From: Reyranella aquatilis
GTDB lineage: Bacteria > Pseudomonadota > Alphaproteobacteria > Reyranellales > Reyranellaceae
Length of the DNA: 64,000 nt
NCBI RefSeq assembly: GCF_020880995.1
Contig: NZ_JAJISD010000003.1
Location: 372,001 to 436,000 of the forward strand
Reading direction: 5' to 3'
The translations under genes were made by a program, and so were the position numbers. Under the pieces are notes generated by a model, which was not told where the DNA came from, ran no database searches, and was given only the letters and a program-made list of their open reading frames with translations. Of this stretch, positions 1 to 64,000 are shown one piece after another (positions within the stretch are counted from its first letter, which is position 1; each line of letters begins with the position of its first letter).

Positions 1-1
1 G

Positions 2-3000
2 CATGCCCAGAGCCTGGCGAACAGCCAGCCCGTTCATGCCGCCCTGACGTCGGGCAAGTCGCTCGTCGTCCGCCTGCGCGACAACGAGCGCGTCCTGCTG
101 GCGGCCTACCGTTCGATCGCCGCGGCGGTCGATGCCGGTCGCACGATCACGCCGGCCGCGGAGTGGCTTCTCGACAACTTCCATCTCGTCGAGAAGCAGG
201 TGCGCGAAGTCCGCACGGACCTGCCGGCGGGGTATTATCGCCAGCTTCCCAAGCTCAGCGACGGCCCCTTGGCCGAGTACCCGCGGGTCTTCGGTCTGGC
301 ATGGGCCTTCGTGGCCCATACCGACAGCCGCTTCGATCCCGAGACGCTGACCCGTTTCGTGCGGGCCTATCAGACGGTCCAGCCGCTCAGCATCGGGGAA
401 CTCTGGGCCGTCGCGATCACGCTTCGCATCGTCCTGGTGGAGAATCTGCGCCGTTCGGCCAGCCGGATCGTGGATCGACGCTCGGCGCGCGAACAGGCCG
501 ACCTGGTCGCCGACCGCCTGCTGGGCCTGAAGGATCTCAAGGCGGATCTGGCCGCGCTTCAGCCCTACGAACGCGAAGGCTTTTCCGAAGGTTTCGCCGT
601 CCAGCTCGTCCATCGCCTGCGCGATCAAGATCCCGAGACGACGCCAGCGGTGGGCTGGCTCGAGAAGCGTCTGGCGCGTGAGGGGACGAGCGCCGACGAG
701 CTGGTGCGGCGCGAGCACCAGCTCCAGGGCGCAACCAACGTCACGGTCCGCAATATCATCACCAGCATGCGGCTCATATCCGACGTCGACTGGGCGAAAC
801 TTTTCGAAGCGGTGAGCCCGGTCGATGACGTGCTGCGGACCAGCGGCGTTTTCGCAGACATGGATTTCGCCACCCGCAATCTCTATCGCACGGCCATCGA
901 GCAGATTGCGCGCGGCACGACTTTCGACGAGCCGGAGATCGCCCGCCGTGCCCTGGCCGCCGCCGCGGAAGCGGCCGTGCCGGCCGGAAGCGACAGCAAT
1001 GCGGACGGACGGCGACGCGAGCCCGGTTACCATCTGATCGGACGCGGCCGACGGACTTTCGAGCGGTCGGTGGGATTTCGCACCCGAGGCCTCACGATCC
1101 GGCGGCGCCTGCTGCGGACCGGCCTCGCCGGTTATGTCGCGAGCGTCGGCGTCACCGCGGGCATCGTGCTGCTGGCGCCGCTCTTCGGCCTGTCGCTGCT
1201 CGGGATAGCGAGGTGGCCGCTCATCGTCATGGCGGCCGCGGGGCTGCTGCCGGCGCTCGACGCGGCGCTGCTGCTCGTCAACCGGCTGATCACCGGCGGC
1301 TTCGGCGCCACGCTGCTGCCGGGCCTCGAACTGCGCGAGGGCGTGCCTGCGCATCTGCGCACGTTCGTGGCGATCCCCACCCTGCTCACCACGCAGGCCG
1401 CGATCGAGGAGCAGATCGAAAGCCTCGAAGTCCATCATCTTTCCAATCCGGCCGGCGCCATACACTTCGCCCTGCTGTCGGACTGGACCGATGCGCCCGC
1501 CGAATCGATGCCGGGCGACGCCGCCCTGCTCGCGACCGCGGTCAAGGGCATCGCGCGCCTCAATCTTCGATACCCGACGCCGGATGGCGCCGACCGGTTC
1601 TTCCTGCTTCATCGCCGCCGCGGCTGGAACGAGGCGCAAGGCGCCTGGATCGGCTGGGAGCGCAAGCGCGGCAAGCTCCACGAACTCAACCATCTCCTGC
1701 GCGGCTCGACGGACACGACGTTCGTCGTAGCGGCCGAGGGTGCGGTGCGGCCGCTGCCCGCCGACGTCCGCTATGTCGTGACCCTCGATTCGGATACGCG
1801 CCTGCCGCGCGATGCGATCGTGCGTCTGGTCGGCAAGATGGCCCATCCGCTGAACCGGCCGCGCTTCGAGGCCGCCGAGGGCCGCGTAGTCGAGGGCTAC
1901 GGCGTGCTGCAGCCGCGCGTCACGCCCTCGCTCCCGGTCGGCGCCGAGGGCTCGCGGTTCCAGCGCATCTTCTCCAACAACAGCGGCATCGATCCCTATG
2001 CATCGGCCGTGTCGGATGTCTATCAGGACCTGTTCGGCGAAGGCTCCTACTCGGGCAAGGGCATCTACGACATCGATGCCTTCGAGGCATCGCTGCACGG
2101 CCGCGTTCCCGACAGCACGATGCTGAGCCACGATCTCTTCGAAGGGACCTTCGCGCGCTCGGGCCTTGCTTCCGACATCGAGGTCGTCGAGGAATTTCCC
2201 GCGCGTTATGACGTGGCGGCGGCGCGCCAGCATCGCTGGGCGAGGGGCGACTGGCAGCTTCTGCCGTGGATGCTGGGAGTCGTGAAGGCGGCACCCGGCC
2301 GGCGGTCGGGCTTCCTGCCTGCCATCGGCTTCTGGAAAATGTTCGACAACCTGCGTCGCACGTTGTCGGCGCCGGCGGCCATCGTCTCCCTGATGGCGGG
2401 CTGGACGCTGCCGCTCCCCGCGGCGCTGGTCTGGACGGGGTTCGTGCTGCTGGCCATCGCGATGCCCACACTGCTGCCGGCGATGGCGGCGCTGTTCCCG
2501 CGCCATGCGAAGATCACCACCCGCAGTCACCTCGACGCGCTGTGGACAGACATCGTGGCAGCGGCTTCGCAGACAGCCCTGCTCGTCGTCTTCCTGGCCC
2601 ATCATGCATGGCTGATGATCGACGCGATCGGGCGGACGCTGTTCCGGCTCGTGGTCAGCCATCGCCGCCTGCTCGAATGGATCACGGCGGCTCAATCCAA
2701 GCAGAGCCTGCGGGCCGGCTGGCCCGCTCTCTACGGCAAGATGGCCGGAAGCGTCGTGGTGGCGATGGTGGCCGCCGGGGTGGTCTGGCAGGTCGGCGTC
2801 GCCGCGGCGCCGGTGGCCGCACCCTTCGTGCTGGCCTGGCTGCTGGCACCCCTCATCGCCCACTGGGTGAGCCGCCCGCCCCACGACGCCGCCAGTTTGC
2901 GGATCAAGCCCGCGGAAGCGGCCTCGCTGCGCCTGATCGCCCGCCGGACCTGGCGCTTCTTCGAGACCTTCGTCACCGAGGCAGACAACATGCTGCCGCC

Positions 3001-6000
3001 GGACAACTTTCAGGAGGCACCGGCGCCGGTCGTGGCCCACCGCACGTCGCCGACCAATCTCGGCCTGCTGTTGCTCTCGACCGCCTCCGCGCGCGAGTTC
3101 GGCTGGATCGGCACCATGGAAGCCGTTGAGCGCCTGGAAGCCACTCTCGCGACGATGGAAAGGCTGCAACGCTTTCGCGGACATTTCTTCAACTGGTACG
3201 ACACGAGCGACTTGCGTGCGCTCGAGCCGCGCTACGTCTCGACCGTGGACAGCGGCAACCTCGCCGGGCACCTGATCGCCCTGGCCAACGCCTGTGGCGC
3301 CTGGCGCGCGCGCAGTGCCGCGGCGCCCGATGGGGCGCGTGGCGCAGCCGACAGTCTCGACCTTGCCCGCGAGGCGCTGGCCGGCCTGTCCGACGACCGT
3401 CGCACCCATCTCGTCACCCGGCCCGAACTCGTCCGCGCATTCGACGGGCTGGCGGTGTCGCTGTCCGCGATCCCCTTCCGGCCGGCTGCGATCCTCGTGA
3501 TGGCGGAAACCGCCGTCGATCTCGCGCGCACCCTCGCCAGCGAGCGCGACGACCCGGAAAGCGCCGACATGCTTTTCTGGATCGAGGCGGCCCACCGCAC
3601 GGTCGCAAGCCATCATCGCGACGCCAGTCGGACCGATAAGATGACGGACGATCTGCATCGTCGCCTGTCGACAGTGGAGACATCGGCACGCGCCATGGCC
3701 GGCGCCATGGAGTTCGACTTCCTGTTCGACGAGAGCCGCCGGCTGCTGTCGATCGGCTTCCTGGTCGCCGAGGACCGGCTCGACATCAATTGCTACGACC
3801 TGCTCGCCTCCGAAGCGCGGCTGGCGAGCTTCGTGGCGATCGCATCGGGCGAGATTCCGGCCCGCCACTGGTTCCGGCTGGGCCGCGAAGTGACACCGGT
3901 CGGCCACAGTGCGGCGCTGGTCTCGTGGTCGGGTTCGATGTTCGAGTACCTGATGCCGTCGCTGGTCATGCGCGCCCCGTTCGGCAGCCTGCTCGAGAAG
4001 ACCAACCGGCTGGTCGTTCGACGTCAGGTCCAGTACGCGACCGATCTCGGTCTTCCGTGGGGAATCTCGGAATCGGCCTACAATGCACGAGACAAGGAAC
4101 TCACCTACCAGTACTCGAACTTCGGCGTGCCCGGCCTCGGCTTCAAGCGGGGCCTGAGCGAGGATCTCGTCATCGCGCCCTACGCCACCGGCCTCGCCGC
4201 CATGGTCGATCCCGCGGCCGCCGCCGACAACTTCGACCGACTGGCCGCATTCGGCGCGCGCGGACGCTATGGCTTCTACGAGGCGCTCGACTTCACGCCT
4301 TTGCGCCTGCCCGACGGCGAGAGCCGGGCGGTCGTGAAAGCCTACATGGCCCACCATCAGGGCATGACGGTCGTGGCCATCGCCAATGCTCTGCTCGATG
4401 GCGTGATGCGGTCGCGTTTCCATGCCGAGCCGGGGGTGCAGGCGACCGAACTGCTGCTGCAGGAGCGTGCGCCGCGCGATGTCGCGGTCGCCCATCCGCG
4501 CGCCGAGGAAGTCGGCGCCAGCGCCCTGGCCAAGGAGGCCGAGCCTGCGCTGGTGCGCCGCCTCCGCAATCCGCATGCCGCCAGCCCATCTGTCCATCTC
4601 CTGTCGAACGGACGCTACTCGGTCATGCTGACGGCCGCAGGCTCTGGCTACAGCCAATGGGGTGCCCAGGCCGTGACCCGCTGGCGCGAGGACACGACGC
4701 GCGACGACTGGGGGAGCTACGTCTTCCTGCGCGACGTCGAGACCGGCGCCGTATGGTCGGCCACGCACCAGCCATGTGGCCAGCGTCCCGACCGCTACGA
4801 CGTGATGTTCGCGGAGGACCGCGCCGAATTCGTGCGCCACGACGGCACGCTTGTCACCAGCCTCGACGTCGTCGTGTCGCCGGAAGACGATGCGGAGGTA
4901 AGGCGCGTGACGCTGAGCAATGTCGGCAGCCTCGCGCGCACCGTCGAGTTGACGTCCTATGCCGAGATCGTCCTGGCGCCGCGCGGTGCGGATGCCGCGC
5001 ATCAGGCCTTCTCCAAGATGTTCGTGCACACCGAATATCTGCCGGCCACCGGTGCGCTGCTGGCGACGCGCCGTCGCCGCGGCCCGGGCGAGCCCGAACT
5101 CTGGGCGGCCCATCTGGCTGTGGTCGAAGGAGAAGTTGTTGGCGAGATCGAAGTCGAAAGCGATCGCGCCCGTTTCATCGGCCGCGGTAACGAGATCGGC
5201 GATGCGATCGCGGCGACCGACGGTCGCCGGCTTTCCGGCACGGTGGGATCGGTCCTCGATCCGGTGTTCGCATTGCGGCGCCGTCTGCACATACCGGCGG
5301 GAGGTCTCGCACGGATCGCCTTCTGGACGGTGGTGGCCGCGTCCCGCGAAGCGCTGCTCGACGCGATCGACCGGCATCTCGATGCCAATGCCTTCACCCG
5401 CGCGGCGACGCTTGCCTGGACGCAGGCGCAGGTTCAACTCCGCCATCTCGACATCGACGCGGTCGAGGCGAGTCACTTCCAGCGCCTGGCCGGACATGTG
5501 CTCTACGCCAATCCGGCGCTGCGCTCGTCGCCCGACGCCATCCGGCGCGGTCTCGCCGGGCCCCCCGTCCTGTGGTCGCAAGGCATCTCCGGCGATCTGC
5601 CGATCGTGCTGGTGCGCGTGGAGGAGATCGAGGACACCGGCATCGTGCGCGAGGTCCTGCGCGCGCGCGAATACTGGCAACTGAAAGGGCTGTCGGTCGA
5701 TCTCGTGATCCTGAACGAGCGCAGCACGTCCTATGTGCAGGATCTCCAGTCCATGCTGGATACGCTCGTGCGGGCCAGCCGGTCCCGGACCCATCTTGGC
5801 GTCGAGAACGTGCCCGGTGTCGTCCACGTCCTGCGCACCGATCTGATCTCGACCGAGACCCGGGCACTCCTGCTTGCCCTGGCACGCGTGGTGCTGCGGG
5901 GCGGGCGCGGCAGCCTGTCCGACCAGCTCGACCGCCTGAAGTCCCCGCGCGGCGTGGCACCGCCGCTTCGCCATGTCGCCAGGCCCGGTGACCGGGCGAG

Positions 6001-8449
6001 TTCGATGCCGCCGAAGCCGGTGGCACTCGCCGCGCTACAGTTCTTCAACGGCCTCGGAGGCTTCTCACCCGATGGCCGCGAATACGTCACTGTGCTCGGC
6101 CCGGGTCAGTCGACGCCGGCGCCCTGGATCAACGTGATCTCGAATGCGTCGTTCGGTTTCCAGGTGGCGGCCGATGGCGGCGGCTATACCTGGTCCGAGA
6201 ACAGCCGCGACAACCAGCTCACGCCCTGGTCGAACGATCCGGTCGTCGACCGGCCGGGCGAGGCGCTCTATGTGCGCGACCTCGACAGCGGCAATGTGTG
6301 GACGCCGACGGCACGGCCGATCCGGCTCGAGCAGGCGACCTATATCGTGCGCCACGGCCGCGGCTACAGCCGGTTCGAAGTAGTGGCCAACGGCATCGCG
6401 CTCGAATTGCTGCAATACGTCCCGACAGGCGATTCCATAAAGATCTCAAGGCTCACGCTGCGCAACATCTCGGACCGGCCGCGCCGGCTCTCGGTCACGG
6501 CCTATGCCGAATGGGTACTGGGCCTCGCCCGCGGCGCCTCCGGTCCAACGGTCGTCACCGAACGTGACGGTGAGACCGGCGCGATCTTCGCGCGCAACCG
6601 GTGGAATCTGCATCATGGCAGCCGGGTAGCCTTTGCCGATCTCGCCGGTCGCCAGACCACGTGGACGGGAGATCGCGGCGAATTCATCGGTCGAAACGGC
6701 AGCATGGACAATCCCGCGGCCCTCAGCGCCGGCTTGCCGTTGTCGCAACGCCTCGGCGCCGGGCTGGACCCCTGCGCGGCCCTGCAGTCCGCCATCGAGC
6801 TGCCGCGCGGCGGCGTGCATGAGGCGGTCTTCTTCCTGGGACAGGCTGCCGACGAGACCGAGGCGCGCGCGCTGATCGGACGGTACAGGACAGCTGACCT
6901 CGCCGCCGTCCATCGCGAGGCGGTGGGTTTCTGGGACGGCGTGCTGGGCACCGTGCAGGTGAAGACACCCGATCCCGCGACAGACATCCTGCTGAACGGC
7001 TGGCTGCTCTACCAGTCGCTGGCCTGCCGCTACTGGGCTCGCTCGGCCTTCTATCAGGCAAGTGGCGCCTACGGGTTCCGCGATCAGCTCCAGGATGCGA
7101 TGTCACTTTCGGTGCCGATGCCGGCGCTGGCGCGTGCCCACATCCTGCGCGCGGCATCGCGGCAGTTCGTCGAAGGCGACGTGCAGCACTGGTGGTTTCC
7201 GATCGCGGGCCAGGGCGTGCGCACGCGCATCTCGGACGATCGCGCGTGGCTGGCCACCGTGGCCGCGCACTATGTCGAGACAACGGGTGACGCGGCGATT
7301 CTCGACGAGCCCGTCTCGTTCATCGACGGACCGGCGCTGCGCGAGGGCGAGCACGATCTCTACTTCCAGCCGGGCCAGGCAGACGAGAGTGCGCCGCTGT
7401 TCGAGCACTGCGCGCGCGGCCTCGACCTGAGCCTCGCCACGGGTGCGCACGGCCTGCCGCTGATCGGCACCGGCGACTGGAACGACGGCATGAACCGGGT
7501 GGGCGAAGCCGGGCAGGGCGAGAGCGTGTGGCTTGGCTGGTTCCTGTACGCGGCCCTGCTGGCGTTCGCGCCGATCGCCGAACGCCGTGGCGAGACGCGC
7601 CGGGCGGCGGCGTGGAGCGCACACGCCGAAGCGCTCAAGGCCGCGCTCGACCGTGAGGCCTGGGACGGCGCCTGGTACCGTCGAGGCTATTACGACGACG
7701 GAACGCCCCTGGGCTCGGCGACGAGCGAGGAGTGCCGCATCGATGCGATCGCCCAGTCGTGGGCGGCGATCTCGGGCGCCGCCGATCCGGCGCGGGCGGC
7801 ACAGGCCATGGAGTCGCTCGACAGGATGCTCGTGCATCGCGGCGACCGGCTCGCGCTGCTGTTCACGCCGCCGTTCGACAGGACCCCGCTCGATCCCGGC
7901 TACATCAAGGGCTATCCGCCCGGTATCCGGGAGAATGGCGGGCAGTACACCCACGCCGCGGCATGGTCGATCATGGGTTTCTCTGCGCTGGGCCAGGGCG
8001 ACAAGGCCCACGAGCTGTTCGCGCTGCTCAACCCCATCAATCATACGGCCACGCGCGCCGGCGTGCTGCGCTACAAGGTCGAGCCCTATGTCGTGGCTGC
8101 CGACGTCTACTCGGTGGCGCCGCATGTCGGTCGCGGCGGCTGGACCTGGTACACCGGCTCGGCGGGCTGGCTCTACCGGGCCGGCATCGAGTCGATCCTC
8201 GGCCTCAGGGTCAAGGGCGACCGATTCGAGGTCGCGCCTTGCTTGCCGACGACATGGCCGGGTTTCGAGATGACCCTGACCCTGCATGGATCGGTCTACG
8301 AGATCGAGGTGCGCAATCCGAACGGCGTCAGCCGCGGTGTCGTCGCCGTCGAGCTCGACGGCGAGACGCAGCCTGTCGTCGACGGCCGGGCGGTGGTTCG
8401 CCTGGACGAGAGTCCCGCCCGGCGCAAGATCGTGGTGACGTTGGGCTAG
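2..8449 (+). CDS. ndvB: Cyclic beta-1,2-glucan synthase, 5' end outside window
   Basis: Makes cyclic beta-1,2-glucan from UDP-glucose at the inner membrane; the product serves periplasmic osmoadaptation and, in rhizobia and Agrobacterium, host interaction. The frame is open from base 2 for 2815 codons. The first internal ATG (200) lies inside a conserved block (DNFHLVEKQVREV), so the true start is upstream and only a few dozen residues are probably missing. Domain order, counting from base 2: N-terminal region; membrane segments near 373-425; glycosyltransferase core with a DSD motif near 595 and RQHRW near 742; further membrane segments around 800-950; a glycoamylase/cyclisation-like domain (about 980-1480, WGISESAYN near 1353); and a duplicated GH94 phosphorylase-like region to the end (GTGDWNDGMN near 2490), which in known synthases trims the chain. 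No partner gene is visible. Confidence 0.95.
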   Translation, partial: HAQSLANSQPVHAALTSGKSLVVRLRDNERVLLAAYRSIAAAVDAGRTITPAAEWLLDNFHLVEKQVREVRTDLPAGYYRQLPKLSDGPLAEYPRVFGLAWAFVAHTDSRFDPETLTRFVRAYQTVQPLSIGELWAVAITLRIVLVENLRRSASRIVDRRSAREQADLVADRLLGLKDLKADLAALQPYEREGFSEGFAVQLVHRLRDQDPETTPAVGWLEKRLAREGTSADELVRREHQLQGATNVTVRNIITSMRLISDVDWAKLFEAVSPVDDVLRTSGVFADMDFATRNLYRTAIEQIARGTTFDEPEIARRALAAAAEAAVPAGSDSNADGRRREPGYHLIGRGRRTFERSVGFRTRGLTIRRRLLRTGLAGYVASVGVTAGIVLLAPLFGLSLLGIARWPLIVMAAAGLLPALDAALLLVNRLITGGFGATLLPGLELREGVPAHLRTFVAIPTLLTTQAAIEEQIESLEVHHLSNPAGAIHFALLSDWTDAPAESMPGDAALLATAVKGIARLNLRYPTPDGADRFFLLHRRRGWNEAQGAWIGWERKRGKLHELNHLLRGSTDTTFVVAAEGAVRPLPADVRYVVTLDSDTRLPRDAIVRLVGKMAHPLNRPRFEAAEGRVVEGYGVLQPRVTPSLPVGAEGSRFQRIFSNNSGIDPYASAVSDVYQDLFGEGSYSGKGIYDIDAFEASLHGRVPDSTMLSHDLFEGTFARSGLASDIEVVEEFPARYDVAAARQHRWARGDWQLLPWMLGVVKAAPGRRSGFLPAIGFWKMFDNLRRTLSAPAAIVSLMAGWTLPLPAALVWTGFVLLAIAMPTLLPAMAALFPRHAKITTRSHLDALWTDIVAAASQTALLVVFLAHHAWLMIDAIGRTLFRLVVSHRRLLEWITAAQSKQSLRAGWPALYGKMAGSVVVAMVAAGVVWQVGVAAAPVAAPFVLAWLLAPLIAHWVSRPPHDAASLRIKPAEAASLRLIARRTWRFFETFVTEADNMLPPDNFQEAPAPVVAHRTSPTNLGLLLLSTASAREFGWIGTMEAVERLEATLATMERLQRFRGHFFNWYDTSDLRALEPRYVSTVDSGNLAGHLIALANACGAWRARSAAAPDGARGAADSLDLAREALAGLSDDRRTHLVTRPELVRAFDGLAVSLSAIPFRPAAILVMAETAVDLARTLASERDDPESADMLFWIEAAHRTVASHHRDASRTDKMTDDLHRRLSTVETSARAMAGAMEFDFLFDESRRLLSIGFLVAEDRLDINCYDLLASEARLASFVAIASGEIPARHWFRLGREVTPVGHSAALVSWSGSMFEYLMPSLVMRAPFGSLLEKTNRLVVRRQVQYATDLGLPWGISESAYNARDKELTYQYSNFGVPGLGFKRGLSEDLVIAPYATGLAAMVDPAAAADNFDRLAAFGARGRYGFYEALDFTPLRLPDGESRAVVKAYMAHHQGMTVVAIANALLDGVMRSRFHAEPGVQATELLLQERAPRDVAVAHPRAEEVGASALAKEAEPALVRRLRNPHAASPSVHLLSNGRYSVMLTAAGSGYSQWGAQAVTRWREDTTRDDWGSYVFLRDVETGAVWSATHQPCGQRPDRYDVMFAEDRAEFVRHDGTLVTSLDVVVSPEDDAEVRRVTLSNVGSLARTVELTSYAEIVLAPRGADAAHQAFSKMFVHTEYLPATGALLATRRRRGPGEPELWAAHLAVVEGEVVGEIEVESDRARFIGRGNEIGDAIAATDGRRLSGTVGSVLDPVFALRRRLHIPAGGLARIAFWTVVAASREALLDAIDRHLDANAFTRAATLAWTQAQVQLRHLDIDAVEASHFQRLAGHVLYANPALRSSPDAIRRGLAGPPVLWSQGISGDLPIVLVRVEEIEDTGIVREVLRAREYWQLKGLSVDLVILNERSTSYVQDLQSMLDTLVRASRSRTHLGVENVPGVVHVLRTDLISTETRALLLALARVVLRGGRGSLSDQLDRLKSPRGVAPPLRHVARPGDRASSMPPKPVALAALQFFNGLGGFSPDGREYVTVLGPGQSTPAPWINVISNASFGFQVAADGGGYTWSENSRDNQLTPWSNDPVVDRPGEALYVRDLDSGNVWTPTARPIRLEQATYIVRHGRGYSRFEVVANGIALELLQYVPTGDSIKISRLTLRNISDRPRRLSVTAYAEWVLGLARGASGPTVVTERDGETGAIFARNRWNLHHGSRVAFADLAGRQTTWTGDRGEFIGRNGSMDNPAALSAGLPLSQRLGAGLDPCAALQSAIELPRGGVHEAVFFLGQAADETEARALIGRYRTADLAAVHREAVGFWDGVLGTVQVKTPDPATDILLNGWLLYQSLACRYWARSAFYQASGAYGFRDQLQDAMSLSVPMPALARAHILRAASRQFVEGDVQHWWFPIAGQGVRTRISDDRAWLATVAAHYVETTGDAAILDEPVSFIDGPALREGEHDLYFQPGQADESAPLFEHCARGLDLSLATGAHGLPLIGTGDWNDGMNRVGEAGQGESVWLGWFLYAALLAFAPIAERRGETRRAAAWSAHAEALKAALDREAWDGAWYRRGYYDDGTPLGSATSEECRIDAIAQSWAAISGAADPARAAQAMESLDRMLVHRGDRLALLFTPPFDRTPLDPGYIKGYPPGIRENGGQYTHAAAWSIMGFSALGQGDKAHELFALLNPINHTATRAGVLRYKVEPYVVAADVYSVAPHVGRGGWTWYTGSAGWLYRAGIESILGLRVKGDRFEVAPCLPTTWPGFEMTLTLHGSVYEIEVRNPNGVSRGVVAVELDGETQPVVDGRAVVRLDESPARRKIVVTLG

Positions 8450-8452
8450 GCG

Positions 8453-8587
8453 CTACTTGCGCTTGGCGGTGGCGGCCGGCTTCACCGGGGAGGCCATGGC
8501 GGATGCGAAGGTGGGCGCCACGATCTTTGCCTTGTTCTGCTTGGGCTTCTTCATCTCGCGGTTGCCGCGGCGATGTTTCATGGACAT
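8453..8587 (-). CDS. Small basic conserved-type protein, 44 aa
   Basis: Short ORF converging on the glucan synthase with three bases between stops. The product is 44 residues, starts MSMKHRRGNRE and continues MKKPKQNKAK, and is very rich in Lys and Arg with an Ala/Pro tail ending in KRK. I recall short hypothetical proteins of this RGNRE-KKPK kind in many alphaproteobacteria, but cannot search here. Two ATGs (8587 and 8581) are possible; an AGGAAAA stretch lies rather far (about 13 bases) upstream. It may be read from the same transcript as the DUF3309-like gene 103 bases upstream. Function unknown; the charge suggests nucleic-acid or ribosome binding, which is inference only. Confidence 0.6.
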   Translation of the reverse strand: MSMKHRRGNREMKKPKQNKAKIVAPTFASAMASPVKPAATAKRK

Positions 8588-8690
8588 GGGAGGGGTGTTT
8601 TCCTGGCGTCGAGCCGGAGAAAATCTCCGGATCGTCGGGCCACGCGGGCGAGCTTACGCGCTTTCCCACGGAAAGTACGATCGATCGCGC

Positions 8691-8924
8691 CTACAACTCG
8701 ACCTTTGCGACCACCGACGGAATACGGGGCGCCAGGATTCGCTCCGGCGACGCGAACTGCGGATGAGGTCCGGCACGATCGCCGATCGTCAGGACGGCGA
8801 CGAGCAACAGAAGCCCTCCCGCGAGGGCACTGGGGCCATAGCCCCAGGCCGCGCTGTACCGCCAGCACGGAAAGGCCACTACGCCCGCGGTCGCCAGGAT
8901 CAGGGCGAGGCTAAGTCCCAGCAT
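8691..8924 (-). CDS. DUF3309-like small membrane protein
   Basis: A 77-residue protein with two hydrophobic helices (about 3-18 and 33-47) separated by PCWRYSAAWGYGPS. That linker matches the PxWxYSxxWGYGPSG signature I associate with DUF3309, a family of tiny membrane proteins of unknown function common in alphaproteobacteria. The usual protein is about 50 residues; this one has an extra C-terminal tail of some 27 residues. The start is fixed by an AAAGGAT ribosome site seven bases ahead of the ATG. An EcfG-type promoter lies directly upstream (8952-8976), so induction in the general stress response is likely. The 160 bases between it and recQ hold this promoter and nothing else I recognise. 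Confidence 0.75.
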   Translation of the reverse strand: MLGLSLALILATAGVVAFPCWRYSAAWGYGPSALAGGLLLLVAVLTIGDRAGPHPQFASPERILAPRIPSVVAKVEL

Positions 8925-8951
8925 TCGTATCCTTTTATTCGTTGGTCGGAG

Positions 8952-8976
8952 AACGAGCACGAAGGATGCGGGTTCC
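8952..8976 (-). promoter_or_regulatory. EcfG-type general stress promoter for the DUF3309 gene
   Basis: On the minus strand, GGAAC (8976-8972) and CGTT (8955-8952) are separated by 16 bases, matching the GGAAC-N16/17-CGTT consensus of the alphaproteobacterial sigma factor EcfG. The CGTT ends 27 bases before the ATG at 8924, a natural promoter distance. Confidence 0.75.
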
Positions 8977-9084
8977 GCCTTCGAACGGTCATTTTCCAAT
9001 ACGGAACCAAAAGACCGTTCGTCCCCCAGCGACGGCGTTCCACATGGTCGCAAGGTGGCGGGCGAGGGTAGTTTGCGGGCAATA

Positions 9085-10905
9085 ATGGATGACGCCCTCT
9101 CGAGCGCTCGCGCGCTTCTGCATTCCGTCTTTGGATTCAACGCCTTCCGGCCGGGGCAGGAGGAGATCGTGCGCGCCGTTCTGGACGGCGAGAACGTCTT
9201 GGCCGTGATGCCCACCGGCAGCGGCAAGTCACTCTGCTTCCAGCTTCCGGCCCTTGTGCGTCCGGGCCTGACCCTCGTGGTCTCTCCGCTGATTGCCCTG
9301 ATGCGCGACCAGGTGCAGGCGCTGACGGCGGCCGGCGTCGCGGCCGGCAGCCTGAACTCCAGCAACGAGCCCTCCGAGAACACGCGTGTCATGGGGCTGT
9401 TGCGGCGGGGCGAACTGCGGCTGCTCTACGTAGCGCCGGAACGGCTGGCGAGACTCGACACGGTCGAGATGCTGGCAGACGCCGGCGTGTCGATGATGGC
9501 GATCGACGAGGCGCACTGCGTCTCGCAATGGGGCCACGATTTCCGGCCCGAGTATCTGACGCTGGGCAGTCTCGCGCGCCAGATCGGCGGGCGCCTGCAG
9601 ACCCTGGCCTTCACCGCGACGGCGGACGCGCCGACCCGGGGTGACATCGTCGAGAAGCTGTTTGTCGCGCCGCCGCGCGTCTTCGTGCGCAGCTTCGACC
9701 GGCCCAACCTCCGGCTCGCCTTCAAGCCCAAGGAACGCTCCACGCGCCAGGTCCTGTCCTTCGTGCAGTCGCACAAGGGCGAGAGCGGCATCGTCTATTG
9801 CGCCTCGCGCCGCAAGGTCGAGGAGATGGCCGAGGCGCTTAAGGACGCGGGCGTCAACGCGCGGCCCTATCATGCCGGCCTCGAAAAGGCGGTGCGCGAT
9901 GCCAACCAGGATGCCTTTCAGCAGGAAGACGGCCTCGTGATGACCGCGACCGTGGCCTTCGGCATGGGCATCGACAAGCCCGACGTGCGCTTCGTCTGCC
10001 ACGCCGACCTGCCCTCGAACGTCGAGGCCTACTACCAGGAGATCGGGCGTGCGGGACGCGACGGCCTTCCGGCCGACACGCTGACGCTCTATGGCCTCGG
10101 CGACATGCAGCTTCGCCGCCTGCAGATCGAGCAGGGCGAATCGTCCGACGAACGCAAGCGCATCGAACGACAGCGGCTGGGGGCTCTCCTCGCGCTGGCC
10201 GAAGCGCCGCGTTGCCGCCGCCAGACGCTGCTTGCCTATTTTGGCGAGTCCTCGGAGCCCTGCGGCAACTGCGATCTCTGTCAGGAAGGCGTCGAGCTGT
10301 TCGACGCGACCATCGACGCGCAGAAGGCGATGTCGGCGATCGTCCGCACTGGCGAACGCTTCGGCATGGAACACCTCATCGCCATCCTCACGGGCGACCT
10401 CACCGACAACGTCGCGAAGTTCAACCACGACCGACTGCCGACCTTCGGCGTGGGCAAGGACCGCAAGGCGACGGACTGGCGCTCGATCTTTCGCCAGCTC
10501 TCGGCGGTCGGCCTGATCGCCCAGGACCTGATGGAGCACGGTCGCTGGTCGGTCACTGACGAAGGATGGAAGGTTCTGAAAGGCGCGCAGAAGGTCGAAC
10601 TTCGCAAGCTCGTCGCGTCGCCGTCGGCCAAGGGCGGGCGCCGTGACCGGCGGGCGACGACCGTGCCGATCGTCGGCGACGCCGACACCGAGTTGCTGGA
10701 CGCCCTGCGCTCCCTGCGCACTCACCTGGCGCGGGCGCAGAACGTTCCGGCCTATGTCGTTTTTTCCGACCGCACGCTCGTCGAGTTGGCCACCCACCGT
10801 CCCACGACTCCGGCGGCCATGCGTGAAATTCACGGAATCGGCGACGCCAAGCTCGAGCGCTACGGCGCCGAGTTCCTCGCCATCATCCAGCCGCGCCGGC
10901 CCTGA
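9085..10905 (+). CDS. recQ: ATP-dependent DNA helicase RecQ
   Basis: 3'-5' DNA helicase of recombination and replication-fork repair. The 606 residues match the usual RecQ length. Visible in order: the Q-motif region FGFNAFRPGQ; Walker A MPTGSGKS; DEAH box AIDEAHCVSQWGHDFRPEY; helicase motif VI GRAGRDG; the RecQ-C-terminal zinc cysteines (CRR, then CGNCDLC); a winged-helix region; and a C-terminal HRDC domain (about 535-605). I chose the ATG at 9085 because MDDALSSARALL resembles RecQ N-termini; a GTG at 9055 in the same frame would add ten residues. Neither has a good Shine-Dalgarno sequence. It appears to be a single-gene unit. Confidence 0.96.
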   Translation: MDDALSSARALLHSVFGFNAFRPGQEEIVRAVLDGENVLAVMPTGSGKSLCFQLPALVRPGLTLVVSPLIALMRDQVQALTAAGVAAGSLNSSNEPSENTRVMGLLRRGELRLLYVAPERLARLDTVEMLADAGVSMMAIDEAHCVSQWGHDFRPEYLTLGSLARQIGGRLQTLAFTATADAPTRGDIVEKLFVAPPRVFVRSFDRPNLRLAFKPKERSTRQVLSFVQSHKGESGIVYCASRRKVEEMAEALKDAGVNARPYHAGLEKAVRDANQDAFQQEDGLVMTATVAFGMGIDKPDVRFVCHADLPSNVEAYYQEIGRAGRDGLPADTLTLYGLGDMQLRRLQIEQGESSDERKRIERQRLGALLALAEAPRCRRQTLLAYFGESSEPCGNCDLCQEGVELFDATIDAQKAMSAIVRTGERFGMEHLIAILTGDLTDNVAKFNHDRLPTFGVGKDRKATDWRSIFRQLSAVGLIAQDLMEHGRWSVTDEGWKVLKGAQKVELRKLVASPSAKGGRRDRRATTVPIVGDADTELLDALRSLRTHLARAQNVPAYVVFSDRTLVELATHRPTTPAAMREIHGIGDAKLERYGAEFLAIIQPRRP

Positions 10906-10919
10906 CCGCGCCGTTTCGA

Positions 10920-10945
10920 GGAACTTCTCCCATCGGTTTCTCGTT
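10920..10945 (+). promoter_or_regulatory. EcfG-type general stress promoter for the KaiC/kinase operon
   Basis: GGAAC at 10920-10924 and CGTT at 10942-10945 are 17 bases apart, fitting the EcfG consensus. It lies in the 116-base gap after recQ and 76 bases ahead of the kaiC-like ATG at 11022. It is the second such site in the window; both lie in intergenic DNA and point at the adjacent gene. Confidence 0.7.
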
Positions 10946-11021
10946 CTAGGCGGGGCCTCCCAACGACCCCGGGCCGGGCCGTTTCGTCCATTTGCGGGCA
11001 GGCATCGATCGGAGAGGGATC

Positions 11022-12512
11022 ATGAACGCCGAGATGGGAAAATCGAAGGATCGCACCGGAGTTCCGGGCCTCGACGATATTCTCCTGGGCGGGCTGGCAT
11101 CGGGGCGCGTCTTCCTGCTCGAAGGCAGTCCGGGGACGGGCAAGACCACGGTGGCGCTGCGCTTTCTTGTCGAGGGCGCGCGGGCGGGCCAGCGCGGGCT
11201 TTACGTCACGTTGTCGGAGACGGAGGCGGAGCTCAGGTTCACGGCCGAGGCACATGGCTGGTCGCTCGACGACAAGACCGAGGTCTTCGAAGTCGTGCCG
11301 CCGGAGAGTCTGCTCGATGCCGACCAGCAGCAGAGCCTGCTCTATTCATCCGATCTGGAACTCGGCGAGACGGTGAAGCTGATCTTCCAGGCCGTCGAGC
11401 GCAGCAGGGCTCAACGCGTGGTGCTCGATTCGCTGTCGGAGATCCGCCTGCTGGCCCAAAGCTCGCTGCGGTACCGGCGGCAGATCCTTGCGCTCAAGCA
11501 CTATTTCGCCCGGCACGGCGCGACTGTGCTGATGCTCGACGACCTGACGACCGACGTGCACGACAAGACGGTTCACAGTGTCGCGCATGGCGTCATCCGG
11601 CTCGAGGAGCTGACGCCGGGTTATGGCGCCGAGCGGCGTCGCCTTCGAATCGTCAAGTATCGGGCGCAGGGATTCCGCGGCGGCTACCATGATTTCGTCA
11701 TCCGGGCGGATGGCGCACGGGTGTTCCCGCGACTGGTCGCGGCCGAATATCGTCGGGATTTCGAGCGTGCGCGGATCGGGACCGGCATTCCGGCGCTCGA
11801 CAGCCTTCTGGGGGGCGGCATCGAGCAGGGGTCGAGCACCCTGCTGGTCGGGCCAGCCGGGTCGGGCAAGACGACGCTGGCCTGGCAGTTCGTGGCCGAG
11901 GCCGTCCGCAAGGGTGACAAGGCCGCGATGTTCGTCTTCGACGAGGAAATCGGCCTGCTGTTCGACAGAGCCCGACCGCTCGGCTTCGACTTCGCCGCGA
12001 TGCAGGCGACGGGCCAGCTCACGATCACGCAACTCGACGCCGCGGAGCTCTCGCCGGGCGAGTTCGCCCACGACGTGCGACGGGCCGCCGACGATCCGGC
12101 CGTCAAGACGATCCTGATCGACAGTCTCAACGGCTATCAGGCGGCGATGCCCGAGGAGAACTCGCTCATTCTCCATATGCACGAGCTCATTCAGTACCTG
12201 AACCGCACCGGAGTCTCGACATTCCTCACTGTGGCCCAACAGGGCATCGTCGGTGACATGAGATCGCCGCTGGACCTCACATACCTCGCCGATGCCGTCA
12301 TCCTGCTACGCTACTTCGAGGCCGACGGCGCCGTCAGGCGGGCCTTGTCCGTCATCAAGAAGCGGGGTGGAAAGCATGAGGAGACGATTCGGGAATTCTG
12401 GATCGACGGCGGTCTTCATATTGGCGAGCCCCTGACGGCCTTCCGCGGCGTCCTGCGCGGCACGCCGTCCCTCCCCGGCGATCGCGCACCCGTTCGACCG
12501 ACGTCCCGCTGA
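11022..12512 (+). CDS. KaiC-like tandem RecA-fold ATPase
   Basis: A 496-residue, two-domain protein of the circadian-clock KaiC family. Each half has a Walker A motif: GSPGTGKTT (35-43) and GPAGSGKTT (277-285). After domain I the KaiC Glu-Glu pair is reduced to SE (TLSETEAEL); domain II keeps EE (FVFDEEIGLL). By hand alignment the KaiC autophosphorylation pair Ser431/Thr432 corresponds to Thr420/Tyr421 (LDLTYLADAVILL). The start is fixed by GGAGAGGG ahead of ATG 11022; an upstream in-frame start at 10992 would split this site. The stop overlaps the kinase start (TGATG), so the two are co-translated. No kaiA or kaiB is present in the window. Probably a signalling ATPase rather than a clock. 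Confidence 0.92.
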   Translation: MNAEMGKSKDRTGVPGLDDILLGGLASGRVFLLEGSPGTGKTTVALRFLVEGARAGQRGLYVTLSETEAELRFTAEAHGWSLDDKTEVFEVVPPESLLDADQQQSLLYSSDLELGETVKLIFQAVERSRAQRVVLDSLSEIRLLAQSSLRYRRQILALKHYFARHGATVLMLDDLTTDVHDKTVHSVAHGVIRLEELTPGYGAERRRLRIVKYRAQGFRGGYHDFVIRADGARVFPRLVAAEYRRDFERARIGTGIPALDSLLGGGIEQGSSTLLVGPAGSGKTTLAWQFVAEAVRKGDKAAMFVFDEEIGLLFDRARPLGFDFAAMQATGQLTITQLDAAELSPGEFAHDVRRAADDPAVKTILIDSLNGYQAAMPEENSLILHMHELIQYLNRTGVSTFLTVAQQGIVGDMRSPLDLTYLADAVILLRYFEADGAVRRALSVIKKRGGKHEETIREFWIDGGLHIGEPLTAFRGVLRGTPSLPGDRAPVRPTSR

Positions 12513-14557
12513 TGACGAGCGAGTGGCCCGATCGATCCCTGAGGGCGCTCGTCCTGGCGCCGCGGGGGCGCGACGCCGCGGTCGCGTGCGCGCTCATCCG
12601 CCAGACGGGCGTGGAGTGCGTCCCCTGTTCCAGTCTTTCGGCGGTGGTCGATGTCCTCGACGACGATGTCGCCTTCCTGCTGATCACCGAGGAGGCGATC
12701 CGCGGCGCCGATCTCAGGCCGCTGTCCGACTGGCTCGGGAAACAACCGCCCTGGTCGGATATGCCCTTCCTCCTGGTGACCGATCACGGCGGTGGCCCGG
12801 AGCGCAATCCGATTGCATCGCGCTGGCTGGAAACGCTGGGGAACGTCTCGTTCATCGAGCGCCCCTTCCATCCGACGACTCTGCTCAGCGTGGCGCGCGC
12901 CGCGGTCAAGGGAAGACGGCGACAGCACGATACGCGCCGCCTGCTCGCCAACCTCTGGGAGAGCGACCAGCGCCTGCGCACGGCCCTGCATGCGGGCCGG
13001 CTGGCCGCCTGGGAATTCGACTTCCCGAGCTCGCGCCTGACGGTCGCCGCGGAGGGCAAGACGATCCTCGGCCTTCCCCTCATGGAGGATGTCGGACTCG
13101 ACTGGCTGATGCGGGGGATGCTGGTCGATGACCACGCAAGCGTACGCAAGGCGCTCGGCCATAGCGTGGCTTCCGGTCGGGACTTCGCTGCCGATGTCCG
13201 GTTCCGCCGGCCCGACGACAGGATCGTCTGGCTCGATGTGCGCGCGCGGCTCGTCCGCGACGCGCGCGGCGCCCCGCGGCGCTTCGTGGGCCTCGCTTCG
13301 GACATCACGACGCGCAAACTGGCCGAGGAGACGCTTCAGGACCTGAACGAGCAGCTCGAGAAACGTGTCCAGGAACGGACGGCGCAGCTGCGCAGCGCGC
13401 ACGACGAGCTGGTGGCGCAGATCGCCGAGCGCGAGCGCACCGAGGCGCAGCTCCGCCAGATGCAGAAGCTGGAATCGATCGGCCAGCTGACGGGTGGTGT
13501 CGCGCACGATTTCAACAACCTGCTGACGGCGGTGATCGGCAACCTCGAACTCCTGCGCAAGCGGGTGCCCTCCCATCCGGCAAGCGACCGTCTGATCGAC
13601 GGCGCCATGCAGGGTGCGCAGCGGGGCGCGGCGCTGACGCAGCGGCTGCTGGCCTTTGCGCGGCACCAGGCGCTCGATGTCCGCCCGGTCGACCTCGCTG
13701 GCCTCATCCGTGGCATGGACGATCTGCTGCGTCGGTCGCTCGGACCGTCGGTCACCATGCTGCAGGATCTTCCTCGCGGAATACCTCCGGCCCATGTCGA
13801 TGCCAACCAGCTCGAACTCGCCCTGCTCAATCTCGTGGTCAACAGTCGCGATGCCATGCCGGAGGGCGGCACCGTGACGCTCTCGCTCGATGTGGCCGAA
13901 ACCGGCGCGGCGCGGGATCTCGCAGCCGGGCGCTATGTGAGAGTCATCGTGGCGGATACTGGCTCTGGCATGGACGCCGAGACGCTGCGCAAGGCGATCG
14001 AACCCTTCTTCTCGACCAAGGACGTCGGCAAGGGAACGGGACTCGGCCTGTCGATGATCCACGGGCTGGCGCAGCAGCTCAAGGGGACCCTGCGGCTTTA
14101 CAGCACGCCGGGCCGCGGGACGCGGGCCGAGCTGTGGCTGCCGGTTGCTGAAGGCGCGGCCGAAGTGCTGCCTCAACCGGGTGCGGACGCCGCATCGGAA
14201 GCCAGGAAGGCCGCCCGACTCCTGTTCGTGGACGACGATTTCCTGATCAGCCTCAGCACAACATCGCTGCTGGAGGACCTCGGCCATACTGTCGTGACCG
14301 CCTCTTCCGGCGCGGAGGCTCTCGAAGTGCTGCGTACCGGCGAGCCGATCGACATGATGATCACCGACTACGCGATGCCGGGGATGACCGGCCTGCAACT
14401 GGCCGAGGAAGCACGCGCGCTCCGCCCGGGTCTGCCGATCCTGCTCGCCACGGGCTATGCCGATCTGCCCACGAAGAGCCGCTTCGAGCTGCCCCGGCTC
14501 AACAAGCCCTATCAGCAGATGCAGCTCGCCGAGCAAATCCAGGGCCTGCTCGGCTGA
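12512..14557 (+). CDS. Hybrid sensor histidine kinase (PAS-HisKA-HATPase-REC)
   Basis: A 681-residue cytoplasmic kinase with no membrane segment. Residues 1-135 look like a degenerate receiver (LRALVLAPRG...FIERPFHPTTLL). A PAS domain follows (about 155-270, ending FVGLASDITTRKLAE), then a coiled coil (270-318). The HisKA box is GGVAHDFNNLL with His332. HATPase motifs are N (LLNLVVNSRDAMP), G1 (DTGSGM) and G2 (GKGTGLGLSM). A C-terminal receiver has the acidic pair in FVDDDF and phospho-acceptor Asp619 (ITDYAMPGMTG). It resembles FixL-type hybrid kinases. Its first codon overlaps the stop of the KaiC-like gene, so the two probably form one signalling module. No output response regulator is adjacent. 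Confidence 0.93.
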   Translation: MTSEWPDRSLRALVLAPRGRDAAVACALIRQTGVECVPCSSLSAVVDVLDDDVAFLLITEEAIRGADLRPLSDWLGKQPPWSDMPFLLVTDHGGGPERNPIASRWLETLGNVSFIERPFHPTTLLSVARAAVKGRRRQHDTRRLLANLWESDQRLRTALHAGRLAAWEFDFPSSRLTVAAEGKTILGLPLMEDVGLDWLMRGMLVDDHASVRKALGHSVASGRDFAADVRFRRPDDRIVWLDVRARLVRDARGAPRRFVGLASDITTRKLAEETLQDLNEQLEKRVQERTAQLRSAHDELVAQIAERERTEAQLRQMQKLESIGQLTGGVAHDFNNLLTAVIGNLELLRKRVPSHPASDRLIDGAMQGAQRGAALTQRLLAFARHQALDVRPVDLAGLIRGMDDLLRRSLGPSVTMLQDLPRGIPPAHVDANQLELALLNLVVNSRDAMPEGGTVTLSLDVAETGAARDLAAGRYVRVIVADTGSGMDAETLRKAIEPFFSTKDVGKGTGLGLSMIHGLAQQLKGTLRLYSTPGRGTRAELWLPVAEGAAEVLPQPGADAASEARKAARLLFVDDDFLISLSTTSLLEDLGHTVVTASSGAEALEVLRTGEPIDMMITDYAMPGMTGLQLAEEARALRPGLPILLATGYADLPTKSRFELPRLNKPYQQMQLAEQIQGLLG

Positions 14558-14563
14558 CGGCAC

Positions 14564-14953
14564 TCAGGCGAGGAACGGCATCACCTGCCGCACGCGCGGG
14601 TCGCGCAGCCACAAGCCGCCCCATACCAGGATGCCGAGATAGAGGCCGAACAGCGTATGGCTGAACAACGGACTGTGGAGTTTCAGGTGGGTGGCGATCG
14701 CGCCGCCGAACAGGCCGGTCAACACGACCGCGCCCAGCAGGGCGGTGCGGGGCCACGCGTAAAGGGCGGTGCAGACCAGCGTCACGACGCCGAGGAAACG
14801 GGCAAAGGCCTCGGTCGCGGGGAGTCCCATTTCCTTCGACGTTGTGATTACGATCTCAAGCGGTACCAGCTTGATCCCCCCATCGAAGAGCAGGAACAGG
14901 ACGGCAAGGCCGCTCATGACGCGGCCCGTCCAGAGGGCCGGAGTCGAGACCAT
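14564..14953 (-). CDS. DoxX-like small membrane protein
   Basis: 129 residues with four predicted membrane helices (about 12-30, 50-66, 70-88, 98-116) and the DoxX-like LFDGGIKL stretch after helix one. DoxX-family proteins are poorly understood membrane proteins linked to redox stress. The gene lies two bases after the VOC gene, so both are probably read from the ECF42-type promoter at 15399-15425. It converges with the kinase gene, with six bases between the stops. A role in the sigma-factor regulon is inferred from position only. Confidence 0.82.
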   Translation of the reverse strand: MVSTPALWTGRVMSGLAVLFLLFDGGIKLVPLEIVITTSKEMGLPATEAFARFLGVVTLVCTALYAWPRTALLGAVVLTGLFGGAIATHLKLHSPLFSHTLFGLYLGILVWGGLWLRDPRVRQVMPFLA

Positions 14954-14955
14954 GG

Positions 14956-15366
14956 TCAGGCGGCCTTGATCGGTGCGCCCATCGTCCACATCACTCCGAA
15001 CGGATCGACCAGCTGGCCGTAGCGGTCGCCCCAGAACATGTCCTGCACCGGCATCTTCACCGTGGCGCCGGCCTTTACCGCCTTGCCGAAAGCGGCATCG
15101 ACGTCCTCGACCTGGAGATGGAGCATGAAGCCGGCCGGCTTCTCCAGCGGCGCGCCATGCTCGGGAAAGGCATCGGCCAGCATCAGCGAACCGCCGTTGA
15201 TGACGAGATGGATGTGCATGTAGCGGCCCTTGTCGTCGGGCGGCATGCGCGCGACTTCCTCCGCGCCGAAAGCCGTGACGTAGAAGTCCGCGGCCTTGCC
15301 GGCATTGCTGACCGAGAGGTAGGGGCAGGGCCCGCCGAGGACGGGCGGCTGCTGGGGTGCATTCAT
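14956..15366 (-). CDS. VOC (glyoxalase/bleomycin-resistance fold) protein
   Basis: 136 residues. The sequence YLSVSNAGKAADFYVTAFGAEE at the start and DRYGQLVDPFGVMW near the end are the two half-site signatures of PhnB-like VOC proteins. These fold as paired beta-alpha-beta units and usually bind a metal or small hydrophobic ligand. The start at 15366 follows AAGGAGA at good spacing; the frame stays open 21 codons upstream but crosses the promoter. It is first in a two-gene unit with the DoxX protein, behind an ECF42-type promoter. VOC/PhnB genes are known neighbours of DGPF/ECF42 loci. The substrate cannot be told. Confidence 0.88.
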   Translation of the reverse strand: MNAPQQPPVLGGPCPYLSVSNAGKAADFYVTAFGAEEVARMPPDDKGRYMHIHLVINGGSLMLADAFPEHGAPLEKPAGFMLHLQVEDVDAAFGKAVKAGATVKMPVQDMFWGDRYGQLVDPFGVMWTMGAPIKAA

Positions 15367-15398
15367 GACGGTCTCCTTGGCTGATGTTGTGTTCGGAG

Positions 15399-15425
15399 GA
15401 CGACCGGCCTGCCCCGATGCCGACA
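15399..15425 (-). promoter_or_regulatory. ECF42-type promoter ahead of the VOC-DoxX genes
   Basis: Minus strand TGTCGG (15425-15420), 17 bases, then CGTC (15402-15399). It lies between the sigma gene and the VOC gene, 33 bases ahead of the VOC start. The same TGTCGG-N17-CGTC pattern precedes the DGPF gene. The ECF42 consensus I recall is TGTCGA with CG(A/T)C. Confidence 0.7.
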
Positions 15426-15444
15426 TCACCCGTCGCGATTTTCT

Positions 15445-16689
15445 TCAATTGGCGGACAGGCGGTCGAGATGCTGCCGTATGTGCGCGGCCTCGGCTGGCG
15501 TGTTGGCAAGGGCGATCGCCTGGCCGAATGCCTTGCGGGCTTCGTCCGGCCGCTCGAGCTGCTCGAGCAGCGCACCCTTCACGCCGTGGAAGTAGAAATA
15601 GCCCCGCAGCCGCTCGCCGAGCGGCTCGATCATGTCCAGCGCGGCCTGCGGCCCCTTGACCTTGGAGACCGCCACGGCGCGGTTGAGCGTCACCACCGGC
15701 GAGGGTTGGAGGCGTTCCAGATTGGCGTAGAGCAGGTCGATCTGGGCCCAGTCCGTGTCTTCGGCGTGCCGGGCCCGCGCATGCAGCGCGGCGATCGCCG
15801 CCTGGATCTGGTAGGGGCCGGGCCGGCGATGCCGCATGGCCTTGTCGATCAGGGCCAGCCCCTCGGCGATGCGCGGCTGGCTCCAAAGGCTGCGATCCTG
15901 GTCCTCCAGGAGGACAAGGTTGCCGTCTCGGTCGAACCGGGCCTCTGCCCGCGAACGCTGCAGCAACATGAGCGCCGTGAGGCCCATGATCTCGGGCTCG
16001 GCGGGGAACAGGCGCAGCAGCAGGCGCGCAAGCCAGATCGCTTCCTCGGCCAGCGGCGTGCGGGCCTCGGCCTCGCGACTGCTGCTGGACGAGTAGCCCT
16101 CGTTGAACAGCAGGTAGATCATCGCGGCGACGGCGGCGAGGCGCTCCGCCCGCTCGGGTGCACCCGGCGTCTCGAAGGGGACACCGGCAGCGCCGATGCG
16201 GGCCTTGGCGCGCGTAATGCGCTGCTCCATGGCGGCCTCGCCGACGAGGAACGCCTGCGCGATCCGTTTCACCGACAGGCCGCAGACGATGCGCAGCGCC
16301 AGGGCGATCTGCTGCGTGGCCGGCAGATCGGGATGGCAGCATACGAACAGCAGCCGGAGGATATCATCCTTGTAGTGTTCGCCGTCCAGCCGGTCGGCCA
16401 GTGATGCCTCGGCATCGTCGAGGTTCGAAAGCACCGTTTCGTCCGGCAGCTCGGTCATGCGCGACTGTCGGCGCACCTGATCCATTGCGGCGTTGCGGCC
16501 GACCAGGATCAGCCACGCGGCCGGATCGCGCGGCGGGCCGTTCTGCGGCCAGTTCTTCAGTGCCCGCAGGCAGGCCTCCTGGAAGGCTTCCTCGGCCGTA
16601 TCGAGATTCCGGAAGTAGCGGAGCAGCGCGCCCATCACCTGGGGTCGCGCCGCGCCGAGGACCGGATCGATCCAGCCGAGATCGTTCAT
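15445..16689 (-). CDS. ECF42-type RNA polymerase sigma factor with C-terminal TPR region
   Basis: 414 residues. Region 2 (about 14-80; AEEAFQEACLRAL, DPAAWLILVGRNAAMDQVRR) and region 4 (about 115-175; LPATQQIALALRI, EAAMEQRITRAKARI) are followed by a long helical C-terminal half of about 230 residues typical of ECF42 (SigJ/DUF6596) factors. That extension is thought to replace an anti-sigma factor; none is encoded here. The ATG overlaps the stop of the DGPF gene by four bases (ATGA), which is the hallmark ECF42 arrangement. Two matching promoters flank the gene, suggesting self-activation and control of the VOC-DoxX pair. Confidence 0.93.
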   Translation of the reverse strand: MNDLGWIDPVLGAARPQVMGALLRYFRNLDTAEEAFQEACLRALKNWPQNGPPRDPAAWLILVGRNAAMDQVRRQSRMTELPDETVLSNLDDAEASLADRLDGEHYKDDILRLLFVCCHPDLPATQQIALALRIVCGLSVKRIAQAFLVGEAAMEQRITRAKARIGAAGVPFETPGAPERAERLAAVAAMIYLLFNEGYSSSSSREAEARTPLAEEAIWLARLLLRLFPAEPEIMGLTALMLLQRSRAEARFDRDGNLVLLEDQDRSLWSQPRIAEGLALIDKAMRHRRPGPYQIQAAIAALHARARHAEDTDWAQIDLLYANLERLQPSPVVTLNRAVAVSKVKGPQAALDMIEPLGERLRGYFYFHGVKGALLEQLERPDEARKAFGQAIALANTPAEAAHIRQHLDRLSAN

Positions 16690-17087
16690 GCGGCTGGCTT
16701 CTTCGCGTGGCCCCGTTCGTCAGGCAACTGGCTGGGATGGAACTCGGCCACCGGTCGGATCTCGTAGCTGCCGGTGCCGGGATTGGCCTTTGCCAGCTCC
16801 TTGGCCGTGTGGATGGCTTCCTCCAGCGAGGCGCAGTCGATGACGTAGAAGCCGAGGAGCTGCTCCTTGGTCTCGGCGAAAGGCCCGTCGATCACCATCT
16901 CCTCGCGCCCTTTGCGCAGGGTCGTGGCGGCCGTGGTCGGCAGCAGCCGCGCCACGGGACCCAGCCGGCCCTGCCGGGCGAGCTTGTCGTTGACGGCATA
17001 GAGTCGCTGCATCGTCTGGTCGTGATGGTCCTTGGACCAGGCGCCGACGGCTTCCTCGGAATTGTAGCAAAGAATGGCGTAGAGCAT
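16686..17087 (-). CDS. YCII-related DGPF-domain protein
   Basis: 133 residues, beginning MLYAILCYNSEE and containing VIDGPFAETKEQLLGFYVID, the DGPF signature of YCII-related proteins. These small ferredoxin-like-fold proteins accompany ECF42 sigma genes and are usually among their targets; their molecular function is unknown. The C-terminus (about 115-133, basic and Ala-rich) is likely disordered. The stop overlaps the sigma gene start (ATGA), so the two are co-translated. The promoter at 17114-17140 lies 27 bases ahead of the ATG. Confidence 0.92.
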   Translation of the reverse strand: MLYAILCYNSEEAVGAWSKDHHDQTMQRLYAVNDKLARQGRLGPVARLLPTTAATTLRKGREEMVIDGPFAETKEQLLGFYVIDCASLEEAIHTAKELAKANPGTGSYEIRPVAEFHPSQLPDERGHAKKPAA

Positions 17088-17113
17088 GGGTCTCCGGTCC
17101 CTCTGTTACCCAG

Positions 17114-17140
17114 GACGAGCGAACGGGGCGCCTGCCGACA
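17114..17140 (-). promoter_or_regulatory. ECF42-type promoter ahead of the DGPF-sigma operon
   Basis: Minus strand TGTCGG (17140-17135), 17 bases, then CGTC (17117-17114), 27 bases from the start codon at 17087. The shared core TGTCGGCA-N15-CGTCCT also occurs at the second site (15399-15425), giving internal support from two copies. Confidence 0.7.
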
Positions 17141-17162
17141 GGTTCGCCCCAAAAATTGTCGC

Positions 17163-18020
17163 CTATTCGGCGTCGGACGAGACAGGATTCTCGAAGGGAA
17201 CGCCGGCTTTCAGAATGCGGTAACGCCCGTGCTGGATTTCCGCCCCGGCGACGATGCCGGTGCGGGCGCTGCCGCCATCGAGGCACAGGCGATCGCCCTC
17301 GAAGAGGTGCGTGTCGTCCATGCCGCTGATCGCCTTGTGCTTGTCGGGCGGCGTATGGCCATGGACCACCAGCGTGCCGCCGAACCCCTTCTTCCAGTCG
17401 AGGAAACCGTGGTTGATCCACGCCCAGCGCGCCTCGGTGAAGATCAGCCAGGGGCGGGCCAGGAACTCATCCTCCTCGGCGTGCGGGTCGAGGCCGCCGT
17501 GCACGAACACCGTGTTGCCCAGCCGCACGTGCGAGCGCATGCCCTGCAGCCGGTGCACCACTGCCTCGCCCAGGGCGTCGTGCAGCAGGCCCTGATCGGC
17601 ATGCGTCGCCGGACGGCCAGCGCGGGCCGCCATCTGATCGAGCAGGATGTGGCCGCCCATGCGCTTGGACAGCCACATCGTCTCGGCCTTGTGCGCGTGC
17701 GGCCCGCCGACGACGGTCAGCATCATCATGATCTCGTGGTTGCCCATCAGGCGGTCGACATGATCGACGCCGTGGGCCTCCTCGCTGCCGGCCCATTGTT
17801 CGAGTACGCCGATACTGTCGGGCCCTCGATTGATCATGTCGCCCAGGTAGATCAGCCGGCGCCGGCCCTCTGCCTCGCCTGCGAGCCTCGTGATCGTGGC
17901 CCGCAACGCCCCGAGCTCGGCGGCGCAGCCATGCACGTCGCCGATCGCGAACACTGTCTCGCCCTTCAGGTCGAAGGGCGCGGGCTTCCACTCGGAGATT
18001 TCGACGGGCAAGGCGCTCAT
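17163..18020 (-). CDS. Calcineurin-like metallophosphoesterase
   Basis: 285 residues of the serine/threonine protein phosphatase (PPP/diadenosine tetraphosphatase-like) superfamily. Metal ligands are visible in order: GDVHG (about 27-31), GDMINRGPDS (about 60-69), GNHE (about 93-96), VFVHGGLDPH (about 172-181) and VVHGHTPP near 220. These give the two-metal site for phosphomonoester hydrolysis; whether the substrate is a phosphoprotein or a nucleotide is not evident. No signal peptide, so it is cytoplasmic. It lies 17 bases after the mscS-like gene in the same direction and may share its transcript. Confidence 0.9.
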   Translation of the reverse strand: MSALPVEISEWKPAPFDLKGETVFAIGDVHGCAAELGALRATITRLAGEAEGRRRLIYLGDMINRGPDSIGVLEQWAGSEEAHGVDHVDRLMGNHEIMMMLTVVGGPHAHKAETMWLSKRMGGHILLDQMAARAGRPATHADQGLLHDALGEAVVHRLQGMRSHVRLGNTVFVHGGLDPHAEEDEFLARPWLIFTEARWAWINHGFLDWKKGFGGTLVVHGHTPPDKHKAISGMDDTHLFEGDRLCLDGGSARTGIVAGAEIQHGRYRILKAGVPFENPVSSDAE

Positions 18021-18037
18021 GAGGAGCGAGGTTAGCC

Positions 18038-18841
18038 CTATCCGGCGCGGCGCTCCACCGCGGCGGGCGGCTTGCGGTCGAACTCTTCCTTGATGCTACG
18101 ATTGAGGTCGAACTTGAAGGGCGTTGCGGCGTCGCGCGGCACCCAGACCTGTGCAGCGAGAGTGTACTTGTCCGCCTCCAGGGAATCGATGCCGATGGCG
18201 CCGACATTCAGTACCCGCTGGTCTCCCTCGATCAGGCCGCGCAGCCGCGAGATCGCGGTGCCGACATCCTCGTTGGCGGGACGGGGCACGCGGAATTCCA
18301 GACGCGCCGTGTCGTTGCGGGTCGGCACTTTCACGATCTCGCCCCACAGTTTGCCGTTGGGGATGATGACGCGTGTATTGTCGTCGCCGTCGATCTCGGT
18401 GAAGAACAGGTTGATCTCTCGCGCGATGCCCGTGACGCCGCCGGTCTCGACGCGATCGCCGATATGGAAGGGACGGAACACGACCAGCATGATGCCCGCC
18501 GCGAGGTTGCTGAGCGTTCCCTGCAGGGCCAGGCCGATCGCGATGCCCAGCGCGCCAAGGACCGCGACGAAGCTGGTTGTGGCTATCCCGAAGGTCGTGA
18601 GGACCGCGACGAAGGTGAAGACGAGAACGGTGTAACGTGCCGCGTTGCCGAGAAAGAGCGCCACAGTGCGGTCGATGCGAGGGGTCTGCTGACAGAGCCG
18701 CACCACGGCCGTGTAGAGCAGACGCGACGTCATCCAGCCGGCGCACAGGATGATGATCGCACCGACGACCCGAAGGCCGTAGGTCGTGATCAGGGCCACC
18801 AGCACGTTGGCGGCGTTATTCCACTGTTCTTCGATACCCAT
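18038..18841 (-). CDS. MscS-type mechanosensitive channel
   Basis: 267 residues, close to E. coli MscS (286). Three membrane helices (about 20-42, 60-82, 88-118). The pore helix carries the family signature (GALGIAIGLALQGTLSN, then AAGIMLVVFRPFHIGD), followed by the cytoplasmic beta domain (VTGIAREINLFFTEI, IIPNGKLWG). It opens under membrane tension and releases solutes during hypo-osmotic shock. A strong hairpin (18846-18879) lies immediately upstream of the start, and no good Shine-Dalgarno sequence is visible. Confidence 0.94.
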   Translation of the reverse strand: MGIEEQWNNAANVLVALITTYGLRVVGAIIILCAGWMTSRLLYTAVVRLCQQTPRIDRTVALFLGNAARYTVLVFTFVAVLTTFGIATTSFVAVLGALGIAIGLALQGTLSNLAAGIMLVVFRPFHIGDRVETGGVTGIAREINLFFTEIDGDDNTRVIIPNGKLWGEIVKVPTRNDTARLEFRVPRPANEDVGTAISRLRGLIEGDQRVLNVGAIGIDSLEADKYTLAAQVWVPRDAATPFKFDLNRSIKEEFDRKPPAAVERRAG

Positions 18842-18845
18842 GAGG

Positions 18846-18879
18846 GAGGCAACGCCCGGACGGCGCCGCCGGTTGCCTC
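18846..18879 (-). other. Hairpin between phaZ and the mscS-like start
   Basis: Perfect 8-base inverted repeat GAGGCAAC/GTTGCCTC (18846-18853 and 18872-18879) with a GC-rich loop containing CGGCGCCG. It sits four bases ahead of the mscS-like ATG and 22 bases after the phaZ stop. It has no T-tract, so it is either a weak terminator or a translation-modulating structure. Confidence 0.45.
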
Positions 18880-18901
18880 TTGCCCGGCGGGTACGCTTGC
18901 G

Positions 18902-20122
18902 TCAGCGGGCGTCGTTCTCGCGGATGAACGAGCGCACGCGCGGCATGATCTGTTCGCGCCACTTGCGACCGTTGAAGATGCCGTAGTGACCGACGCGGGG
19001 CTGTTCCCAGTGCACGTGACGCGCGCCGGGGATATTCGGCGTCAGGGCATGCGCGGCCTTGGTCTGGCCGACGCCGGAAATGTCGTCGAGCTCGCCCTCG
19101 ACCGTCATCAGCGCCGTCTCGATGAAGGACGGGTCGATCTTGCGGCCCCGGCTCACCCATTCGCCGCGCGGCAGCAGGTGTTCCTTGAACACGACCTCGA
19201 TCGTCTGGAGATAGAACTCGGCGCTGAGATCCATCACCGCGAGATACTCGTCGTAGAACGTGCGATGCGCGCCGGCCGGCTCGTCGTCGCCCTTCACCAG
19301 ATGCTCGAACTGGCGCATGTGCGCGTTCACATGCCGGTCGAGGTTCATGCTGATGAACGAGGTCAGCTGCAGGAAGCCGGGATAGACGCGGCGCAGCGCA
19401 CCCGGATAGTTGAGCGGCACCGTCGAGATGACATTCTGGCGGAACCACATCATCGAGTTGCGCATCGCCAGGTCGTTGGGGACCGTGGGGCTGACGCGCG
19501 TGTCGATCGGGCCGCCCATCAGGGTGATCGACTTGGGCTGGCGCGGCTCCTTCGCCTCGGCCATCAGCGCGGCGGCGCCCATGACCGGGACCGAGGGCTG
19601 GCAGACGGCGATGACGTGGACGTCGGGGCCAAGGTACCGGCAGAACTCGGCGACATAGTCGATGTAGTCGTCGAGGTCGAAGTTGCCTTGGCTGAGCGGC
19701 ACTTCGCGCGCGTCGATCCAGTCGGTGATGTGAACGTCGTGGTCGGGCAGAAGCGCCTCGACCGTGCCGCGCAGCAGCGTGGCGTAATGGCCGCTCATCG
19801 GCGCCACGACCAGCACCTTCGGGTCGCGCCGCGTCGTGTCGCGATGGAAATGCAGGAGCTGGCAGAACGGTTTGCGCAGCAGGATCTCTTCGTTGACCGC
19901 GACCGTCTCGTCGCCGACCTGCGTGGTCTTCAACCCGAACGCCGGCTTGCCGTAGTTCTGGGTCAGGCGGGTCATGATCTCGGCGCCGGCGGCGACCGAC
20001 TTGCCGAACCAGGTCTCGGTCCACGGATTGTAAGGGCTGGAATAGACCTGTTCGAGAGCGCTGGCCCACATCCGGATGGGGGCGGCGAGCTGGCGCTGGA
20101 ATTCGTAGGCTTGATAGAGCAT
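18902..20122 (-). CDS. phaZ: Intracellular polyhydroxyalkanoate depolymerase
   Basis: 406 residues without a signal peptide. Degrades stored polyhydroxybutyrate granules to hydroxybutyrate. The N-terminus (MLYQAYEFQRQLAAPIRMWA) and the lipase-like box VCQPSVP with nucleophile Cys174 in place of serine are typical of the PhaZ1-type intracellular enzymes. The C-terminal HYGIFNGRKW supplies the catalytic His, and GVGQTKAAHAL is also conserved. It stands alone, reading towards mscS. An AT-rich stretch upstream (about 20158-20192) probably holds its promoter, but no convincing -35/-10 pair stands out. No PHA synthase is in the window. Confidence 0.94.
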   Translation of the reverse strand: MLYQAYEFQRQLAAPIRMWASALEQVYSSPYNPWTETWFGKSVAAGAEIMTRLTQNYGKPAFGLKTTQVGDETVAVNEEILLRKPFCQLLHFHRDTTRRDPKVLVVAPMSGHYATLLRGTVEALLPDHDVHITDWIDAREVPLSQGNFDLDDYIDYVAEFCRYLGPDVHVIAVCQPSVPVMGAAALMAEAKEPRQPKSITLMGGPIDTRVSPTVPNDLAMRNSMMWFRQNVISTVPLNYPGALRRVYPGFLQLTSFISMNLDRHVNAHMRQFEHLVKGDDEPAGAHRTFYDEYLAVMDLSAEFYLQTIEVVFKEHLLPRGEWVSRGRKIDPSFIETALMTVEGELDDISGVGQTKAAHALTPNIPGARHVHWEQPRVGHYGIFNGRKWREQIMPRVRSFIRENDAR

Positions 20123-20198
20123 GGGGCGCGGATTGTACGCTCCGAACCGCCTATGTCACGCTTATAGTGCGTCGCAACAATCGTTATAATTCAATGAC

Positions 20199-20777
20199 TT
20201 AGAGCAACCGCCCCACGGCGCTGGCGATCGCCTCGGCCTTGGCGTCGTGGGTGAAGTGGGTGACGAAGCGGCCGTTGCGGTCGAGCAGGTACACGATCGA
20301 AGAGTGATCCATCAGGTAGGGTGAGCCCTCCTTCCCCGGCACCTTCTGGTAGTAGACGCGATAGGCCTTGGCCACGTCGGCGATCTGCTTGGGCGTGCCG
20401 GTGAGGCCGATGATGCCCGCCCCGAAGTTGGGCACGTAGCCCTTGAGCAGCGCCGGCGTGTCGCGTTCGGGGTCGATCGTGATGAACACGAGGTTCACCT
20501 TCTTGGCCGCGTCCGGTCCCAGCTTCTCGACTGCCGTCTCCATCAGCAGCAGCGAGGTCGGGCAGACGTCGGGACAATAGGTGAAGCCGAAGTAGATGAG
20601 CGTCGGCTTGCCCTTGAGCTGGTCGCTGGAGAATGGCCGGCCGTCCTGGTCGACGAGCTGGAAGGGGCCGCCGATCGACGGCTTGCCGTCCTTGGTGGCA
20701 TCCCAGGCGATCCAGCCGGCGGCGAAGACGAGGGCCGCGATCCAGATGCCGAGCAGCGCCTTCATGGTGCGTGACAT
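20199..20777 (-). CDS. SCO1/SenC-family copper chaperone
   Basis: 192 residues from the ATG at 20777 (MSRTMKALLG); an ATG at 20765 is also possible. One N-terminal membrane anchor (about 6-26), then a periplasmic thioredoxin-like domain with the copper site Cys68 and Cys72 (FTYCPDVCPTS) and the conserved His158 (MDHSSIVYLLD). SCO proteins deliver copper to the CuA centre of cytochrome c oxidase or act in redox defence. The gene is divergent from an NDH-2-like dehydrogenase across 66 bases, which suggests a respiratory role. Upstream in-frame codons lack conservation and overlap the divergent gene. Confidence 0.9.
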   Translation of the reverse strand: MSRTMKALLGIWIAALVFAAGWIAWDATKDGKPSIGGPFQLVDQDGRPFSSDQLKGKPTLIYFGFTYCPDVCPTSLLLMETAVEKLGPDAAKKVNLVFITIDPERDTPALLKGYVPNFGAGIIGLTGTPKQIADVAKAYRVYYQKVPGKEGSPYLMDHSSIVYLLDRNGRFVTHFTHDAKAEAIASAVGRLL

Positions 20778-20843
20778 GCCGCCGAACATGGGCCGGGCGG
20801 GCCGTCTCGACAAGCCGGACCGCTCGTCGCACAACTCGACGTG

Positions 20844-22034
20844 ATGAAGGAACGCATCCTGGTTCTGGGCGGCGGGTTCGCCGGCCTGTGGAGCGCACTG
20901 GCCGCGGCGCGGGCGCGCGAGGTGTTCGACGCCGATCTCGAGATCGTGCTGCTGAACGACACGCCATGGCATTCGATCCGGGTTCGCAACTACGAGGTCG
21001 ACCTGTCGGATACGCGCGTCGCGCTCGACGACGTGCTAGGGCCGGTCGACGTGCATCGACTCCAGGGAACGGTGACGGCAATCGACGTTCGGAACCGGCG
21101 TGTCGACTACGCAGTCGATGGCGTGGCGCGGAGCATCGGCTACGACCGCCTCGTCTTCGCCCTGGGCAGCCGGCTCGCGCGGCCGCCGATCCCCGGCCTC
21201 GCGGAACATGGCTTCGATGTCGATACCTATGACGGGGCGATGCGGCTCAACAGTCATATTGCCGATCTGAACGCGGCCGCGTCGACGGTGCTGGTGGTGG
21301 GCGGCGGGCTGACGGGTATCGAAGCCGCGGCCGAGATGCCGGGCAAGCTGCGCGTAGCGGGTGTAACGAAGCCACGCGTGATCCTGGCTGATCACGCGCC
21401 ACGCATCGGTTCGGACATGGGCGCCGAAGCGATGCCCGTCATCGAGGAGGCGTTGCGGTCGCTGGGTGTCGAGATGCGGGGCGGCGTTTCCGTGACGGCG
21501 GTCGATGCCGGAGGAGCGATGCTCGAGGGTGGCGAACGCATCGAGGCGGCGACCGTCGTGTGGTGCGCCGGCATGCGGGCCCATCCGCTCACGTCGGCCT
21601 TCGCGGTCGAGCGCGACCGGCTCGGCCGTCTACCGGTCGATCCGACGCTGAAGATCCGGGGCCTCCAGGCCGAGTTCGCCGCCGGCGACGTCGTGTCCTT
21701 CCTGATCGACGGCACGCATGGATGCGTGATGTCGTGCCAGCATGGACGGCCGATGGGCCGGTTCGCCGGCCACAATGCCGTCCGCGACCTGCTGGGACAG
21801 CCGAAGCTGCCGCTCGCCATCGGCTGGTACACGACCATCCTCGACCTGGGTCCCTGGGGGGCGCTCTACACCGAGGGCTGGGACCGCAAGCTCGTGTCCA
21901 GCGGAGCGACCGCCAAGCGGACGAAGGAGCTGATCAACCGCGAGCGCATCTATCCGCCGCGATCGGGCGGGCGGCAGGCGCTGCTTGATGCGGCCGCGCC
22001 GACGGTGCAGACACCACCGGTGAAATTCGGGTGA
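20844..22034 (+). CDS. NAD(P)/FAD-dependent oxidoreductase, NDH-2-like
   Basis: 396 residues with two Rossmann motifs: FAD-binding ILVLGGGFAGLWSAL near the start and NAD-binding VLVVGGGLTGIEAA (about 153-166). FAD-contact AAGDVVSF lies near 290. The layout is that of type II NADH dehydrogenases and related pyridine-nucleotide disulphide reductases. There is no obvious C-terminal membrane helix. ATG 20844 is chosen; a GTG directly before it (20841) is in frame. It is followed 10 bases later by a flavin reductase gene, so the pair is probably one operon. The electron acceptor is unknown. Confidence 0.86.
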   Translation: MKERILVLGGGFAGLWSALAAARAREVFDADLEIVLLNDTPWHSIRVRNYEVDLSDTRVALDDVLGPVDVHRLQGTVTAIDVRNRRVDYAVDGVARSIGYDRLVFALGSRLARPPIPGLAEHGFDVDTYDGAMRLNSHIADLNAAASTVLVVGGGLTGIEAAAEMPGKLRVAGVTKPRVILADHAPRIGSDMGAEAMPVIEEALRSLGVEMRGGVSVTAVDAGGAMLEGGERIEAATVVWCAGMRAHPLTSAFAVERDRLGRLPVDPTLKIRGLQAEFAAGDVVSFLIDGTHGCVMSCQHGRPMGRFAGHNAVRDLLGQPKLPLAIGWYTTILDLGPWGALYTEGWDRKLVSSGATAKRTKELINRERIYPPRSGGRQALLDAAAPTVQTPPVKFG

Positions 22035-22044
22035 GGGACGACAG

Positions 22045-22680
22045 ATGTTCTACGATGCCAGCAAGCGTGACCATGGACTGCCGCAGGATCCGCTCAAGGC
22101 GCTGATCGTGCCGCGGCCGATCGGCTGGATCTCGACGGTCGACGGACAGGGCCGGGTCAACCTCGCGCCCTACAGCTTTTACAACGGCGTCGGCGAATTT
22201 CCCCCGATGGTCTATTTCGCCATCACCGGCACCTACGGCGATACGCCCACCAAGCACAGCCGCATGAACGCCGAGGAAACCGGCGAGTTCGTGGTCAACA
22301 TGGTGACCGCGGAGATGAGCGAGAAGATGAACATCACCACCGCGATGGTGGCCTATGGCATCGACGAGATGAAGCTCGCCGGCCTGACGCCGGAGCCCTG
22401 CCGCTTCGTGAAGCCGCCGCGGGTCAAGGAATCGCCGGTCGCACTCGAGTGCAAGTACTGGAAGACGATCGAACTGCCGGAGGAGCCCGGCCACGAAGCC
22501 AAGCGCGGCTCGATCGTGCTGGGCCAGGTAGTGGGCATCCACATCGACGACGGCATCCTGAAGGAAGGCCGCGTCGACATCATGTCGATGAAGCCGGTCG
22601 CGCGGCTGGGCTACAGCGAATACACGACGGTCGAGAACGTCTGGAAGATGCGCCGTCCGGACGATCCGCGGTATCAGTAG
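22045..22680 (+). CDS. Flavin reductase-like (DIM6/NTAB family) protein
   Basis: 211 residues. The split-barrel FMN-binding fold of this family is indicated by IVPRPIGWISTVDGQGRVNLAPYSFYNGV near the N-terminus and ETGEFVVNMV in the middle. Members reduce flavin for two-component monooxygenases or act as uncharacterised flavoproteins. It starts 10 bases after the dehydrogenase stop, with GAGGGACGACAG as the ribosome site. Its 3' side meets an inverted repeat (22696-22794) that probably ends transcription. No partner monooxygenase is adjacent. Confidence 0.85.
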   Translation: MFYDASKRDHGLPQDPLKALIVPRPIGWISTVDGQGRVNLAPYSFYNGVGEFPPMVYFAITGTYGDTPTKHSRMNAEETGEFVVNMVTAEMSEKMNITTAMVAYGIDEMKLAGLTPEPCRFVKPPRVKESPVALECKYWKTIELPEEPGHEAKRGSIVLGQVVGIHIDDGILKEGRVDIMSMKPVARLGYSEYTTVENVWKMRRPDDPRYQ

Positions 22681-22695
22681 CGGACAGGTGGAAGG

Positions 22696-22794
22696 AAAGG
22701 TCCCTCGCCTACGCTCGGGATGACACTGTTGTTGTGGCCGGCACAGTACGCAGCTGCAGAAACGTTGTCATCCTGAGCGCAGCGAAGGACCTTT
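22696..22794. repeat. Long imperfect inverted repeat between convergent genes (repeat family A)
   Basis: The left arm (22696-22725, beginning AAAGGTCCCTCG and ending GGGATGACA) is mirrored by the right arm (22766-22794, TGTCATCC ... GGACCTTT) around a loop of about 40 bases. It lies between two convergent genes and can act as a bidirectional terminator. The core AAAGGTCCCTCG recurs at 49248-49282, so this is a dispersed REP-like element. Confidence 0.75.
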
Positions 22795-22803
22795 GCTGCC
22801 GTG

Positions 22804-24159
22804 TCACTGCCCCGCGACGACCGGCGCCACCGACCGTGCCATCGCAAGCACGCGCCTGTCGGCCATGGCCTCGCCCATCAACATGAAGCCCACGGGCAGC
22901 TCACCCTTTGCGTGGCAGGGCAGGCTGATGCCGCAGCGGTCCAGGAAGTTGCCCACCGTGGTGTTGCGCAGCAGCAGCAGGTTCTTCTTCGTGAAGCCCT
23001 CGGGCGTCGAGACCTCTTCGATCGTCGGCGCCACGATGGCGCAAGTCGGCATGATCACCGCGTCGTAGTTCGACGTGATGGCCGAGACGCGGCGGCAGAG
23101 GTCGGCGCGCTTGGCCAGCAGTTCGATGTAGTCGGCGGCGGTCATGTCCTTGCCGCGCATGATGCGCGGATGGACGAACGGGTCGTAGTCCTTGCCGCGA
23201 CGCGCGATCAGATCCTTGTGCCAGGCATAGGCTTCCGACGCGGCAAAGCCGCCCTTGGCGTTGATGACCGGCAGTTCGTTCAACTCGGCGAGGTCGATCT
23301 GCTCGATCTTCACACCCTTGGCCGCCAGTGCCTGGGCTGCGCGCTCGAACGCCTTGGCCACGGTCGCATCGAGCTCGTCCATCACGAAGTGCTTCGGGAT
23401 CGCGAAGCGCAGGCCGGCGAGGGGCGCGGCATCTGGCACCGAGATGGGCCCGTCTCCGAGTTCGCCGGCGAAGACAGCGTCGACCAGGGCGCAATCCTCG
23501 ACCGAGTTGGCGAGCGGCCCGATCGAATCGAGCGAGGTCGAGAGTGGAATGACGCCGTCGATCGGCACGCGTCGCGCCGTCGGCTTGAAGCCGACTACGC
23601 CGCAGACCGCGGCGGGAATGCGCACCGAGCCGCCAGTGTCGGTTCCCAGCGCTGCAACGGCCATGCGGTCGGCGACCGAGACAGCGGCGCCCGCAGAGGA
23701 GCCGCCCGGCACGCGGGTCCGGTCGGCCGGATTGCCCGGCGTGCCGTAGTGGGGGTTGAAGCCGACGCCCGAGAAGGCGAACTCGCTCATGTTGGTGCTG
23801 CCGACGATCACCGCGCCGGCGGCGCGCAGGCGCGCCACGACGGGGGCGTCCGCGGTCGCGGGCTTTGCATCGTCGAGCGCTTTGGAGCCTGACAGCGTCG
23901 TCTCGCCCGCGACGTCGCACAGGTTCTTGATCGAGACCGGAATGCCGGCGAGGGCTGAGGGCACGAGGCCCGCCTTGCGCAGCGCGTCGCTCGCCTCGGC
24001 GGCGGCCAGCGCCTGGTCCTTCCAGACCTTCACGAAGGCCCGGCTGCCTTCGCCTTTCGGGTCAGCGATGCGCGTCAACGCCTCTTCGGTGAGCTTGCGC
24101 GAGGTGGTGCGGCCGGCGGCCAGGTCCGCGGCGAGCTGGATGATCGTCGGGTTGGCCAT
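22804..24159 (-). CDS. Amidase (amidase-signature family)
   Basis: 451 residues from ATG 24159 (MANPTIIQLA), preceded by AAGGACT; an upstream in-frame start would overlap the acs gene. The Ser-cisSer-Lys triad is present: Lys78 (GIPVSIKNL), Ser154 (PGGSSAG) and Ser178 (DTGGSVR). The family hydrolyses amides; the sequence does not distinguish aliphatic, aryl or indoleacetamide substrates. Lacking gatB/gatC neighbours and the Gln-tRNA context, it is unlikely to be GatA. It lies eight bases after acs and is probably co-transcribed. A plausible link, as inference, is an amide yielding a short carboxylate that is then activated by Acs. Confidence 0.9.
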   Translation of the reverse strand: MANPTIIQLAADLAAGRTTSRKLTEEALTRIADPKGEGSRAFVKVWKDQALAAAEASDALRKAGLVPSALAGIPVSIKNLCDVAGETTLSGSKALDDAKPATADAPVVARLRAAGAVIVGSTNMSEFAFSGVGFNPHYGTPGNPADRTRVPGGSSAGAAVSVADRMAVAALGTDTGGSVRIPAAVCGVVGFKPTARRVPIDGVIPLSTSLDSIGPLANSVEDCALVDAVFAGELGDGPISVPDAAPLAGLRFAIPKHFVMDELDATVAKAFERAAQALAAKGVKIEQIDLAELNELPVINAKGGFAASEAYAWHKDLIARRGKDYDPFVHPRIMRGKDMTAADYIELLAKRADLCRRVSAITSNYDAVIMPTCAIVAPTIEEVSTPEGFTKKNLLLLRNTTVGNFLDRCGISLPCHAKGELPVGFMLMGEAMADRRVLAMARSVAPVVAGQ

Positions 24160-24167
24160 CGGAGTCC

Positions 24168-26105
<1,938 letters not shown>

Positions 26106-26149
26106 GGCTTTTCCTCCGGCTTCGGCTTTATGCCCTGAATTACCTGCGT

Positions 26150-26178
26150 TTTTAGCGTGCGCCCGGCAGGGTCGGCAA
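26150..26178 (-). promoter_or_regulatory. Candidate sigma-70 promoter of acs
   Basis: Minus strand TTGCCG (26178-26173), 17-base spacer, CTAAAA (26155-26150), about 45 bases ahead of the acs ATG. The match is partial. Confidence 0.4.
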
Positions 26179-26193
26179 TTCGACTTTAGGCCG

Positions 26194-26865
26194 TCATTCG
26201 GCGAACCAGGTCGTGAAGTCCCCGATCGGCGCGCGCTCGGTGATCAGGCTGTTGGGCACCACGTCGGGGTCGGCATGGCCTAGGGCCAGGCCGCAGATCA
26301 CGATCTGGTCGTCGGGAATGCCGAGCTCGCGCCGCACGACATGCTGGTAGCGGCTGAAGGCGGCCTGAGGGCAGGTATGCAGGCCCTTCTCGCGGGCCAG
26401 CAGCATGAGCTGGTCGAGGAAGATGCCGCAGTCGATCCACTGGCCGTTGCCCATGCGCTTCTCGACGCAGAGGATCATGCCGACCGGCGCGTCGAAGAAC
26501 TCGTAGTTCTTGCGGAACTGCTTGAGCATCCCCGCCGCATCGCCGCGCGGCACGCCGAGCAGGGTGTAGAGCTGCTTGCCGACCAGCTTGCGGCGCGCGT
26601 CGTAGACCGGCGTGAATTCCTGCGGGTAGACGTTGTATTCGGCCCCCGGGCCGTTATCGCCCTCGTCCATGGCCTTCAGGATCGCGGCGGACAGCCGCTT
26701 ACGCGCCGCGCCCATCGTCACGTAGAGCTTCCAGGGCTGCAGGTTGCCGTTCGAAGCCGAGCGGTTGGCGTTCTCGATGATCCATTCGATGTCGGCCTTG
26801 GCCACCGGATCGGGCTTGAAGACCCGCATCGAGCGGCGGGAGTTGATGGCTTCGGACACGCGCAT
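26194..26865 (-). CDS. Nitroreductase family protein
   Basis: 223 residues. FMN-binding features: [15 protein letters not shown] at the N-terminus, [16 protein letters not shown] (the SxxNxQPW motif) and the C-terminal [11 protein letters not shown]. These enzymes reduce nitro groups, quinones or enones with NAD(P)H as homodimers. It begins six bases after the VOC/hydrolase fusion gene and is the last member of the apparent acnA operon before the acs promoter. The substrate is not evident; neighbouring hydrolase, amidase and thiol-type genes fit general detoxification. Confidence 0.92.
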
Positions 26866-26871
26866 GGACGG

Positions 26872-27993
26872 TTAGCTCCGGGTGAGATGACGACGCAGGA
26901 AATCGAACAGCGTGCGCCGCGCCGCGGCATTCTGCTGCTCGGTGAAGTAATGCGTGGCGCCGGGGATTACGACGGCCTCGGCGTCCTTGCCGTGATTGCG
27001 CAGCGACTCGGCCATGGCAAGCGACTGTTCGACCGGCACGTTCTCGTCGCGATCGCCGTGCAGAAGGAGGACCGGCGCGTCGATCTGCGCCACGCGCAGG
27101 ATGGGCGAGCGCACCGGCAGGCCCTCGGGGCCGCACAGATCATCGAGATAGTCGCGCATGTAGGGATTGGCCTCGCGCCAGCGTGCCAGATCGGTGGGCG
27201 CGAAGAAGGCCGCCACGGCGCGGATCGGCGGCTTGTGGGCGGCGGCGAGCAGCGCCACCTGCCCGCCCATCGAGGCGCCGACCAGCGCGATTCGGTCGCG
27301 ATCCACCAGCGGTCGCTTGGCCAGCCAGTCGATGGCCGCCAGCACGTCGAGGGGCTGGCGCAGCCCCTGGTCGTTCTCGCCCTCCGAGCCCAGCCAGCCG
27401 CGCAGCGACAAAGAGAGGGCGGCGTAGCCGTTGGCCGACGCTGCGCGCGCCAGGCCCACCATGTTGTAGGCGTGGCCCGCGAAGCCGTGCAGCAGGATCA
27501 ACGCGGGATAGGGCGGCTGGCCGGCCACCGGCTTGAAGAAGTATCCGCCCAGGCTGACGCCGTGGCCGGGCACGCGCACCTGCTCGGCGTCGGGGACCTC
27601 GGGCAGGTCCTCCCAGCGGTGCATGACCTCGATCGGCACGCCGTCAGGGTCGCGGAAGCCCACCGAGTAGTAACCGGGCGCGAGGTAGTCGAGTTCCTGC
27701 GGTGGCTGGATGATCTCGGCACCGGCGTCGCGCAGTTCGGCGAACACCTGATCGACCTGGCCGCGGCTCTCGGCCGAGACGGCGAGCCACAGCGCACCCG
27801 GCCCGTAGGAGATCCCGTCCTTGGCCTGGCGCATCACGAAATGATCGTAGCCACGCGACCACATCACGCGGTCGGGGCTGGTCCAGACACGGTGGAAGCC
27901 CAGCATGGGCAGCCACAGGCGGTGGAAGGCGACCGAGCGGCCAAGGTCGCTCACTTCGATGGCCGCGCCCGCGAAGGAAGAGCGCGGACGCAT
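26872..27993 (-). CDS. Fusion of a VOC domain and an alpha/beta hydrolase
   Basis: 373 residues with two distinct parts. Residues 1 to about 130 are VOC/glyoxalase-like (AAIEVSDLGRSVAFHRLWLPMLGF at the start; VGFRDPDGVPIEVMHR at the end of the fold). Residues 145-373 form a dienelactone-hydrolase-like alpha/beta hydrolase: ALILLHGFAGHAY oxyanion strand, LVGASMGGQ nucleophile elbow, LHGDRDENVP acid and GATHYF catalytic His. Both halves look intact and the reading frame is continuous, so this is a true fusion rather than a frameshift artefact. It overlaps the DinB-like stop by one base (TGATG). A VOC module that isomerises or binds a ligand, coupled to a hydrolase, is plausible. Confidence 0.88.
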   Translation of the reverse strand: MRPRSSFAGAAIEVSDLGRSVAFHRLWLPMLGFHRVWTSPDRVMWSRGYDHFVMRQAKDGISYGPGALWLAVSAESRGQVDQVFAELRDAGAEIIQPPQELDYLAPGYYSVGFRDPDGVPIEVMHRWEDLPEVPDAEQVRVPGHGVSLGGYFFKPVAGQPPYPALILLHGFAGHAYNMVGLARAASANGYAALSLSLRGWLGSEGENDQGLRQPLDVLAAIDWLAKRPLVDRDRIALVGASMGGQVALLAAAHKPPIRAVAAFFAPTDLARWREANPYMRDYLDDLCGPEGLPVRSPILRVAQIDAPVLLLHGDRDENVPVEQSLAMAESLRNHGKDAEAVVIPGATHYFTEQQNAAARRTLFDFLRRHLTRS

Positions 27994-28547
27994 CAGGAGG
28001 GTTCCAGCCCCAGCGCCAGCAGCTCGTCGCGCCGGAGGTGTTGTTCGCCCGCGAGGAAGAACTCGTCGAGTTGCGGCGGCTTCACACGGGTGCCGGCCAG
28101 CATGGCGTGTGCCTGGCCGCGATGGTGCGTCTGGTGCTGGAAGAGATGTTCGAGGATCGAGATGACGCTCGAGGGCGGTGGCGTGCGGTTGGGCCGCGGC
28201 AGCGACAGGCCCTCGGCCAGGCTCTCGTCGGTCTGGCGCTCGCAGAAGGCGAGCAGCCGGCGATCGCTGGCGATCTGCGCGTCGTAGAGAGAGGCTGCGT
28301 CGGGGAAATCCGGAACCGGGTCGTGATAGCGCCGCAGCACCGTCGGATCGCGATGCAGGGCGTCAATGTAATAGAGGTCGACCCAGAGGATGTGATTGAG
28401 CGTGGCGCGCAGCGAGGGAAAGAAGCTCGTGCGCGGGGCGGCGAACTCTTCCGGTGTCAGCGCCTTGCAGGCGGTCAGCAGCCGATGGTTCGCCCAGATG
28501 TTGTTGCGGGCCATGGCGACGGCATGGCCTGGCAGCCCCGTCGCCAT
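27993..28547 (-). CDS. DinB/YfiT-family putative metal-dependent protein
   Basis: 184 residues with the DinB four-helix-bundle pattern: NNIWANHRLLTAC (helix 1), the metal His in LRATLNHILWVDLYYIDAL, and a second His pair in LEHLFQHQTHHRGQAHAML. DinB proteins of this type are often thiol-dependent enzymes or damage-inducible proteins. The start is uncertain: ATG 28547 is taken, but ATG 28514 (MARNNIWANHRLL) would match family N-termini equally well. It lies 20 bases after acnA and one base into the following fusion gene. Confidence 0.85.
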   Translation of the reverse strand: MATGLPGHAVAMARNNIWANHRLLTACKALTPEEFAAPRTSFFPSLRATLNHILWVDLYYIDALHRDPTVLRRYHDPVPDFPDAASLYDAQIASDRRLLAFCERQTDESLAEGLSLPRPNRTPPPSSVISILEHLFQHQTHHRGQAHAMLAGTRVKPPQLDEFFLAGEQHLRRDELLALGLEPS

Positions 28548-28567
28548 GGATCCCGTGTCCGCCGGCG

Positions 28568-31255
<2,688 letters not shown>

Positions 31256-31296
31256 GTCTTTACTCCTGAAGGGTCGGTTCGATCCGGATGTGGGGC

Positions 31297-31325
31297 AAAA
31301 TAGGGGCAGGGACCCTCACAGGCAA
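31297..31325 (-). promoter_or_regulatory. Candidate sigma-70 promoter of acnA
   Basis: Minus strand TTGCCT (31325-31320), 17-base spacer, TATTTT (31302-31297). It lies in the 111-base divergent gap between acnA and the TPR gene, 42 bases ahead of the acnA ATG. Confidence 0.5.
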
Positions 31326-31366
31326 TCGGGGATGCGGCTTTGCGGCCGTTGTGCCAGATTGCCCGC

Positions 31367-32377
31367 ATGCGACGTCGAATAGTCCAGACATTTGGGGTTT
31401 TTGCAGCCCTGCTCGCCCTCGCAGGAGAGGCATCCGCACAGCGCAATGCGACTGAATCGTGGGACCCCTCGGCGCGCGATTTCTCCTCGGGCGGGACGCT
31501 GGCCCCCGCCGCGCCCAGCGGGGCGGGGGTGGCGGGCGGCAATTCGCTCGACTCCCTCAACAAGATCCTCTCGGCCTCCCAGCTCTCGGCGGTCGACCGC
31601 TCGATCTATCTCAGCATCCGGGCCTTCCAGCTCAGCCGGCTGGGGCGAGAGGCGGAGAGCCAGAAGGACATCACCGAGATGGGCAAGGTCCTGCCGGGGA
31701 ACTGGCAGATCGTCCTTTCGAGCACGATGCCCGGCCTGGCCGGCAGCGGCGACCGGGCGGCCGCCCTGCGTACCCTCGACAGCGCCCTTCAGCGCAAGCC
31801 CGGCGATCCGTCCCTGACAATGGCGCAGGCGCAGGTCTACATGCAGATCGCCGACTTCTCGCGCGCCCTCGGCCTGCTCGACGCCGCCCTGGCCGCCGCC
31901 CAGAACCCCGTCGAGCGGCGTTCGGCCCTGTACTATCGCGGCCTCGCCAACTTCAACCTCGGCAACTTCCCGCAGGCCATCGAGGATTTCAACGCGACCC
32001 TGGCGGACCGTCCCAATTTCAAGTCGAAGCAGGCACCGCTCCTGTGGCGCTACGCGGCGCAGGTCGGCGCCAAACGGGATGCGCGCACGGCGCTCGCGCG
32101 GGAGGCCGGCGCGGAAAGCCTCAACGAGTGGCCGGGCCCGATCATCCGCTACCTTATCGGCAAGGGTACGGCCGGTGAACTCGAGGTGGCGGCCGAGTCC
32201 GACGATGCCGCCAAGCGGGCCAACGGCAAGTGCCCGGCCGCCTTCTTCATGGGCGTGGAAGCGGTGCGCAAGGGGGAGAAACAGCGCGCCCGCGAGCAGT
32301 TCCAGCTCGCGCAGGCGCGCTGCCCTACCACCTCCGAGTTCAACTGGGCCGCGTCGAGCGAGCTGAAGCGGCTCTGA
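31367..32377 (+). CDS. Exported TPR-repeat protein
   Basis: 336 residues. The N-terminus MRRRIVQTFGVFAALLALAG with cleavage near GEASAQ is a Sec signal peptide. The mature part has tetratricopeptide-like helix pairs from about 65 to 215 (AALRTLDSALQRKPGDPSL; RSALYYRGLANFNLGNFPQA), a protein-interaction scaffold. A TTG 27 bases earlier is in frame but would spoil the signal peptide. No enzymatic motif is visible. It converges on the next gene with no intervening base: the stops form TGATCA at 32375-32380. Confidence 0.8.
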   Translation: MRRRIVQTFGVFAALLALAGEASAQRNATESWDPSARDFSSGGTLAPAAPSGAGVAGGNSLDSLNKILSASQLSAVDRSIYLSIRAFQLSRLGREAESQKDITEMGKVLPGNWQIVLSSTMPGLAGSGDRAAALRTLDSALQRKPGDPSLTMAQAQVYMQIADFSRALGLLDAALAAAQNPVERRSALYYRGLANFNLGNFPQAIEDFNATLADRPNFKSKQAPLLWRYAAQVGAKRDARTALAREAGAESLNEWPGPIIRYLIGKGTAGELEVAAESDDAAKRANGKCPAAFFMGVEAVRKGEKQRAREQFQLAQARCPTTSEFNWAASSELKRL

Positions 32378-33175
32378 TCAGCCGGCCAGCGCCAGCGGCG
32401 ATACGAAGCGCGTGATCTCCGACAGGACGTAGGCCGTCTGCTGCAGGTGCGGGCTGTGGCCGCAGTCCGGCACCAGCCGGGTCTCGCAATAGCCGCCGAC
32501 CTTGCCGGCGATGATGCCGAGCTGCAGCTCGCTGCCGTATTCGTCGTCCTCGCCCTGGATCGCCTGCACCGGCACCAGCACACCCGGCAGCCGCCCGCTG
32601 GCGTCCATCGGCTCGAAGCCGGGCGCCATCCAGGCGTCGGACCAGAGGCGAAAGGCGCCGTCGACGTTTTCGCCGTGGTACTTCGCGAGCTTCTGGCGCA
32701 GGTCGCCGTCGGCGAACGCTGCGCGCGCCCGCGCGATGGCCTCGACGCAGACCGGTTCGTTGATCGCATGCGCGGCCAGCGTCACCACGGCACGCAGCGG
32801 CTCGGGGTCGGTGGCGGCGTAGTTGAGGGCGATGGTGCCGCCATCACTGTGGCCGACCAGCACGCAATCCTCGACGTTGAGCGCGGTCAGCAGGCGCGGC
32901 AGGACGTCGTCTGCCTCGATCTCCATGTAGCGGACGCCGGGATCGGACGGCCAGGCGCTCGATTTTCCGTAGCCGGTGCGGTCGTAGACGATCCCGCTGC
33001 AGCGCGTCGCGTCGCAGAGCTTCTGGGGGAAGTCGCGCCACATCTCGATGCAGCCCAGACCCTCGTGCAGGAAAATGAGCACGGTGCGATCGAAGCCGTC
33101 GTCGCGCGCGGGCTTGAGCCGCCGAACGCGCAGGCGGCGGTCGCCGAGATCGATCATTTCGTCCGGAGAGGGCAT
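32378..33175 (-). CDS. Alpha/beta hydrolase
   Basis: 265 residues from ATG 33175, preceded by AAGAGGG; the frame extends 36 codons further but that part overlaps the end of the RND gene region without conservation. Hydrolase-fold motifs: FLHEGLGCIEMWRDFP (oxyanion-hole region, HEG in place of the usual HGG/HGF), VLVGHSDGGTIAL with nucleophile Ser, IQGEDDEYG (acid) and PDCGHSPHLQ (catalytic His). It resembles small carboxylester and meta-cleavage-product hydrolases. It is the last gene downstream of the efflux cluster, 46 bases after RND pump 1, and may only be co-transcribed by position. Confidence 0.88.
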   Translation of the reverse strand: MPSPDEMIDLGDRRLRVRRLKPARDDGFDRTVLIFLHEGLGCIEMWRDFPQKLCDATRCSGIVYDRTGYGKSSAWPSDPGVRYMEIEADDVLPRLLTALNVEDCVLVGHSDGGTIALNYAATDPEPLRAVVTLAAHAINEPVCVEAIARARAAFADGDLRQKLAKYHGENVDGAFRLWSDAWMAPGFEPMDASGRLPGVLVPVQAIQGEDDEYGSELQLGIIAGKVGGYCETRLVPDCGHSPHLQQTAYVLSEITRFVSPLALAG

Positions 33176-33221
33176 CGCCCTCTTTTCAGCGCGGCTCAGG
33201 CTCCGGTCAAGGCGGCGGTCG

Positions 33222-36200
33222 TCACGCCGGGGCAAGGCCGGCTTGTGGGGCTGGGACGGTCGTCCGGCGCCGCGAGAAGACACCGATGGCGGCCGGCAGC
33301 ACCGTCAAGAACAGGAACGGCGCCAGCAGGGTGCCGCCCACGACGACGATGGCGAGCGGCCGCTGGACCTGGCTGCCGATCGCCGTCGAGAAGGCGGCGG
33401 GCAGCAGGCCGACGGCGGCGGCGACGCAGGTCATCAGCACCGGCCTCATCTGCTGCTCGCAGGTTTCGCGCAACGCCTGCTCACGTTCGATCCCCGCGGC
33501 GACGAGCCGGTTGAAGCAGCTCACCACCATGATGCCGTTCATCGCCGCGATGCCGAACAGCGCCACGAAGCCGATCGCGGCCGAGATGCTGAACGACATG
33601 TCGGCCGCCCACAGGGCCAGGATGCCGCCGGAGATGGCCAGCGGCATGGCGGCGCCCGCGAGCAGCGTGTCGGTCAGGGAGCCGAAGCTCACATAGAGCA
33701 ACAGCAGGATCAGCCCGATGGCGATCGGCACCGCGATCGCGAGCCGGGCGATGGCGCTCTCGAAGTTCACGAAGTCGCCGGCCCAGTCGAGCCGGTAGCC
33801 GCCCGGAAGCTTCACCTGCTCCGCCACCTTCTGCTGCGCCTCCAGCACCGCGCCGCCGAGGTCGCGGCCGCGCACGCTGAACTTCACCGGGATGTATCGC
33901 TCCTGCTGCTCGCGATAGATGTAGAAGGCGCCGGTCGCGAGCTGGACCGTCGCCACTTCGCCTAGCGGCACCTGAACGACGCTGCCATTGGGCCCGACAG
34001 TGCCAATGGAGATCCGCCGGATCGCATCCATGTCCTGGCGATAGCGGGGCGCCAGCCGGACCAGCAGCGGGAAATGCCGGTCGCTGCCTTCCTCGTAGAG
34101 ATCGCCCGCGGCCTGGCCGCCGACGGCTGCCTGGATCGTGGCGTTGATGTCGCCCGGCGACAGGCCGTAGCGCGCCGCCTTCGCGCGGTCGATGTCGATG
34201 CGGATAGTCGGCTGGCCCAGCAGCGGCGGCACCTGGATGTCGGTGATGCCGGGCACGGTTTCCAGCACCTTTCGGATGTCGACCGCGATCTTGCGCAGCG
34301 TGGTGAGGTCGGGTCCGGAAATCTTGATCGCGTTCTCCGCGTCGATGCCGGAGGCCGCTTCCTGCACATTGTCCTGGATGTACTGCGAGAAGGCGAAGGT
34401 CACGCCGGGAAACGCCTTGCGCAGCGCGTCGGCCATCTCGTTGACCAGGTCGGGCTTCTCCAGCCCCTTGCGCCATTTGTCGGCGGGCTTCAGCGGCACG
34501 AAGAACTCGGCGTTGGAGAAGCCGTCCGGATCGGTGCCGTCGTCCGGCCGTCCGTGCTGCGAGACCACCGTCTCGACCTCGGGGAAGCTCTTCACCAGCC
34601 GGCGCATGCGATTGACGTAGCCGTTGCCCTCGTCGAGCGAGACCGATGGCGGGAGGGCCGCGCGCAACCAGATGTTGCCTTCCTCCAGCTTGGGCAGGAA
34701 CTCGAGGCCGACGGTGCTGGCCGCGAAGCCGGCCGCCAGCATGACCCCGAGGCCGACGGCCAGCATGGCGTGGCGCCAGCCGAGCGCCAGCGCGTAAGCC
34801 TGGCGATAGAGGCGGCGCAGGCCGCGGACGAGGAAGGTCTCGGTTTCGGAGACCTTCTCCGGCAGCAGCAGCGCGGCGAGCGCGGGCGACACCGTGAAGG
34901 TCGCCAGCAGGCCGCCCGCCAGCGCGTAGGCGTAGGTCTGGGCCATCGGCCCGAAGATGCGCCCCTCGACGCCCGAGAGGGTGAACAGCGGCAGGAAGCC
35001 CGCGATGATGATGGTGGCCGAGAAGAAGATCGCCTTGGTCACCTCGCCGGATGCTTCGTAGATCGTGAACAGCTTGCCGGTGAGACCCTCGGGCTCCTCC
35101 CTCACCTGCCGCGAACCCGGTCCGTGGCTGGCTTCGGCAAGATGGCGGAAGATGTTCTCGACCATGATCACGGTGGCGTCGACGATGATGCCGAAGTCGA
35201 TGGCGCCCATCGACAGCAGGTTCGCCGACTCGCCGTTCAGCACCAGGATCGCGACAGCGAACAGCAGGGCGAAGGGAATGGTGGCGGAAACGATCAGCGC
35301 GCTGCGCAGGTCGCCGAGAAACAGCCACTGGATCAGGAAGATCAGGCAGACGCCCATCACCATGTTGTGCAGCACGGTGTGGGTCGTCACCTCGACGAGG
35401 ACGCTGCGGTCGTAGATGCGCTCGATGCGGACGCCCGGCGGCAGCAGGCTCGACGCGTTGATGCGCTCGACCTCCTTTTCGACGGCGCGCAGGGTCGGCA
35501 TCGTCTCCGCGCCACGCCGCATCAGCACGATGCCTTCGACCACATCGTCGTCGTCGTCGTGCCCGGCAACGCCCAGCCGCGGCTCGTTGCCGACGGTGAC
35601 CTCGGCGATGTCGGACACCAGGGTCGGCGATCCGTCGCGTGCCAGGAGCATGGTGTTGCGGATGTCGTCCATCGACCGGATCTGGCCGACGGCGCGCACC
35701 ACGGCCGACTGCGGTCCGAGATTGACGGTGTTGGCGCCCACATTGACGTTGGCGCTGTTCAATCCGTCGATCACCTGCTTCAGCGTGAGCCCGTGAGCCT
35801 GCAGGCGGTCGAGGTCCACGGTGATGTCGAAGGTCTTGCTCTTGCCGCCCCACGTGGTGACGTCGATCACGCCCGGTACGGCCTTCAGGCGCCGCAGCAG
35901 GATCCAGTCCTGGATGGTCTTGAGGTCGGTGACGCTGAAGCCCTTCGGCCCGGTCACGCGGTAGCGGAAGATCTCGCCGATCGGGCTGGTGGGCGAGATG
36001 ATCGGCTGGGCGCCGTTGGGCAGCGGACCGAGCTGGGCCAGCCGGTTGGTCACGAGCTGCGCGGCCTCGCGGTAGGTGAGGTCGTAGGTGAACTGCACCT
36101 TCACGTCGCTGAGGCCGACGAGCGAGATCGAGCGGATCGACTTCACGTAGGGAAGGCCCGCCATCTGCACTTCCATCGGGATCGTGATGTAGCGCTCGAT

Positions 36201-36377
36201 CTCCTCCGACGACTGGCCGGGATTCTGCGTCACGATGTCGACCAGAGGCGGAACCGGGTCGGGATAGGCCTCGATATTGAGGCGCTTGTAGGCGAACAGG
36301 CCGCCGCCGATCATCAGCACGGCGAGAATCAAGACCAGGACGCGCTGCCGAAGTGCTGCGCCGACAATTGCATTCAT
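33222..36377 (-). CDS. RND efflux pump, CzcA/CusA-like (copy 1)
   Basis: 1051-residue inner-membrane proton antiporter with the full 12-helix RND layout: a first helix at about 11-30 (LVLILAVLMIGGGLFAYKRL) and two large periplasmic loops. The fourth-helix motif GAIDFGIIVDATVIMVEN is close to the DFGxxVDGxxxxxEN motif of heavy-metal-efflux RNDs but has Ala for Gly, so metal specificity is not assured. It has no adaptor or outer-membrane gene of its own. The paralogue at 39046-42201 has the same length and looks roughly three-quarters identical over the first 240 residues by eye. A 73-base gap separates it from the adenylate cyclase gene upstream. Confidence 0.93.
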   Translation of the reverse strand: MNAIVGAALRQRVLVLILAVLMIGGGLFAYKRLNIEAYPDPVPPLVDIVTQNPGQSSEEIERYITIPMEVQMAGLPYVKSIRSISLVGLSDVKVQFTYDLTYREAAQLVTNRLAQLGPLPNGAQPIISPTSPIGEIFRYRVTGPKGFSVTDLKTIQDWILLRRLKAVPGVIDVTTWGGKSKTFDITVDLDRLQAHGLTLKQVIDGLNSANVNVGANTVNLGPQSAVVRAVGQIRSMDDIRNTMLLARDGSPTLVSDIAEVTVGNEPRLGVAGHDDDDDVVEGIVLMRRGAETMPTLRAVEKEVERINASSLLPPGVRIERIYDRSVLVEVTTHTVLHNMVMGVCLIFLIQWLFLGDLRSALIVSATIPFALLFAVAILVLNGESANLLSMGAIDFGIIVDATVIMVENIFRHLAEASHGPGSRQVREEPEGLTGKLFTIYEASGEVTKAIFFSATIIIAGFLPLFTLSGVEGRIFGPMAQTYAYALAGGLLATFTVSPALAALLLPEKVSETETFLVRGLRRLYRQAYALALGWRHAMLAVGLGVMLAAGFAASTVGLEFLPKLEEGNIWLRAALPPSVSLDEGNGYVNRMRRLVKSFPEVETVVSQHGRPDDGTDPDGFSNAEFFVPLKPADKWRKGLEKPDLVNEMADALRKAFPGVTFAFSQYIQDNVQEAASGIDAENAIKISGPDLTTLRKIAVDIRKVLETVPGITDIQVPPLLGQPTIRIDIDRAKAARYGLSPGDINATIQAAVGGQAAGDLYEEGSDRHFPLLVRLAPRYRQDMDAIRRISIGTVGPNGSVVQVPLGEVATVQLATGAFYIYREQQERYIPVKFSVRGRDLGGAVLEAQQKVAEQVKLPGGYRLDWAGDFVNFESAIARLAIAVPIAIGLILLLLYVSFGSLTDTLLAGAAMPLAISGGILALWAADMSFSISAAIGFVALFGIAAMNGIMVVSCFNRLVAAGIEREQALRETCEQQMRPVLMTCVAAAVGLLPAAFSTAIGSQVQRPLAIVVVGGTLLAPFLFLTVLPAAIGVFSRRRTTVPAPQAGLAPA

Positions 36378-36450
36378 CCGAGGACCCCACGGCAGGCCGT
36401 CGGGCGGCGATGCCTTCGCCGTCAGCTAAAACACAAGTCGCGCAACCACA

Positions 36451-37494
36451 CTAGCGTTGCGAGTACATCGCCTCTGCAACTCCGGTGGCGGGCGCCGCCA
36501 GTCGCAGCTCGCCTGAAATGCCGTGCACGTCCTCGTCGACGATCCGGTGCCAGCTATCGGGTGCGAGACCACTGCGCGCGGCCTCCGCCAGCGCCTCCTC
36601 CGAGACCAGCAGCGGCGATCCGTACTTCTTCGTCAGCCGCTCGATGCGCGAACAGACGTTCACGGCATGGCCGACCACGGAGTATTCGAGGCGCTGCTCG
36701 TCGCCGATGGCGCCGATGACGATCTCGCCGTAGTGGATACCGACGCCGACGCGCACCGGGGGCTCGCCGTGCCGGGTGCGCGCGACGTTCCAGGCATCGA
36801 TCGCCGCAATCAGCGCGAGACCGCAGCGGATGGCGGCCAGGGCGTCCTCCGGCGAGGACTGCACCGCGCCGAAGACCGCGAGCACGCCGTCGCCGATGAA
36901 CTTGTCGATGAGACCGCCCTCTGCCTCCACGGTGCGCGAGATCAGCATGCGATACTCCTGCAGGAACCCGAAAAGCGCATCGGGCTCCATCGTCTGCACC
37001 GAAGCGGTGAAGTCGCGCATGTCCATGAACAGGATGGCGGCGTTCGTACGCCGGCCCCGCGTTGCCCGCAGTCCCTCGCGGGCCAGGCGGTCGACCAGCT
37101 CGGAGGGCAGGTAGCGCGACAGGTTGAGATTCTGCAGGCGCTCCCGGTCGAGGCTGTGCCGCAGCCGATCGGCCAGCAGGGCGCAGGCGAGGAAGACCGC
37201 GGCCGTGCCGATGCCTTCGACGGCGTAGTAGCTGAAGCGCGGACTGATGAAGGCGGGCGGCGGATTGGCCCCGATCATCCAGCCGAAGGCCATGAGCGCG
37301 GCGAGGACGCCGGTCCAGCGTCCTGCGAGCCACGAGGCGCCGAAGATGACGACGAGATAGAGGGCGGTGAGCCGCAGGTCGCCGGTGACGATGTCGGCAT
37401 AGCCCACCGCCGCCGACACGACGAAGGCGCCCAGCAGGATGGCCCCCTTGAACGCGGTGGCCGGCGGGCGTCGCTTCGTTGCCATGACCGACAT
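36451..37494 (-). CDS. Membrane-bound class III adenylate cyclase
   Basis: 347 residues. About four membrane helices in residues 15-115 form an uncharacterised sensor-like region, then a linker (LNLSRYLPSELVDRL, the short helix typical before bacterial cyclase domains). The catalytic domain runs from about 145 to 330: metal Asp in AAILFMDMRDFT and IGDGVLAVFG, substrate Lys in DKFIGDG, and transition-state Asn/Arg in AVNVCSRIE. All needed residues appear present, so it should make cAMP as a homodimer. It lies 19 bases after the outer-membrane factor gene, inside the efflux operon, an unusual position. The start could be ATG 37494 or 37485. Confidence 0.92.
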   Translation of the reverse strand: MSVMATKRRPPATAFKGAILLGAFVVSAAVGYADIVTGDLRLTALYLVVIFGASWLAGRWTGVLAALMAFGWMIGANPPPAFISPRFSYYAVEGIGTAAVFLACALLADRLRHSLDRERLQNLNLSRYLPSELVDRLAREGLRATRGRRTNAAILFMDMRDFTASVQTMEPDALFGFLQEYRMLISRTVEAEGGLIDKFIGDGVLAVFGAVQSSPEDALAAIRCGLALIAAIDAWNVARTRHGEPPVRVGVGIHYGEIVIGAIGDEQRLEYSVVGHAVNVCSRIERLTKKYGSPLLVSEEALAEAARSGLAPDSWHRIVDEDVHGISGELRLAAPATGVAEAMYSQR

Positions 37495-37513
37495 GGCATA
37501 CCGATCCGCCGTG

Positions 37514-39049
37514 TCAGCGCTGGGTGTTGGAGGAGATGGACCAGGGAGAGGCCGGCGGCTTGCAACGCGACCGGCCGTTGCCCGGACCGGTGCCGTCGCG
37601 GTTCCACCAGCCGCCGCCCAGCGCCTGGAAAAGCGCCGCGGTGTTGGTGAGACGTGCGGCCTGCGCCTGGACGCGTGTAAGCAGCGTCTGCTGATAGGTG
37701 AGTTCGGCGATCAGGACGATGACGTAGGTCGTGTCGCCGAGTTCGAGGCGCTTGCGGGCAATGTTGAGCGCGGTGGCGGCGGCGCGCTCCGCCTCGACGG
37801 CCGACTTGAGCGCGACGGCGTCGTATTCGAGCGCGTTCAGCGTGTCGGCCACGTTGCGGAAAGCCTGGAGGACGATCGACTGGTATTGCGCGTCGGCCTG
37901 TTCGAGGGCGGCGACCGCCGACCGTTTCTTGGCGGCGAGTGCGCCGCCGTCGATCAGCGTCTGGATGGCGCTGGCGCCGGTGGTGGCGCCGGCGAGTCCC
38001 GGCATGAAGAGCGTGCCGAGCGAAAGGGCGCTGCTGTTCAGGCCGAAACCCAGCGTGACCTGCGGAAGCTGGTTGGCGACCGCGACGCCGACCTGCGCGC
38101 TGGCGGCATGGAGATTGGCCTCCGCGGCGCGAATGTCGGGACGCTGCTCGACGAGTTGCGAGGGCAGGGTGAGCGGGAGTTCGTGCGGCAGCTTGAGGTC
38201 GCCCAGCTCGAAATGCTCGGGGCCCGCTTCGCTGGGCAGTCGCCCGGTGAGGACCGCCAGCAGGTTGCGCTGCTGCGCCAGCGCCTTCTCGAGCGGCGGC
38301 AGCGTCGCCTCGGCCTGGGCGAGCGCCGCCTGCTGGGTAGCGACGTCGGCACCCGGAATGGCGCCGAGACCCGACTGGCGGGTGAGGATGCCGAGCGTCT
38401 CGCGCTGGGCTGCGATGATCCGCTTGGTCGCGGCCACCTGCCCGCGCAGCGACGCCTCGACGATGGCGGCTGCGACGACGTTGGAGGCGAGCGAGAGATA
38501 GGCGCCCTCGAGCTGGAAGCACTGCGCCTCGGCCAGCGCGTCGAGCGATTCGATCTGCCGGCGATTGCCGCCCCAGAGATCGAGCGCATAGGTAATCTGC
38601 AGGCCGGCGACGAACAGGCCGTAGATCGGCTGCTGGTCGGCCGTCGCCGATTGCAGGCTGGCCGGCGTCTGGTTCTGCGTGGCGCTGAACGTGCCCTGGA
38701 GAGTGGGAAACAGGGTCGCCCGCTGCGCCCGCGCGTTCTGCTGCGCCACCCGCAAGCCTGCGATGGCGGCCTTGATGTCGGGATTGGCGCGCAGCGACTG
38801 CTCGATCAGGCCGTTGAGCTGCGGCGACTGGAACACGCCCCACCACTGGCCGGGAATGTCCATGCTCTGGACGATACGTTGTGCCTCGCCTCCCGGGATA
38901 CCGGCCGCGACGAGGTCGCTCTTCTGGTCGGGAACGTAGGTCGCCGTCTTGGGGCCGTCGGGTGAAACGAAGTCGGGACCGACCATGCAGCCGGCAAGGG
39001 CGCCGGCCGCGACGAGCGGCAGCACGGCGAGGAAGGGACGTCGCATCAT
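37514..39049 (-). CDS. RND outer-membrane factor, NodT/OprM family lipoprotein
   Basis: 511 residues. The lipobox LAGC after MMRRPFLAVLPLVAAGA, followed by MVGPDF, is the classic N-terminus of NodT-type outer-membrane channels. Two repeated long coiled-coil regions follow (about 105-220 and 300-440; SLRANPDIKAA, RPDIRAAEANL), giving the trimeric alpha-barrel. The start at 39049 overlaps the RND2 stop by four bases (ATGA) with GGAGG upstream, so translation is coupled to pump 2. It is the only outer-membrane channel in the locus and must serve both pumps if pump 1 has no other partner. The C-terminal tail (about 470-511) is low-complexity. Confidence 0.94.
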   Translation of the reverse strand: MMRRPFLAVLPLVAAGALAGCMVGPDFVSPDGPKTATYVPDQKSDLVAAGIPGGEAQRIVQSMDIPGQWWGVFQSPQLNGLIEQSLRANPDIKAAIAGLRVAQQNARAQRATLFPTLQGTFSATQNQTPASLQSATADQQPIYGLFVAGLQITYALDLWGGNRRQIESLDALAEAQCFQLEGAYLSLASNVVAAAIVEASLRGQVAATKRIIAAQRETLGILTRQSGLGAIPGADVATQQAALAQAEATLPPLEKALAQQRNLLAVLTGRLPSEAGPEHFELGDLKLPHELPLTLPSQLVEQRPDIRAAEANLHAASAQVGVAVANQLPQVTLGFGLNSSALSLGTLFMPGLAGATTGASAIQTLIDGGALAAKKRSAVAALEQADAQYQSIVLQAFRNVADTLNALEYDAVALKSAVEAERAAATALNIARKRLELGDTTYVIVLIAELTYQQTLLTRVQAQAARLTNTAALFQALGGGWWNRDGTGPGNGRSRCKPPASPWSISSNTQR

Positions 39050-42000
39050 GTAGCCTCCGCGACCGTATCGTGGGAATGGGCTGCCGGCTGGGGCGCGCGC
39101 CGGCGGGAGAACAGTCCGATCAGGCACGGCAGTACCGTGAGGAACATCAGCGGCGCCAGGAGGGTCCCGCCCACGACCACGATCGCCAGCGGCCGCTGGA
39201 CCTGGCTGCCGATCGCCGTGGAGAAGGCGGCGGGCAGAAGGCCGACGGCGGCGGCGACACAGGTCATCAGGACCGGCCGCATCTGCACCGAGCAGGTTTC
39301 ATAAAGTGCCAGTCCGCGGTCGCGCCCTTCGTCGATCAGCCTGTTGTAGCAGCTCAGCACCATGATGCCGTTCATCGCGGCGATGCCGAACAGCGCGACG
39401 AATCCGATGGCGGCCGAGATGCTGAACGGCATGTCCGTGACCCAGAGACCCAGGATGCCGCCGATCAGGGCCATCGGGATGGCGCTGGCGGCCAGCAGCG
39501 TGTCGCGGAAGGATCCGAAGCTCATGTAGAGGAGCAGGCCGATCAGGCCGATGGCGATCGGCACGGCGAGAGCGAGGCGCTGCAGCGCATTCTTCAGGTT
39601 GCCGAACTCGCCGACCCATTCGATGCGGTAGCCGCCCGGTATCTTCACCCTTTCGGCAACGCGCTCCTGCGCCTCGATGATCGCACTGCCGAGGTCGCGC
39701 CCGCGGACGCTGAACTTCACCGGCACGTAGCGTTCCTGCTGCTCGCGGTAGATGTAGTAGGCGCCGGAGACCAATTCGACCTTGGCGACTTCGCTGAGCG
39801 GGACCTGGGTGATGCCGTTGGCGCCCTGCACGCCGATCTGGATGCGGTTGATGGCGTCGAGGCTCTCCCGGTAGCGCGAGGCGAGGCGGACGACCATCGG
39901 GAAGTGGCGATCGCTGCCGCTCTCGTAGACGTCGCCGGCGGCCTGGCCGCCGATCGCGGCCTGCACGGTGGCGTTGATGTCGCCCGGCGACAGCCCATAG
40001 CGTGCGGCCTTGGAGCGATCGATGTCGATGCGGATGGTCGGCTGGCCGAGCGAGGCGGAAACCGCGAGGTCGGTGATGCCGGGCACGGTCGCGAGCACCG
40101 ACTTGATCTCGTTGCCGAGCTTGGCCAGCGTCTCGAGATCGTTGCCGGAGATCTTCACCGAGTTCTCGCCCTTCACGCCCGAAGCCGCTTCCTGGACGTT
40201 GTCCTGGATGTACTGCGAGAAGGTGAACTCGACCCCCGGGAAGCCCCTCTCCAGCGCGCTGCCGATCTCGGCGATCAGCCCTTCCTTGTCGAGACCCTTG
40301 CGCCACTGGTCCATCGGCCGCAGTGGCACAAAGAACTCGGCATTGAAGAAGCCCGTCGAATCGGTGCCGTCGTCGGGCCGGCCGTGCTGGGAGATCACTG
40401 TCTCGGCTTCGGGGAAGCTCTTGATGAGCTTGCGCATGCGATTGGCGTAGTCGTTGCCCGCCTCGAGCGAGATCGACGCCGGCATCACGGCGCGGATCCA
40501 CATGTTGCCTTCCTCGAGCTTGGGCAGGAATTCCAGACCGATCGAACTGCCGGCCAGGCCGGCCAGCGCCAGCGCGCCCAGCCCGGCGGCGACCGTCGCT
40601 CGACGGCTGCCCAGCGCAAGGTCGCGCAGTTTTTCGTAGGCGGCCCGGATCATGCGCACGGCGCGCGTCTCGGCGTGGGCGACCTTCTCGGGCAGCAACA
40701 GGGCCGAGAGTGCCGGCGAGACCGTGAAGGTCGCGATCAGGCCGCCGAGCAGCGCGTAGGCATAGGTGCGCGCCATCGGTCCGAAGATGTGCCCTTCGAC
40801 GCCCGAGAGTGTGAACAATGGCAGGAAGCCCGCGATGATGATGGTGGCCGAGAAGAAGATCGCCGTGGTGACTTCGGTCGACGCATTGAAGATGGTCGCC
40901 AGCTTGCCGGTGAGGCCGTCCGGGGCGCGCAATTGCGGGCCGGTCTTGTGATCGCCCTCGGAAAGATGGCGGAAGATGTTCTCGACCATGATGACGGTGG
41001 CGTCGACGATGATGCCGAAGTCGATGGCACCCATCGACAGCAGGTTCGCCGACTCGCCGCTCACCACCAGGACCACCACCGCGAACAGGAGCGCGAAGGG
41101 GATGGTGGCGGAGACGATCAGCGCGCTGCGCAGGTCGCCGAGGAACAACCACTGGATCAGGAAGATCAGGCAGACGCCCACCACCATGTTGTGCAGGACG
41201 GTATGGGTCGTCACCTCGACCAGCGCGCTGCGATCGTAGATGCGCTCGATCCGGACGCCCGGCGGCAGGATGCCGCCGCCGTTGACCTTCTCGACCTCGG
41301 CCAGCACGCCCGTCAGGGTCGGCATGGTCTCCGCACCGCGCCGCATCAGCACGATGCCCTGCACGATGTCGTCGTCGTCGTTCTGGCCGGCAATGCCGAG
41401 GCGCGGCTGGTTGCCGACGCTGACATCTGCCACGTCGGAGACCAGCACCGGCGCGCCGTCGCGCACGGTCAGCATGGTGTTGCGGATGTCGTCCATCGAC
41501 CGGATCTGGCCGACGCTGCGCACGATCGCCGACTGCGAGCCGATGTTCACCGTGTTGGCGCCGACGTTGATGTTGGCGTTGTTCAGCCCGTCGAGCACCT
41601 GCTTCAGCGTGAGCCCGTAGGCGAGCAGCCGGTCGAGATTGACCGTGATGTCGTAGGTCTTGGTCTTGCCGCCCCAGCCGGTGACGTCGATCACGCCCGG
41701 GACCGCCTTCAGTCGGCGCTGCAGCACCCAGTCCTGCAGGGTCTTGAGGTCGGCGACCGAGTAGCCTGGCGGCCCCACGATGCGGTAGCGAAAGACTTCG
41801 CCGATCGGGCTGGTGGGCGACAGGACGGGCTGCGCGCCGTTGGGCAGCGAGCCGAGCTGCGACAGACGGTTGATCACCATCTGCGAAGCCTGCTGGTAGG
41901 TGACGTCGTAGGTGAATTGTACCTTCACGTCGCTCAGCCCGAACAGCGACACGGTGCGGATGGCCTGGACGTAGGGCAGGCCGGCCATCTGGATCTCGAT

Positions 42001-42201
42001 GGGGATCGTGATGTAGCGCTCGATCTCCTCGGAGGACTGGCCCGGGCTCTGGGTGATGATGTCGACCAGCGGCGGCACCGGATCGGGGTACGCCTCGATG
42101 TTGAGCCGCGCGTAGGCGAACAGCCCGGCGATCGACAGCACCATGCTCAGGATGACGACGAGGACTCGCTGCTTGAGAGCGGCGGCGACGACAGATTTCA
42201 T
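39046..42201 (-). CDS. RND efflux pump, CzcA/CusA-like (copy 2)
   Basis: 1051-residue RND transporter, the paralogue of the pump at 33222-36377. Same helix layout, identical GAIDFGIIVDATVIMVEN fourth-helix motif and near-identical periplasmic motifs (NIEAYPDPVPPLVDI, LSDVKVQFTYD, KAVPGVIDVTGWGGK). Placed between its adaptor (49 bases upstream) and outer-membrane factor (4-base overlap), it is the pump with complete partners. Substrate unknown: the family handles divalent metals or organic compounds, and I see no metal-rich segment in the adaptor. Divergent two-component genes are the likely regulators. Confidence 0.94.
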   Translation of the reverse strand: MKSVVAAALKQRVLVVILSMVLSIAGLFAYARLNIEAYPDPVPPLVDIITQSPGQSSEEIERYITIPIEIQMAGLPYVQAIRTVSLFGLSDVKVQFTYDVTYQQASQMVINRLSQLGSLPNGAQPVLSPTSPIGEVFRYRIVGPPGYSVADLKTLQDWVLQRRLKAVPGVIDVTGWGGKTKTYDITVNLDRLLAYGLTLKQVLDGLNNANINVGANTVNIGSQSAIVRSVGQIRSMDDIRNTMLTVRDGAPVLVSDVADVSVGNQPRLGIAGQNDDDDIVQGIVLMRRGAETMPTLTGVLAEVEKVNGGGILPPGVRIERIYDRSALVEVTTHTVLHNMVVGVCLIFLIQWLFLGDLRSALIVSATIPFALLFAVVVLVVSGESANLLSMGAIDFGIIVDATVIMVENIFRHLSEGDHKTGPQLRAPDGLTGKLATIFNASTEVTTAIFFSATIIIAGFLPLFTLSGVEGHIFGPMARTYAYALLGGLIATFTVSPALSALLLPEKVAHAETRAVRMIRAAYEKLRDLALGSRRATVAAGLGALALAGLAGSSIGLEFLPKLEEGNMWIRAVMPASISLEAGNDYANRMRKLIKSFPEAETVISQHGRPDDGTDSTGFFNAEFFVPLRPMDQWRKGLDKEGLIAEIGSALERGFPGVEFTFSQYIQDNVQEAASGVKGENSVKISGNDLETLAKLGNEIKSVLATVPGITDLAVSASLGQPTIRIDIDRSKAARYGLSPGDINATVQAAIGGQAAGDVYESGSDRHFPMVVRLASRYRESLDAINRIQIGVQGANGITQVPLSEVAKVELVSGAYYIYREQQERYVPVKFSVRGRDLGSAIIEAQERVAERVKIPGGYRIEWVGEFGNLKNALQRLALAVPIAIGLIGLLLYMSFGSFRDTLLAASAIPMALIGGILGLWVTDMPFSISAAIGFVALFGIAAMNGIMVLSCYNRLIDEGRDRGLALYETCSVQMRPVLMTCVAAAVGLLPAAFSTAIGSQVQRPLAIVVVGGTLLAPLMFLTVLPCLIGLFSRRRAPQPAAHSHDTVAEAT

Positions 42202-42250
42202 GGTCAGCCGATGGGTTGGATGACCGCGCCGGAGAGGCGCGGCCGGGCCG

Positions 42251-43495
42251 TCAGTCGCGCTTGGCGGCGCGATCGATGAAGAGAGTACCGCTGGTCACCA
42301 CGTTCTCGCCCAGGGCCAGGCCCTTCTTGACCTCGACCATGCCGTTGGCGGTCTGGCCGACCTCGACGGGGCGCGACACGACCGACTTGTCCTGCGGACG
42401 GGCGACCCAGACGCGGGCGTTGGCGCCCTCGTAGACGACGGCTTCCTGCGGAACCGCGGGGTTGCTCGTCGGCTCGCCGGTGACGATGCGGAAGCTGGCG
42501 AACATTTCGGGCATCAGCTCGCGGTCGGCATTGTCGATCTCGGCCCGCACCGGCAGGCGGCGGGTGTTGGGATCAAGCGCCGGGGCCACATAGGCGAGCC
42601 GGGCGTTGAAGGTGCGGCCGGGATGGGCCAGCACCGAAACCTCGACCGGTGCGCCCACCTTCATCTTGGGGGCGTCGGATTCGCGGACGTTGGCGATCAG
42701 CCAGACCTTCGATAGATCGCCGATGCTGAAGACCGGATCGGCCGCGCCGGCGTTGATGTACTGGCCGAGGCCGACCTTGCGCTGGATCACCGTGCCGGCG
42801 ATGGGGGCGGAGACGATCGTCTCGGCACCGATGTGATCGACCTTCTCCAGGGCATCGATCTCGGCATCGGTACGCCCGAGGATGCGCAGCCGGTTGCGGA
42901 CGGCCGCCAGCGCGATTTCCGCCGAGCGCAGGTCGCCTTGGGCCGCGACGAGGTCGGATTGCGCCTGCTCGAGGTCCTTGAGCGCGCCGCCGCGGATCGA
43001 CAGCAGCTCCTTCTGGCGCTTCTCGAAATTCTGGGCCAGCACCAGCTTCGACCGTGCCTTGTCGACGGCGGCGACGGCGCTTACCAGGTCGTTCTGGGCC
43101 TGGACGAACTCGCTGGCCTCGATCGCGAACAGGGGAGCGCCGCGCTCGACATACTGGCCGGGCCGCGCGATCAGCCGCGTCACCCGGCCGGAGTACGGCG
43201 AGAAGACCGGCGTCGTGGTGTCCTCGTTGTTGCCGATCTTGCCGTCGGTCGCGCGCTCGTCGCGGAAGGAGGCGGCTTCGACCGGCGAAAAGCGCAGGCC
43301 CGACCACTGCGTCTCGGTCGGATGGAACGCCCCGTCGCTCTCCACCGTGGCCACCGGTCGGACGAGGGCGTTCGTGGGCCCCGTGTCGATCGTCCAGACG
43401 CCGGCCAACGCCAGCGCGGCAATCCCGGCGCCTGCAAACCACAGGCGATAGGGGCGCAGGCGGGACTTGGGAAGAGCTTCGGGGGCGGTTGTCAT
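42251..43495 (-). CDS. RND periplasmic adaptor (membrane fusion) protein, CusB/CzcB-like
   Basis: 414 residues. One N-terminal helix (about 18-36) anchors it or acts as a signal; then the barrel-sandwich half VFSPYSGRVTRLIARPGQYVERGAPLF, a coiled-coil hairpin (about 130-215), the second half ETIVSAPIAGTVIQRKVGLGQYI, a beta-barrel (VWLIANVRESDAPKMKVG) and a membrane-proximal domain. It bridges the pump to the NodT-type channel. It is the first gene of the leftward efflux operon, divergent from the response regulator over 121 bases. It lacks the Met/His-rich N-terminus seen in some copper adaptors. Confidence 0.94.
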   Translation of the reverse strand: MTTAPEALPKSRLRPYRLWFAGAGIAALALAGVWTIDTGPTNALVRPVATVESDGAFHPTETQWSGLRFSPVEAASFRDERATDGKIGNNEDTTTPVFSPYSGRVTRLIARPGQYVERGAPLFAIEASEFVQAQNDLVSAVAAVDKARSKLVLAQNFEKRQKELLSIRGGALKDLEQAQSDLVAAQGDLRSAEIALAAVRNRLRILGRTDAEIDALEKVDHIGAETIVSAPIAGTVIQRKVGLGQYINAGAADPVFSIGDLSKVWLIANVRESDAPKMKVGAPVEVSVLAHPGRTFNARLAYVAPALDPNTRRLPVRAEIDNADRELMPEMFASFRIVTGEPTSNPAVPQEAVVYEGANARVWVARPQDKSVVSRPVEVGQTANGMVEVKKGLALGENVVTSGTLFIDRAAKRD

Positions 43496-43521
43496 GGCGT
43501 GGACCGTAGGCGCTTCACATT

Positions 43522-43537
43522 ACGTGCGCCTGACGTG
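43522..43537. promoter_or_regulatory. Candidate tandem binding site for the OmpR-type regulator
   Basis: ACGTG at 43522-43526 and again at 43533-43537, an 11-base period as used by dimeric OmpR/PhoB regulators. It lies in the divergent gap between the efflux adaptor gene and the response regulator gene, 27 bases upstream of the adaptor ATG. Confidence 0.4.
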
Positions 43538-43616
43538 TCGCGCCGAATCCGCTTCGTCCCCGCCGTCCGTGCTAGGATCGCTACGTTCGATCGTGCCCGG
43601 GGAGGGGCAGGCATCC

Positions 43617-44300
43617 ATGAGAGTCCTTCTCGTCGAGGACAATGCCGAACTCGTTGCCTTGCTCGTAAAAGGTCTGGCACGCAGCGGTTTTGCGGCCGAT
43701 TCCGTCGGCAATGCCGGCGATGCGGCGCACTCGCTGGCCGCCATGCGCTACTCCGCGATCGTGCTCGATCTCGGCCTGCCCGATCAGGACGGGCTGTCGC
43801 TGCTGCGCGGCATTCGCGGGCGCGGCGATTCGACGCCCGTGCTCGTGCTGACGGCGCGTGACGGCGTGAGCGATCGCGTGAACGGTCTGCGGGCCGGCGC
43901 CGACGACTATCTCGTGAAGCCGTTCGCCATGGAGGAGCTGGTCGCGCGCCTCCAGGCGCTGCTGCGACGACCGGGCAACCTCCTCGGCCGCCAGCTCACC
44001 TTCGGCAACGTCTCGCTCGAGACGGAGGGTCGCCAGGTGTTCGTCGATGGCGTGGTGCGGGTGTTTCCCGCGCGCGAGACGGCGATCCTGGAGATCCTGC
44101 TGCGCCGCGGCGGCAACGTGGTGCCCAAGCGCCTGTTCGAGGACCAGCTGTTCGGTCTGTCGGGCGACGTCGGTTCCAACGCCGTCGAGGTCTACGTCCA
44201 CCGCCTGCGCAAGATGCTGCAGGACTGCGGGGCCACGGTGAAGATCCATACGGTGCGCGGCGTCGGCTATCTGCTGGCCGAGGAAAAGGCCGCCGCTTGA
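43617..44300 (+). CDS. OmpR/PhoB-family response regulator
   Basis: 227 residues. Receiver domain 1-115 with acidic residues in VEDNAE, phospho-acceptor Asp51 (IVLDLGLPDQDG), Thr in VLVLTARD and Lys in YLVKPF; winged-helix DNA-binding domain about 125-220 (SNAVEVYVHRLRKML, VRGVGYLL). The ATG at 43617 is preceded by GGGGAGGGG; the frame runs open 50 codons upstream without family similarity and into the promoter region. It overlaps the kinase gene (TTGA). The divergent efflux operon is its likely target, with the ACGTG repeats as a candidate site. Confidence 0.95.
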   Translation: MRVLLVEDNAELVALLVKGLARSGFAADSVGNAGDAAHSLAAMRYSAIVLDLGLPDQDGLSLLRGIRGRGDSTPVLVLTARDGVSDRVNGLRAGADDYLVKPFAMEELVARLQALLRRPGNLLGRQLTFGNVSLETEGRQVFVDGVVRVFPARETAILEILLRRGGNVVPKRLFEDQLFGLSGDVGSNAVEVYVHRLRKMLQDCGATVKIHTVRGVGYLLAEEKAAA

Positions 44301-45649
44301 ACCGTTTCCGATCGATCATCTCCCGCGTCGTCGCGCTGCATGTCGTGGCGATCGGCGTGACGTCGATCCTGATGCCGCTGGCGCTCTATTGGTTGCTCAA
44401 CGAGGCGGCCAACAGCCTCCATCGCGATGCACTGCGCGCCCAGGCGCTCACGATCGCGAGCTTCATGCGGCCGACCGCCACCGGCGACCTCACCCTCGAG
44501 ATCCCGCCGGAAGCCGAGCCGATCTATTCGGGCGGTTACGGTCTCTACGCCTATGCCATCCTCGATTCGAAGGGCAGGGTCCTGTTCACGTCCCGCGGCG
44601 ACGATCTTCCCCTCTCGGTGGTGGGTGAGCCGCTGACCAACGATTCCTTCAGCCGTCGGCGCCGAAACGGCACGGTGCTGATCGGGGTCAACGTGCCGCG
44701 CGCCATCGGCGACCACCTCTACTGGATCCAGGTCGGGCAGGATCTCGCGCATCGCGACGTCATCATCGACGATATCGTCGCCTCGTTCCTGCCGCGCGTC
44801 GCCTGGATCACCTTTCCGATCCTGCTGGTGCTGCTGCTGATCGACATCGTGATCTTCCGCCGTGCCCTCGATCCCGTGCGGCAGGCCTCCGACACCGCCG
44901 CGTCGATCGGGCCGACCAGCACTGACGTCAGGCTGTCGGAGCAGTCGATGCCGGCCGAGATCGTGCCGCTCGTCCACGCGGTGAACGAGGCGCTCGACCG
45001 GCTCGAGGCGGGATACCGGGCGCAGCGCGAATTCACCGCCGACATGGCGCACGAGTTGCGGACGCCGCTGGCCATCATGCGGGCGCGCGTCGATTCGCTG
45101 GAGGATGCGGCGATGCGGCAGTCGCTGCAGAACGACATCGTCAACATGACGCGCACGGTGAACCAGGTCCTCGACATCGCCGAACTCGAGGCCTTCGTCG
45201 TGGACGGCGGCTCGAAGGCGGATCTGCAGGCTGTCTGTGCCGATGCCGTGGCCTTCATGGCGCCGCTGGCCGTGAACGATGGCAAGACCATCGCGCTCAC
45301 CGGCGCGGAAACCCCGGTCTGGGTGCGCGGTCACGCCGAGGCGCTTTTCCGAGCGGTGCGAAACCTGATCGAGAACGCCATTCGCCATAGCCCGACCGGC
45401 GGCACGGTCGAGGTCGACGTGGCCGCCGACGGCACGGTGCTCGTTCTCGATGAGGGACCGGGCGTGCCGCTGTCGGAACGCGAGACGATCTTCAAGCGCT
45501 TCTGGCGACGTGATCGTTCGCGGCCCGAGAGCCGCGGTCTGGGCCTTGCCATCGTGACCCGCGTCGCCGCCGCGCATGACGGCACCATCACCGTCGAAGA
45601 CCGGCCGCAAGGCGGCTCGGTCTTCACGCTCCGACTGCGGCTGGCCTGA
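44297..45649 (+). CDS. Membrane sensor histidine kinase (EnvZ/QseC-like)
   Basis: 450 residues. Helices at about 10-32 and 165-188 flank a periplasmic sensor of some 130 residues (starts HRDALRAQALTIASFM). A HAMP-like linker follows, then HisKA with His252 (FTADMAHELRTPLA), N box NLIENAIRHSP, G1 DEGPGVP and G2 RGLGLAIVTRV. The start is a TTG whose bases overlap the regulator stop (TTGA), giving tight coupling; no ATG lies before the first helix. The sensor has no Cys or His cluster that would suggest metal sensing. Partner is the regulator at 43617-44300. Confidence 0.94.
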   Translation: MNRFRSIISRVVALHVVAIGVTSILMPLALYWLLNEAANSLHRDALRAQALTIASFMRPTATGDLTLEIPPEAEPIYSGGYGLYAYAILDSKGRVLFTSRGDDLPLSVVGEPLTNDSFSRRRRNGTVLIGVNVPRAIGDHLYWIQVGQDLAHRDVIIDDIVASFLPRVAWITFPILLVLLLIDIVIFRRALDPVRQASDTAASIGPTSTDVRLSEQSMPAEIVPLVHAVNEALDRLEAGYRAQREFTADMAHELRTPLAIMRARVDSLEDAAMRQSLQNDIVNMTRTVNQVLDIAELEAFVVDGGSKADLQAVCADAVAFMAPLAVNDGKTIALTGAETPVWVRGHAEALFRAVRNLIENAIRHSPTGGTVEVDVAADGTVLVLDEGPGVPLSERETIFKRFWRRDRSRPESRGLGLAIVTRVAAAHDGTITVEDRPQGGSVFTLRLRLA

Positions 45650-45676
45650 CCCGATCGAGCAGCCGGTCGCGCGCGA

Positions 45677-46153
45677 TCACGCGGCGGCCGACCGTTTCTG
45701 GATCGGCGGGGCGAAGCGGAAGGCGGCGCCCAGGCGGTTCCAAGCATTGATGGTGGCGATCGAGACGGTGAGGAAGGTGACCTCCTCTTCGCTGAAATGC
45801 CGGCGGATCGCTTCGTGCGCCTCGTCGGACACGCGGCGTCCGGCCAACTGCGTCAGCGTCTCGGCCCAGGTGAGGGCCGCGCATTCCTTCTCCGTGAAGA
45901 TGCCGGCCTCCTCCCACGTCGCGACGAGGTCGAGCTTCTCCTGCGGCACCCCGATCCTGCGCGAGACGTTGAGGTGGATCTGCAGGCAGAAGGCGCAGTT
46001 GTTGATCTGCGAGACGCGCAGTTTCAACAGCTCGACGATCTGCTTGTCGATGCCGGACTCGTCGGCCTGCCTGCCCATGTCGATCAGCGCCTGCTGGGCG
46101 GCGGGTGCGATCCGGGCGAAGGCATCGTAGGAGAGGCGGGGCGGGGACATCAT
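45677..46153 (-). CDS. AhpD-like carboxymuconolactone decarboxylase family protein
   Basis: 158 residues. The AhpD redox signature is present: Cys53 and Cys56 with His60 (NNCAFCLQIH), plus a C-terminal VSIATINAWNRLG typical of the alkylhydroperoxidase-like branch. Such proteins reduce peroxides or accept electrons through the CXXC pair. ATG 46153 is used; the next codon is also ATG. A palindromic operator (46163-46180) overlaps the -10 and ribosome site, so the gene is probably repressed by an unlinked or distant regulator. It converges with the kinase gene, with 27 bases between. Confidence 0.92.
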   Translation of the reverse strand: MMSPPRLSYDAFARIAPAAQQALIDMGRQADESGIDKQIVELLKLRVSQINNCAFCLQIHLNVSRRIGVPQEKLDLVATWEEAGIFTEKECAALTWAETLTQLAGRRVSDEAHEAIRRHFSEEEVTFLTVSIATINAWNRLGAAFRFAPPIQKRSAAA

Positions 46154-46162
46154 GGGCTCCTG

Positions 46163-46204
46163 ATATCAGAATGCTGATATTATGCGAGGAGCGCTGCCTG
46201 GCAA
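46163..46204 (-). promoter_or_regulatory. Promoter with overlapping palindromic operator for the AhpD-like gene
   Basis: Minus strand TTGCCA (46204-46199), 16 bases, TAATAT (46182-46177). The palindrome ATATCAG-N4-CTGATAT (46163-46180) overlaps the -10 box and runs to nine bases before the start codon. This is a typical repressor arrangement. Confidence 0.6.
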
Positions 46205-46319
46205 GACCCGGAATGGCGCCTGCCGTGCGAAGGGAAGCGCGGTGAGCGGGCCAACACCGGCCTCGGTCGCTACAGGTCGCGGGCCTTCTACAGACATATC
46301 GGCTAACACAGGGGAGGAA

Positions 46320-46340
46320 ACGTCCCATCCTACGGGACGT
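46320..46340 (+). promoter_or_regulatory. Inverted repeat upstream of the SDR gene
   Basis: ACGTCCC (46320-46326) and GGGACGT (46334-46340) around a 7-base spacer, 18 bases ahead of the SDR start. It could be an operator or a leader hairpin. The rest of the 205-base divergent gap shows no gene. Confidence 0.4.
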
Positions 46341-46358
46341 GCCCGAGGGAGGAATGCC

Positions 46359-47153
46359 ATGGAACTGGGGCTCGCCAACAAGCATGCACTCGTCACGGGC
46401 TCGACCGCCGGGATCGGTTACGCCATCGCCAAGGGTCTCGCCGCCGAAGGAGCGAGCGTGGTGATCACGGGCCGCGGGCAGGCGAGCGTCGACGACGCGT
46501 TGAGGCGGTTGAAGGAAGCCCTGCCGGAAGCAAGAGCCACAGGCATCGTGGCGGACTGCGCCACGGCGGAGGGCGCGCAACTCGTGTTCGGCAAGGTGCC
46601 GCGGATCGACATCCTGGTGAACAATCTCGGGATCTACGGCCGCAAGCCGGCGTTCGAGATCGACGACGGCGAATGGCAGCGCTTCTTCGAGGTCAACGTG
46701 ATGAGCGGGGTGCGCTTCACGCGCCACTATGCGCCAGGCATGGCCGGGCGTGGCTGGGGTCGCATCGTCTTCGTCTCGAGCGAATCGGCGCTGAACATTC
46801 CCAGGGAGATGATCCATTACGGCATGACGAAGACCGCGCAGCTTTCCGTATCTCGCGGCTTCGCCATGGAACTCGCGGGCACGGGCGTCACCGTGAACGC
46901 CCTGCTCCCCGGCCCGACACACACCGAGAATACCGACCGGATGCGTGCCGAGCGGGCGCGCGCCACAGGCGTGACCGTCGCGGAAATCGAGGCGGCCTTC
47001 CTGCGGGACTTCCGGCCGACATCGCTGATCCGGCGCTTCACGTCGGCGGAGGAGGTGGCTTCACTGGGGGTCTATCTCTGCAGCGAAGCCGCGTCCGGCA
47101 CCTCGGGCGCCGCCCTTCGTGTCGATGGCGGCGTGGTGAACCAGATCATGTGA
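46359..47153 (+). CDS. Short-chain dehydrogenase/reductase
   Basis: 264 residues of the classical SDR type. Cofactor motif TGSTAGIGYAIA (about 14-25), NNLGIY (NNAG variant) near 88-93, catalytic Ser in VSSESA, and Tyr-xxx-Lys as YGMTKTA. The C-terminal GAALRVDGGVVNQIM is standard. The start at 46359 follows GGGAGGAATGCC; the open frame upstream is not conserved. Uses NAD(P)H to oxidise or reduce a hydroxy/keto group; substrate unknown. It converges with the Bug-protein gene, with three bases between the stops. Confidence 0.93.
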   Translation: MELGLANKHALVTGSTAGIGYAIAKGLAAEGASVVITGRGQASVDDALRRLKEALPEARATGIVADCATAEGAQLVFGKVPRIDILVNNLGIYGRKPAFEIDDGEWQRFFEVNVMSGVRFTRHYAPGMAGRGWGRIVFVSSESALNIPREMIHYGMTKTAQLSVSRGFAMELAGTGVTVNALLPGPTHTENTDRMRAERARATGVTVAEIEAAFLRDFRPTSLIRRFTSAEEVASLGVYLCSEAASGTSGAALRVDGGVVNQIM

Positions 47154-47156
47154 GGC

Positions 47157-48161
47157 TCAGTTCACGTCGAGCTTCAGGCCTTCCTTGTCGATGACGCCCT
47201 TCCATTGCGCGATCTGTGCGTCGACGAAGGCCTTGAACTGGTCGGGCGTGCCGTAGGCGGGGAAGCCCGCCATGGTCTTGAATCGATCCAGGGTCTTCGG
47301 GTCGGCGAGCCACGCCTTCATCTGAAGGTTGAGCGAATCGACGATCGGCTTGGGCGTATTGGCCGGCAGGAAGACGCCGAACCAGGTCGAGACGTCGAAT
47401 GGCTTGAGTTCCGGCATGGTCTCGTTGATGGGCACGAGGTCCGGCACCATCGGGTTGCGCTGGGCCGAAGTCAGGCCGAGCGCCCGGAGCTTGCCGGCGC
47501 GCACGAACTCGATGGCGGTCGTGAGGTTGTCGAAGAAGAACTGGGTGACGCCGGCTGCCAGGTCGGTCAGGGCCGGGGCGGCACCGCGGTAGGGGATGTG
47601 CTCGGCCTTTGTGCCCGTGAGCTGCAGGAACCAGGCGCCGCAGAGATGGGGCGACTGGCCGGTGCCCGACGAGGCGTAGGAAGCCTTGCCGTTCTGGGCC
47701 TTCAGCCAGGCGACGAACTCCGGCACCGTCGTGGCGGGAACCGAGGGGTGGACGACCAGAACGTTGGGTGCGGTGATGACGTTGGACACCGGGATCAGGC
47801 TGGCCGGCGTGTAGGGCATGTTGCGGTAGAGCGAGTAGGCGATCGACTGCGGGCCGATATTGCCCATCAGGATCGTGTTGCCGTCCGGAGCCGACTTGAC
47901 CACCTCGGTCGAGCCGATGACGCCGCCGGCGCCCGACTTGTTGTCCACGACGCAGGACTGGCCCCAGGCCTCGGTCAGGTAGGCGGCCAGCAGGCGGGCC
48001 ACGATGTCCGTGGTGCCGCCCGGGGCCGCCGGCACGACCATGCGGACGTTCTGGGTCGGCTTCCAGGGCGCCTGGGCGCGCAGGCCGACGGGCAGCAGGG
48101 CGGCGGCCGGCAGGGCCGCGGCGGCGCCCAGGGCGGCCCGGCGAGAGAGATTGCGGGTCAT
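47157..48161 (-). CDS. Bug-family tripartite tricarboxylate transporter binding protein
   Basis: 334 residues. The signal peptide contains a twin Arg (NLSRRAALGAAAALPAAALL, cleavage near GLRAQA). Bug-family landmarks: VRMVVPAAPGGTTDIVAR, VDNKSGAGGVIG, TILMGNIGPQSIA, and the Ser/Thr-rich YASSGTGQSPHL ligand loop. These periplasmic proteins capture carboxylates for TctAB-type transporters or act as orphan sensors. No tctA or tctB is nearby, so it is an orphan, as is common for Bug proteins. The ribosome site GGGAGGAATGAAGA precedes the ATG. Confidence 0.94.
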   Translation of the reverse strand: MTRNLSRRAALGAAAALPAAALLPVGLRAQAPWKPTQNVRMVVPAAPGGTTDIVARLLAAYLTEAWGQSCVVDNKSGAGGVIGSTEVVKSAPDGNTILMGNIGPQSIAYSLYRNMPYTPASLIPVSNVITAPNVLVVHPSVPATTVPEFVAWLKAQNGKASYASSGTGQSPHLCGAWFLQLTGTKAEHIPYRGAAPALTDLAAGVTQFFFDNLTTAIEFVRAGKLRALGLTSAQRNPMVPDLVPINETMPELKPFDVSTWFGVFLPANTPKPIVDSLNLQMKAWLADPKTLDRFKTMAGFPAYGTPDQFKAFVDAQIAQWKGVIDKEGLKLDVN

Positions 48162-48331
48162 TCTTCATTCCTCCCGTGATTCATCGTCTTTGTTGCGGAG
48201 GAACTAGCACGGCTGCGCTGGCAAATCCGCCACAATTCCCGTATCTATTCGACGTGCGGCCGCCCCGAATCGCCGGGCTTTTCCGGTGGTTTCTGCCCTC
48301 TCTCAACGGGTCCGCGCCAAGGAGGAATATC

Positions 48332-49201
48332 TTGAAGAGGCGTACTTTCGTCTCCGGCTCGGTTGCGCTCGCCGCCGGTGCCCTGGCCGCCCCGGCCATC
48401 GCTGCCACGATCAAGCCCTACAGCTGGGATCTCAACCCGCCGATGGATTCGCGCGAGAATTTCATCGCCTGGGGCAAGGCCCGCGGTGAGGATCCCGTGT
48501 TCCTCGGCCAGCGCTGGGATCGCTTCCAGGCGCTGATCAAGAACAAGGATATCTGGGGTCAGGCGACCATGCGCGCCTTCCTGCTCACCCCGCGCGAAGA
48601 GTTCTCCGCGATCAGCCCGGCGATTCACAAGCGCGCCTACGAGCACGCCTTCCTCGACATCGGCTACGGCGTGACCATGTCCGGCCCGCACGTGCAGGGC
48701 CGCATGACCAACGTCATCGACGTGAAGCGCGGCGAGAAGGTGCTCGAGATCGGCACCGGTTCGGGCGTGCAGTCGGCCTACATCGCCAACCTCACCGAGA
48801 ACGCCTACACGATCGAGATCATCGCGCCGCTCGCCCAGCGCACGCGCGGCCTGTACGACAAGCTGATCGACAAGGGCTACACCGAGTTCAAGCACATCAA
48901 GACGAAGGCTGCCGACGGCTTCTACGGCTGGGAAGACGCTGCCCCGTTCGACAAGATCATCGTGACCTGCGGCATCGACCACGTGCCGCCGCCGCTGCTG
49001 CAGCAGCTCAAGGCCGGCGGCCTGATGGTGATCCCGGTTGGCCCGCCGGGCGCGCAGCGCGTGCTCAAGGTGACCAAGACGCAGGGTGCCGATGGCTCCA
49101 TCACCACGAGCCGCGAGGACATCTACGGCGGCAAGATCGTGCCGTTCGTGCCCTTCACTAAGCTCGAAGGCGACAAGATCGTCGGCACGCACAACCGCTA
49201 A
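48332..49201 (+). CDS. Exported protein-L-isoaspartate methyltransferase homologue
   Basis: 289 residues from a TTG start that sits six bases after a perfect AAGGAGG; no other start has a ribosome site, and the longer open frame (from 48176) is not conserved. Residues 1-25 look like a Tat signal (KRRTFVSGS, hydrophobic core, PAIAA). The rest is the PCMT fold: GYGVTMSGPHVQGRMTNVI, SAM motif VLEIGTGSGVQSAY (137-150), PFDKIIVTCGIDHVPPPLL and GGLMVIPVG. Known enzymes repair isoaspartyl residues in the cytoplasm using SAM. An exported copy is odd because no SAM supply is known in the periplasm. The next gene, 180 bases on, carries a second nucleotide-type Rossmann domain. Confidence 0.86.
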   Translation: MKRRTFVSGSVALAAGALAAPAIAATIKPYSWDLNPPMDSRENFIAWGKARGEDPVFLGQRWDRFQALIKNKDIWGQATMRAFLLTPREEFSAISPAIHKRAYEHAFLDIGYGVTMSGPHVQGRMTNVIDVKRGEKVLEIGTGSGVQSAYIANLTENAYTIEIIAPLAQRTRGLYDKLIDKGYTEFKHIKTKAADGFYGWEDAAPFDKIIVTCGIDHVPPPLLQQLKAGGLMVIPVGPPGAQRVLKVTKTQGADGSITTSREDIYGGKIVPFVPFTKLEGDKIVGTHNR

Positions 49202-49220
49202 AGGTCGCGTCGAGCGACCT
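49202..49220 (+). terminator. Hairpin directly after the methyltransferase stop
   Basis: AGGTCGC (49202-49208) and GCGACCT (49214-49220) with a 5-base loop, immediately after the TAA. No T-tract follows. A second hairpin, GATCGC/GCGATC (49340-49345, 49351-49356), lies before the next gene. Confidence 0.45.
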
Positions 49221-49247
49221 CGAGACGACAGCGTCATCGCAGTGATA

Positions 49248-49282
49248 CGAGGGACCTTTATCGAACCGGTAAAGGTCCCTCG
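49248..49282. repeat. Hairpin repeat, second copy of repeat family A
   Basis: CGAGGGACCTTT (49248-49259) and AAAGGTCCCTCG (49271-49282), a perfect 12-base stem with an 11-base loop. The same arm begins the inverted repeat at 22696. Flanking bases also resemble that copy (GTCATC to the left), so it is a rearranged copy of one dispersed element. Confidence 0.7.
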
Positions 49283-49380
49283 GCTTACGTGCCGGGACGG
49301 CACCGGTGACGGATCAGACTGAACGACTGCCCCTCTAGAGATCGCACAAAGCGATCCAACAAAAACAACGGAGATCCCCC

Positions 49381-52053
49381 TTGTCCATCACGGTCGATCT
49401 CGATCATCGCCCGCCGCTCTCCTTCTATCTCTCCGTAGGCCTGGTCGCCGGCAGCATCATCGCGCTGCAGATCGGCATCATGCGCGTGTTCTCGGTCGGC
49501 AGCTGGGCCCACTTCGGCTCGCTGGTCGTGAGCCTCGCGATGTTCGGCTTCGGTCTCACCAGCGCCGTGATGTGCGTGGGCAAGAGCTGGTTCGAGCGGC
49601 ACTGGGTGGGCTCGGTCAAGGGAGCGCTGCTGGCCTTCGGGCCGCTGATGGTGGTGTGCAACCTCGCCGCCCAGCAGGTGCCGTTCAACGCCATCTTCCT
49701 GATCTCCGATCCGATGCAGAAGTGGCGACTGTTCGCCAACTTCGTGCTCTATTTCCTGCCGTTCCTGGCGGGCGCCCTCTATCTCGGCGTGATCTTCCTG
49801 AAGGCCCAGAAGACCTTCAGCCGCGTCTATTTCGCCGATCTCGTCGGCTCGGGCCTGTGCGGCCTCACCGTGCTGCTGGCCATGTACCTCTGGCGGCCCG
49901 ACGACCTGATCATGGCGCCACTGGTCCTGTGGTTGGCCGGTGGCGTGCTGTGGTTCGTGGCGCTGGGCGACCGCCGCGGCGTGTTCGCGATCGTTGTCGT
50001 AGCGATCCTGGCGGCCGCCGTGCATCACCTCGCGCCGCAGGTGCTGGGCGTGCCCAAGCTCGCCGTGTCCGACTACAAGGGTGTCTCTTACGCCCGCAAG
50101 TTCCCCGACAACAAGCGCGTCTACGAGCGCGCCTCGCCGTTCGGCTACATCGAGGTCTATTCCAGCTCCTATCTGCACTTCGCGCCGGGCCAGTCCGACA
50201 ACGCGGCGTTCAACCTCAAGAAGATGCCGTCGAACGCCTATCTCGGCCTCTACATCGATTCCGAGGGCCCCGCCGGCATCATCAAGGACCTGCCGGCCGA
50301 CGAGACGGCCTACTTCAAGTACCTGCCGATGTACTACCCGTACCTGCTGAAGAAGGACCCGAAGACCTTCGTGGTCCAGTTCGGCGGCGGCATCTCGACG
50401 GCGGTGGCGCTGAAGTCGGGTTCCAGCCAGGTGACGGTGGCCGAGGGCAATCCCGCGCTGCTGACGGCTTTCCGCGAGGACAAGCACCTGCGCGACTTCA
50501 CCGGCGACATCCTGAACAACCCCAAGGTCAACGTCATCGACTATGACGGCCGCCTCTACGTCGCCCATACGAAGAACCGCTACGACGTGATCGACCTGTC
50601 GCTGGCCGATTCGGCCGGCCTGTCGAGCCCCGGCGGCTTCTCGATCGTCGAGAAGTATTCCTACAGCCGCGAGGCGATGAGCGCCTACATGCGCGCCCTG
50701 ACTCCGGGTGGTGTCCTGTCGGTGACCCTGTGGAACAAGGAAGAGCCGCCGAAGTCCGTGCTGAAGCTCTACGCCACGATGGTCGCCGCCGCGCGCGACG
50801 TGGATGGCGGCAAGGACATCGCGCAGAAGTTCTACGTCGTGTCGTCCTACCTCTCCACCGCGACCGTGCTCTACAAGCGCGACGGCTTCACCCCGAAGGA
50901 GATCGAGGAACTCAACGCCCATACCAAGGCGATGTCGTTCGACGAGATCTACTATCCGGGTTTCAAGGTCGACACGTCCGACCTGAAGCAGATCCTGCAG
51001 GACTATCGCGACCAGTTCTTCTTCGCCGGGCATGCGGCCGATCCGACCGCGCCGGCGGAGAGCGAGCCCAACGACAAGCCGCCGCCCGGCATGACCGACG
51101 CCGCCGCGCCCGGCGCCGCTCCCGCCGACGGCGCGGCGCCGCCGACGCCGAAGGTTCCGGCCACCGTTCTGGGCCGCCTCGCCTGGCACTATCTGATCGA
51201 GGGCGGCTGGCAGAAGGTCGCCGACGAATACGTCTTCGACACGCGCATCCTCACCAACCACCAGCCCTACTTCGCCGCCTACATCAAGGTGCCGGATCTG
51301 CTGAAGTTCACCGACCGGCTCGAGCTGGTGCAGGACGAGTGGGGCTACCTGCTCCTGTGGGCGACGCTCGGCATCGCGACGATCTTCGCGCTGACCCTGG
51401 TGCTGTTCCCGGTGATCTTCGGCTGGCGCACCATCTTCAGCCGCTATCCCGGCAAGGCCGGCACGATGATCTACTTCCTGTGCCTGGGGCTAGGGTACAT
51501 CATCGTCGAGGTGGGCATGATCTCCCACTTCATCCTGGCACTCTCCAACGCCACGGTGTCGGCGTCGGTGCTGATCACCGGCATGCTGGTCTTCTCCGGC
51601 ATCGGCAGCTTCTACTCCGAACGCTTCCTCGACCGGTCGCGCACCTTCATGCCCAAGGTGTTCCTGGCGATCTTCGCGATCCTGGTGACCTATGCCTTCA
51701 CGATCGACTACGCGCTCGACTGGATCGGCACGCTTCCCTACGCGCTGCGCATCCTGCTCTGCCTGCTGATCATCTTCCCGCCGGCGTTCCTCATGGGCTT
51801 CCCCATGCCGACGGCGATGACGACGCTCGGCCGCCTGGGCAAGGACCACATGTTCCTGTGGGCCTGGGGCATCAACGGCTGCTTCTCGGTCATCGGCGCC
51901 GCGCTCGTGCCGATCGTGGCGACCAGCTTCGGCCTGCCGGCCGTGGTCCTGGTCGGCGCCTTCGCCTACCTGATCGCGCTGCCGACGTTCTTCTCCGTCC
52001 TCATGCCGCTGCCGTCCCAGTCAACGGGGGCAGGGCGGCCCGCCGCCGCGTGA
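49381..52053 (+). CDS. Large membrane protein with embedded spermidine-synthase-like domain
   Basis: 890 residues. TTG start with GGAG seven bases upstream; the first in-frame ATG would delete helix one. Residues 15-230 hold about seven membrane helices. Residues 240-640 form a soluble domain like spermidine synthase: the nucleotide-binding turn VQFGGGISTAV near 333, DYDGRLYVAHTKNRYDVIDL (about 385-404) and LTPGGVLSV. An Ala/Pro-rich linker lies at about 555-595. Residues 655-880 hold about six more helices. Such SpeE-like membrane proteins are widespread but uncharacterised. Its stop overlaps the next gene (GTGA). Substrate and catalysis unknown. Confidence 0.85.
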   Translation: MSITVDLDHRPPLSFYLSVGLVAGSIIALQIGIMRVFSVGSWAHFGSLVVSLAMFGFGLTSAVMCVGKSWFERHWVGSVKGALLAFGPLMVVCNLAAQQVPFNAIFLISDPMQKWRLFANFVLYFLPFLAGALYLGVIFLKAQKTFSRVYFADLVGSGLCGLTVLLAMYLWRPDDLIMAPLVLWLAGGVLWFVALGDRRGVFAIVVVAILAAAVHHLAPQVLGVPKLAVSDYKGVSYARKFPDNKRVYERASPFGYIEVYSSSYLHFAPGQSDNAAFNLKKMPSNAYLGLYIDSEGPAGIIKDLPADETAYFKYLPMYYPYLLKKDPKTFVVQFGGGISTAVALKSGSSQVTVAEGNPALLTAFREDKHLRDFTGDILNNPKVNVIDYDGRLYVAHTKNRYDVIDLSLADSAGLSSPGGFSIVEKYSYSREAMSAYMRALTPGGVLSVTLWNKEEPPKSVLKLYATMVAAARDVDGGKDIAQKFYVVSSYLSTATVLYKRDGFTPKEIEELNAHTKAMSFDEIYYPGFKVDTSDLKQILQDYRDQFFFAGHAADPTAPAESEPNDKPPPGMTDAAAPGAAPADGAAPPTPKVPATVLGRLAWHYLIEGGWQKVADEYVFDTRILTNHQPYFAAYIKVPDLLKFTDRLELVQDEWGYLLLWATLGIATIFALTLVLFPVIFGWRTIFSRYPGKAGTMIYFLCLGLGYIIVEVGMISHFILALSNATVSASVLITGMLVFSGIGSFYSERFLDRSRTFMPKVFLAIFAILVTYAFTIDYALDWIGTLPYALRILLCLLIIFPPAFLMGFPMPTAMTTLGRLGKDHMFLWAWGINGCFSVIGAALVPIVATSFGLPAVVLVGAFAYLIALPTFFSVLMPLPSQSTGAGRPAAA

Positions 52054-53120
52054 AGCGGCGGGCGCTGCTGCTGCTGGGGGCTCTCCTGATGCCGACTGCC
52101 GCGCACGCCCAGCCGAAGAAGCCGAGGACGCCGAGCAAGCGGCAGGCTCCAAAGCCTGCCGCCAAAGCCGACCAGGCGCATGCGGCCAAGCCCGCGGCTG
52201 CCGCGCCGTCGCCGGCGCCGGCGCTCAAGGAGGCGAAGACCCAGCTCGTCGCCTTCGACGCCTCGCCCTTTCCCTATCGCGGCTTCCTGCCCGACACGAC
52301 CAAGCCGTTCCTCGACGCGCGCGACGGCAAGCGGCGCGGCCACACGACCGGCCGCGGCGACGTCTACTGGGAGGAGACGGCCTACAGCGACCGCCGTTCG
52401 CTGCTCTATCTCCCGCAGGGATTCGATCCGACGCGGCCCGTCCTGATCGTGCTCTTCCTGCACGGGCAGGGCGCGACGCTCGAGCGCGACGTGGCGGTGC
52501 GCCAGGCCGTGCCGCGGCAGATCGCGGAGTCGGGGCAGAACATCGCCCTGGTGGCGCCGCAACTCGCGCTCGACGCACTCGATTCGAGCGCCGGCAATTT
52601 CTGGCGCGGCGGGCACTTCGCCAAGTATCTCGACGAAGCGGCCGAGCGGCTGATGCGCCTCTATGGCAACCGCAGCGCCGGCCGCGGCTTCAACCTGGCT
52701 TCCGTGGTGATCGTGGCCTACAGCGGCGGCTACCTGTCGGCGGCCTACGCGCTGCAGCGCGGCGGTGCCAACCATCGCGTGAAGGGGCTCATCCTGCTGG
52801 ACGCGCTCTACGGCGAGGAGGACAAGTTCGCCGCCTGGTTCGCTGCCCGCCGCCAGCAGGCGTTCCTGCTGAGTGCCTACACCGAATCGACCAAGGACGA
52901 GAACGCGGCGCTGCAGGGCCTGCTCGCCAAGCGGCGCATTCAGTTCACGCGCACGCTCCCCAAGAGTCTGACGCCCGGGACCGTCGCCTTCTTGGGGCCT
53001 ACCGGCGGGCTCGACATGCATGGCGATTTTGTTACGCGCGCGTGGCAGGGCGACCCGTTGCAGCAGGCCCTTTCGCTGATTCCCGGTTACGGCCCGGTTC
53101 ATGGTAAAAGGAGCGCATGA
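52050..53120 (+). CDS. Exported alpha/beta hydrolase-like protein
   Basis: 356 residues from a GTG inside the GTGA overlap with the membrane protein gene. Signal peptide MKRRALLLLGALLMPTAAHA, then a Lys/Ala/Pro-rich linker (about 23-65) that could cross the cell wall or tether to membrane. The hydrolase part has VLIVLFLHGQGATLERD (oxyanion region), a nucleophile elbow AYSGGYLSA with Ser225, LLDALYGEE and a C-terminal DMHGDF that may supply the catalytic His. It looks like an esterase or peptidase but matches no family I can name. Its stop overlaps the HD gene (ATGA). Confidence 0.78.
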   Translation: MKRRALLLLGALLMPTAAHAQPKKPRTPSKRQAPKPAAKADQAHAAKPAAAAPSPAPALKEAKTQLVAFDASPFPYRGFLPDTTKPFLDARDGKRRGHTTGRGDVYWEETAYSDRRSLLYLPQGFDPTRPVLIVLFLHGQGATLERDVAVRQAVPRQIAESGQNIALVAPQLALDALDSSAGNFWRGGHFAKYLDEAAERLMRLYGNRSAGRGFNLASVVIVAYSGGYLSAAYALQRGGANHRVKGLILLDALYGEEDKFAAWFAARRQQAFLLSAYTESTKDENAALQGLLAKRRIQFTRTLPKSLTPGTVAFLGPTGGLDMHGDFVTRAWQGDPLQQALSLIPGYGPVHGKRSA

Positions 53121-53665
53121 ACGACCCGCTGCGCCAGGAACTCCTGGAAATCTTCGCCGGCCGCGCTACACGGCGTTACGGCTTGTCCGACATCAACCAG
53201 CTCCAGCACGCACTGCAGTCGGCGGCGCTGGCCGAGGCCGACGGCGCGCCTCCGGCCACCGTGCTGGCCTCGTTGCTGCACGATGTCGGCCACATGATCC
53301 ACGATCTCGGCGAGGATCCCGCCTCGCGCGGCGTCGACGACGTGCACGAGGAGCTGGGTGCGCAGTGGTTGGCAGAACGCTTCGGTCCCGCGGTCAGCGA
53401 GCCCGTCCGCCTGCACGTCACCGCCAAGCGCTATCTCTGCACCGTCGAGTCCGACTATTTCGGCAAGCTTGCGCCCGATTCGGTGCGCAGTCTGGAGCTT
53501 CAGGGTGGACTTATGTCGCCCGACGAGGTCGAGGCCTTCCGCGCCAACCCCTATCACGCCGAAGCGGTGCGCCTGCGCCGCTACGACGAGGAAGCCAAGG
53601 ACCCGCGCGCGCGCACGCCGGACTTCGACCACTACCTGCGCCACGTCCCGGCCTGCCGGAAGTAA
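53117..53665 (+). CDS. HD-domain protein like the phosphonate oxygenase PhnZ
   Basis: 182 residues. HD-type metal ligands fit the mixed-valent diiron oxygenase branch: His31 (QLQHALQSA), His55-Asp56 (LLHDVGHM), His77 (DDVHEELGA), His100 (RLHVTAKRYL) and Asp157 (RYDEEAK). Tyr21 in RRYGLSD could match the PhnZ substrate-gating Tyr. The known enzyme cleaves the C-P bond of 2-amino-1-hydroxyethylphosphonate made by PhnY. No phnY or phosphonate transporter is here, so the substrate may differ. It overlaps the hydrolase gene by four bases (ATGA) and is the last of three coupled genes. Confidence 0.85.
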   Translation: MNDPLRQELLEIFAGRATRRYGLSDINQLQHALQSAALAEADGAPPATVLASLLHDVGHMIHDLGEDPASRGVDDVHEELGAQWLAERFGPAVSEPVRLHVTAKRYLCTVESDYFGKLAPDSVRSLELQGGLMSPDEVEAFRANPYHAEAVRLRRYDEEAKDPRARTPDFDHYLRHVPACRK

Positions 53666-53668
53666 CGG

Positions 53669-53781
53669 CCTCCCCCGCCCCGCGGGGAAGGTGTCCCCGA
53701 AGGAGACGGAGGGGCAAAGCCCCATACTCGTTGCCCACTCCCTCCGGCCCTGCGGGCCACCTCCCCCGATGACGGGGGAGG
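53669..53781. repeat. GC-rich compound palindromic repeat (repeat family B)
   Basis: The 134-base gap is filled by nested palindromes: CCCCGCGGGG (53678-53687), GGGGC-AAA-GCCCC (53711-53723), and CCTCCCCCG-ATGA-CGGGGGAGG (53760-53781, perfect 9-base stem). It resembles the mosaic REP elements common in alphaproteobacteria. The last hairpin ends 18 bases ahead of the dehydratase start. Confidence 0.7.
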
Positions 53782-53799
53782 AACAGGAAGACGAAGACG

Positions 53800-54723
53800 A
53801 TGATCTCCCGCACCGAAGTCGAGGCCGCCTGGAGCCTGATCCGTCCGCATGTGCGTCGCACCCCGGTGATTGAACTCAGCGCCGGTTCGCTCGGTGTGAC
53901 GGCACCGCTGGCCCTGAAGCTCGAATCGCTGCAGGTCAGCGGGACGTTCAAGGGACGCGGCGCATTCCACAAGCTGCTGGCTTCGAAGGTGCCGGCCGCC
54001 GGCATCATCGCGGCGTCGGGCGGCAACCATGGCGCGGCCGCAGCCTATGCCGCGCGGGCGCTCGGCCATCGGGCCGAAATCTTCGTGCCGACCATCGCAT
54101 CGCCCGCCAAGGTGGCGCGGCTGCGCAGCTACGGCGCGGTCGTGAACCTGGTGGGCGCCGTCTATGCCGAGGCCCGCGCCTCCTCCGAGGCGCGCGCCGC
54201 CGAGACCGGGGCGCTGATGGTGCCGGCCTACGAGGACGAGGTCGTGTTCGCTGGCGCCGGCAGCGTCGCGCTCGAGTTCGCGGAACAGGCCGAGTTCGAC
54301 ACGCTGCTGATCGCCGTCGGCGGCGGCGGCCTGATCGCCGGCTGCGCCGCTGCGATCGGCACCGCGAAGAAGATCGTCGCCGTCGAGACCGAAGGCACGG
54401 CGACACTGCACGCGGCGCTGAAGGCCGGGAAGCCGGTCGACGTCGCCATCTCCGGCATCGCCGCCGACGCGCTCGGCGCCAGCCGCATCGGCACGCCGAA
54501 CTTCGAGGTCGCGCGAGCACTGGTTCGCGATTCGGTGCTCGTCACCGACGACGCCGTGCGCGAGACGCAGCGCGCGTTGTGGGACGGGCTGCGCATCGTC
54601 GCCGAACCGGCCGGCGCCACCGGCCTCGCCGCGCTGCGCGCCGGCGCCTATCGCCCGGCGCCGGGCGAACGCGTGGCGACGCTGATTTGCGGCGCCAACA
54701 CCGATCCGGGTTCGGTGGCGTAA
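53800..54723 (+). CDS. PLP-dependent serine/threonine dehydratase-like enzyme
   Basis: 307 residues, fold type II. PLP-binding Lys51 (SGTFKGRG; the more usual form is SFKxRG), substrate loop ASGGNHGAA, and phosphate-binding VGGGGLIAG near 168. Single domain without the C-terminal ACT-like regulatory part of biosynthetic IlvA, so it is of the catabolic or serine-racemase-like type. It deaminates serine or threonine, or a related hydroxy-amino acid. ATG 53800 lies after the family B repeat, with AGGAAGA spaced about 10 bases. It converges with the secreted-protein gene. Confidence 0.92.
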   Translation: MISRTEVEAAWSLIRPHVRRTPVIELSAGSLGVTAPLALKLESLQVSGTFKGRGAFHKLLASKVPAAGIIAASGGNHGAAAAYAARALGHRAEIFVPTIASPAKVARLRSYGAVVNLVGAVYAEARASSEARAAETGALMVPAYEDEVVFAGAGSVALEFAEQAEFDTLLIAVGGGGLIAGCAAAIGTAKKIVAVETEGTATLHAALKAGKPVDVAISGIAADALGASRIGTPNFEVARALVRDSVLVTDDAVRETQRALWDGLRIVAEPAGATGLAALRAGAYRPAPGERVATLICGANTDPGSVA

Positions 54724-54738
54724 GGCAAACCGAGATTG

Positions 54739-54784
54739 AGCAGCATTCTGCTATGCTACCCTTAGGTTTCGACGCAATGCGTCG
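54739..54784. terminator. Two small hairpins between convergent genes
   Basis: AGCAG-CATT-CTGCT (54739-54752) and CGACG-CAATG-CGTCG (54770-54784); the second is followed by GCCGTTTCTT. They fill the 69-base gap between convergent stops, consistent with weak bidirectional termination. Confidence 0.4.
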
Positions 54785-54792
54785 GCCGTTTC

Positions 54793-55362
54793 TTAGCGCG
54801 TGATCTCGGTCACGACGGCGCGGTTGGCCTTGCCGGCGCCGTCGCTGAAATCGTAGCGGATGGCGAACTTGTCGGACGGGGCGATCCACCAGCGCGAAAC
54901 CGAGCGCTGGCCCTTGTCGCCGGTCTCGTTCATCTCGATCAGGAAGGTGTCGATCATCTTGTCGCCCGGACCGGTACGCCGCTCGTAGCGCACGACGGCG
55001 AGCGTGTAGGTCCAGGTGCCGCCACCGATCTTGTAGCTGGCCTCGATCTTCTTGCCGGCCTCAAGTGGCCACAGGCGTTCGGGACGCAACGCGGCGATGA
55101 AGGCCGAGGTGTCGTTGCCGTCGGCCGACGGATTGTCGAACAGCAGCGCCCGCAGCTTGAAGGGTCCGCCGCCCACGCGTTCCATGTTGCAGTCCATGCC
55201 GCTGCGGCCGCGCGCCACAACCTTGACGCCGCTGTCGTAGGTGAAGGTCGTGCCCGGATCAGGGCAGGCGAACTCCATGGTCTGGGCGGAGGCGGTGACG
55301 GCGCCGAGCAGGGCGGCGGACAGGACGGGCAGGAAGGCGGGCAGTCTCATGCCTCGGATCAT
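54793..55362 (-). CDS. Secreted protein of unknown function
   Basis: 189 residues from ATG 55362; ATG 55350 (MRLPAFLPVL) is an alternative. The hydrophobic stretch after MRLPAFLPVL with cleavage near TASAQ is a Sec signal peptide. The mature part is predicted mostly beta strand (FTYDSGVKVVARG; WTYTLAVVRYERR; FAIRYDFSDGAG) and has two Cys residues (EFACPDPG, GMDCNM) that could form a disulphide. No family recognised. It starts seven bases after the DppF-like stop, so it is probably the last gene of the transporter operon. Confidence 0.75.
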   Translation of the reverse strand: MIRGMRLPAFLPVLSAALLGAVTASAQTMEFACPDPGTTFTYDSGVKVVARGRSGMDCNMERVGGGPFKLRALLFDNPSADGNDTSAFIAALRPERLWPLEAGKKIEASYKIGGGTWTYTLAVVRYERRTGPGDKMIDTFLIEMNETGDKGQRSVSRWWIAPSDKFAIRYDFSDGAGKANRAVVTEITR

Positions 55363-55369
55363 AGCCAAA

Positions 55370-56311
55370 TCAGACGAAATGGCACGCCGCCTGCGCGCCG
55401 TTGCCGAGCGGACGCAGCACCGGCTTCTCGGCCCGGCAGCGCTCCTGGGCCATCGGGCAGCGCGAATTGAACGGGCAGCCCGGCGGTGGGTTGAGCGGGC
55501 TCGGCAGCTCGCCCTGCAGGACGGTGCGCTGGCGGGCGCGGGCCAGCTTCGGGTTGGCGATCGGCGCGGCCGCCAGCAGCGCCCTGGTGTAGGGGTGCTG
55601 GGGGCTCTTCCAGATCTGGTCGCGCCCGCCGACCTCGAACAGCATGCCGAGGTACATCACGGCGACCCGGTCGGCGATGTGCTCGACAACGCTGAGATCG
55701 TGGCTGATGAACAGATAGGAGACGCCGAACTGCCCCTTCAGGTCCTCGAGCAGGTTGATCACCTGCGCGCGGACCGAGACGTCGAGCGCCGACACCGGCT
55801 CGTCGCAGATGATCAGCTTGGGGCTGAGTGCCAGGGCGCGGGCGATGCCGATGCGCTGGCGCTGGCCGCCGGAGAATTCGTGCGGATAGCGCTGTCTAGC
55901 GTCGCTCGGCAGGCCGACCCAGCGCAGCAGCGTCTCGACCCGTTCGGCGATGGCATCGGGCTTCCAGCCAGCCAGCACCAGCGGCTGCGCCACCGAGCGA
56001 CCCACCGTCGACCGCGGGTTCAGCGAACCGTAGGGATCCTGGAAGATCATCTGCACCTTGCGGCGCATGTCCGTAAGCTGTTCGCCGCTCAGCGGCGCAA
56101 TATCGACCCCCTCGACGAGGATCTGGCCGCCGGCCGCGGGGACCAGCTTCATGATCGCCTTGCCGAGCGTGGACTTGCCGCAGCCTGATTCGCCTACCAG
56201 GCCCAGCGTTTCGCCCACCGCGAGATCGAGGCTGACGCCATTGACGGCGCGTACGATGCCGCCCGAGGTGTTGAACTGGACGCGCACGTCCTTCAGCGAG
56301 AGCAACGACAC
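55370..56311 (-). CDS. Dipeptide/oligopeptide-type ABC transporter ATPase (DppF-like)
   Basis: 313 residues from a GTG at 56311, preceded by GAGGGGAG; the open frame further upstream runs antisense-like through the DppD gene and is not real. Walker [11 protein letters not shown]-loop IFQDPYGS, signature FSGGQRQR, Walker B LIICDEP and H-loop ISHD. The C-terminal oligopeptide-transporter extension has the Cys cluster (PPGCPFNSRCPMAQERC) seen in DppD/F and OppD/F, which may hold an Fe-S cluster. Pairs with DppD to power uptake. Confidence 0.95.
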   Translation of the reverse strand: MSLLSLKDVRVQFNTSGGIVRAVNGVSLDLAVGETLGLVGESGCGKSTLGKAIMKLVPAAGGQILVEGVDIAPLSGEQLTDMRRKVQMIFQDPYGSLNPRSTVGRSVAQPLVLAGWKPDAIAERVETLLRWVGLPSDARQRYPHEFSGGQRQRIGIARALALSPKLIICDEPVSALDVSVRAQVINLLEDLKGQFGVSYLFISHDLSVVEHIADRVAVMYLGMLFEVGGRDQIWKSPQHPYTRALLAAAPIANPKLARARQRTVLQGELPSPLNPPPGCPFNSRCPMAQERCRAEKPVLRPLGNGAQAACHFV

Positions 56312-56313
56312 GG

Positions 56314-57291
56314 TCAGCTCCCCTCGGCCGCGAAGCAGGCGACGAGCCGGCCCGGCCCCGGTGCCGTGAGAGCCGGCCTCTCCGCGAGGCAGCGGTCCAT
56401 CACCCGCTTGCAGCGCGGCGCGAAGGCGCAGCCCTGCGGCAGGGCATTGAGCGGCGGGACCATCCCGGGAATGTCGGCCAGTCGCTCGGCCCGCTCGGCG
56501 CCGGGCGTCGGCGTCGCGCCGATCAGGCCAACCGTGTAGGGGTGCAGCGGATTGTCGAACAGGTCGTCGACCGAGGCCTCCTCGACCTTGCGCCCGGCAT
56601 ACATGACGACCACCCGGTCGGCCGTCTCGGCCACGACGCCGAGATCGTGGGTGATGAAGATCATCGCCATGCCGGCGTCGGCCTGCAGCTTCTTCAGCAG
56701 CGCCAGAACCTGCGCCTGCACCGTGACGTCGAGCGCCGTGGTCGGCTCGTCGGCGATCAGAACCGACGGGCTGCAGGCGATCGCCATGGCGATCACGACC
56801 CTCTGGCACATGCCACCGGAGAGCTGGTGCGGATAGGCATCGAGGCGACGGGCCGCGTCGGGCATGCCGACCAGCTCCAGCAGCTCGTGGGCGCGCACGC
56901 GCGCCTGCCCGCGACCCAGCTCGGTGTGGGTCATCAGCACTTCGACGATCTGCTTCTCGACCGTGGCCACCGGGTTCAGCGAGCTGATCGGATCCTGGAA
57001 GATCATGCCGATCTCCTTGCCGCGGATACCCAGCATGGTCTCCTCGGGCAGGGGCACGATGTCCCGTCCGTTCAGCTTCACTTGGCCGCCGACGATGCGG
57101 GCCGGCGGGTCGGGCAGCAGGCGCATGATCGACAGCGCCGACAGCGACTTGCCGCAGCCCGATTCGCCCACGATCGCGACGGTCTCGCCGGGGCCGACGG
57201 TCAGGCTCAGACCGTCGACCGCCTTCATCTCGCCGCGGCGCGTGAATAGCGTCGTGCGCAGGTCGCGCACTTCCAGAGGGAGTGGCTTCAT
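56314..57291 (-). CDS. Dipeptide/oligopeptide-type ABC transporter ATPase (DppD-like)
   Basis: 325 residues. Walker [22 protein letters not shown], signature LSGGMCQRV, Walker [17 protein letters not shown], and the C-terminal Cys region ([17 protein letters not shown]). The ATG at 57291 overlaps the DppC-like stop by one base (TGATG). The DppF-like gene follows after two bases. Signature Cys in GGMCQRV replaces the more usual Arg/Gln/Met. Confidence 0.95.
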
Positions 57292-58130
57292 CACCGATCC
57301 CTCAGTTTGGGATTGAGCGCATCGTTCAGCCCGTCGCCCACCAGGTTCAGGCAGAGCACGGTGATCATGATGGCGATGCCCGGGATGGCGCAGATGTACC
57401 AGGAGCTGCGGATGAGCTGTCGTCCGTCGCCGACCAGCCGGCCCCAGCTCGCGACATTGGGATCGCCGAGGCCGAGGAAGGAGACGGCCGATTCGAACAG
57501 GATGGCGCCGGCCACGACGAGCGAGGAGAGAACGATCACCGGGGGCAGCGCGTTGGGCAGAATCTCGGTGAGGATGATGCGGAAGTCGCTCATGCCCATG
57601 GAGCGGCAGGCCTGGACGAACTCCCGGTCGCGCAGTGCCAGGAACTCCGCCCGCGTCATGCGCGCGATCGGGGTCCAGCTCACAATGCCGATGGCGATCA
57701 CGATGTTGCTCAGCGTCGAACCCAGGATGACCACGATGGTGAGCACGAAGATCAGGTTCGGGATGGTCTGGAACAGCTCGGCCGCGCGCATGGCGATCTC
57801 GTCGACCCACCCGCCGAAGTAGCCCGCGATGGCGCCGACTCCCACACCGATAATGGTGGCCACCGCCGAAGCGAAAAGGCCGATGAGCAGGGTCGCCCGG
57901 GCCCCGTGAACGATCATCGCGAGGATGTCGCGGCCCAGCGAATCGGTGCCGAGCGGAAACTCGGAATCTTCGCCCGGCCACAATTCGGGCAGGCCGACGA
58001 TTCGCAACGGGTCGGTGGGAAAGAAGACCGGCGCGAGAATCGCCATCAGGGCGACCACGAGGATCAGGCCGGCACCGACCAGGGCGCCGCGGTTGCGCGC
58101 GAAACGACCAAGAAACTCGAACCTCTGCAT
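57291..58130 (-). CDS. Dipeptide/oligopeptide-type ABC permease (DppC-like)
   Basis: 279 residues from ATG 58130 (MQRFEFLGRF), which overlaps the DppB-like stop by one base; a start ten codons earlier is possible but would overlap further. N-terminal OppC-type helix (ALVGAGLILVVALMAILAP), then HPLGTD-like FPLGTDSLGRD, and five more helices with the EAA loop (RSMGMSDFRIILTEILPNALPP). Forms the channel with DppB. Confidence 0.94.
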   Translation of the reverse strand: MQRFEFLGRFARNRGALVGAGLILVVALMAILAPVFFPTDPLRIVGLPELWPGEDSEFPLGTDSLGRDILAMIVHGARATLLIGLFASAVATIIGVGVGAIAGYFGGWVDEIAMRAAELFQTIPNLIFVLTIVVILGSTLSNIVIAIGIVSWTPIARMTRAEFLALRDREFVQACRSMGMSDFRIILTEILPNALPPVIVLSSLVVAGAILFESAVSFLGLGDPNVASWGRLVGDGRQLIRSSWYICAIPGIAIMITVLCLNLVGDGLNDALNPKLRDR

Positions 58131-59146
58131 CAGCGGATCTCGATGCGCGGATCGAGCCACATGTAGATCAGGTCGACTGCGATGTTCGCTGCGATGACCA
58201 CCAGCGAGCCCAGCACCATGATGCCGAGAACGACCGGGTAGTTGCGCGAACTCACGCTGTCGAACAGCAGCGACCCGACGCCCGGCCAGCTGAACACGCT
58301 CTCAATCACGACGCTGCCCGCGAGGACGGTGCCCATCTGCACGCCCAGGATCGTGACCACCGGCAGCAGCGCGTTGCGCAGCACGTGGTGGATCGTGACC
58401 TGATTGCGGCTAAGGCCCTTGGCGCGCGCAGTGCGCACGAAATCGAGTTGCGCTACCTCGAGCATCGAGGAGCGCATGACGCGGGCGTAGATCGCGGCAT
58501 AGAAGAGGCCGAGCGCGAGGGTCGGCAGGATCAGGTGGTGCAGGATCTCCAGCACGCCGCCGTTGCCGCCGATCTTCATCATCCCGCCCACCGGCAGCCA
58601 GCCGAGTTTCACCGAGAACAGCACGATCAGCATGATGCCCAGCCAGAAGCTGGGGGCGGCGTAGAAGAACATGGCCGCGACCGAGACGAGGCTGTCCCAG
58701 AAGGTGCGGACCTTCATCGAGGCCACCACGCCGGCCGCGACGCCGATCGTGACGGCGAGCGCAATGCTCGAGACCATGAGCAGGATGGTGGCGGGAAGGT
58801 GGATCCAGATCGCCTGGATGACCGGCATATTCTGCCGGTAGGAGAAGCCGAAGTCGAAATGCAGCAGCGCCCAGATGTACTTGAGGAGCTGCATCCAGAC
58901 CGGATCGTCCAGGCCATAGGTCTTGCGCAGCAGGGCGACCGTCGCCGGATCGCTCACCTGGTTCTCGGCCGTCATCAGCTCGAGGAAGCTTCCGGGCGCC
59001 ATCTGGATCAGGCAGAAGTTGATGACCACCACGCCCAGCATCAGCGGGACGGCCTGGATCAGCCGTCGCCGCAGCAGCTTGAGCGCCGCCGCCCGGCGTG
59101 CGGAGCCGCGGAGCGCAGGCGTTGGCGAGACTAGCTCGCCAGCCAT
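58130..59146 (-). CDS. Dipeptide/oligopeptide-type ABC permease (DppB-like)
   Basis: 338 residues with six helices. The first is preceded by a basic stretch (KLLRRRLIQAVPLMLGV); family features are the DPA/YGLDDPVW segment, FSYRQNMPV and the EAA loop ARAKGLSRNQVTIHHVLRNALLP. The ATG overlaps the binding-protein gene by 16 bases. The N-terminus has about 20 extra residues compared with typical DppB, so a later start cannot be excluded. Confidence 0.94.
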   Translation of the reverse strand: MAGELVSPTPALRGSARRAAALKLLRRRLIQAVPLMLGVVVINFCLIQMAPGSFLELMTAENQVSDPATVALLRKTYGLDDPVWMQLLKYIWALLHFDFGFSYRQNMPVIQAIWIHLPATILLMVSSIALAVTIGVAAGVVASMKVRTFWDSLVSVAAMFFYAAPSFWLGIMLIVLFSVKLGWLPVGGMMKIGGNGGVLEILHHLILPTLALGLFYAAIYARVMRSSMLEVAQLDFVRTARAKGLSRNQVTIHHVLRNALLPVVTILGVQMGTVLAGSVVIESVFSWPGVGSLLFDSVSSRNYPVVLGIMVLGSLVVIAANIAVDLIYMWLDPRIEIR

Positions 59147-60735
59147 AGGTCTCCCCAGCTCGCCGCGAGGAAGTTCGGGTCGTTCGAGTGGTTCTGCACC
59201 TTGGTGCTGGCCAGGGTGATCGATTCGAGTTCAACCAGCGGCAGGAGCGGGGCTTCCTGCGTGATGACCTTCTGGAAGTCCACGACCAGTGCCTTGCGCT
59301 TCGCCGGATCCGTTTCGACCTTGATCCTGTCGACCAGCTTGTCGACATCGGGATTGGAGTAGCCCGAGGCGTTGCGGAAGGGCACGCCCTTCAGGATGCC
59401 GTCGGTCGTGAAGTACTGTGTCGTCGACGGCACCGGCTCCGACGGGTTGGCCTGATTGGAGATCGCCAGGTCGAAATCGTAGTCGGTGTAGATGCGTTTG
59501 ATCGAGGTCGGGCGGTCGGGAACCGTGAGGTTGATGCCGATGCCGACATCCTCGAGCACCTGCTTCACATAGGCGCCGACCTTGCCGTTCTCGGGGAACC
59601 AGCCGGCCGAGAGCAGGTTCAGGGTGAAGCGCTTGCCGTCGGCCTTCTTCGGGAAACCCGCCGCGTCGAGCAGCGCCGCCGCCTTCTTCGGGTCGAACGG
59701 GGTCTTGAAGGTGTCGGCCGTGAAGAACTCCTTGTTGGGGGAGTAGATCGGGCTCGTGCCCGGCCGCGCGTAGCCGTAGTAGACGGTCTTGGCGATGAAA
59801 TCGCGGTTGATCGCGTTGAAGATCGCCTGCCGGACCTCGCGCTTGGCGAAGATCGGATTGCGCATGTTGCATTCGAGCGTGGTCGACCAGACGGCTTCCT
59901 CGTAGCCCTTGGGCGTCGCGACGAACTTGCCCGTGCCGGTCAGGCGCTTGATGTCCGGCGGTGCAACCGGATTGAACACGCCGATATGGATGTCGCCCGC
60001 TTCCATCGCGGCCGCTCGGCCGGCCGGATCGCGCACGTAGCGGATGATCAGACGATCGAGATAGGGCTCGTCCTTCTTCCAGTAGTTCTCGTTCTTCACG
60101 TACTCGAAGTGGCTGCCGCGCACCCACTCCTTGAACTTCCATGGACCGGTGGCGATCGGTGCGTTGTTGGCCGGATTGGTGACGGGATCGCTGCCGGCGT
60201 AGACGTGCTTGGGCACGATGTAGGCGACCGGCGAGCACAGGGTCGACGCGAAGAAGAACTCCGGCGTCGGATTGTTGTACTTGAAGACGACGGTGTCGGC
60301 GTCCGGCGACTCGATGCCCGCGAAGTCGGTGAGTGCCGACGCGACGGCATACTTCTTCCAGATCTCGCTGACGGAATAGACGACGTCGTCGACCGTCATG
60401 TCCTTGCCGTCATGGAACTTCACGCCCTTACGGACCTTGACCGTGTAGGACTTGAAGTCGGCCGACGGCTTCCAGGACTCGGCGAGGACGCCCTCGAAGC
60501 TGCCGTCCATGTTGCGCTTGGCCAGCCGCTCGAACAGCTTGGAAGACGAGAAGGTCGGGCTCGAGCCGCCGCCGGCCGGCACGTAGCAGGCCTGCGGCTC
60601 GCCGCCGCCCCAGGTCGCCACCAGCGTACCGCCCCGTCTGGGCGTGCCCTGTGCGAACGCTCCTCGGGATGCGCCGGCCACACCGACCGCCAGAACGCCC
60701 GCTCCGAACACGCGTCGTGAAACATTGATCGTCAT
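59131..60735 (-). CDS. Dipeptide/oligopeptide-type ABC substrate-binding protein (DppA-like)
   Basis: 534 residues from ATG 60735, preceded by GGAGG. The signal peptide carries SRRVFGAG, a Tat-type motif, with cleavage near GAFAQ. SBP family 5 landmarks: LAESWKPSADFKSYTVKVRKGVKFHDG, VVYSVSEIWKKY, IATGPWKFKEW, and NAINRDFIAKTVYYGYA. Captures peptides or similar ligands in the periplasm for the DppBCDF complex. The operon continues upstream with thioesterase, oxidoreductase and ligase genes, so the ligand may be an acylated or aromatic compound rather than a plain peptide. Confidence 0.94.
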   Translation of the reverse strand: MTINVSRRVFGAGVLAVGVAGASRGAFAQGTPRRGGTLVATWGGGEPQACYVPAGGGSSPTFSSSKLFERLAKRNMDGSFEGVLAESWKPSADFKSYTVKVRKGVKFHDGKDMTVDDVVYSVSEIWKKYAVASALTDFAGIESPDADTVVFKYNNPTPEFFFASTLCSPVAYIVPKHVYAGSDPVTNPANNAPIATGPWKFKEWVRGSHFEYVKNENYWKKDEPYLDRLIIRYVRDPAGRAAAMEAGDIHIGVFNPVAPPDIKRLTGTGKFVATPKGYEEAVWSTTLECNMRNPIFAKREVRQAIFNAINRDFIAKTVYYGYARPGTSPIYSPNKEFFTADTFKTPFDPKKAAALLDAAGFPKKADGKRFTLNLLSAGWFPENGKVGAYVKQVLEDVGIGINLTVPDRPTSIKRIYTDYDFDLAISNQANPSEPVPSTTQYFTTDGILKGVPFRNASGYSNPDVDKLVDRIKVETDPAKRKALVVDFQKVITQEAPLLPLVELESITLASTKVQNHSNDPNFLAASWGDLWLAS

Positions 60736-60798
60736 GACAGCCTCCGTTCCCAATCCCCAAGTCCCGGGCCGGACGAAGCAAACTTCATACCGTGTGGT

Positions 60799-61227
60799 CT
60801 AAGTCTGCAGCGTCGAATAGGTCGCACGTCCCACCGCGAGGAGGGCCTTCTGCTCGTTGAACACGTCGACATCGACGACGCCCACGCTCTTGCCGGCACG
60901 GCGCACGCGCGCCGTCGTAATGAGCGATGTCTTGATCGCGGGCCGGAGATAGTCGACGCGGAAGTTGATGGTCGGCAGGGGGCGGCGCAGCGCCATGATC
61001 AGCGCATAGTCGCCGACCGTGTCGATGATCGCAGCGAGCGGACCGCCGTGCCACTGGCCCGTGCCGGCGCCGCGCTCGAACTCCGGCCGCATGGCGCAGG
61101 TCATGGTGACCTCCTCCTTTGCCGGATCACTGGCGATCACCTTCAGGCCGAGAAAGGCGATGAACGGCGAGCGGTCGAGCTGCGCCTGCATCTCTTCCGA
61201 GGTCAGCGGTTGAAGCTTGTCGCTCAT
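60799..61227 (-). CDS. Hotdog-fold thioesterase (PaaI-like)
   Basis: 142 residues. The hotdog signature of the PaaI branch is QWHGGPLAAIIDTVGDYAL (HGG plus the catalytic acidic Asp), followed by TINFRVDYLRPA. Hydrolyses acyl-CoA thioesters, often phenylacetyl- or hydroxybenzoyl-type, to free acid and CoA. The ATG overlaps the oxidoreductase stop (ATGA). Sharing an operon with an acyl-CoA ligase suggests it relieves trapped CoA or completes a salvage step. Confidence 0.9.
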   Translation of the reverse strand: MSDKLQPLTSEEMQAQLDRSPFIAFLGLKVIASDPAKEEVTMTCAMRPEFERGAGTGQWHGGPLAAIIDTVGDYALIMALRRPLPTINFRVDYLRPAIKTSLITTARVRRAGKSVGVVDVDVFNEQKALLAVGRATYSTLQT

Positions 61228-62237
61228 GGGGCCACCACGATCTTGCCGAACACTTCGCGATCCTCGATCACGCGCAGCGCCTCGCGTGCCTCGGACAGCG
61301 GGAAGACCTTGTCGACCAGGACCTTGAGCTTGCCGCTCTGCACCAGTTCGAGGAGCTTCTCGATGTCAGTGCGCATCCAGCCGTTCGAGCCCAGGATCTT
61401 GAGTTCGAAGGTCCAGATGAAGCGGATGTCCTCGGTGGGGGCGTAGCCCGCGGTGGCGCCGCAGGTCAGCAGGCGCCCGCCGACCTTCAGGGTCTTCAGC
61501 GAGTTCACCCAGGTGTCGCCGCCGGTGTAGTTCACGACGACGTCGACGCCCTGGTCGGTGCCGCTGCCGCGCCGCGTCGGCTTGCCGTACATCGCGAAGA
61601 TTTCCTTCATGAAATCCTTCTCGATGTAGTTGATCGTCTTGTCGGCGCCGAGCTCCTGCAGGCGCTTGGCCTTGGCGTCGGTGCCGGCGCAGGCGATGAC
61701 CTCGCAGCCGGCGAGCTTGGCGAGCTGCAGGCAGCAGACGCCCACGCCACCGGACGCACCGAGGATCAGGACCTTCTCGCCCTTCGCGACATGGCCGTTG
61801 GTCACCATCATGCGCAACGCCGTGCCGTAGGCGACAGGCAGGGCTGCCGCATCGGCGTAGCTGACACCATCCGGGATCCTGACGAGCTGGTGGGCGCGTG
61901 CCTTGCACAGTTCGGCCAGGCCGCCATGCACCGTCTCGCCCATCAGGCCGCCTTCGACCCGGTTGATCGGATCGACCAGGACGCGGTCGCCCTTCTTCCA
62001 GCCGGTGACGCCCGGGCCGACCTCGGCGATCTCGCCAGCGACGTCGAGGCCCATGATGGCGGGCATCGGCACCTTGATGCCCGGCATGCCGCGGCGGGTG
62101 AAGACGTCGTGATAGTTCAGCGACGAGGCCTTCACCGCGACGATGACGTCGCCCTCGCCGGGCGTCGGGTCGGGAAAGTTGGTCTCGAAGACGAGGCGGT
62201 CCGGTCCGCCATGTTCACGGACGACAGCTGCTTTCAT
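61224..62237 (-). CDS. Quinone oxidoreductase-like MDR protein
   Basis: 337 residues of the medium-chain dehydrogenase family. Cofactor motif ILGASGGVGVCCLQLA (AxxGGVG) marks the NADPH-quinone reductase/enoyl-reductase branch. The substrate domain starts KAAVVREHGGPDRLVFE and has GLDVAGEIAEVGPGV. There is no structural-zinc Cys cluster. Likely reduces enones or quinones, or an acyl-CoA double bond. Three bases separate it from the ligase; it overlaps the thioesterase by four. Confidence 0.9.
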   Translation of the reverse strand: MKAAVVREHGGPDRLVFETNFPDPTPGEGDVIVAVKASSLNYHDVFTRRGMPGIKVPMPAIMGLDVAGEIAEVGPGVTGWKKGDRVLVDPINRVEGGLMGETVHGGLAELCKARAHQLVRIPDGVSYADAAALPVAYGTALRMMVTNGHVAKGEKVLILGASGGVGVCCLQLAKLAGCEVIACAGTDAKAKRLQELGADKTINYIEKDFMKEIFAMYGKPTRRGSGTDQGVDVVVNYTGGDTWVNSLKTLKVGGRLLTCGATAGYAPTEDIRFIWTFELKILGSNGWMRTDIEKLLELVQSGKLKVLVDKVFPLSEAREALRVIEDREVFGKIVVAP

Positions 62238-62240
62238 TGG

Positions 62241-63740
62241 TCAGACTTCTCCGGTTGGGATTTGTTTGGCGAGCACGCGCTTGTCGATCTTGTTGGTGCC
62301 GGCGAGGGGCATCTCGTCGACGAACAGGACGCGGCGCGGATGCTGGTAGGCCGGCGCATTGGCCAGCGCGTAGGTCTTCACCGCCTGCTCGTCGAGCTCG
62401 GCATCCGCGGCTTTCACGACGAACGCGATCGGCTTGTGGCCCTTCAGCTCGTCGGGCACGGGGATCACGGCGGCCTGGTGGATGCCGGGATGGCGTTCGA
62501 GCATTTTCTCGACCTCGCCGGGATAGATGTTCTCTCCGCCGCACACGAACATGTCGTCCACGCGGCCGACGAAATAGAAGAAGCCATTCTCGTCGCGGCG
62601 GAAGACGTCGCTGGTGCGATAGTAACCGTCCGGCGTCATCACCTCGGCCGTCTTGGCCGGCAGCTTGTGATAGTGCGTCATCAGCGCACCGCACTTCATC
62701 TGGAGCTCGCCTTCGTCCTGAACTTCCTTGCCGTCGCGCACGAGGCGGAGCTGGACCTCGGGATGGGGATAGCCCGTCGAGAGGACCGGCTGCGGCAGTC
62801 CCCTGGGGTGCGGCCCGAACACGACGGGGCCGGCCTCCGTGGTGCCGTAGCCGTTGCTGACCACAGCCTTCGGGAACACCGCGTGGACCTGGTCGATCAG
62901 CGATTGGGTAACGGGCGCGGAGCCCATGCGGACGGCCTCGACGGCCGAGAGATCGGCGCTGGCGAGCAACTCGCGCTCACGCAGCATCATCGCGATCATG
63001 GTGGGCACCGACGTGAGGAACGCCACGCGATGCCGGGCCGCGGCCTCGATGTAGCCCCGGGTCGTGAACTGCGGCAGCAGCACCACGGTGTCGCCCTGCG
63101 AGAAGGTCGTCTGGCACATGGCGAGACCGTTCATGTGATAGAGCGGCGCGGCCACGAGGGCGCGCTGACCGAGCGGCCCCGGCCGGCGCACGCGCTGGCT
63201 GATCGCCCAGAGATGCGAGTAGTGCGACAGCACCACGCCCTTGGGGCGTCCGGTCGAGCCCGACGTGTAGAGGAACATCGCCGGTTCCTCGGGCTTCATT
63301 GGAAGCGGCGTGAACGGGCCCTCGTCGAGCAGGCTCTCGAAGTCCCTGTCGAAGGAGAGTTTCGGTACGTCGTTGGGCGCCAGCGGGAGACGCGCATCGT
63401 CGCCGATCACCAGCTTGGCGTCGCAGTCGCCCACGACGTAGGCGACCGTCTCGGCCGGCAGCTTGTAGTTCACCGGAACCGACACGAGGCCGGCCTGCAT
63501 CGTTCCAAGGAAGGTCAGCAGGAACTCGGCGCGGTTGGCCGAGAGGATGGCGACCCGGTCGCCCCGCTGCAGGCCGCGCTTCAGTAGGCCGCGTGCCACG
63601 GCGCCGCTCAGCCGCAGGATGTCGGCGTAGGTGTAGCTGCGTTCGGTGCCATTACCGCCCGCGTCGATCAGCGCGAGGCTGTCGAGCGGCACGTCGCGCG
63701 AGATCGCGTCACCCTGGTTGTCGTACTTGATGGTCACCAT
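62241..63740 (-). CDS. Acyl-CoA synthetase (AMP-dependent ligase)
   Basis: 499 residues from ATG 63740 (MVTIKYDNQGD); the frame is open 75 codons upstream but that overlaps the DUF2817 gene. Motifs: [13 protein letters not shown] (P-loop), NGYGTTEAGPV, YYRTSDVFRRDENGFFYFVGRVDDM, and the C-terminal NKIDKRVLAK Lys. Activates a carboxylic acid as acyl-AMP and then acyl-CoA. The chain length is typical of medium/aryl/bile-acid-like ligases; substrate not determined. It overlaps the DUF2817 stop by seven bases. Confidence 0.93.
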   Translation of the reverse strand: MVTIKYDNQGDAISRDVPLDSLALIDAGGNGTERSYTYADILRLSGAVARGLLKRGLQRGDRVAILSANRAEFLLTFLGTMQAGLVSVPVNYKLPAETVAYVVGDCDAKLVIGDDARLPLAPNDVPKLSFDRDFESLLDEGPFTPLPMKPEEPAMFLYTSGSTGRPKGVVLSHYSHLWAISQRVRRPGPLGQRALVAAPLYHMNGLAMCQTTFSQGDTVVLLPQFTTRGYIEAAARHRVAFLTSVPTMIAMMLRERELLASADLSAVEAVRMGSAPVTQSLIDQVHAVFPKAVVSNGYGTTEAGPVVFGPHPRGLPQPVLSTGYPHPEVQLRLVRDGKEVQDEGELQMKCGALMTHYHKLPAKTAEVMTPDGYYRTSDVFRRDENGFFYFVGRVDDMFVCGGENIYPGEVEKMLERHPGIHQAAVIPVPDELKGHKPIAFVVKAADAELDEQAVKTYALANAPAYQHPRRVLFVDEMPLAGTNKIDKRVLAKQIPTGEV

Positions 63741-64000
63741 GAGGAAAGTCCCGAGAGTGCCTGGTCGGTGAGCTTCAGCCCGTAGTCGAGCGTGTCCTTG
63801 CGCCACTGTCCGTCGAACGGGCAGAACGCGTCCATCATGTCGGCCTGCAGCGTGGCGAGAACGTCGGGATCCAGGCCGTGATGATGACGGCGCAGCCACT
63901 GGTCGAGGCGCAGCACGCGGCGCATGTTGACGCCGCGGGTGCCGAACTCGATCACCGCGCCGCACATCTCGCGATTGCCCAGGAAGCGCTGCACGCCCTG
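63734..64000 (-). CDS. C-terminal end of a DUF2817 (M14-like peptidase) protein, partial
   Basis: The last 88 codons of a gene that continues beyond the window; the frame is open to base 64000. Visible features resemble the end of DUF2817 proteins: VIEFGTRGVNMRRVLRLDQWL, then a helical tail with DAFCPFDGQWRKDTLDYG. DUF2817 belongs to the M14 zinc carboxypeptidase clan by fold; the catalytic metal ligands would lie upstream, outside the window. It is the first visible gene of a long minus-strand operon with the peptide-type transporter, supporting a peptidase-like role. Confidence 0.7.
   Translation of the reverse strand, partial: QGVQRFLGNREMCGAVIEFGTRGVNMRRVLRLDQWLRRHHHGLDPDVLATLQADMMDAFCPFDGQWRKDTLDYGLKLTDQALSGLSSW

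Follow-up and report, generated by a model that had tools for sequence, protein, structure and literature searches.

The window analysed here, the whole stretch of 64,000 nucleotides from Reyranella aquatilis, carries on its minus strand a cluster of four genes that includes an ECF42-type sigma factor gene, together with two putative promoters, P1 and P2.

17112–17140, minus strand: P1, putative promoter of YCII-sigma (−35 TGTCGG at 17140–17135, 17-bp spacer, −10 CGTCCT at 17117–17112)
16686–17087, minus strand: YCII-related (DGPF) protein, 133 aa (Pfam PF03795, E 4.7e-21)
15445–16689, minus strand: ECF42-type sigma factor, 414 aa (PF04542, PF08281, and PF20239, above cut-off)
15397–15425, minus strand: putative promoter P2 of VOC-DoxX (−35 TGTCGG at 15425–15420, 17-bp spacer, −10 CGTCCT at 15402–15397)
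14956–15366, minus strand: VOC/glyoxalase-fold protein, 136 aa (PF00903, E 4.5e-17)
14564–14953, minus strand: DoxX_2 protein, 129 aa (PF13564, E 5.2e-15)

The stop codon of the YCII gene, whose product includes the residues DGPF, overlaps the start codon of the sigma gene, and the DoxX start codon lies 2 nt past the VOC stop, so that VOC and DoxX probably form one operon. The sigma protein has the ECF42 architecture, with regions 2 and 4 followed by a TPR-like C-terminal extension of about 200 residues, and its gene follows a YCII/DGPF gene, as expected of an ECF42 factor. DUF6596 (PF20239) was matched with an E value of 1.1e-33, TPR_1 and TPR_2 gave weak matches near residues 371–396 that fell below their cut-offs, and, among the 25 NCBIfam matches listed, only the ECF superfamily model TIGR02937 passed its cut-off. 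According to the excerpted text of PMC8999054, the ECF42 factors Sven_0747, Sven_4377, and Sven_7131 of Streptomyces venezuelae (work by Liu in 2018 and Wu in 2019) share the YCII neighbour and a C-terminal extension that is rich in TPRs and about 200 residues long; the extension was essential for activity in other members of the group, and a YCII protein may contribute to regulation. In line with an ECF42 assignment, no Pfam match to an anti-sigma family was found in the eight proteins encoded between 10992 and 18841, a scan that covers the Pfam-detectable types. Besides the cluster itself, the scan covered a metallophosphatase, a mechanosensitive channel, a hybrid histidine kinase with a PAS domain, and a protein that has two KaiC-type stretches. 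The gene for the last of these and the histidine kinase gene directly after it together occupy 10992–14557 and are convergent with the ECF42 cluster.

An earlier note on this DNA had placed the pattern TGTCGG-N17-CGTC at 17114–17140 and at 15399–15425, and both sites were confirmed exactly, on the minus strand. The site before YCII reads TGTCGGCAGGCGCCCCGTTCGCTCGTC and the site before VOC reads TGTCGGCATCGGGGCAGGCCGGTCGTC, each followed by CT. The longer identity claimed for them, TGTCGGCA together with CGTCCT, was present at both, and TGTCGGCA-N15-CGTCCT occurs just twice within the window, at P1 and P2. The CGTC element lies 26 nt from the YCII ATG (17087) at P1 and 32 nt from the VOC ATG (15366) at P2, and P2 begins about 20 nt past the sigma stop. 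By analogy with the mapped start of SMc01149 in Sinorhizobium meliloti, which lies 9 nt past CGTC (excerpts of PMC6180224), transcription is predicted to start at about 17105 from P1; a start at about 15390 is predicted for P2. No sigma-70-type promoter was found by a scan of 14300–17400, no terminator-like site was detected on the minus strand of the same interval (one was found on the plus strand), and the window had no matches in Rfam (at the gathering threshold) or in a search for tRNAs. The strict motif is expected 0.45 times by chance in the window, and two or more copies were reached in 9 of 100 dinucleotide shuffles, so that the window count is by itself weak evidence.

The genome (G000, with contigs C3, C5, and C27 cited below) contains 22 strict matches to TGTCGG-N17-CGTC, against 13 for the reversed pattern, and four matches to the extended form TGTCGG-N17-CGTCYT, against two. 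Four of the 22 strict sites are in promoter position before a plausible gene, namely YCII-sigma, VOC-DoxX, an AHSA1 gene on C27, and a YCII gene on C5. The other 18 are located inside a predicted frame (17 sites) or antisense within a second sigma gene on C3 (one site), and most strict matches in the genome are thus attributable to chance. Relaxed patterns were also counted: the loose form TGTCGR-N16..18-CGWC has 887 sites (reversed control, 171), so that only the tight form is informative, while TGTCGN-N17-CGTCCT has eight sites (control, one) and TGTCGR-N17-CGTYNT has 14 (control, four). Nine sites of the last type were examined and none was counted as a regulon member: seven lie in coding frames, one (L268) lies 61 nt before a frame that is transporter-like by reading, and one (L273) has no gene call.

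P1 and P2 could themselves be chance matches in GC-rich DNA, as the shuffled windows and the 18 misplaced genome sites might suggest, but this explanation is extremely improbable in view of their conservation in other genomes. For this comparison we used the best 80 of 512 loci with sigma relatives, and closer relatives are therefore over-represented. Each of these best 80 loci (80/80) has a YCII match no more than 350 nt before sigma. Of the best 80 of 512 loci, 73 carry the strict motif before YCII and 48 carry it no more than 250 nt past sigma. In 200 rounds of dinucleotide shuffling of the same stretches, the corresponding averages were 0.01 and 0.035 loci and no round exceeded one locus, and the reversed pattern gave 0 and 0 loci. 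When spacer lengths from 10 to 24 were compared, 17 gave the 73 and 48 loci and every other length at most three. The conserved position, these two frequencies, and the sharp peak at a 17-base spacer place P1 and P2 far above chance, and a chance origin was rejected on the evidence of the 80 loci (best 80 of 512).

Both P1 and P2 were kept in 19/19 of the loci L069–L087, and in the remaining 61 loci of the best 80 of 512, P1 was kept in 54 and P2 in 29. The ten closest relatives (L069–L078, from the best 80 of 512) have sigma proteins of 86–94% identity and carry the labels Reyranella, Rhodospirillaceae, Rhodospirillales, or Alphaproteobacteria. In their alignment, no run of six other than TGTCGG and CGTCCT stays invariant at the two sites, and the spacer varies in sequence with a constant length of 17; P2 shows two invariant runs of five besides, one of which is, by reading, the ribosome-binding region. 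The resulting clade profile is TGTCGG-N17-CGTC(C/T)T, with the final T present in 72/73 sites for P1 and 46/48 for P2. Among the best 80 of 512 loci, a strict P1 is missing in seven and a strict P2 in 32, and L089 and L116 are without any strict site. Near misses were noted by reading, with CGTT for CGTC in L115 and L120 and an 18-base spacer in L134.

We also analysed which genes follow the motif. VOC genes starting no more than 300 nt past sigma have it within 160 nt upstream in 28/28 cases, those on the opposite strand in 7/7, and those upstream of sigma on the same strand in 2/3, compared with only 1/10 of those further downstream. Similarly, the motif precedes six of the seven DoxX genes with a start no more than 300 nt past sigma, and one of the 21 located further downstream. 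As it lies before VOC and DoxX genes near sigma and before VOC genes on the opposite strand, and rarely before those further downstream, the motif marks the starts of transcription units. Both families recur after it, in differing arrangements, in other Alphaproteobacteria, and the proposal of the earlier note that the VOC and DoxX proteins are likely regulon members is well supported by these sequence comparisons. Pfam analysis of 50 genes behind strict sites identified 23 Glyoxalase, 15 AHSA1, seven DoxX_2, two YCII, two SnoaL_3, and one DUF899 proteins; these are 50 of 74 gene calls, the 24 omitted being near-duplicate Reyranella-type VOC genes, Neorhizobium genes, and doubtful or cut frames. 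Strict sites in L093, L097, and L142 had no gene call.

The short distance between the sigma stop and P2, and the lack of a terminator-like site on the minus strand of 14300–17400, indicate that VOC-DoxX may also be reached by read-through from the YCII-sigma operon. Taken to its limit, this would leave P1 as the only functional promoter and P2 as incidental, which is improbable given that P2 was kept in all 19 of the loci L069–L087 and in 29 of the other 61, and that the motif also precedes all seven VOC genes on the opposite strand. Since matching promoters are conserved in many relatives, the sigma factor very likely drives the VOC-DoxX pair.

The scan of the genome for the motif with 17-base spacing, a check suggested in the earlier note, recovered P1 and P2 at promoter positions but also returned two such sites outside the cluster.

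G000:C27:40042: AHSA1/SRPBCC gene with a conserved site (family match and strict motif)
G000:C5:164134: lone YCII gene with a site (family match and strict motif)

The strict motif was found in 20/21 AHSA1 orthologs of the genus with at least 70% identity (the gene of this genome included) and in 0/9 more distant AHSA1 relatives; in the genome of the single exception (L166, genome G023), no sigma gene of the clade was found. For the C5 YCII gene, 7/12 orthologs have the strict TGTCGG motif, 4/12 the TGTCGA form, and 1/12 neither, and its −10 element is CGTCGT, for which reason it was rated only a probable member. The description of the regulon as self-contained was thus wrong: the C27 AHSA1 gene, whose close orthologs keep the site with a single exception, very likely belongs to it, and the C5 YCII gene probably does too.

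More genes preceded by the motif were found in relatives. A gene that is hydrolase-like by reading has TGTCGG-N17-CGTCCT 35 nt upstream in three related genomes (L274, L275, and L276), and others, also named by reading, are AHSA1-like (L277), VOC-like (L278), and RibD/DHFR-like (L279 and L280). Among 18 distant YCII loci (L191–L208), one (L207) gave no match. The strict motif is present in five of the other 17, whose positions identify them as the YCII genes of sigma operons of the clade. In L202 and L204, two further genes of this kind, the strict site was missed, probably through a wrongly extrapolated gene start, and it is present in the same loci recorded as L226 and L225.

The relation between sigma factor and motif was examined across 41 genomes of the genus. 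A sigma gene of at least 76% identity, referred to as clade I, is present in 21 of them. The extended site TGTCGG-N17-CGTCYT occurs on average 4.95 times per genome with a clade-I sigma (n = 21) versus 1.40 times without (n = 20; Mann–Whitney p 7e-8, which ignores shared ancestry), whereas the reversed control gave 0.67 versus 0.65. A motif-bearing AHSA1 gene and a clade-I sigma gene are both present in 18 genomes and both absent in 18, with three genomes having the sigma gene only (G010, G038, and G040) and two having the AHSA1 gene only (Fisher p 1.1e-6, again ignoring shared ancestry). In these two, G007 and G034, clade-I sigma was not detected at a listed completeness of 73% and 89%, respectively. 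Wherever the upstream DNA of a clade-I locus of the genus was readable, the strict motif precedes YCII (20/20). It follows sigma in 18/20 of these loci, the exceptions being L226, with TGTCGA there, and L227, with no such site; a contig end truncates L228. The genus set and the 80 loci overlap, with identical promoter strings in both, and are therefore not independent.

The genome contains a second ECF42 gene (G000:C3:162442–161444), diverged, with 37% identity; together with its own YCII gene it spans 162870–161276 (in L024). In the 800 nt before this sigma gene, neither TGTCGG-N17-CGTC nor TGTCGA-N17-CGTC was found. The genus genomes contain 28 other ECF42 copies; the promoter check covered 10 of them, and in the 800 nt before sigma TGTCGA-N17-CGTC is present in eight of these 10 and TGTCGG in none. 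In L229 and L231–L237, these other ECF42 operons mostly show TGTCGATT...ACGTC with the same spacing. The TGTCGG motif thus follows clade-I ECF42, and not the second ECF42 clade with a TGTCGA-type element, across the 41 genomes. An ECF42 consensus of TGTCGA and CG(A/T)C, associated with the S. venezuelae factors, probably goes back to work by Liu in 2018. P1 and P2 fit the wider form TGTCG(A/G) and CG(A/T)C with 17-bp spacing, as do the S. meliloti promoters. The match to the ECF42 consensus drawn in the earlier note is to be taken with caution: clade I uses TGTCGG and CGTC(C/T)T, and TGTCGA itself was seen in other ECF42 operons of the genus.

These comparisons also bear on whether P1 and P2 are real promoters read by another sigma factor, either the second ECF42 on C3 or an ECF41-type factor with a CGTC −10 element. 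The C3 gene does exist, and the promoter listed for the ECF41 factor RpoE9 of S. meliloti combines TGTCACA with CGTC (PMC6180224, Table 1). However, the TGTCGA elements in eight of the 10 other ECF42 copies covered argue against such a reader, and 16 of the 20 genomes without clade-I sigma have another ECF42 gene, yet their mean of 1.40 extended sites compares with a control of 0.65. The C3 gene is further disfavoured by its lack of such sites upstream, and from these ECF42 comparisons recognition of P1 and P2 by a sigma factor other than that of clade I appears quite unlikely.

It is possible, although tentative, that ECF42 paralogs that coexist within one genus have acquired promoter codes insulated from each other, a few bases apart and with the same 17-bp spacing, TGTCGG...CGTC(C/T)T versus roughly TGTCGATTC...(A/G)ACGTC, and that the C5 YCII gene passed between paralog regulons after losing its own sigma. 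In L188 (G038:C21), an ortholog of this YCII gene adjoins another ECF42 gene (41% identity), which suggests that C5 YCII could be the remnant of a lost sigma operon. If so, ECF42 regulons would be modular sets of YCII, VOC, AHSA1, DoxX, SnoaL, and comparable genes, gained or lost via small promoter changes.

The closest described system is that of S. meliloti RpoE10, as presented in the excerpts of PMC6180224. There, too, a YCII gene (SMc01151) is followed by an ECF42 gene, and TGTCGG-N17-CGTC lies before YCII and before the targets. Overexpression of RpoE10 raised SMc01149-SMc01148, encoding a hydrophobic-ligand domain protein and a glyoxylase-like protein, and SMb20475-SMb20474; the motif was verified in the promoters listed for SMc01149 and SMb20475 (Table 1). 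The SMc01149 promoter and P1 have in common CCTGTCGGCAGGCG and CGTCCT. In contrast to S. meliloti, VOC-DoxX follows sigma here and AHSA1 is on another contig. The genomic context of Pseudomonas putida ECF-10 (ECF42) is said in the same excerpts to be similar to that of RpoE10, and its phenotypes, from work by Tettmann in 2014, concern stress and antibiotic sensitivity and biofilm (PMC6180224 and PMC8999054, both in excerpt). The word DoxX is absent from the main text of PMC6180224, and the available portions of PMC8103513, PMC10880074, PMC9205884, PMC7730460, PMC3616915, PMC11256431, and PMC11119718 contain nothing on DoxX or the motif. We found no paper pairing DoxX with ECF42 in a search of mostly non-subscription literature, and DoxX may be named in subscription papers. 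In the same literature, no paper was found that joins ECF42 with DGPF, or YCII with an ECF sigma factor and glyoxalase, and TGTCGA was found with an ECF sigma factor only in a TetR repressor context.

The S. meliloti data also affect the interpretation of P1. There, the mapped start of SMc01151 falls within the motif, and overexpressing RpoE10 brought no induction of the YCII-sigma operon (PMC6180224); for this reason, positive autoregulation via P1, which the earlier note had proposed, is only a prediction and runs ahead of the evidence. By the same precedent, the sigma factor might drive P2 and distant targets and not its own operon, P1 being weak, blocked, or condition-limited. We consider this unlikely, as P1 is the best conserved site of all, in 73 of the 80 loci and in every one of the 20 readable clade-I loci of the genus, two sets that overlap.

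Taken together, the analysis shows that the sites exist, that they are conserved, and that they tend to accompany clade-I sigma, and we infer that clade-I sigma recognises them directly. This sigma factor would, with high probability, direct RNA polymerase to TGTCGG-N17-CGTC(C/T)T at P1, P2, and the C27 AHSA1 gene, and probably at the C5 YCII gene. In the proposed mechanism, its activity would be set by the TPR/DUF6596 extension in answer to a signal, possibly via a partner protein. P1 may then let the sigma factor raise its own expression, and P2 may raise VOC-DoxX expression separately, so that the cell with active sigma would make the small fold proteins YCII, VOC, and AHSA1 together with the DoxX protein, plausibly as a response to small-molecule stress or for detoxification.

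The locus is a conserved ECF42 regulon of a known kind, usefully enlarged, and not a new kind of system: the sigma factor very likely drives the VOC-DoxX pair, probably its own operon, and, again very likely, one or more distant genes of the same genome. ECF42 factors are widespread, and targets are known for few of them in the literature surveyed. The observation of two sites thereby becomes a testable regulon for a whole clade, in which YCII, VOC, AHSA1, DoxX, SnoaL, and other genes share one promoter type; DoxX is added as a recurrent member of ECF42 regulons, and ECF42 targets are placed outside the sigma cluster. Finally, the two similar promoter codes within one genus offer a natural pair for work on sigma specificity.
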